A stretch of DNA of 26,003 nt from a candidate division Zixibacteria bacterium SM23_81 (GTDB lineage Bacteria > SM23-81): contig LJUY01000035.1 in assembly GCA_001304015.1 (NCBI GenBank), positions 1 through 26,003 of the forward strand, written 5' to 3'. Each line of letters opens with the position of its first letter. Within the stretch, counting starts at the first letter, position 1. The notes under the pieces are model-generated. The model had not been told where the DNA came from and did no database searches. It saw only the letters and a program-made list of their open reading frames with translations. The position numbers and the translations under genes are program-made. Shown here piece by piece: positions 1-26,003 of the stretch.

Positions 1-32
1 AAAAACTTCAATCTTTTAGGAGGTGAACCAAG

Positions 33-479
33 ATGGCGATCATGAGGTGGAGACCCTGGGGTGACCTGGTCGATATTCAGGATGAGATGAACCGGATGTT
101 CAACGATTTCTTCGGCCGGGTCCCAGCGAGACGAGCTGGAGCTGCGGAGCGATGGGTTCCAGCGGTAGATATCTCCGAGGACGGTGACAACCTTTATGTA
201 GATGTGGAAATTCCGGGGATGAAGAAAGAGGACATCAAGGTTTCGTTGGAACATAACGTGCTGTCCCTCAAGGGTGAGAAGAAACTGGAGAAGGAGATCA
301 AGGAGGAAAATTACCACCGCTGGGAGCGTCGGTATGGCTCTTTCTCCAGATCCTTCGAGCTGCCAGTTCCCGTTCAGTCCGATAAGATCGACGCCTCGTA
401 CAAAAGCGGGGTTCTGCATGTCATTCTGCCCAAAGCAGAGGAGGTCAAGCCGAAACAGATCCCCATCGAGGTGAAATAA
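33..479 (+). CDS. hsp20: Small heat shock protein, Hsp20/alpha-crystallin family (copy A)
   Basis: This is an ATP-independent holdase that binds unfolding proteins in the cytoplasm and passes them to DnaK. The 148-residue protein has a short N-terminal arm (MRWRPWGDL start), then an alpha-crystallin domain at about residues 42-138 with the conserved VDIPGM-type strand ([13 protein letters not shown]), the NGVL-type turn and GVLHVILPK near the end. The C-terminal IPI (residues 143-145) is the classical IxI motif for oligomer assembly. The ATG at 33 has AGGAGGTG seven bases upstream. It is the first of six chaperone genes on this strand. Any heat-shock promoter or CIRCE element would lie left of the window. 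Confidence 0.95.
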   Translation: MAIMRWRPWGDLVDIQDEMNRMFNDFFGRVPARRAGAAERWVPAVDISEDGDNLYVDVEIPGMKKEDIKVSLEHNVLSLKGEKKLEKEIKEENYHRWERRYGSFSRSFELPVPVQSDKIDASYKSGVLHVILPKAEEVKPKQIPIEVK

Positions 480-540
480 CCACTTCTAAGCATAAAACCC
501 AAGTTTAACTATCAGAGGAACTAGTAGGAGGTGAACAAAA

Positions 541-987
541 ATGGCGATCATGAGGTGGAGACCATGGGGAGACCTGGTCAGCATCCAGGATGAAGTAAAC
601 CGACTCTTCGACGATTCCTTTGGCCGAATCCCGGCGAGATGGATCGAGTCCGGAATGCGCTGGAGCCCAGCGGTAGACATCTCCGAAAACAAAGATAAGA
701 TCTACGTCGATGTTGAAATTCCGGGGATGAAGAAGGAGGACATCAAGGTCTCGCTAGAGAACGGCGTGCTCAGCCTCAAGGGCGAGAAAAAGCAGGAGAG
801 GGAGCTCAAGGAGGAGAACTGCCACCGAGTGGAGCGGCAGTATGGCTCTTTCGTGAGATCCTTCGAGCTGCCAATGCCCGTTCAGGCCGATAAGATCAAG
901 GCTTCATACAGGAACGGTGTTTTGCACGTTGAACTCCCCAAGGCCGAAGAGGTTAAGCCCAAGGAGATCCCCATCGAGGTCAAATAA
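541..987 (+). CDS. hsp20: Small heat shock protein, Hsp20/alpha-crystallin family (copy B)
   Basis: This is a tandem paralogue of the preceding gene with the same 148-residue length, the same first twelve residues and the same C-terminal IPIEVK. The alpha-crystallin domain spans about residues 42-138. The N-terminal arm, which sets client choice and oligomer form in this family, has diverged most: residues 34-39 differ entirely between the copies. The start ATG follows AGGAGGTG at seven bases. It is 61 bp downstream of copy A with no terminator or clear promoter between them, so co-transcription is likely. The paralogues may form mixed oligomers, but the sequence does not show this. Confidence 0.95.
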
Positions 988-995
988 AACCAGCC

Positions 996-1017
996 GGCAC
1001 ATCCAAGAAGATGTGCC
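996..1017 (+). other. Intercistronic hairpin between hsp20-B and dnaK
   Basis: GGCACATC (996-1003) and GATGTGCC (1010-1017) form a perfect 8-bp stem with a 6-nt loop. No T-run follows, so this is not a standard terminator. It sits nine bases after the hsp20-B stop and about 117 nt before the dnaK ATG. It could stabilise or process the mRNA, or act as a weak attenuator. Confidence 0.5.
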
Positions 1018-1133
1018 ACCAAGAAGTAGCTAAAGCGGGCAGGGATCTCATTCTCCCCGAAAACCTGACGTGGGTAGCAGAAGGATTCCTGCCTGCTGCT
1101 ATTTTAACTCAGAATATGAAAGGAGTAAAGAAA

Positions 1134-3050
1134 ATGGGAAAGACAATCGGCATCGATCTGGGAACCACAAACTCCTGTGTTGCCGTGATGGAAGGCGGAG
1201 ATCCTGTGGTCATCCCAAACGCTGAGGGGGGACGCACGACACCCTCAGTGGTGGCATTTACAAAAACCGGTGAGCGCCTGGTGGGTCAGGTGGCAAAAAG
1301 ACAGGCCATTACCAATCCAAAGAACACCGTTTTCTCCATCAAGAGGTTCATGGGCAGAAAATTCGATGAGGTCGCTCAGGAGAAGAAGGAAGTCCCCTTC
1401 GAGACCGTCAAAGGCCCTAATGGAGACGCTCGCGTGAAGGCCGGGGATAAAGAGTATTCTCCTCCAGAAATCTCAGCCATGATCCTGCAGAAGATGAAAC
1501 AGACCGCAGAAGATTATCTGGGGGAGAAGGTCACCGAGGCCATCGTTACCGTCCCGGCATACTTCAACGACAGTCAGAGACAGGCCACCAAGGATGCAGG
1601 ACGAATCGCCGGGCTCGACGTCAAGCGAATCATCAACGAGCCCACAGCCGCTTCTCTGGCATATGGATTGGACAAGAAAAAAGACGAGAAGATCGCCGTT
1701 TATGACCTGGGCGGAGGCACCTTTGATATCTCCATCCTGGAGCTGGGAGACGGCGTCTTTGAGGTCAAGTCCACCAATGGCGACACCCATCTGGGCGGCG
1801 ATGACTTCGACGAAAGAGTGATCAACTGGCTGGCCGACGAGTTCAAGAAGCAGGAAGGCATCGATCTCAGGAAGGACCCCATGGCTCTGCAGCGACTGAA
1901 GGAGGCGGCCGAGAAAGCTAAATGTGAGCTTTCTAGCTCGATGCAAACAGACATCAATCTGCCCTTCATCACCGCCGACCAGAGTGGGCCCAAGCATCTG
2001 AATATCACCCTGACCAGGTCCAAGCTGGAACAATTGGTAGACGACCTGGTTCAGAGAACCGTGGATCCTTGCAAAAAGGCGTTAAAGGATGCGGGTCTTT
2101 CGGCTTCTGACATCGACGAGGTCATTCTGGTGGGCGGTCAGACCCGAATGCCCAAGGTTCAGGAAACGGTGAAAACCGTCTTTGGGAAAGAGCCCCATAA
2201 GGGCGTAAATCCCGATGAGGTCGTCGCTGTGGGAGCGGCCATTCAGGGTGGCGTGTTGGCAGGCGATGTCAAAGACGTCTTGTTGCTTGACGTCACACCA
2301 CTCTCATTGGGCATCGAGACCCTAGGCGGCGTTGCGACCCGATTGATCGAGAGAAATACCACTATCCCCACCAAAAAGACCGAAATCTTCTCAACCGCTG
2401 AAGATAGCCAAACGACAGTGGAGATTCATGTGCTTCAGGGAGAGCGGGAGATGGCCATCGACAACAAAACCATCGGCCGCTTTCATCTCACTGGCATACC
2501 TCCCGCGCCACGAGGTATTCCGCAAATCGAGGTGACCTTCGACATCGACGCCAACGGCATCCTCAATGTCTCCGCCAAGGATAAGGCCACTGGCAAGGAG
2601 CAGAGCATTCGCATCGAGGCCTCCAGCGGGCTGAATGAGCAAGAGATCCAGAAGATGGTCAAGGAGGCCCAGGCCCATGCCGGTGAGGACAAACAAAAAA
2701 GAGAGCACATCGACGCCAGAAACCGTGCCGATCAGCTGGCCTACGAGACGGAGAAAAATCTCCGAGAGCTGGGCAGCAAGATAGATCCCGACACCCGCTC
2801 GAAAGTCGAGGCAGCTCTCGGACGAGTCAAAGAAGCCTTGAAGAGCGACAACACCGAGGAGATCAAATCTGCGGCCGAGGCGCTGACACAGATATGGCAG
2901 CAGGCGGCCTCCACGATGTATCAACAGGCCTCGACCCAACAAGGACCTCAATCAGGTTCCACCCAAAGCGGTCCACAGCAAGCGCAGCCATCCGAGGGGG
3001 ACCAGGGCTCGGAGAAGACCGTTGACGCAGACTTCGAGGTCGTCGAATAA
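1134..3050 (+). CDS. dnaK: Molecular chaperone DnaK (Hsp70)
   Basis: This is the ATP-driven Hsp70 that cycles on hydrophobic peptides with DnaJ and GrpE, both encoded just downstream. The protein has 638 residues, normal for bacterial DnaK. The nucleotide-binding domain shows [10 protein letters not shown] (residues 6-15), the [11 protein letters not shown] segment, DLGGGTFD and LVGGQTRMP. The substrate-binding domain follows ([17 protein letters not shown] linker region onward). The tail is Gln/Ser-rich and ends in the acidic DADFEVVE, close to the family's usual end. The frame stays open 41 codons further upstream to 1011, but I chose ATG 1134 because AAGGAG (1120-1125) is well placed and [11 protein letters not shown] is the normal N-terminus. 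Confidence 0.98.
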
Positions 3051-3076
3051 GACCATTATGATGGGAGGTACGGACT

Positions 3077-3454
3077 ATGTTGGCGGACAAAGAGCAGACC
3101 ATTACTTCCGTGAAGGACACCTTCACAATTCCACCCGCTGATCTGTTGGAGTCTCCTGAGCATTTCTTGCTTCTCATAGATCTGCCGGGAGTCCCAAAAG
3201 AGCGACTGGATATTAAGGTTCGCGATGGCCAACTATCTATCATGGGCACCCCCGAGTCGACGAGAACCAAGGGCGGAAGGCTCCTTTACGGAGAGGTCAA
3301 ACACAAGGCTTTTCAGCGCAACTTCAGATTGTCCCAGGACGTGGTGGATATCGACAACGCAACGGCTCATCTGGAAAACGGCGTTCTCTTCATGAACCTG
3401 CCTAAGCGAAAGAAGAAGCCGGCACGGAGGATACCCGTGCGCAAGAAACAGTAA
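3077..3454 (+). CDS. hsp20: Small heat shock protein, divergent third Hsp20 in the cluster
   Basis: The 125-residue protein consists of an alpha-crystallin domain with almost no N-terminal arm. It shows the strand LLIDLPGVPKERLDIKV, a central basic stretch, and ENGVLFMNLPKRKKK near the end. The tail contains RIPVRKK, where IPV is an IxI/V-type motif. It is only distantly related to the tandem pair upstream. The ATG at 3077 has GGGAGG (3063-3068) eight bases upstream, and the gene begins 26 bp after dnaK. Insertion of an Hsp20 gene between dnaK and grpE is unusual and suggests co-expression with the Hsp70 machine. The short arm suggests different oligomerisation, but that is inference. Confidence 0.9.
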   Translation: MLADKEQTITSVKDTFTIPPADLLESPEHFLLLIDLPGVPKERLDIKVRDGQLSIMGTPESTRTKGGRLLYGEVKHKAFQRNFRLSQDVVDIDNATAHLENGVLFMNLPKRKKKPARRIPVRKKQ

Positions 3455-3464
3455 AAAACAAGCT

Positions 3465-3494
3465 GGGGGCATCTCTGATTTCCGAGATGCCCCC
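3465..3494 (+). other. Perfect 11-bp intercistronic hairpin without U-tract
   Basis: GGGGGCATCTC (3465-3475) pairs perfectly with GAGATGCCCCC (3484-3494) across an 8-nt loop. It is followed by AACAACAG rather than a T-run, so intrinsic termination is unlikely. It lies between the third hsp20 (ends 3454) and grpE (starts 3519). This is a typical place for a 3'-end stabiliser or RNase processing site that would uncouple dnaK/hsp20 mRNA levels from grpE-dnaJ. Confidence 0.65.
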
Positions 3495-3518
3495 AACAAC
3501 AGCTCCGGGAGGGTTGGC

Positions 3519-4055
3519 TTGGTTGAAGAAATCGAAGTGATCGTGCAAGACGATGAAGCCGAAGAGAAGACGCTAGAGACCCAGCAGGAATTAGAAAAGC
3601 CCACGATCGATGAATACATCGAGCGGCTCCAAAGGTTACAGGCAGAATTCGACAATTACCGCAAACGCGTGGTGAGGGAACGAGAACACCTGGCGGATCA
3701 CATTCGGGGAGATTTCTGTAAGCAGCTGCTCTTCATTCTGGACGATATGGAGCGTGCCCTGGCACATGCCGACCAAAACCACGATGCATTGAGGACTGGG
3801 ATCGAGCTGGTCTATAAAAGCCTCACATGTCTTTTGGAAAAAATGGGCCTTTCCACTGTTTCTGCCCTGGGGAAGGCATTCGACCCTCACGTTCACGAAG
3901 CGGTTATGGTTGAGACAGATCCATCTGTCACAGGAGATGTCGTCACCGAGGAGCTACAGAGGGGATATCTTTTCAAAGACAACCTGCTGCGCCCGGCCAA
4001 GGTGAAGGTGTCGAAGGGCACCGAGAAGGAGATCAGCAGATCCGATGGCCCATAG
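3519..4055 (+). CDS. grpE: Nucleotide exchange factor GrpE
   Basis: GrpE releases ADP from DnaK and resets its cycle. The 178-residue protein has an acidic N-terminal region, a long helical dimerisation region ([16 protein letters not shown] at about residues 36-51) and the C-terminal beta-wing with the signature [10 protein letters not shown] and [18 protein letters not shown], all diagnostic. The start is a TTG at 3519, placed six bases after GGGAGGG (3507-3513); no ATG gives an equally good fit. Its 3' end overlaps the dnaJ start by 11 bp, indicating translational coupling. Confidence 0.95.
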
Positions 4056-5148
4056 AGACTATTACAAAATCCTCGGGGTGAAAGAGAAAGCGAGCCCCAA
4101 CGAGATCAAAAAGGCCTATCGAGACCTCGCCAAGAAGTACCATCCAGATGCCAATCCCGGGGATAAAGCCGCCGGAGAGAGGTTCAAAGATATCTCCGCT
4201 GCGTATGAGGTGTTGAGCGATCCCAAGAAAAGAAAACAATACGATCAGCTTCGGCAATTCGGTCCCGGTGGCTTTCGTGGATTCGATGCGGGCAAAGGCT
4301 TTCAGAGTTGGGAGTTCAGACAGCCCCATGGTGGCGGGTTCTCCTTCCAGGATCTGGGTGGACTAGGGGGCTTTTCGGATCTCTTCGGAGACCTTTTCGA
4401 CCTAGGTGGCCGAACTCGTCAGGCACGCTACGGTCCCCGCAAGGGCGAGGATCTCCATTTTGATATCAAGGTGCCTTTTGATATGGCCATTTCTGGGGGA
4501 CGGACTGTCATCAACCTTCCTAGAGAAGAGGTCTGTCCTAACTGTTCAGGCACGGGTTCACAGCCGGGATTCTCAACATCGGTCTGCCCCGACTGTCAGG
4601 GCCGTGGGGTCATCACCATAGGACAAGGAGGCTTTGCCATCAACCGTCCCTGTCCCCGTTGTTACGGGCGAGGAACTATTATCTCTCAACCGTGCAGCAA
4701 TTGCGCAGGCATCGGCCAGGTTAAAAGGACCAGAAAAGTCTCCCTAAAGGTTCCGGCGGGCGTTTCAGATGGTGGGAAAATTCGCCTTCGCCAGCAGGGT
4801 CTTCCAGGCATGGGTGGGGGTCCTCCGGGAGATGTCATCCTGACACTGCGTGTAGGTGAGCACCATTTCTTTCGCCGGCGGGGCCGCGACATTCTCTGCC
4901 GGATTCCCATCAGCGTCGTTCAAGCAATTTTAGGCAGCCGCATCCGAGTCCGGACTATCGACGGCAAGGTGGAGCTGAAGATACCTTCTGGAACCCAGCC
5001 TGGAACAACCTTTCGTTTGAAGGGAAAGGGCTTGTCCGTCAACGGGAAGCGGGGCGATCAGCTGGTCACTGTGGACGTACGCGTACCCAAAAGCCTCAGT
5101 GAGAAACAGCGAAAACTGATTGAGGAATTCGACCGTGAGGGGGCGTGA
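4045..5148 (+). CDS. dnaJ: Chaperone DnaJ (type I Hsp40)
   Basis: DnaJ delivers clients to DnaK and stimulates its ATPase. The 367-residue protein has all type I parts in order: a J-domain with HPD at residues 33-35, a Gly/Phe-rich linker (about 72-122) with a DLFGDLFDL segment, a zinc region with four CxxCxGxG-type repeats (Cys 164/167, 181/184, 203/206, 217/220) and the C-terminal substrate-binding domains. The fourth repeat reads CSNCAGIG, a normal variant. The ATG lies inside the end of grpE. It closes the chaperone cluster; no clear terminator follows, only an AT-rich spacer. Confidence 0.97.
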
Positions 5149-5284
5149 TAAAATGAACAGGGATACAATATCCTGTCAACGAATGCGTTGTCAAAAAAAG
5201 CTTGACTTTGGCTCAGGAGATGGATATTTTTTACGGTTTCGAAATTTAAAAAAAACTGCCCGTATAGTTAACTTTTTTCATGAT

Positions 5285-5322
5285 GGAAATGCGTAGTTTA
5301 TTATCCTAAAATACGTATTTCC
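5285..5322. promoter_or_regulatory. Dyad-symmetric element just upstream of a promoter
   Basis: GGAAATGCGTA (5285-5295) and TACGTATTTCC (5312-5322) are complementary over 11 bp with one G-T wobble, separated by 16 AT-rich bases. The right arm ends five bases before the -35 box at 5328. There is no adjacent T-run, so a protein-binding operator is more likely than a terminator, though this is inference. The rest of the 257-bp spacer (5149-5405) is AT-rich. It includes a weaker promoter-like pair, TTGACT (5202) and TATTTT (5225), at 17-bp spacing. Confidence 0.4.
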
Positions 5323-5327
5323 GCTTA

Positions 5328-5356
5328 TTGACCTTTTTTAAGGAATATTTTATCCT
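5328..5356 (+). promoter_or_regulatory. Candidate sigma-70-type promoter for the zinc-ribbon operon
   Basis: TTGACC (5328-5333) and TATCCT (5351-5356) are separated by 17 bp. The transcript would start near 5363, giving a leader of about 43 nt before the TTG start at 5406. A dyad element lies immediately upstream. Confidence 0.5.
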
Positions 5357-5405
5357 CTATTCCCAGCACAATTGGGAGCCAGAGGGTGTCCCTTAGAGGA
5401 AAACG

Positions 5406-5831
5406 TTGAGAATATGCCGACAATGCCGTGCCATCCATGACGGCAAAAAATGGCGCTGGGATGAAAGCCTATATCAGCAACTCAAGGGAACTACAACTAC
5501 AAGGGTGGTGCTTTGTTCCGCTTGTCGTAGAAAGCGGGACAAGGTGGTCCATGGAGTGGTGTACCTCTCCGGAAAGATCTTGGCCGAAAAACCAGATGAG
5601 GTTCGGAGGCTTATTCGTCACGAGGAGCAAATCGAGCTGGCCAAGAATCACCTCTCTCAAATCCTGGACATCGATCATCGCGGCCGGAAGATGACGATCA
5701 CCACCATTAACCAGTGGCTAGCCATTCACCTGGGCAAACAGTTTAAGAAAACCTTTAAGGGCCATCTCAAGATCGACAGAGACCCCTTCAGCAAAGAAGA
5801 AGCTGTGGTTCAGTGGTCACAGGAGCCCTAA
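5406..5831 (+). CDS. BCAM0308-like small zinc-ribbon protein
   Basis: The 141-residue protein has a Cys-pair zinc ribbon: CRQC at residues 4-7 and CSAC at 37-40. A segment GVVYLSGKIL and an alpha/beta tail (residues 60-135) resembling a nucleic-acid-binding fold follow. The pattern fits the uncharacterised BCAM0308 family, whose function is unknown to me. The start is TTG 5406, five bases after AGAGGA (5395-5400), which places the first Cys pair near the N-terminus as expected. Two more zinc-ribbon genes follow with short spacing or overlap, so the set is probably one operon. RNA binding or a regulatory role is speculative. Confidence 0.65.
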   Translation: MRICRQCRAIHDGKKWRWDESLYQQLKGTTTTRVVLCSACRRKRDKVVHGVVYLSGKILAEKPDEVRRLIRHEEQIELAKNHLSQILDIDHRGRKMTITTINQWLAIHLGKQFKKTFKGHLKIDRDPFSKEEAVVQWSQEP

Positions 5832-5866
5832 ATCCAAAAGCGGCCCAGGAAACGAGGGAGCCCGCA

Positions 5867-6145
5867 ATGCCAACTTATGAATATGAATGCACCCACTGTG
5901 GACACCGCTTCGAGAAGTTCCAATCGATTCTCGCTCAACCTGCGAAACGTTGTCCTCGCTGTGGGAAGAGGGTCAGGAGGCTGTTGGGAACTGGAGCGGG
6001 GGTGATATTCAAAGGTTCTGGGTTTTATGTGACCGATTATCGAAGCGAAAGTTACAAAAAGGCCGCCAAAGCCGAAAAAGAAGGGCAATCGGACAAAACG
6101 GGGGGCAAGGAGGCCGGGAGGTCAATTTCCGATGACAAAAAATAA
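5867..6145 (+). CDS. FmdB-family zinc ribbon protein
   Basis: The 92-residue protein begins MPTYEYECTHCGHRFE, the hallmark of the FmdB (CxxC_CxxC_SSSS) putative regulatory family. Cys pairs are at 8/11 and 29/32. It continues with GVIFKGSGFYVTDYRS, also typical, and has a Lys/Glu-rich tail. The frame is open back to 5813, but ATG 5867 is preferred because GAGGGAG (5854-5860) sits six bases upstream and the family starts with MPTYEY. It overlaps the next gene by 14 bp. FmdB was named for a regulator of formamidase; the role of most members is unknown. Confidence 0.88.
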   Translation: MPTYEYECTHCGHRFEKFQSILAQPAKRCPRCGKRVRRLLGTGAGVIFKGSGFYVTDYRSESYKKAAKAEKEGQSDKTGGKEAGRSISDDKK

Positions 6146-6494
6146 AATTGACTATTTCAGCAAGAAGATTCTCAGAAAGCGCGGCAGAATTCTGGACAAG
6201 CTCTCTGCGCTAGAAAAGGATCTTGAAGGCCTGCAACACAATCAGCCCAAGGATTGGGCCGAGGTGATCAATGACGTCATGGATAGAGAAACAATCATGC
6301 AGAAAATCGAGGCTGAAAAGGAGAACCTCCGTGGTGTGAATGAGGCTCTCCAAAAGATGATTGATGGCAGTTACGGGCAGTGCACCAGCTGTGAAGCTCC
6401 CATCCCCGAGGCCAGATTAAGAGCTTTGCCCTTAGCCCGTTTGTGCATTAAATGTCAGGTTGTGAAAGAACACTGTGCCCGGCAAGCGTGTTAA
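6132..6494 (+). CDS. DksA/TraR-family zinc finger protein
   Basis: DksA-type proteins enter the secondary channel of RNA polymerase and adjust initiation, often together with ppGpp. The 120-residue protein has a coiled-coil hairpin (about residues 10-78). Near the hairpin tip is DVMDRET, comparable to the acidic DxxDxA tip of DksA but not identical. A C4 zinc finger with Cys 84/87 and 105/108 (CTSC, CIKC) follows. The length fits general TraR/DksA members. The start overlaps the FmdB-like gene by 14 bp and a strong terminator follows. Whether it acts as true DksA is unproven. Confidence 0.85.
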   Translation: MTKNKIDYFSKKILRKRGRILDKLSALEKDLEGLQHNQPKDWAEVINDVMDRETIMQKIEAEKENLRGVNEALQKMIDGSYGQCTSCEAPIPEARLRALPLARLCIKCQVVKEHCARQAC

Positions 6495-6522
6495 TCGCTT
6501 TTCCATCATTGCTATCCATGAT

Positions 6523-6558
6523 GAGCAGGATGAGAGAACTTCATCCTGCTCTTTTTTT
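6523..6558 (+). terminator. Rho-independent terminator of the zinc-ribbon operon
   Basis: GAGCAGGATGA (6523-6533) pairs perfectly with TCATCCTGCTC (6541-6551) over 11 bp across a 7-nt loop, and seven T residues follow directly (6552-6558). It begins 29 bp after the DksA-like stop. Confidence 0.95.
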
Positions 6559-6636
6559 CTAGGTCCCCAGTGGTTATGGGTTTCATCAGAGCGATCAAGT
6601 CCTTTCTTGTGGCCCTATCGGCCGGTTTATTTTCTG

Positions 6637-6665
6637 TTGACAATGGAGCCGAGCAGGGTTATATT
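6637..6665 (+). promoter_or_regulatory. Near-consensus sigma-70-type promoter of the lipoprotein/barrel operon
   Basis: TTGACA (6637-6642) is a perfect -35 box. TATATT (6660-6665), five of six matches, is the -10 box, with 17-bp spacing. Transcription would start near 6672, leaving a leader of about 100 nt. It is one of the strongest promoter matches in the window. Confidence 0.8.
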
Positions 6666-6682
6666 CGAGTCTTATTAGCTCT

Positions 6683-6767
6683 GCCACCGCCGAGAAGCAG
6701 CTCCCTTGAATTGCTGCGCCGGCCGGTGGCTTGTGCTTTAAAGAACCTCTCAGAAGGCGAGCCTTCT
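6683..6767 (+). promoter_or_regulatory. Structured 5' leader with the Shine-Dalgarno inside a hairpin
   Basis: GCCACCG (6683-6689) pairs with CGGTGGC (6724-6730), and inside it GCAGC (6697-6701) pairs with GCTGC (6713-6717). Downstream, AGAAGG (6752-6757) pairs with CCTTCT (6762-6767) across a 4-nt loop. AGAAGG is the only plausible ribosome-binding site for the ATG at 6771, so translation may depend on opening this small hairpin. It does not match a riboswitch class that I recognise. Confidence 0.45.
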
Positions 6768-6770
6768 TCT

Positions 6771-7949
6771 ATGAGGAAATTGATTTCTTCTCTGGCGATA
6801 GCGTCCCTGGCCTTCACTATGACCGGCTGTTCGGAAAAGGCTAAAAATCCCGTTGGTTTTGGCCTGGTGGAAGATGACAACCATTGGCAGACAAGTCAGG
6901 TGGTCATAGAGGACGTCTTGGCCGACAGCTGTCTCACCCTCTCCACCGGAGCCGGGGATGGCTATCACCTCCTGATAGGCTCTTGGGAGGGCCAGGAAAC
7001 CAGGAGCCTATTGCTCTTCGAGGAACTGCCCGACACTCTGTTGTGGCCTCTCATTGAAGCTAAGTTAATCCTCACGAGTTATTCACAAGCCAATGAGGAC
7101 TCTTTGATCATCACGGCCCATTCACTGCAATCGGGATGGCAGGAGGAGGATGTCACATGGGAACACCCCTGGATCGCTGCTGGAGGGGATTTCGAATCTG
7201 AAGCCATCGCTGAGGGGAGCTATGCCCTCATCTCGGCCGATGGACTAGAGCTGAATTTCACCGGGGCGGGAGTTCAGCTGGTGCAGGGATGGCTACAGGG
7301 CCAAACCAATAACGGGCTCATCCTCAGGGCCGCTGACCTCCAGGAGAACAACCTAAAATACTTCTACACCACAAACACCCTGGTTTACTCCCCCAGGCTC
7401 GAGCTGACCTTCTCCATCAGCGACACCAGCGACACTACCGTGAGCGCCGAGGCCAGCCAGGATGCTTTTATCGTCCAGCTCGCGGCATCGCAGGACGAAG
7501 ACCTTTTATGCGTGAGCGACGGGACCGTTCGTCGCAGCTGGATTCATTTTGATGTCTCCACGGTTCCCGAAAGCGTCTTCGTCAACAAGGCCAGCCTTGC
7601 TTTATCCGTGAGCGAATTCAGCGCCCCGCTAAACAGCATGACCATAGCAGCTTACCAGGTCACCGATCTAGAAACCCTGGCCTTCAGCCCCGGCGCGGCA
7701 GGTTCGGCTAACCTTTTCAGCGGAAAGGAACTCCTGGAGATCAACCTCACCGGGCTGGTTCAAAGCTGGATCAAGGGAATCCAAAACGCAGGCCTGATCC
7801 TCAAAGTGCCCACAGAATACAACGATCTTTCCAGGGCCCTCTTTTTCACCTCGTTGGCCGATAGCCTCCAGCGCCCCCGGCTCACCATCTTGTACACCAC
7901 ATCCCCTAGCCAGCTGGCCAGATCTGCCACGGGAGATGAAATTCCATGA
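6771..7949 (+). CDS. Lipoprotein with two DNRLRE-type domains
   Basis: The 392-residue protein has a lipoprotein signal with Cys at residue 20 (TMTGC) and two similar beta-rich domains. The first spans about residues 40-220 (VIEDVLADSC to YSPRLELTFS) and the second about 230-380 (QDAFIVQLA to RPRLTILYTT). Each ends with 'VQ.W..G..N.GLIL' and a strand PRL.., the layout of DNRLRE domains found in secreted and cell-wall proteins; the binding function is unknown. The frame extends 67 codons upstream, but ATG 6771 starts the signal peptide. It overlaps the next gene by ATGA, so it is coupled to two outer-membrane barrels and may be their periplasmic-side partner. Confidence 0.75.
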   Translation: MRKLISSLAIASLAFTMTGCSEKAKNPVGFGLVEDDNHWQTSQVVIEDVLADSCLTLSTGAGDGYHLLIGSWEGQETRSLLLFEELPDTLLWPLIEAKLILTSYSQANEDSLIITAHSLQSGWQEEDVTWEHPWIAAGGDFESEAIAEGSYALISADGLELNFTGAGVQLVQGWLQGQTNNGLILRAADLQENNLKYFYTTNTLVYSPRLELTFSISDTSDTTVSAEASQDAFIVQLAASQDEDLLCVSDGTVRRSWIHFDVSTVPESVFVNKASLALSVSEFSAPLNSMTIAAYQVTDLETLAFSPGAAGSANLFSGKELLEINLTGLVQSWIKGIQNAGLILKVPTEYNDLSRALFFTSLADSLQRPRLTILYTTSPSQLARSATGDEIP

Positions 7950-9151
7950 GGCTCAATCTCTTTAAGAGGATTATCTTCTTCGTCTTGCCTCTTCTGTTGG
8001 TCACTTCAACGGCACAGAGCGGCTCCATATTCTCTGCTAATGGCCTGGGGGAGGTGGTTTTCACCGCCGATGCTCGTCTTCGGGGCATGGGTGGAGTTGG
8101 GCTTGCCTTAACAGAGGGGATGAGCGGCAGCCTGGTGAACCCAGCTTTGCTGGGGGGATTGAAGTGGGCCGGCATCACCTGCTCCTTTCGGCCCGAAGCT
8201 CTCTATGTAAGAGACGCGGTTCAAGAAAATGTCTTGACCACCGTGCGAGCCCACAATTTCGCCTTGTATATCCCGTTGGGCAAAGGATTGGCGCTCGCTA
8301 TTGATCTGCGGCAGGTAAGAGATTTCAAATTCCAGCTCTATGAGGAAACCTCCGTTTTCGGCAATGCTTATACCAAGAGCGTCATCGGCACAGGGGGAAC
8401 GAGCCTGGCCTCCATTAGTGTGGCCAGAACCTTTGGGTCTTCCCTCTACATTGGAATAAGAACGGGCCATGTGTTCGGCAAGACGACCAAATCCTGGAGC
8501 GGAGATTTCAGCGACACAAGCTACCGCGATAGCAGGACCACCTTCAACAGCGAACATACCGGAACTCAAGCGAGTTTGGGGATAGCTTTCAAACTCAGCC
8601 GCCAATTTTCCGTTGGTGCTATCCTTACCCCAGCGCAAGAGGTTGAACAGAAAGAGGTACAAGTTTCCTCTTTCACACCCACCACCACTGAGCTGAGCAT
8701 TCTCACCTATCCAAAAACTATCGGCCTGGGCTTCACCTATCGTCCCAATCCAAAGTTTATGACCGAATTAGATGTGACGGCCACCACATGGAGTGACTTC
8801 AAAATCGACGAGAAGCCTGAACCCAACTTCACGGACGTTATCAGGGTGGCCGCCGGGTGCGAGTTTGTGGCTCGAAAAAAGGGGTCTTCAGCATTTCTTC
8901 GCAGAGTACCCCTTCGTCTCGGATACGCCTTGGAGCCATGGTATCAGAAAACAGCCGGTGACAAGAAAATTTACGCCCATTTTGTCACCATCGGGTTTGG
9001 CCTGCCTTTCGGTCAATTTGGGGCACGACTGGATGCCTCCCTGGAGCTGGGCTTGAGAGGAGATGCCTCTTCAGTAGGGGCCGAGGAAAAAATCGTCCGG
9101 GGAACCTTCTCTCTCTGGGGATTTGAGCCCTGGTTCCAGCGGAGAAAATGA
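7946..9151 (+). CDS. Outer-membrane beta-barrel protein, PorV/FadL-like
   Basis: The 401-residue protein has a signal peptide (hydrophobic residues 8-22, TAQSG cleavage region), then 'RLRGMGGVGLALTEGMSGSLVNPA'-type sequence. That segment (short motifs RGMGG and NPA) is a common start in PorV/UPF0164-like barrels. The rest alternates hydrophobic and polar residues as barrel strands and ends in an aromatic strand (WGFEPWFQRRK). It overlaps both neighbours by 4 bp. PorV proteins serve as type IX secretion shuttles, while FadL proteins carry hydrophobic substrates. The sequence alone does not decide, and its exact role is unknown. Confidence 0.65.
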   Translation: MRLNLFKRIIFFVLPLLLVTSTAQSGSIFSANGLGEVVFTADARLRGMGGVGLALTEGMSGSLVNPALLGGLKWAGITCSFRPEALYVRDAVQENVLTTVRAHNFALYIPLGKGLALAIDLRQVRDFKFQLYEETSVFGNAYTKSVIGTGGTSLASISVARTFGSSLYIGIRTGHVFGKTTKSWSGDFSDTSYRDSRTTFNSEHTGTQASLGIAFKLSRQFSVGAILTPAQEVEQKEVQVSSFTPTTTELSILTYPKTIGLGFTYRPNPKFMTELDVTATTWSDFKIDEKPEPNFTDVIRVAAGCEFVARKKGSSAFLRRVPLRLGYALEPWYQKTAGDKKIYAHFVTIGFGLPFGQFGARLDASLELGLRGDASSVGAEEKIVRGTFSLWGFEPWFQRRK

Positions 9152-10218
9152 CCTCCAAGTTGAGGAAAAAAGTGGTCTCTGGCCGAGTTAGTGGCCAGTT
9201 CCAGAAAATAGTCAAGACCAGCTGGAGCATTCTCCTCCTGGTGCTCTTTGCGCCCTTCTCAACCACCGCCGCCCTGGGGGCTCATGCATATCGAACGGTG
9301 AGCACCATGAGCCCGCGTCCCATGGCTATGGGAGGGGCCTTCGTTTCGGTGAAAGACGATCTGGCCGCTCTCATTTGGAATCCAGCGGCCTTCATCCTCT
9401 ACCAGAAAGATGTTTCACACCGATTGTCTGTGCACATCAACCCGGTGATTCCCGCTGCTCTTCTGCACAAAGACCACCAGAACGTGGGGGACTTTCTTGC
9501 CGCCTTAGGAACAACCTTACGTGGAATCACTTATTCTCATAGCTGGGCAGAATTGGGCTTGCTTCTTTGGGAGGAACCCTTTTATAATCCGGCTGCCCCC
9601 GTGGATGGCCCTTTTTTCGACGCAGACGATATCCTTAACCACTGCATACACACCCTCGGTTTTCGCGCCCGGCTTGCTTCCACCGTATCCTTAGGTAGCA
9701 CTGCCAATCTTTATCGGATACGAAATGAGCGGGGCAAAACGGTGTTGGCTGGTGGAACCAACTATGGAGTATTATTGAAGCCCGCCAGAGGGCTGGAGGT
9801 GGGCCTGGCCTACTTTGATTTCCCCTCTTCTCTGGCACAACTTCGTTGGGAAATGGAAGGCCTCAAGGATGAAAGCGTGAACGCGGGCATCTCTTTTTAC
9901 CCCGATGGCAGCACCATCGTGGCCATGGACCTCCGTGATGCCGCTGGTGAGGAGAAGATCGATTGGAACAGGTTTCGTTTTGGGTTTGAGCGCACCTTTT
10001 GGGAATGTCTGTCCCTCAGATTGGGATACTTCCAGGCGGAGCCCAAGGAGAGAGACGTATATTCTTTCGGCTTGGGCCTATTGGGTGGCAATATCAGGGA
10101 TTGGGGAATACCTCACTGCCACCTCAGCAGCTGCTTGGCCAATTACACCTTGTTGGTTGAGGAGGGCGATGGAGATCGACGCTTCTGGCATCTGCTGTAT
10201 TTGAAGTTCTGTTTATAG
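9148..10218 (+). CDS. Second outer-membrane protein with PorV-like N-terminus
   Basis: The 356-residue protein has a long basic N-terminus and a hydrophobic segment (about residues 25-45), then PRPMAMGGAFVSVKDDLAAL followed by WNPAA. That Gly/Ala-rich turn and the NPAA motif recur in PorV and related barrels. Repeated amphipathic strands follow, ending LLYLKFCL. It starts inside the stop of the previous barrel (ATGA) and ends 15 bp before a strong promoter. The two barrels share the opening motif but are otherwise very different, so they are not a recent duplication. The function is unassigned. Confidence 0.6.
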   Translation: MTSKLRKKVVSGRVSGQFQKIVKTSWSILLLVLFAPFSTTAALGAHAYRTVSTMSPRPMAMGGAFVSVKDDLAALIWNPAAFILYQKDVSHRLSVHINPVIPAALLHKDHQNVGDFLAALGTTLRGITYSHSWAELGLLLWEEPFYNPAAPVDGPFFDADDILNHCIHTLGFRARLASTVSLGSTANLYRIRNERGKTVLAGGTNYGVLLKPARGLEVGLAYFDFPSSLAQLRWEMEGLKDESVNAGISFYPDGSTIVAMDLRDAAGEEKIDWNRFRFGFERTFWECLSLRLGYFQAEPKERDVYSFGLGLLGGNIRDWGIPHCHLSSCLANYTLLVEEGDGDRRFWHLLYLKFCL

Positions 10219-10232
10219 ATCGGATTTTACCC

Positions 10233-10262
10233 TTGACATTTTGGAAAGATCTGGTATATATT
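10233..10262 (+). promoter_or_regulatory. Strong promoter for the cpoB-like/bamD operon
   Basis: A perfect -35 TTGACA (10233-10238) is followed by the overlapping -10 choices TATATA (10255-10260, 16 bp) or TATATT (10257-10262, 18 bp). Transcription would start near 10268, about 55 nt before the ATG at 10322. Confidence 0.75.
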
Positions 10263-10321
10263 CTTGCTTGATGTGCACGTCGGAATTGTCCTTATATGCC
10301 CACTCACATAAGGAGGATACT

Positions 10322-11011
10322 ATGTGGAGGAAACTCGGCTGGTTCATCGTCGGTCTCTCACTTCTGGGCATGATGGGTTGTGCCACTTCAGCCTCTAGGA
10401 AAGGAACCATAGAGGATGAACCTTGGTATCCGGTCATTCAGGAAATCAAGGAGGATGTCGCTCGCCTGGAAGGCACTGTAGAGGAAATGTCCCAAGAAAC
10501 GGCGCGACTTAACAAACAAACTGCCGATCTCGATAGCCGCGTATCCTTGCTGGGCCAAGAGCTGAGAAATAGGCGTATGGAATCGCCGTCGGTGCCTGCA
10601 GCACCAAGGGCGGCCATTCCTCCAACACCTGCGACCAGCGAGGTTCAGGCACTGTACAACGAAGCCCTGGACGATTACCACGGCCGCTATTATGAGAAGG
10701 CCATTGATAAATTCACACGCCTCATACTTCAACATCCCCAGAGCACCCTGGCTGATAACGCCCAATACTGGTTGGCCGAATGCTATTATGGTCTAGAGGA
10801 TTACCCCAGGGCGATCCATGAGTTCAAGAAAGTTTTTCCCTACGCCAATACCGAAAAGGACGACGACGCTCAGCTGAAGCTGGGTTTCTGTTACGCTAAG
10901 ATAGGCGATGCAACCCAGGCAATAGCTGAGTTTTCAAAGCTCTTAAACCTCTTCCCGGATAGCGAGTACACAGATGTGGCCAGGATGAAGATCGAAGAGC
11001 TGTCGCCCTAA
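10322..11011 (+). CDS. CpoB/YbgF-like TPR lipoprotein
   Basis: The 229-residue protein has a lipobox GMMGC (Cys 20), a coiled coil at about residues 40-83, a Pro-rich linker, then three TPR units from about residue 105 (ALYNEALDDYHGRYYEKAID; DNAQYWLAECYYGLEDYPRA; DDAQLKLGFCYAKIGDATQA). Coiled coil plus C-terminal TPRs is the layout of YbgF/CpoB, which links the Tol-Pal complex to peptidoglycan synthesis during division. The frame opens at 10241, but ATG 10322 follows AAGGAGG and starts the signal. Unlike E. coli CpoB it is predicted lipid-anchored. No tol or pal gene is in the window; the neighbour is bamD. Confidence 0.75.
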   Translation: MWRKLGWFIVGLSLLGMMGCATSASRKGTIEDEPWYPVIQEIKEDVARLEGTVEEMSQETARLNKQTADLDSRVSLLGQELRNRRMESPSVPAAPRAAIPPTPATSEVQALYNEALDDYHGRYYEKAIDKFTRLILQHPQSTLADNAQYWLAECYYGLEDYPRAIHEFKKVFPYANTEKDDDAQLKLGFCYAKIGDATQAIAEFSKLLNLFPDSEYTDVARMKIEELSP

Positions 11012-11055
11012 TTCCTAAGTTCTTTTCGGCCTTTTCGGGGAAAGACGGTCATAGC

Positions 11056-11730
11056 GTGCACAAAGCAGCCAAAGTTTCCTTGTGGATTGGCGTCTTCGCA
11101 TTTGGCTTGGGATTCTTCTCCATGGCCAGCGGCGATGGTGTGGAGAAAGGGATTGACTCCGAGGTCATTCCCACTAATTTCGATTTACTGAGGTCAGTAG
11201 TTGAGGAGGCGATCGAGGAAGTGTGCGATCGCCTCCCTTCGCATGAGCCGAAAGTTCTCCATTTGGGGTCCGAATCCGATGCTCCCGGGAATTGGCTAGT
11301 GGAGCGGGCGCTCATCCAAAGCTTGCGGCGCAGAAGTTATCGAGTCATAGCACCAGACACCTCGTGTGCACAGCCCAATATGGCTTGTGCTGACCGAGAA
11401 CTCCTCCGTTATCGCTTGATGAATTTGAATCTTCTCTATCCTGCATCCCGGCGTAAGCACCTCTTCGGCTCTCGGTTGGTAGAGAGGCAAGTTCGCCTTC
11501 ATCTTCTCTTGCAGCTCTCCAGAGAAGACGGAGAGGTCCTGTGGACGGGAGAGGCGAAACGAACCGGGGGAGATTGGATCCCTGCGAAAAAGCTAGATTA
11601 CGCAGAACAGGAGTCGGTGCCCTTTATCTCCCCCCAATTAAAGACGGACGGCTGGAGCCGCTTTGCCGAGCCAGCACTGTTGTCTGTGGTCATCGGGGGA
11701 TTCATCTATCTGTTCTATACTACCCAGTAG
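11056..11730 (+). CDS. Uncharacterised protein with hydrophobic N- and C-terminal segments
   Basis: I do not recognise this 224-residue protein with confidence. It starts with GTG at 11056, with only a weak purine-rich stretch upstream. It has a hydrophobic N-terminal segment (about residues 7-24), a soluble middle, and a C-terminal hydrophobic segment (about 203-221, AEPALLSVVIGGFIYLFYTTQ region). The middle contains RSYRVIAPD, a basic stretch with RRKHLFGSRLVERQVRL, and EVLWTGEAKR followed by DWIP. Such segments suggest a conserved envelope protein rather than random sequence. Its place between the CpoB-like gene and bamD, with short gaps (44 and 15 bp), points to cell-envelope assembly, but this is inference from context only. 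Confidence 0.7.
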   Translation: MHKAAKVSLWIGVFAFGLGFFSMASGDGVEKGIDSEVIPTNFDLLRSVVEEAIEEVCDRLPSHEPKVLHLGSESDAPGNWLVERALIQSLRRRSYRVIAPDTSCAQPNMACADRELLRYRLMNLNLLYPASRRKHLFGSRLVERQVRLHLLLQLSREDGEVLWTGEAKRTGGDWIPAKKLDYAEQESVPFISPQLKTDGWSRFAEPALLSVVIGGFIYLFYTTQ

Positions 11731-11745
11731 CCAAGTTGTGATGTC

Positions 11746-12525
11746 ATGAAACACTTCGCGATTTTTCTGATTGCATCGGGCCTGCTCGTCTTTGTGTTTG
11801 GCTGCGGACCTGGCCCTCCCAAGGCGAAATTGGACGCCGAAGATCAGTTTCTGCTGGCCAAACAGAAGTTTGACAACCGGAAATATTTTGATGCTCAGAC
11901 GGAATTCCAGAAACTGATTTGGAATTTCCCGGGAAGCGATTACGTGGATGAGGCCCAGTATTATCTGGCGGAGTGCTTCTTTGGCCAAGAGGATTATCAA
12001 TCCGCCATCCATGAATACACACGTTTGCTGCGTAACTACTCCCAAAGCCCGTTTGTCGACGATGCTCAATACAAGGTAGGGGTCTCCTATTACAAACAAA
12101 GTTTGCCCGCACCATTGGATCAGGATGACACCCAAAAGGCCGCTCGAGCGTTGCAGACCTTCCTGGATGATTATCCCAACAGTGAATATGTTTCTGAAGC
12201 CAAAAAATACCTGCTGTCCGCCAGGACGAGACTGTCAAAGAAGGAGTATCTCAACGGCCAACTCTATTATAAAATGGGTGCCTATGACTCTGCCATCATC
12301 TACTTTGAGGAATTATTAAAGAATTACTCTGACACCAAATGGGCTGATGATGCCCAATATGCCATCGGTGAGTGCCAGCACCGCCAAAAAAAATGGGAAC
12401 AAGCCTTACAGTCTTACCAAAAGGTTTTGGAGATGAGCAGCTCCAAGAAAGTAGTCCAACGAGCTCAAAAGCGTATCGATAAAATCGAGAAAGAGCTAGC
12501 GGAAGCTCCAAAAGCATCAGAATAA
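11746..12525 (+). CDS. bamD: Outer membrane protein assembly lipoprotein BamD
   Basis: BamD is the essential TPR lipoprotein of the BAM complex that inserts beta-barrels in the outer membrane. The 259-residue protein has a lipobox ending FVFGC (Cys 20) and consecutive TPRs. Typical motifs are YVDEAQYYLAECFFGQEDY, FVDDAQYKVGVSYYKQSL followed by a longer QTFLDDYPNSEYVSEA repeat, and KWADDAQYAIGEC. Length and repeat pattern match BamD/YfiO. A degraded basic tail (RAQKRIDKIEKEL) closes it. ATG 11746 has no strong Shine-Dalgarno; it follows the preceding stop by 15 bp, so coupling is possible. The shared 'DDAQY.LAEC' style with the upstream CpoB-like gene reflects common TPR architecture. Confidence 0.87.
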   Translation: MKHFAIFLIASGLLVFVFGCGPGPPKAKLDAEDQFLLAKQKFDNRKYFDAQTEFQKLIWNFPGSDYVDEAQYYLAECFFGQEDYQSAIHEYTRLLRNYSQSPFVDDAQYKVGVSYYKQSLPAPLDQDDTQKAARALQTFLDDYPNSEYVSEAKKYLLSARTRLSKKEYLNGQLYYKMGAYDSAIIYFEELLKNYSDTKWADDAQYAIGECQHRQKKWEQALQSYQKVLEMSSSKKVVQRAQKRIDKIEKELAEAPKASE

Positions 12526-12641
12526 TGCCGGTTAGTGGGGAGACCTTCTCGTATCCACCAAATCGCCGCGAAAACCATTTCCAATTGAGAGAATGAGGCA
12601 GTTGAAAATTTAAAGAATCATTCTCGACTCACCACTCGGCA
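12526..12641 (+). other. Structured bamD-nadD intergenic element
   Basis: Nested complementarity fills this 142-bp gap. The outer stem is TGCCG plus AGTGG (12526-12530, 12534-12538) with CCACT plus CGGCA (12632-12641), with a 3-nt bulge. The inner stem is GAGAATGA (12589-12596) with TCATTCTC (12618-12625). GTGG (12535-12538) can alternatively pair with CCAC about 20 nt downstream. No U-tract is present. It may be an mRNA structure or small RNA; chance cannot be excluded. Confidence 0.35.
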
Positions 12642-12667
12642 TTTCCTGCTTGTAGCCTTGCCCTATA

Positions 12668-13279
12668 ATGAGTAAAATCCAAAGTGCAAAAGACCTTCCC
12701 AAACTGGGCATTTTAGGGGGCACCTTCGATCCTATACACAACGGACATCTCATCGTGGCTCAGGACGTCATGGAAAAACTCAATCTCGCGCAAGTGCTCT
12801 TCCTTCTTTCAGCTCGCCCTCCACACAAGAACTCTGCCATCACAGCCTCCTGGCAGGATCGTCTTCGCATGCTCAAAATAGCCCTAAAAGGCAATCCGCG
12901 TTTTCAAGCCTCGGACATTGAAATCAAGAGGGCTGGCCCATCATATACTGCGGAGACCATGGATCAGCTCAAAGCCCGGTATGGCTCGAAGTATCGTATT
13001 CTCTTTGTCATGGGAGCCGACAACATATTTGACGTTTTCACCTGGCATGAGCCGGAACGGCTTTTGGCCTCCCGTTCTCTCGTGGTTGTGCCCAGGCCGG
13101 GCTGCGACCTGCGCGATTTGGATCCTGGAGTAGCCGAGAAGGTCACGCTGGTTCAGACTCCTTTGATCGAGATCTCTTCTTCCCAAATCCGCAGGCGAGT
13201 TCGAGAGGGACGATCTATCAAATATTTGGTGCCCAAGGAGGTAGCTACCTATATTCACCGCCAGCACTTATACCAGTGA
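12668..13279 (+). CDS. nadD: Nicotinate-nucleotide adenylyltransferase NadD
   Basis: NadD joins nicotinate mononucleotide and ATP to give deamido-NAD in NAD synthesis. The 203-residue protein has GGTFDPIHNGH (residues 17-27) with the HxGH nucleotidyltransferase motif at 24-27, PPHKN, MGADNIFDVFTWHEPE, the VVPRPG strand and the C-terminal ISSSQIRRRVREG that binds phosphate. All are diagnostic. ATG 12668 is the only plausible start: an in-frame TAG lies 15 bases upstream. There is no Shine-Dalgarno; the start is immediately preceded by TATA (TATAATG). A terminator follows at 13331. Confidence 0.96.
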   Translation: MSKIQSAKDLPKLGILGGTFDPIHNGHLIVAQDVMEKLNLAQVLFLLSARPPHKNSAITASWQDRLRMLKIALKGNPRFQASDIEIKRAGPSYTAETMDQLKARYGSKYRILFVMGADNIFDVFTWHEPERLLASRSLVVVPRPGCDLRDLDPGVAEKVTLVQTPLIEISSSQIRRRVREGRSIKYLVPKEVATYIHRQHLYQ

Positions 13280-13330
13280 TGATGAGAGATCGCCAAACAC
13301 CAAGAGAATGTAACAGCACACACTTCTCAC

Positions 13331-13363
13331 AACCGCTAAATCTCACTTGCTTAGCGGTTTTTT
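13331..13363 (+). terminator. Rho-independent terminator after nadD
   Basis: AACCGCTAA (13331-13339) pairs with TTAGCGGTT (13351-13359) across an 11-nt loop, and the T-run covers 13358-13363. It lies 52 bp after the nadD stop. Confidence 0.88.
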
Positions 13364-13364
13364 A

Positions 13365-13393
13365 TTGACAACAGAGGCCAGAAATGCTAACAT
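13365..13393 (+). promoter_or_regulatory. Extended -10 promoter upstream of the aminotransferase
   Basis: TTGACA (13365-13370) and TAACAT (13388-13393) are 17 bp apart, with an extended-minus-10 TGC (13385-13387). It abuts the preceding terminator. Transcription would start near 13400, leaving a leader of about 228 nt. Confidence 0.65.
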
Positions 13394-13399
13394 TTATGT

Positions 13400-13627
13400 G
13401 TGAAAACACGCCTTGCTAATTATTCTGGCCTTTGGGAGGGGAATTTAAGGGAGGAAAGGTCTCTTCTCGCTCCGACCACAGTACCTTCAGTAGCCCGAAT
13501 TTTCTTTCCCTCCATCCCTTTAGCCCTCGGCTTTTGGGAAACCTGACATCACGTAAAACTCCCCTTCAGAATTTGCGAATTCCATCTATGTAAAAACGAC
13601 CCACCCCCCACACGGAGGTCGGCTGCC
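13400..13627 (+). other. Long untranslated leader of the aminotransferase gene
   Basis: No ORF of note is present. Two purine tracts (near 13434-13442 and 13449-13459) can compete for one pyrimidine tract CTTTCCCTCC near 13505. GAATT-TGCG-AATTC forms a hairpin (13569-13582). CGACC (13597-13601) pairs with GGTCG (13617-13621), which covers part of the Shine-Dalgarno GGAGGT (13614-13619). I see no T-box or lysine riboswitch consensus. Whether this leader is regulatory is unknown. Confidence 0.35.
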
Positions 13628-14836
13628 ATGGACCTACAAAGGCTTTATTCTGCGAACATGAAGAACATGAAGCGCAGCGCTATCCGGGAGCTTCTCAAGC
13701 TGGCCAATAAGCCAGGGCTTATCTCCTTCGCCGGCGGATTGCCCGACCCCGGTGTCTTTCCCTTGGAGGCGATCTCTCAAATCACCGCTGAGGTTCTGGC
13801 CCAGGAGGGAGACACTGCTCTCCAGTACGGACTTACGGCTGGCGAACCGCGCCTCAGGAGGGCTCTTGCCAAGTGGGGAGCTGCCCAAGGATTAAACCTG
13901 ACGGAGGAGAACGTTATCGTCACCACCGCTTCCCAACAGGGTTTAGAGCTGATCAGCAAGATGTTTCTCGATCCCGGAGACATCGTTATCGTGGAGCTCC
14001 CCAGTTACTTAGGGGGTCTAAACGCTTTTACCAGCTACAGGGCAAATTTGGTGAGCATTCCCCTGGACGACGAAGGCATGAAGGTGGATTTGCTATCGGA
14101 CAAGCTCAAAGAACTCCAGGGTCAGGGCAAAATGCCCAAATTCATATACGTGGTGCCTGATTTTCAAAACCCGGCCGGGGTGACCATGTCCACCGAGAGA
14201 CGACGCCAGCTCCTAGATCTCTGTTACCAATATGACCTGCCCCTCGTGGAGGATACCCCCTATCGCGAGCTCCGCTTCGAGGGTCAGGCCCCGCCAGATT
14301 TACTGAAAATGGACGACAAGGGGCATGTCATCTCGCTACATACATTTTCTAAGATCCTGTTTCCGGGCATGCGTTTAGGGTGGACCATAGCGCCCCGGGA
14401 GATCATCGACAAGCTGGAATTGGCCAAGCAATCCATGGATTTGTGCACGCCCTCATTTACCCAGGCCCTCGTCCGTCGCTACATGGAACGCGGTCTCCTG
14501 GAACCACAAATTGAGCGCATCATCGGAGTCTACCGCAAAAAACGGGACGCCATGCTTGGATCTTTGGATGCCTACATGCCCAAGGTTCCCGGTATTCACT
14601 GGACGCGCCCAAAGGGCGGCTTATTCCTTTGGGTGACCCTTCCTAAAGGCATTGATACTCAGAAGATGTTCGCTCAGGCAGTGGATCGAGACGTGGCCTA
14701 CGTGATCGGCTCGGCCTTTTGTGCCGATGGCAGTGGAGAAAATTCCATGCGGTTGAATTTCTCATTTCCAACGGAGGAGGAAATTACGGAAGGCATTCGG
14801 CGCTTGGCTGAGACGGTCAAGGAAAACCTGGCCTGA
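13628..14836 (+). CDS. PLP-dependent aminotransferase, class I/II (LysN/2-aminoadipate-type)
   Basis: The 402-residue fold type I aminotransferase shows ISFAGGLPDP (residues 32-41), TALQYGLTAGEPRLRRAL, TTASQQGLELISKMFLDPGD and VVPDFQNPAG (175-184). The PLP lysine is K242 in HTFSKILFPGMRLGW. The substrate-carboxylate Arg lies in NSMRLNFSF near the end. It resembles the MocR-type catalytic domain without a DNA-binding domain, as in LysN and multi-substrate aromatic/2-aminoadipate transaminases. The exact amino donor cannot be read from sequence. ATG 13628 follows GGAGGT at eight bases. It is a single-gene unit between its own promoter and terminator. Confidence 0.9.
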   Translation: MDLQRLYSANMKNMKRSAIRELLKLANKPGLISFAGGLPDPGVFPLEAISQITAEVLAQEGDTALQYGLTAGEPRLRRALAKWGAAQGLNLTEENVIVTTASQQGLELISKMFLDPGDIVIVELPSYLGGLNAFTSYRANLVSIPLDDEGMKVDLLSDKLKELQGQGKMPKFIYVVPDFQNPAGVTMSTERRRQLLDLCYQYDLPLVEDTPYRELRFEGQAPPDLLKMDDKGHVISLHTFSKILFPGMRLGWTIAPREIIDKLELAKQSMDLCTPSFTQALVRRYMERGLLEPQIERIIGVYRKKRDAMLGSLDAYMPKVPGIHWTRPKGGLFLWVTLPKGIDTQKMFAQAVDRDVAYVIGSAFCADGSGENSMRLNFSFPTEEEITEGIRRLAETVKENLA

Positions 14837-14907
14837 GATGGTCCTGAGGGGGAATTGATCTTCTGAGTTGGGCAGATACGCTGAGTTGAGAATCACAAAA
14901 TATGTAG

Positions 14908-14940
14908 AAACGCCCCGGGCCATGATGTCCGGGGCGTTTT
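14908..14940. terminator. Strong terminator between convergent genes
   Basis: AAACGCCCCGG (14908-14918) pairs perfectly with CCGGGGCGTTT (14929-14939) across a 10-nt loop, ending in four T on the + strand. It sits between the aminotransferase (+) and the small minus-strand gene ending at 14945. It probably ends the + transcript and may also stop minus transcripts. Confidence 0.88.
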
Positions 14941-14944
14941 CGTC

Positions 14945-15130
14945 CTACCTGCTTTTTTTCTTCAACTGTTCCTCAATGCCGGCCAGCTCCTTTTTCAATT
15001 GTTCCTGATATCTCTCCAGTCTTTCCTTTTCTTCAGCAGAGCTGATAAAGCGCCGCGAAAAACAGAGACACTCCGATCGGTGTGCTCCCCAGCCCAAGAG
15101 GCCAGCATGATGAGGTTGTCCACAACACAT
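14945..15130 (-). CDS. Small Cys-rich protein with coiled-coil tail (DUF5320-like)
   Basis: The 61-residue protein starts MCCGQPHHAGLL and has a Gly/His/Cys-rich N-terminus (Cys 2, 3, 21, 23). It continues with FSRRFISSAEEKERLERY and a charged coiled coil to the end. Small proteins with a Gly/aromatic-rich head, the FxxRRF-like turn and a 'EE.EwLE.Y...L..EL..IEE' helix are grouped as DUF5320; this fits loosely. Start ATG 15130 has GGGAGGTG upstream and is 16 bp after the padR stop on the same strand, so the two are co-transcribed. A metal or redox role is suggested only by the Cys/His residues. Confidence 0.6.
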   Translation of the reverse strand: MCCGQPHHAGLLGWGAHRSECLCFSRRFISSAEEKERLERYQEQLKKELAGIEEQLKKKSR

Positions 15131-15146
15131 GTTTTTTCACCTCCCG

Positions 15147-15545
15147 TCATTTTTTAAATTCCCTCTCATAGAGAGACAGAAACGTGTTCAGGGATTCTTG
15201 AGTCCTTCGTATGGCCACCGTCCAACTCTGTATCAAATCCTCACCCTCTGGGGTCACCTGGTAGATTCTCCGCGCCGGCCCCGGCCCTCCTGTATCCCAT
15301 TGCGAGGCCACCCAACCTTCCTGTTCCATGATGCGCAAGTTCTTGTACGTTGTCGCCGGATCAGGAAGCTCATCAAATCCAAATTGGTGAAGATTCTCCA
15401 CCAGCTCGTAGCCATATGAGGGTTTTACCTTCAACAAAAGGAGAAGACATGGCTGAAGAAATCGCTGCACGCGAGTCTCACATTTGCAGGCGATTTCAAC
15501 TCCCTTCCGTTCATCCTTCGGGGCACAACAGTCTTTTGCGCACAT
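15147..15545 (-). CDS. PadR-family transcriptional regulator with Cys-rich N-terminus
   Basis: The 132-residue protein has a PadR winged helix at about residues 29-105: LLLLLKVKPSYGYELVENL, DPATTYKNLRIMEQEGWV and RRIYQVTPEGEDLI are the family's recognition and wing segments. A C-terminal dimerisation helix follows. Preceding the domain is an unusual extension with five Cys (2, 6, 7, 20, 22) that could bind a metal or sense redox state (inference). The ATG at 15545 has GGAGG five bases upstream. The promoter region contains a direct repeat over the -10 box, suggesting autoregulation. The likely partner is the small Cys-rich gene immediately downstream. Confidence 0.88.
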   Translation of the reverse strand: MCAKDCCAPKDERKGVEIACKCETRVQRFLQPCLLLLLKVKPSYGYELVENLHQFGFDELPDPATTYKNLRIMEQEGWVASQWDTGGPGPARRIYQVTPEGEDLIQSWTVAIRRTQESLNTFLSLYEREFKK

Positions 15546-15564
15546 AACAGCCTCCAGTCTCTAT

Positions 15565-15603
15565 ATGCATTAAGAATATAGATGTATTAAGCAGTATTGT
15601 CAA
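15565..15603 (-). promoter_or_regulatory. padR promoter with direct-repeat operator
   Basis: On the minus strand TTGACA (complement of 15598-15603) and TATATT (complement of 15575-15580) are 17 bp apart, an almost perfect sigma-70 match. The + strand sequences ATGCATTAAG (15565-15574) and ATGTATTAAG (15582-15591) are direct repeats of period 17. They flank the -10 box exactly. A regulator bound to both would cover the promoter, consistent with PadR autorepression. Confidence 0.7.
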
Positions 15604-15785
15604 GCCTTTTTTCTCCAATTATAAAAACTCTCGCGATGCTACGGTAATTCTCATTTAGCAGGGCTTACGCATCATCTTTCTCGCCACCATTGAGGACATA
15701 GTATCCCCACACTCTCTGGTCTCATCTTTATTGATACAATGACGCATATCGGCTCACAATTGCAATTCTATTGGGCGTCTGAACA
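15604..15785. other. Spacer with no recognisable gene
   Basis: This AT-rich stretch lies between the padR promoter and a small minus-strand ORF. I see no terminator, tRNA or conserved motif. A 30-codon minus ORF is present but has no supporting signal. Confidence 0.4.
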
Positions 15786-15956
15786 TTAAAAAGTTTGAGA
15801 AAATTTACAAATCTTCTTGACTGAGGGTCCTCTATCGTCTACTTTGTTGGTAATTTTAAAAACTTCTTGGCGAATTCCTCCAACACGTGAGATTTCGACA
15901 CCATCACAAAAGAAAGGCTGGCCGATTGAGTCAAGAATAAATTCCTTTAGCACCAT
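15786..15956 (-). CDS. Possible small protein or gene remnant, 56 codons
   Basis: A minus-strand ATG frame runs from 15956 to the stop at 15786. It begins MVLKEFILDSIGQPFFCDG, contains VGGIRQEVFKITNKVDDRGP and ends KKICKFSQTF. Its composition looks protein-like, with acidic and hydrophobic alternation and a GP turn, rather than random. I do not recognise a family, and no Shine-Dalgarno is seen. It is divergent from the propeller gene, whose leader overlaps its 5' end. It could be a decayed C-terminal fragment of a larger gene. Confidence is low. Confidence 0.3.
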   Translation of the reverse strand: MVLKEFILDSIGQPFFCDGVEISRVGGIRQEVFKITNKVDDRGPSVKKICKFSQTF

Positions 15957-15988
15957 GAATGCTCAGCAATAAGAAAGGAGGTAGCAAA

Positions 15989-17794
15989 GTGAAGCCAAAT
16001 ATCAAAGTTCTTATGTTTCTCAAGTTGATCCTGCCACTTTTCCTGTGTACGCTGGTTGACGCCGAGGAGACCGACTTGACCTGGAACACATTTCTAAAGG
16101 TTGACGCCACAGATGGCGGTTTCAGCATCTCCGTGGACGTCTCCGGCAATACCTACGTGACGGGGTGGACCGAATCGTCGGACTTTCCCACCACCTCTGG
16201 AGTTTTTGACACAAGCCATAACAGTCAGACAGATGCTTTTGTGGCCAAACTCTACCATACGGGAAACGACCTGGGCTACTCCACCTTCTTGGGGGGCATG
16301 CTTGACGACTTAGGCTATGGCATCGCTGTGGATCACTCCGGCAATGCCTATGTGACGGGCGAGACCTGGTCTTCCGATTTCCCTCACACCACCGGAGCTT
16401 TAGATACCTCGCATAACGGCCAGATGGACGCCTTCGTGGTCAAGCTCAGCCCAGATGGAAATACTCTTACTTACGCGACATTCATAGGTGGCTTCGATTT
16501 CGACTACGGTAACGACATAGCCGTGGACAACTCCGGGTACGCCTATACGGCTGGGGTGACCTGGTCAGCGGACTTTCCCGTCGTCGTTGGGTCTTTTGAT
16601 ACCGAACATAACGACGAGAGCGACGCCTTTGTGGCCAAACTCAATCCCACAGGAAGCGATCTTTCCTACTCTAGCTTTGTGGGAGGGGATTTTGAGGATG
16701 AGGCCCTGGCCATCGCCCTGGCGGGAGCCAGCTATGCCTATGTAGTGGGGTATACCGCATCAGATAACTTTCCTGTCACTACAGGAGCGTACGACACCAC
16801 CCCCAATGGTGATTTCGACGTCTTCGCAGCCAAGTTCAACACAACGGGAAGCGACCTCGACTACGCCACCTTCTTGGGGGGAAACAACTCTGACTATGGC
16901 CGCAGCATTGTCGTGGACGACTCCCTCTACGCCTACGTGACCGGGGAGACCATCTCAAACGACTTCCCCAGCACCTCAGGGGCTTTCGATGAGACCCATA
17001 ACGGCGACCTGGACGCTTTCGTGGTGAAGCTAAATCCAGAGGGAAGCGACCTTGACTATGCTTCTTTTCTTGGAGGCGCCAATTCTGACATCGGCTATGG
17101 CATCTTCTTGGACGACTCCCTCTATACCTACGTGACCGGGGAGACATTCTCAGCGGGTTTTCCCACTACCGCCGGGGCTTTCGATGTCACTTATAACGAT
17201 AACGGAGACGCCTTTGTCGCCAAGTTAAACCCAGCCGGAAGTGCTCTCGATTATGCTTCTTTCCTGGGAGGCCTCGATTCCGATATCGGTTATGATATCG
17301 TCCTGGACAGCTCACGCTGCGCTTATCTGACGGGGATTACCGGCTCACCCAACTTTCCCACCACGCAAGCAGCTTTCGACACCGATTACAATGGTGACCG
17401 GGATGTCTTTGTTGTGAAGCTCAACTTCATGGCAGATACTCTCGATTACTCCACTTTCCTGGGAGGCGGCGATTACGTTCCGGTTGAGCCGACCACATCC
17501 ATGGCGACCCTGCCCACGTGCTATGCCCTCCATCAGAACTATCCCAATCCCTTCAATCCGGAGACCACCATTCGGTTCCACATCCCTCAAGGGAACCAGG
17601 TGAGTCTGCGCATCTACAACGCTACCGGGCAGTTAGTACGAGAACTGATGGCAGGATATCGAGAGGCAGGCTCCTATCAGGTGCGCTGGGACGGCCACAA
17701 CACCAATGGATATCCAGTGCCCAGCGGCATCTACTTCTGCCGAATGAAGGCGGGAGATTTTGTGGACACCAAGAAGATGGCATTGATCCGGTAG
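15989..17794 (+). CDS. Secreted seven-bladed SBBP beta-propeller with FlgD/type IX-like sorting domain
   Basis: The 601-residue protein starts at GTG 15989, six bases after GGAGGT (15977-15982); the upstream ATG at 15959 lies before this site and is rejected. A signal peptide (residues 1-25, ending LVDA) leads into seven SBBP repeats of about 59 residues. Each has 'Y.tFLGG...D.gygIavD..g.aYvtGeT.S.dFPtt.gafDt..ngd.DaFVaKLn..g.dL', and an eighth partial strand (YSTFLGGGDY) can close a seven-blade ring. The C-terminus (about residues 520-601) carries NYPNPFNPETTIRF, a FlgD/type IX-like domain (RIYNATGQLVREL, SGIYFCRMKAG, KKMALIR). Such tails direct secretion and surface anchoring. Type IX genes are not in the window and the ligand is unknown. 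Confidence 0.88.
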   Translation: MKPNIKVLMFLKLILPLFLCTLVDAEETDLTWNTFLKVDATDGGFSISVDVSGNTYVTGWTESSDFPTTSGVFDTSHNSQTDAFVAKLYHTGNDLGYSTFLGGMLDDLGYGIAVDHSGNAYVTGETWSSDFPHTTGALDTSHNGQMDAFVVKLSPDGNTLTYATFIGGFDFDYGNDIAVDNSGYAYTAGVTWSADFPVVVGSFDTEHNDESDAFVAKLNPTGSDLSYSSFVGGDFEDEALAIALAGASYAYVVGYTASDNFPVTTGAYDTTPNGDFDVFAAKFNTTGSDLDYATFLGGNNSDYGRSIVVDDSLYAYVTGETISNDFPSTSGAFDETHNGDLDAFVVKLNPEGSDLDYASFLGGANSDIGYGIFLDDSLYTYVTGETFSAGFPTTAGAFDVTYNDNGDAFVAKLNPAGSALDYASFLGGLDSDIGYDIVLDSSRCAYLTGITGSPNFPTTQAAFDTDYNGDRDVFVVKLNFMADTLDYSTFLGGGDYVPVEPTTSMATLPTCYALHQNYPNPFNPETTIRFHIPQGNQVSLRIYNATGQLVRELMAGYREAGSYQVRWDGHNTNGYPVPSGIYFCRMKAGDFVDTKKMALIR

Positions 17795-17814
17795 GGGCTC
17801 AATATATTGAGCCC
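17795..17814. other. Perfect 20-bp palindrome immediately after the propeller gene
   Basis: GGGCTCAATATATTGAGCCC is fully self-complementary and begins at the base after the TAG stop. There is no T-run, and a separate terminator follows 17 bp later. It could be a DNA-binding site or an mRNA 3'-end hairpin. Confidence 0.55.
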
Positions 17815-17831
17815 TGTCTGGCGATAAACTG

Positions 17832-17865
17832 AAAGGCCCTCTCGAATGTTTCGGGAGGGCCCTTT
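17832..17865 (+). terminator. Terminator of the propeller gene
   Basis: AAAGGCCCTCTCGAA (17832-17846) pairs with TTTCGGGAGGGCCCTTT (17849-17865) with one bulge and one G-T wobble. The stem is long and GC-rich, but the T-run is only three. Confidence 0.6.
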
Positions 17866-18211
17866 GCATTACCAGAAAGCCTTTGCAGATTGAAGATTGA
17901 CCACAATCACCCCAATGGAATGGCAATAGCAATCCCACCAGCTCCCTTACCCAGGAGGCAGTAAGCAGGAAGCAGTGAGGGGAGGGGTAAATTTTCAATT
18001 TGATATTTGCAATTTACGATTTACAATGATGTTTTAACGGATCCCAATTCCCGGATCCCGGTTTTGCACGATTCTCTAGGCTCGAGCCTCCAGTCTCCGG
18101 TCTCGAATTCTCACGAATCACAATCCACGATCCACGAATCCCGAGTCTCTAATCTCTAACTTTCACGCAACACGCAAGACACATCACGTATCACGCAATC
18201 TCCTGACAATT
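17866..18211. repeat. Short-repeat mosaic spacer
   Basis: This non-coding stretch is made of degenerate short motifs: an AGATTGA pair, AATGGCAATAGC (17919-17930), a GCAGTAAGCAGGAAGCAGTG run, TTTGCAATTTACGATTTACA, then many CACGAATC/CACGATCC-like units (about 18115-18200). The 12-mer AATGGCAATAGC and the 10-mer ACGATCCACG (18127-18136) both recur in the same order at 21308 and 21413. No gene is seen here. Confidence 0.6.
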
Positions 18212-18238
18212 AAAAAAGCCGCCCTTCTTCCAGGCGGC
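18212..18238 (-). terminator. Rho-independent terminator of the nptA-phoU-arsC operon
   Basis: On the minus strand GCCGCC and GGCGGC (complements of 18233-18238 and 18218-18223) form a 6-bp GC stem with a 9-nt loop. It is followed by six T (complement of 18212-18217). It lies 27 bp after the arsC stop. Confidence 0.9.
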
Positions 18239-18264
18239 GAATTCTCCCCCAAGGACAAATAGCG

Positions 18265-18681
18265 CTACTTGGCAAATTTCTCAACCATCTCCTCCACCCT
18301 GCGCTTGATCTCATCCCTGACGGCTCGATAGACCCCGATGGGCTGCTCGTGAGGATCCTCCAGCTCCCACTCTCGCCTCTCGGCTCCGGGGACGACGGGG
18401 CATGCATCGGCCGGACAGCCCATGGTCACCACCACGTCCTGGTCCATCACATCAACTTCTTCTAGACCCTTGGGATGCTGGCGAGAGATGTCCACCCCCA
18501 CCTCCAGCATGACAGCCACAGTTGGAGGATCCACCCGCCAGTGCGGGCTCGTTCCGGCGCTGGAAACCTGAAAACGATCACCACCCAACTCCCTCAGAAA
18601 CCCCTCGGCCATCTGGCTGCGGGCGGCATTGCCCACGCAGATGAACAGAACTCTGATCGGCTTAGACCTCTCACTCTTCAT
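18265..18681 (-). CDS. arsC: Low-molecular-weight phosphatase-fold arsenate reductase ArsC
   Basis: The 138-residue protein has the LMW-PTP P-loop CVGNAARS with nucleophile Cys 15 and Arg 21. A downstream pair, Cys 89 and Cys 94 (MGCPADACP), fits a thioredoxin-coupled arsenate reductase that relays a disulfide, and the acid Asp 109 lies in LEDP. It would reduce arsenate to arsenite in the cytoplasm; a protein phosphatase function is less likely given the extra Cys pair. The frame is open to 18762, but ATG 18681 is preferred (AAGGAGAG five bases upstream, LMW-PTP length). It lies last behind nptA and phoU. No arsenite exporter is in the window. Confidence 0.85.
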   Translation of the reverse strand: MKSERSKPIRVLFICVGNAARSQMAEGFLRELGGDRFQVSSAGTSPHWRVDPPTVAVMLEVGVDISRQHPKGLEEVDVMDQDVVVTMGCPADACPVVPGAERREWELEDPHEQPIGVYRAVRDEIKRRVEEMVEKFAK

Positions 18682-18736
18682 CGATTCTCTCCTTGCCGAC
18701 TTCGTCAATTTCTTCAAAGTGCCAATCTTCCGAGCT

Positions 18737-19417
18737 TCAGAAGATATCTCCCCACTTCTCATCGAAGTAGTCTAGCTTGTGCAGCGGCATGACCACGCTG
18801 GTGGCGATGTTGGAGAGATGAGAGCAAATCCTCTTGAGATGACGAGCCAGGAGTGTGAAGAGAACTGCGTGGCGACACCCAAGACAATCCTCCAATAGCT
18901 CCGAAATCACCTCATCACATTCTTTCGCCAGATGCCGTGCTTTTTCCACCGCTTCGTGACCAAGACCTTTGTCTGATGTACAGAAGGCCTCCACTGTGGG
19001 CACAAAGAGTGTCTCCGTCTCGCGAAGAATTTTCCCGAAACGCTCTTCATATTTGCCCCCGTCCAGCGTACCCCCGAGTTCTTCTGCTACCTCCAATAAG
19101 TTCTTACAAAGATCGCCCACCCGCTCTGCGTCTTTGGTGATGCTCATCAGGATAAGGCTTATCGGGACGTCGGACCCAGGCGCGACGATGAGATGTTCCA
19201 CTAGCTGTTTTCGAATCTTACGCTGCAGATGATTGATCTTACGGTCTGTCTCATAGATCATCTTGTGAACCTCGGGCGACAACTGCTGCTTTCCAGTAAG
19301 CACATCAGCAGTCGGATGATACATATGGACGGCCTCTGCCAGCATTTGTTCCATCTCGGATATCATCTGATTGAGGAGGGGACGCCGTCTGAATGCCTCG
19401 ATGAGTTCCTTAAACAT
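18737..19417 (-). CDS. PhoU-domain protein
   Basis: The 226-residue all-helical protein has PhoU-type three-helix bundles, the pattern ISLILMSITKDAERVGDLCKNLLEVAEEL (split here: ITKDAERVGD is the core motif) and a second bundle containing LARHLKRICSHLSNIA. PhoU proteins gate phosphate uptake through Pst systems or, as here, through a Na/Pi symporter. ATG 19417 has AGGAGGTG just upstream, which overlaps the nptA stop (10-bp gap). The second copy of the metal-binding motif is degenerate. It is the middle gene of the nptA-phoU-arsC operon. Confidence 0.85.
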   Translation of the reverse strand: MFKELIEAFRRRPLLNQMISEMEQMLAEAVHMYHPTADVLTGKQQLSPEVHKMIYETDRKINHLQRKIRKQLVEHLIVAPGSDVPISLILMSITKDAERVGDLCKNLLEVAEELGGTLDGGKYEERFGKILRETETLFVPTVEAFCTSDKGLGHEAVEKARHLAKECDEVISELLEDCLGCRHAVLFTLLARHLKRICSHLSNIATSVVMPLHKLDYFDEKWGDIF

Positions 19418-19427
19418 ACTTCACCTC

Positions 19428-20555
19428 CTACAGCAGTTTGCTTAACAGTATTAACATCACAGGCAGGGCATAAAACGAGCCTATGATAAAGAGGGCGGCA
19501 TACCTCTTCTTTTTAGCGGCAACATCACCAAGCCTCGTTGCCAGGAACATCGGAATTCGCCGCAATGGCCTGAATGGGTATATAAACAAGATGCCACAGA
19601 TGTTAAACAAAAGGTGTACGATGGCGATGATCAACCCTCTGGCGTCACCCGCCAGTGAGGCCATCAGAGCTGTGATGGTGGTCCCGACATTGGCCCCCAG
19701 GGTGATGGGAAAGATTTGGTCCAGCCGGGCGATACCTGCTCCGGCCAGGGGAACCATGAGAGAGGTGGTGACCGAGCTGCTCTGGATGACCGCTGTCACT
19801 CCACACCCCACAGCCATGCCGGTCATTCCGCTTCTGCCCATCAACCTGTCCAGGACGATCTCGGCCCGTTTCAAGGCCAGATTTTTGGCATATTTTACGA
19901 TGAAATAGAGTGAGATAAGCAGCAAGACGACCCCAAAGATGGCCACGATCATAGCAGCGTGCCTCCCGGCAATACTGGTGGTCAAGGAAACGACTAGCTC
20001 AACCGCGGGCTTGACCACCCTCTTCACCGGGCTGGCGAAGGTGACCCCTTCGGTTCCGACCATGAGCGTGGAGATGGCCTGGGCCACCCGGCGCAGAAAG
20101 CCGGTGGCCAATTCCAGGGGAAAAAAGACGGCTACGGTAAGAATGTTAAAGAAGTCGTGCACCGTGGCAGCAGCCATAGCCCTGCGAAACTCCTCCCGCC
20201 GGGTGACGTGCCCCATGGAGACGATGGTGCTGGTCACGGTCGTGCCGATGTTGGCGCCCATGATGATGGGAACGGCGTTCTCTATGGTGAGAATCCCTGA
20301 GGCCACGAAGCCCACGACGGTGCTGGTGGTGGTGGAGGAGCTTTGCACCAGGCTGGTGGCTAAGATTCCTACAAAAAGCCCGATGAAGGGATTCGATGTG
20401 GTGCTGATGAGACGTTCAGCGAATCCGGCGCCGAACATCTTAAACCCGGTGCCCAAAAGCCTCACGCTGACCAAGAATAGATAGAGAAATATCACAAAAC
20501 CGACAAAGCGCAGGATTGTCGTGAAAGGCTTCCGAGCACCGGAAATTGGAGCCAT
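19428..20555 (-). CDS. Na+/phosphate symporter (NptA/PNaS family)
   Basis: The 375-residue membrane protein has inverted-repeat QSSS motifs: QSSSTTTS at residues 71-78 and QSSSVTTS at 258-265. They are followed by GANIGTTVTST and GANVGTTITA, the hallmarks of SLC34/NptA sodium-phosphate cotransporters. Multiple hydrophobic helices fill the rest. It imports phosphate, and arsenate can enter by such carriers, which gives sense to arsC downstream. ATG 20555 follows GGGAGG. A broken gene and a possible attenuator lie directly upstream with no clear promoter between. Confidence 0.93.
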   Translation of the reverse strand: MAPISGARKPFTTILRFVGFVIFLYLFLVSVRLLGTGFKMFGAGFAERLISTTSNPFIGLFVGILATSLVQSSSTTTSTVVGFVASGILTIENAVPIIMGANIGTTVTSTIVSMGHVTRREEFRRAMAAATVHDFFNILTVAVFFPLELATGFLRRVAQAISTLMVGTEGVTFASPVKRVVKPAVELVVSLTTSIAGRHAAMIVAIFGVVLLLISLYFIVKYAKNLALKRAEIVLDRLMGRSGMTGMAVGCGVTAVIQSSSVTTSLMVPLAGAGIARLDQIFPITLGANVGTTITALMASLAGDARGLIIAIVHLLFNICGILFIYPFRPLRRIPMFLATRLGDVAAKKKRYAALFIIGSFYALPVMLILLSKLL

Positions 20556-20613
20556 GGATCCTCCCGCCGCTAAGGGCGAGGTCTCAAATTATTCGCACCT
20601 CACCAATGCCGAC

Positions 20614-21002
20614 TCAGTCCTCCTCTTGCGGCATCTCTTCTTCTTCCCGAACAGTTTCCTCCACTATGATGGTCGCCTTTTTCCTTCCGGAGATACTACA
20701 GCCTGCGACCACCTCGATCTCATCGCCCAACCTGGCATCGATAATCGTGTACTCTACTCTCTGGATTTGCGAGTCCCCTTGAGACCGAAACTTCTGTCCA
20801 ATGATCTCTTCGCCATTAAGTTTCACCACGATTCTGTCCACAAAGTGCTTCGAACTGCTTTTAACGGTGTGCTACGTAATGATCTCAAGCTCATGTTCTT
20901 TGATATCGAACTCCAGCTTAATACCGGTGGGGGATGACTAGGAGCAGGGCTTACTGTAAGAAATATGAGGCCAACGACAAAGAAAACAATAACTCTCGAC
21001 AT
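20614..21002 (-). pseudogene. Disrupted gene for a small secreted protein (frameshift plus TAG)
   Basis: ATG 21002, with GAAGGAA upstream, encodes a signal peptide MSRVIVFFVVGLIFLTVSPA and then SHPP. At a run of five C (about 20924-20930) the frame changes: adding one C would continue into GIKLEFDIKEHELEIIT, then an in-frame TAG, then HTVKSSSKHFVDRIVVKLNG and on to a normal stop at 20614. The reconstructed protein (about 128 residues) resembles small secreted Ig-fold proteins of the form 'HPP..I.L..D.....L.I.V.H.V....H.I..I.V..NG', loosely like desulfoferrodoxin-type domains. The family name is uncertain. One lesion alone could be a sequencing error; two make decay likely. It precedes nptA by 58 bp. 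Confidence 0.72.
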
Positions 21003-21025
21003 AATAATTTCCTTCTCAGTGATAC

Positions 21026-21122
21026 AAAAAAACCACAGGTGGAACTTTGGCGTAAGTGAGCGCGCCTCCTGTGGCAAGATAAAAGCAGGAGGTCCGTGAA
21101 CGTGCAAGATCTCTCGACCTCC
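21026..21122 (-). promoter_or_regulatory. Attenuator-like leader with three mutually exclusive stems
   Basis: Reading the minus strand, segment 1 is GGAGGTC (21122-21116), segment 2 GACCTCCTG (21094-21086), segment 3 CCACAGGAGG (21074-21065) and segment 4 CCTGTGG (21039-21033), followed by seven U (21032-21026). Segments 1:2 pair over 7 bp, 2:3 over 7 bp (CCTCCTG/CAGGAGG) and 3:4 over 7 bp. 3:4 plus the U-tract is a terminator, while 2:3 would prevent it. A weak promoter, TTGTCT (21162-21157) and TACAAA (21138-21133) at 18 bp, would start RNA near 21126. It may simply terminate the tRNA transcript. Confidence 0.55.
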
Positions 21123-21165
21123 GCATGATCGATTTGTACAAGGGATGAATTCTTCGAGACAAGAG

Positions 21166-21256
21166 CGGAGAGAGAGGGATTCGAACCCTCGGAGGAGCTT
21201 GTGACCCCTCACACGATTTCCAGTCGTGCACCTTCGACCAGCTCGGTCATCTCTCC
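21166..21256 (-). tRNA. tRNA-Ser (GGA anticodon)
   Basis: The minus strand gives acceptor GGAGAGA (5') pairing with TCTCTCC (3'). It also shows the D-arm, anticodon loop CT-GGA-AA between CACGA/TCGTG, a long variable arm as in class II Ser tRNAs, and TTCGAAT in the T-loop. The discriminator is G and CCA is not encoded. It reads UCC (and UCU by wobble). Confidence 0.92.
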
Positions 21257-21433
21257 GCAGCGATAGTTGAGAGAGTTCTGAGAGTTTGGAGAGTTTAGCG
21301 AAAGATCAATGGCAATAGCTATGGCAATTGGCAATAGGTGATTTCCCGAGCTCCGTATCTTGAATTCCGATGTAACGAGTCTCGGTCTTTCACGATACAC
21401 GATTACCGATCAACGATCCACGGTCTTTAAAAA
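21257..21433. repeat. Short-repeat mosaic between two Ser tRNAs
   Basis: This non-coding spacer carries three blocks: GAGAGTT/GAGAGTTC repeats (about 21269-21296), TGGCAATAGC with TGGCAATTGGCAATAG (21310-21336), and CACGATACACGATTACCGAT-type units (21390-21422). It shares AATGGCAATAGC and ACGATCCACG, in the same order, with the spacer at 17866-18211. Confidence 0.55.
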
Positions 21434-21520
21434 CGGAGAGGGAGGGATTCGAACCCCCGGTATCCGAAGATACAACGGTTTTCGAGACCGCCCCGATAAA
21501 CCAGACTCCGGCACCTCTCC
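21434..21520 (-). tRNA. tRNA-Ser (CGA anticodon)
   Basis: On the minus strand acceptor GGAGAGG pairs with CCTCTCC. The anticodon loop CT-CGA-AA lies in a CGGT/ACCG stem, a long variable arm follows (TTGTATCTTCGGATAC with its own hairpin), and the T-loop contains TTCGAAT. The discriminator is G; CCA is not encoded. It lies 18 nt after tadA. Confidence 0.92.
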
Positions 21521-21538
21521 GCGTGACGATGTGACCGA

Positions 21539-22018
21539 TCACTGCTCTCCCTTCTCACCTTCTTCCTTGAGGCGCAACTTTTTGAAAAAGGACCTCAGAA
21601 GATCTGAGGCCTGATCGGCAAGAATCCCTTCGGTTAGTTGAACGCAGTGATTGAGGCGACGATCTTGAACGATGTTAAATAACGATCCGCAAGCGCCGAA
21701 CTTGGGATCCCGGACGCCGAAAACCAAGCGCTTGATCCGAGCCAGCACCAGAGCTCCTGCGCACATGGAACAAGGCTCCATGGTCACGTAGATGCTCGCC
21801 TCCGGGAGCCTCCAAGACTTCTTGTGGGTAGCAGCAGCCCCTATGGCCAATATCTCCGCGTGAGCCGTGGGATCCTGAAGACGCTCCGTTCTGTTGTGCC
21901 CTCGACCAATGATCCTTCCCCCCGAAACGACCACCGCCCCCACAGGTACGTCGCCCTCCCGGTAAGCCGCCTCAGCCTCCGCCAGGGCCTGTTGCATCCA
22001 CTTCTCGTCCTCGGTCAA
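21539..22018 (-). CDS. tadA: tRNA-specific adenosine deaminase TadA
   Basis: TadA converts A34 to inosine in tRNA-Arg(ACG), letting it read CGU, CGC and CGA. The 159-residue protein has the cytidine-deaminase fold with HAE at residues 53-55 (catalytic Glu 55) and PCSMC at 82-86 (zinc Cys 83, 86), preceded by VPVGAVVV and GHNRTE, all typical of TadA. The start is TTG 22018, after GGGAGA; ATG at codon 8 is a possible alternative. It lies 23 nt downstream of the tRNA-Arg(ACG) gene and 18 nt upstream of tRNA-Ser(CGA) on the same strand. Confidence 0.95.
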   Translation of the reverse strand: MTEDEKWMQQALAEAEAAYREGDVPVGAVVVSGGRIIGRGHNRTERLQDPTAHAEILAIGAAATHKKSWRLPEASIYVTMEPCSMCAGALVLARIKRLVFGVRDPKFGACGSLFNIVQDRRLNHCVQLTEGILADQASDLLRSFFKKLRLKEEGEKGEQ

Positions 22019-22041
22019 GGATCATTCTCCCGGAGAAGAAG

Positions 22042-22118
22042 TGGCGCGCCCAGGAGGAGTCGAACCCCCAACCCCCTGATCCGTAGTCAGGTACTCTGTC
22101 CAGTTGAGCTATGGGCGC
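22042..22118 (-). tRNA. tRNA-Arg (ACG anticodon)
   Basis: The minus strand has acceptor GCGCCCA/TGGGCGC, TAGCTCA D-arm, anticodon loop CT-ACG-GA in a CCTGA/TCAGG stem, and T-loop TTCGACT. G73 is followed by an encoded CCA (complement of 22042-22044). A34 is the substrate of TadA, whose gene follows directly. Confidence 0.95.
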
Positions 22119-22123
22119 GCGAG

Positions 22124-22196
22124 TGGCGCCAACGGGAATCGAACCCGTGCCTCCGCCTTGAGAGGGCGGTGTCCTAGACCCCTAGACGATGGCGCC
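22124..22196 (-). tRNA. tRNA-Glu (CTC anticodon)
   Basis: The minus strand has acceptor GGCGCCA/TGGCGCC, anticodon loop CT-CTC-AA in a CCGCC/GGCGG stem and T-loop TTCGATT. The discriminator is A and CCA is not encoded. It reads GAG. It is five bases from the tRNA-Arg gene. Confidence 0.95.
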
Positions 22197-22201
22197 ATAT
22201 T

Positions 22202-22275
22202 TGGCTGGGGTGCAGGGATTCGAACCCCGATAACATGATCCAGAGTCATGTGTCCTGCCGTTGGACGACACCCCA
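22202..22275 (-). tRNA. tRNA-Gln (CTG anticodon)
   Basis: The minus strand has acceptor TGGGGTG/CACCCCA, anticodon loop CT-CTG-GA in a CATGA/TCATG stem, T-loop TTCGAAT, discriminator G and an encoded CCA (complement of 22202-22204). The U1-A72 pair, G73 and anticodon CUG match classic GlnRS identity elements. It is the first tRNA downstream of glnS. Confidence 0.95.
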
Positions 22276-22334
22276 GTTATTTTTCAAACTTCGATGGTTA
22301 AGAAGAGCGTGGACGTTTCGGCTACTGAAACTCG

Positions 22335-22363
22335 CTTATCGGTATCGAGGCTCGTTATGTCAA
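22335..22363 (-). promoter_or_regulatory. Possible tRNA-cluster promoter
   Basis: On the minus strand TTGACA (complement of 22358-22363) is a perfect -35. At 17 bp a weak -10, GATAAG (complement of 22335-22340), follows. RNA would start near 22329, about 54 nt before tRNA-Gln. The rest of the 271-bp spacer (22276-22546) has no gene or terminator and is rich in short ACGAT/AACG-like motifs. Confidence 0.4.
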
Positions 22364-22546
22364 TCGTATATCGTCCGACGGGCCTCGTCAAAAACAACTG
22401 AATGGGCCATCGGATTCTTCACGTCAAACGTATTCCGACAGCCGACAAACGTAACGCTCTTCGAAACCGATAACCGCCAAACGATATCTTTCACCAACAT
22501 CCACAACCAGGAACAGACTTTTCACTAAAGAGGAATCCGCGCTTAT

Positions 22547-24280
22547 CTACTGTTGTGCCTTCTCGATTTTAGCCCATGTGTCCCGCAGCGAGACGGTGCG
22601 GTTGAACACCAGCCTCTGTTCGATGGAATCGGAATCGACGCAGAAGTATCCCTGTCGGAGAAACTGGTAACGGCTCCCGGGCTTCGCCTCGGCCAGAGTG
22701 GATTCCACCTTGCAATCGCTGAGGACTTCCAAGGAGTTGGGATTCAAATAGTGCTTGAAGTCCTCTCCCTCTTTCAGGTCGAAGGGGTCCTCTTTGACGA
22801 AAAGATGATCGTAAAAGCGCACCTCCGCATTCACAGCATGCTCCGCCGAAACCCAGTGAAGCGTTCCCATGACTTTTCGCCCATCTGACGTCCAGCCACC
22901 GCGCGACTCCGGATCATAGGTGCAGTGTAGCTCGACGATCTCACCGGTTCGCTGGTCCTTCATGACCCGATCACAGGTGATGTAGTAAGCGTGCTTCAAC
23001 CGTACCTCCCGCCCCGGAGCCAGACGGAAGAACTTTTTCGGCGGATCCTCTCGGAAGTCCTCACGCTCTATGTAGATCGTGCCTGAGAAAGGAATCTTAC
23101 GTGATCCCATGGACTCGTCCTCGGGGTTGTTCGCGGCATCCAACTCCTCGACCTTCCCTTCTGGGTAGTTATCGATGACCACCCGGAGCGGATGTAACAC
23201 CGCCATGACCCGCTGCGTGCGTTTATTGAGATCTTCCCGCAGACAGTGTTGCAAAAGCGCTATGTTGACGAGACTATCCCTCTTGGCCACACCGATCCGA
23301 TCACAGAAATCCCGAATGGCCTCGGGTGTGTAACCCCGACGGCGCATACCGCTCAGCGTTGGCATCCGGGGATCATCCCAACCGCTGACATGCCCCTCGT
23401 CCACCAACTGCTTCAAGAGGCGCTTGCTGAGCACCGTGTGGCTGAGGTTGAGCCGCGCAAACTCGATCTGCTGAGGGTGGTAGATGCCCAGCTGGTCAAG
23501 GTACCAGTCGTAGAGCGGACGGTGATCCTCAAATTCAAGGGAGCAGAGAGAATGCGTGATCCCCTCGATGGAATCCGATTGACCATGGGTGAAGTCGTAC
23601 GTTGGGTAGATACACCATGTGTTGCCCCTTCGATAGTGCTTGGCGCGAAGGATACGGTACATAATCGGATCCCGCATGTTTAGGTTGCCGGAGGCCATGT
23701 CGATCTTGGCTCGCAGCACCTTTGAGCCATCCGGGAACTCTCCGGCCCGCATGCGCTGGAATAGATCGAGATTTTCCTCCACCGACCGGTTGCGGTAGCG
23801 GCTCTCCCTGCCCGGCTTCGTCAAGGTGCCGCGATACTCGCGGATCTCAGCGGCGCTCAGGTCATCGACATAGGCCTTGCCCTTTTTAACCAGCTGCTCG
23901 GCATACTCATAGAGCTGCTCGTAATAGTCGGAGGCGAAGTAGAGCCGATCCTCCCAGTCAAATCCCAGCCAGCGGATATCCTCCTCGATGGCCTCCACGA
24001 ACTCCATGCTCTCCTTGGCGGGGTTACTGTCGTCCATGCGCAGATTGCACTTCCCGCCGTAGTCCGCTGCGACGCCGAAATCGATACAGATGGCCTTTGC
24101 ATGACCGATGTGCAGATATCCGTTAGGTTCGGGAGGAAACCGAGTGTGAACCCGACCATCATGTTTACCGGCCTTGATGTCCTCTTCGATGATGGCGCGG
24201 ATGAAGTCCAGCTGAGGAGTCTCTAGAGGCCCCTTGACATCCTTATCGAGCTTATCTGTGTTTTTTTCCGGTACGATCAT
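22547..24280 (-). CDS. glnS: Glutaminyl-tRNA synthetase
   Basis: This enzyme charges tRNA-Gln directly with glutamine. The 577-residue protein has [16 protein letters not shown] with HIGH at residues 57-60, the class I Rossmann fold, [25 protein letters not shown] and VLSKR (283-287, KMSKS-type). A full two-barrel anticodon-binding domain ends at [15 protein letters not shown]. Length fits GlnRS (E. coli 554), and the N-terminal 25 residues are extra. ATG 24280 lies 12 bp after the gltX stop. The presence of GlnRS means direct glutaminylation is used. The tRNA-Gln and tRNA-Glu genes lie downstream. Confidence 0.97.
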
Positions 24281-24292
24281 GAATGCCTGCTT

Positions 24293-25783
24293 TCAATCCC
24301 TGTATCCAAAAAGGGCCGTGTACTGCTTATCCAGTTCCTTACGCTTCTTTCCGGAGATGCCGCCTAAAACCTCTATAGCTCGCTGTAGCCGCATACGGAC
24401 CATGTCCGATCCGAGAATCTCCATGGAGTCAAACAGCGGCGTCCAGACAGGCTTTCCGCTTAACGCCACGAAGCAGGGGCCGGTCAGGTCCCGGAGCGTT
24501 ATTCCAAACTTCTGGGACATCTCCCGGAAGAGGGCATCGAGAGCTGGCGCTGTGAAATCACGTTGCTGCTCCAATCTCCAAACCAGCATCTGGAGGATGG
24601 CAGCCAGCTCCTCCGGCTTTTTGCCTTTCATCTTGAGATCTTCCGCTGCGAGAGACACCTCATCGGCGAAGAAAGCTGTGGTCAGGCCACCCCAATCCGC
24701 CAGCGTCTCCAGCCGGGGCTGAACCAGCGGGACGATCTTGCCGATGCGTTCCTGGTTGAGCGCCCACTCCTCGAGCTTCTCCTGTAGTGCTTCGGGAGCG
24801 TAGTCCTCTCGAATATATCGTCCATTGAGCCAGCGGAGCTTGGCGACATCAAAGACCGGTCCTCCCAGAGAGATCTTCTCCAGCTCGAGGTTCTGGCACA
24901 TTTGCTCGAGGGTGAACTTCTCCTCGCCGGTGGGCATGGCCCATCCCATCAAACCCAAATAATTGAGCAGCGCCTCTGGAAGGTATCCCGCTTGGCGATA
25001 ATAGTTGATTGATGTCGGGTTCTTCCGTTTCGAAAGCTTCGATTTATCCCTGTTTCTAAGAAGCGGAAGGTGGCAGAAAACGGGGAGCTCCCACCCGAAA
25101 TACTCATAGAGCTTGACGTGCTTGGGAACCGAATTGATCCACTCCTCGCCCCGAATCACGTGGGTGACGCCCATGAGGTGATCGTCGACGACGACGGCCA
25201 AATGATATGTGGGAAAGCCATCCGACTTCAGGATAATCTGATCGTCGACCAGGGACCATTCCTTGCAAATCTCCCCCCGCAGGAGATCTTGGAATAGACT
25301 TTGACCCTCCGGGGGGATCTTCATCCGGACGACGAATGGCTCGCCAGCAGCCGCACGTCTGTCCGATTCTTTCGATGAGATGCTCCTGCAGTGTCGGTCG
25401 TATCCGGTGTCCGCGCCTTGACGGGTTCGTATCTCCTCGAGTCGCTCTCTGGTACAGAAACAACGATACGCATGACCTGTCTCGAGGAGCCTGTCCACAT
25501 GCTGGCGATAGATCTCTGTCCGCTCGCTCTGCCGATAGGGACCGTGGGGGCCCCCGATATCAGGCCCTTCGTCCCAGCTAAGCCCTAGCCAACGAAGCGA
25601 TTCCAGGATGGCCACTTCAGACTCTTCGCTCGATCGAACCCGATCGGTATCCTCGATGCGAAGGATGAACTTACCACCTCGCCGCCGGGCAAAGGCGCAG
25701 TTAAAAAGCGCCTGATAGGCAGTCCCCAGATGGGGATCGCCGGTAGGCGATGGGGCGACACGAACTCGCACCTGTCTCCCCAT
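24293..25783 (-). CDS. gltX: Glutamyl-tRNA synthetase
   Basis: This class I synthetase charges tRNA-Glu. The 496-residue protein has APSPTGDPHLGTAY (HIGH-like motif at residues 17-21), LRIEDTDR, RFLETGHAYRCFC-type zinc-region Cys (108, 110), GFPTYHLAVVVDDHLMGVTHVIRGEEW and KLSKR (249-253). The C-terminal all-helical anticodon-binding domain is complete. ATG 25783 has GGAGTG upstream. It is followed by glnS after 12 bp and preceded by a small membrane protein gene (7-bp gap), so it is within a multigene operon. No second GluRS copy is in the window. Confidence 0.97.
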   Translation of the reverse strand: MGRQVRVRVAPSPTGDPHLGTAYQALFNCAFARRRGGKFILRIEDTDRVRSSEESEVAILESLRWLGLSWDEGPDIGGPHGPYRQSERTEIYRQHVDRLLETGHAYRCFCTRERLEEIRTRQGADTGYDRHCRSISSKESDRRAAAGEPFVVRMKIPPEGQSLFQDLLRGEICKEWSLVDDQIILKSDGFPTYHLAVVVDDHLMGVTHVIRGEEWINSVPKHVKLYEYFGWELPVFCHLPLLRNRDKSKLSKRKNPTSINYYRQAGYLPEALLNYLGLMGWAMPTGEEKFTLEQMCQNLELEKISLGGPVFDVAKLRWLNGRYIREDYAPEALQEKLEEWALNQERIGKIVPLVQPRLETLADWGGLTTAFFADEVSLAAEDLKMKGKKPEELAAILQMLVWRLEQQRDFTAPALDALFREMSQKFGITLRDLTGPCFVALSGKPVWTPLFDSMEILGSDMVRMRLQRAIEVLGGISGKKRKELDKQYTALFGYRD

Positions 25784-25790
25784 TATGCTC

Positions 25791-26003
25791 TCACTCCGTG
25801 CTCAGAGTTGGTGCGCTGGGCTGAGAAAGCTGAGAATCTCGGGGCTCTAGATGAAGCTCAATGCCCCCAAACCCCCGAGCGAGAAGGTTATATAGCCCAG
25901 CGAAAAGAGCGGTCAGCAAAGAGCCCATAACGGCATAGAAAATGGCTAAAAAGATGGCCACGAAGAAGCCCATCACGCCGCTGAAAAGCCCGGTCATCCT
26001 ACC
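25791..26003 (-). CDS. Small membrane protein, probably partial at the window edge
   Basis: At least 68 residues are visible, with one or two hydrophobic helices (VMGFFVAIFLAIFYAVMGSL and following), then YNLLARGFGGIEL and a polar tail. The segment 'YN..A...GGIE.e' recalls a widespread family of small uncharacterised membrane proteins whose N-terminal half is longer. The frame stays open to the window end, so the real start may be outside; ATG 25997 with GGTAGG just before it is an alternative. It runs into gltX with a 7-bp gap. The function is unknown. Confidence 0.55.
   Translation of the reverse strand, partial: GRMTGLFSGVMGFFVAIFLAIFYAVMGSLLTALFAGLYNLLARGFGGIELHLEPRDSQLSQPSAPTLSTE

Follow-up and report, generated by a model that had tools for sequence, protein, structure and literature searches.

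A conserved hairpin and a terminator behind tRNA-Ser(GGA) in one family of uncultured Zixibacteria

In the window, a stretch of 26,003 nucleotides from candidate division Zixibacteria bacterium SM23_81 (contig LJUY01000035.1), an element at positions 21122–21026 of the minus strand lies between tRNA-Ser(GGA) and an operon of nptA, phoU and arsC. We give about an even chance to the reading that this element closes the tRNA-Ser(GGA) unit at its 3' end, with a constitutive terminator (the 3:4 stem plus U7) and a lineage-conserved hairpin (1:2) ahead of it. Since the switch that the window sequence suggests is not kept in a second genus, an ordinary stop signal together with an unexplained conserved hairpin appears most likely. 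What stands from the comparison is a putative short RNA element, unseen in Rfam and strongly conserved in sequence within one uncultured family, in which hairpin 1:2 is the part worth testing. The initial annotation had described an attenuator-like leader; its hairpin 1:2 and its 3:4 terminator were both recovered at the same place in the second genus, but the switch through 2:3 was not.

Hairpin and terminator behind tRNA-Ser(GGA)

The element contains three 7-bp pairings, all perfect Watson–Crick. On the minus strand, segment 1 is GGAGGTC (21122–21116), segment 2 is GACCTCC (21094–21088; read as CCTCCTG, 21092–21086, where it pairs with segment 3), segment 3 is CAGGAGG (21071–21065, inside GCCACAGGAGG at 21075–21065) and segment 4 is CCTGTGG (21039–21033), with T7 directly after it at 21032–21026. 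Hairpin 1:2 (21088–21122) holds 21 nt between its strands, starting with GAGAG right after the 5' strand. The alternative helix 2:3 occupies 21065–21092, and the intrinsic terminator 3:4 (21026–21075; GCCACAGG.AGG ... CCTGTGGT plus T7) pairs CCACAGG with CCTGTGG. The helices share segments and are thus mutually exclusive, and all three 7-bp stems are present in the sequence much as first annotated. When the upstream part was shuffled and the terminator kept, the 7-bp arrangement appeared in 0 of 2000 shuffles, a measure that combines hairpin and antiterminator in one. The whole stretch folded only mildly better than its shuffles (z −1.7).

Conservation was judged from two homologous sequences, the window and its counterpart in a different genus of its family (Candidatus Zixiibacteriota bacterium CSMAG_1598, record DAOVRJ010000173.1; hereafter G001). 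The CSMAG label occurs in a cold-seep genome catalogue (PMC10491686). Hairpin 1:2 looks to be under constraint because its stem strands and GAGAG (GGAGGTCGAGAG and GACCTCC) match at all 19 positions while the surroundings reach only 42–50%, namely 42% in the gap between tRNA and hairpin, 44% in the inner loop after GAGAG and 50% in the linker. The longest identical run gave p = 0.02 against column permutation. As the hairpin does not vary, it offers no compensatory changes to prove an RNA stem, and half sites that are identical in two genera and never vary would also suit a DNA operator, in which the dyad GGAGGTC-N21-GACCTCC would bind a regulator and would not act as an RNA structure. However, no other exact copy of the dyad was seen in the family, and near matches with two mismatches in G000 numbered 20 against 63 for a control pattern, which makes the operator the least likely of the rival explanations. 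The half sites also lie about 28 bp apart, or about 2.7 helical turns, which is an unusual spacing, and we consider an operator very improbable.

The 3:4 stem has the form of an intrinsic terminator, with a G+C-rich stem (GCCACAGG/CCTGTGGT) and T7 directly after it. In G001 the corresponding stem is GCCATAAG/CTTATGGT, and T7 follows it there as well. The terminator is fully paired in both genomes, with one mismatch at the same place, and carries two double-sided changes (C-G to U-A and G-C to A-U). Slid versions of the alignment all paired at 44–56% only; in a shuffle control, which is weak with two sequences, 114 of 500 reached the observed level. A simple terminator scan missed the stem because its loop exceeds the limit of 8 that the scan allows. 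The scan listed only a site upstream of the tRNA genes, a terminator-like stem at 21611–21591 (minus strand) with nine pairs followed by CTTTTT, close to the tadA 3' end and before tRNA-Ser(CGA).

The gene for tRNA-Ser(GGA) (21165–21256, minus strand; ARAGORN and Rfam) is directly upstream of the element, and its transcript would run into it. The initial annotation had named, as the reading opposed to its own, a terminator that only ends the tRNA-Ser transcript, and this is the simplest interpretation; by reading, 3:4 with T7 is the first terminator past tRNA-Ser on the same strand in both genomes. RNA polymerase would arrive from tRNA-Ser, or begin at a weak promoter that closely follows the gene. 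Hairpin 1:2 would form once its 3' strand emerges, 3:4 would form next, and transcription would stop at about 21026. Such a stop would close the tRNA unit and shield the nptA-phoU-arsC operon, whose expression would depend on read-through or on a promoter of its own. This would leave an RNA of about 100 nt that may persist in stable form or serve as a small RNA; the 2:3 pairing would be a property of the window sequence only.

The double-sided changes in the stem, together with T7 and an identical hairpin 1:2 in both genomes, support termination of the tRNA unit. So does G002, a genome of another family, where a plain terminator comes after the same tRNA-Ser and no nptA orthologue is found at the locus. 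The element resembles an intrinsic terminator of a tRNA unit in its stable G+C-rich stem with T7, in its place as the first terminator past tRNA-Ser and in its double-sided changes. On the other hand, it lies about 90–130 nt past the tRNA, where the terminator in G002 stands about 10 nt behind it, and it has an extra identical hairpin in front. A bare terminator leaves the 19 identical hairpin bases unexplained, with flanks of 42–50%, and, as expected of a designed switch, nascent prefixes of the window prefer 2:3 up to the point where segment 4 appears.

The 2:3 pairing and attenuation

In an attenuator of nptA-phoU-arsC, a signal would part segment 1 from segment 2, so that 2:3 forms, no terminator arises and polymerase reads through; in a weaker form, the trigger would act on 1:2 without 2:3. 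A regulated attenuator of this kind is possible but unsupported, and we hold it to be unlikely, with roughly one chance in a handful. The segment order of 1:2, 2:3 and 3:4 plus a U run in the window is that of trp-type leaders and terminating riboswitches. The window itself offers points in its favour. A 7-bp 2:3 arose by chance in 0.9% of trials in which hairpin 1:2 was fixed while the terminator arm was permuted. Equilibrium folding of nascent prefixes from the window predicts 2:3 as the dominant helix up to the synthesis of segment 4, favoured for about 30 nt before that segment emerges, together with an alternative 5' hairpin in which segment 1 is closed by a GAGA loop.

The counterpart in G001 does not share these properties. 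There, 2:3 shrinks to a 5-bp helix (ACCUC/GAGGU; two mismatches in the 7-pair register) that about 17% of permutations yield by chance, and it is never populated in prefix folding. Across both genomes, 12 of 14 cells of 2:3 are paired with no double-sided change. The minimum-energy fold is 1:2 plus 3:4 in both cases (−32.5 kcal/mol in the window and −37.5 kcal/mol in G001), and imposing 2:3 carries a penalty of 4.7 kcal/mol for the window and 14.2 kcal/mol for G001. As 2:3 is favoured in window prefixes and never in G001, a switch is conceivable from the folding model for the window sequence alone and is not a kept feature. The antiterminating role first assigned to 2:3 thus did not carry over to the second genus, where the helix has zero predicted occupancy. 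A pseudoknot between GAGA and the linker was rejected, as its third loop would be too short (2 nt).

Attenuation would also call for a promoter, and no significant one was found. A matrix scan gave weak sigma-70-like hexamers (TTGTCT-18-TACAAA, 21133–21162, minus strand) as a putative promoter, but these were equalled in 9% of shuffled gaps (p about 0.09), and scores of similar height occur at several further sites nearby. The counterpart hexamers in G001, ATTACA-17-TATAAC, lie at the same place and are similarly weak (shuffle p about 0.15). A consensus promoter scan listed none. The transcription start that had been predicted about four bases before segment 1 was not confirmed. Furthermore, reading of both genomes revealed no leader ORF whose start codon is kept in a shared frame. 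No start codon in G001 corresponds to the window's ATG at segment 1, and the frames differ; a leader-peptide attenuator was therefore dropped, as the open frames at segment 1 share neither start nor frame.

The element differs from such attenuators, trp-type leaders and terminating riboswitches alike, in that 2:3 is not conserved, no leader peptide is kept, a conserved core like that of an aptamer is absent apart from a single short hairpin, and Rfam has no match. We consider it highly improbable that it is a lineage-specific attenuator, possibly a riboswitch, of the Na-phosphate cotransporter and arsenate reductase operon, in which the conserved GGAGGUCGAGAG hairpin would sense phosphate, arsenate or another signal and decide whether the terminator forms.

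Neighbouring genes and gene order in relatives

The operon that the initial annotation placed downstream is indeed present, but the first gene downstream of the element is a different one. It is a small secreted-protein ORF (20614–21002, minus strand; sequence reading and tblastn) with an ATG at 21002, a good ribosome site and a signal-peptide-like start, which is broken at two points, one a frameshift and the other an in-frame TAG at 20874–20872. As the genomes are draft assemblies, these lesions could in principle be assembly errors. No homologue of the intact part was found in the relatives by tblastn, and the ORF had no match in Pfam or PDB; a desulfoferrodoxin-like identity, considered for it, was dropped and is not claimed for that reason. 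In the window this ORF of about 390 nt separates the terminator from nptA, which stands against the attenuator, and it is absent from G001.

Beyond it lie nptA, encoding a Na/Pi cotransporter (19428–20555; PF02690, NCBIfam Na_Pi_symport), phoU (18737–19417; PF01895, with TIGR02135 below its cut-off) and a gene for an arsC-like protein with the low-molecular-weight phosphatase fold (18265–18762; PF01451), for which arsenate reductase models score under their curated cut-offs. All three are on the minus strand, and nptA starts 471 nt past the T run. Just ahead of the nptA ribosome site is an 8-bp inverted repeat (GGTGAGGT/ACCTCGCC, 20604–20575, minus strand); a different short hairpin, CCGCA/TGCGG, occupies the same place before nptA in G001.

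Only four genomes represent the phylum in the collection that was compared. G001 matches the window in gene order, with tadA, tRNA-Ser(CGA), tRNA-Ser(GGA), the element, nptA, phoU and arsC; no broken gene intervenes there, nptA starts about 165 nt past the T run, and its product is 77% identical to that of the window. In the two genomes of another family (G002 and G003), the two tRNA-Ser genes follow tadA and the element is missing; no nptA orthologue is found at this locus, and the sole matches are distant (33–34% identity) and on other contigs. The kept operon order, and the joint presence of element and nptA in 2 of 2 members of the family with neither here in 2 of 2 of the other family, would fit an attenuator of the operon.

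Further copies and a possible small RNA

No true copy besides G001 was found when 84,980 species were scanned with the pattern GAGGTCGAGAG...GACCTC...TTTTTT. The scan returned two records, G001 itself (L035) and an Anaerolineales record (L034), which we put down to chance, as by reading it has no terminator stem and its flanks look like coding DNA. A covariance model, the check that had been proposed at the outset, recovered no further true homologue in 386 genomes, only the two known copies and two weak matches (E 3e-4 and 4e-3 per genome); both of the latter are antisense inside long ORFs and were likewise dismissed as chance. So was the strongest DNA match away from the locus in G001, which sits within an infB-like ORF. 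In Rfam 15, only tRNAs matched at the gathering score, in line with the original remark that the element fits no known riboswitch class; up to E = 10, only chance and tRNA-overlapping matches were added.

The compact anatomy of a hairpin followed by its own terminator, identical in the hairpin in both genomes and preceded in each, at an equal offset, by weak promoter-like hexamers, would also suit a small RNA of about 100 nt that acts in trans, or a functional tRNA trailer of that length, made from a promoter past tRNA-Ser or cut from the tRNA precursor. In E. coli, 3'ETS-leuZ is a tRNA external transcribed spacer that acts as an RNA. The element would resemble it as an RNA that remains from the 3' part of a tRNA transcript and ends at a terminator. 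Against a small RNA, the promoter is not significant, no target is known, the loop bases past GAGAG are just 44% identical, and the element is single-copy in two genomes only; we regard this explanation as doubtful, with about one chance in five.

Between the two tRNA-Ser genes of the window (21262–21295, minus strand) lies an array of a 9-nt unit, AACTCTCNN, and a further array is found at 1690–1840 of L006. For a three-unit pattern of it, with at most two mismatches, G000 has 41 occurrences (reversed control, 4) and G001 has 225 (reversed control, 18), and G002 and G003 have none. AACTCTCNN is a dispersed, family-specific short repeat.
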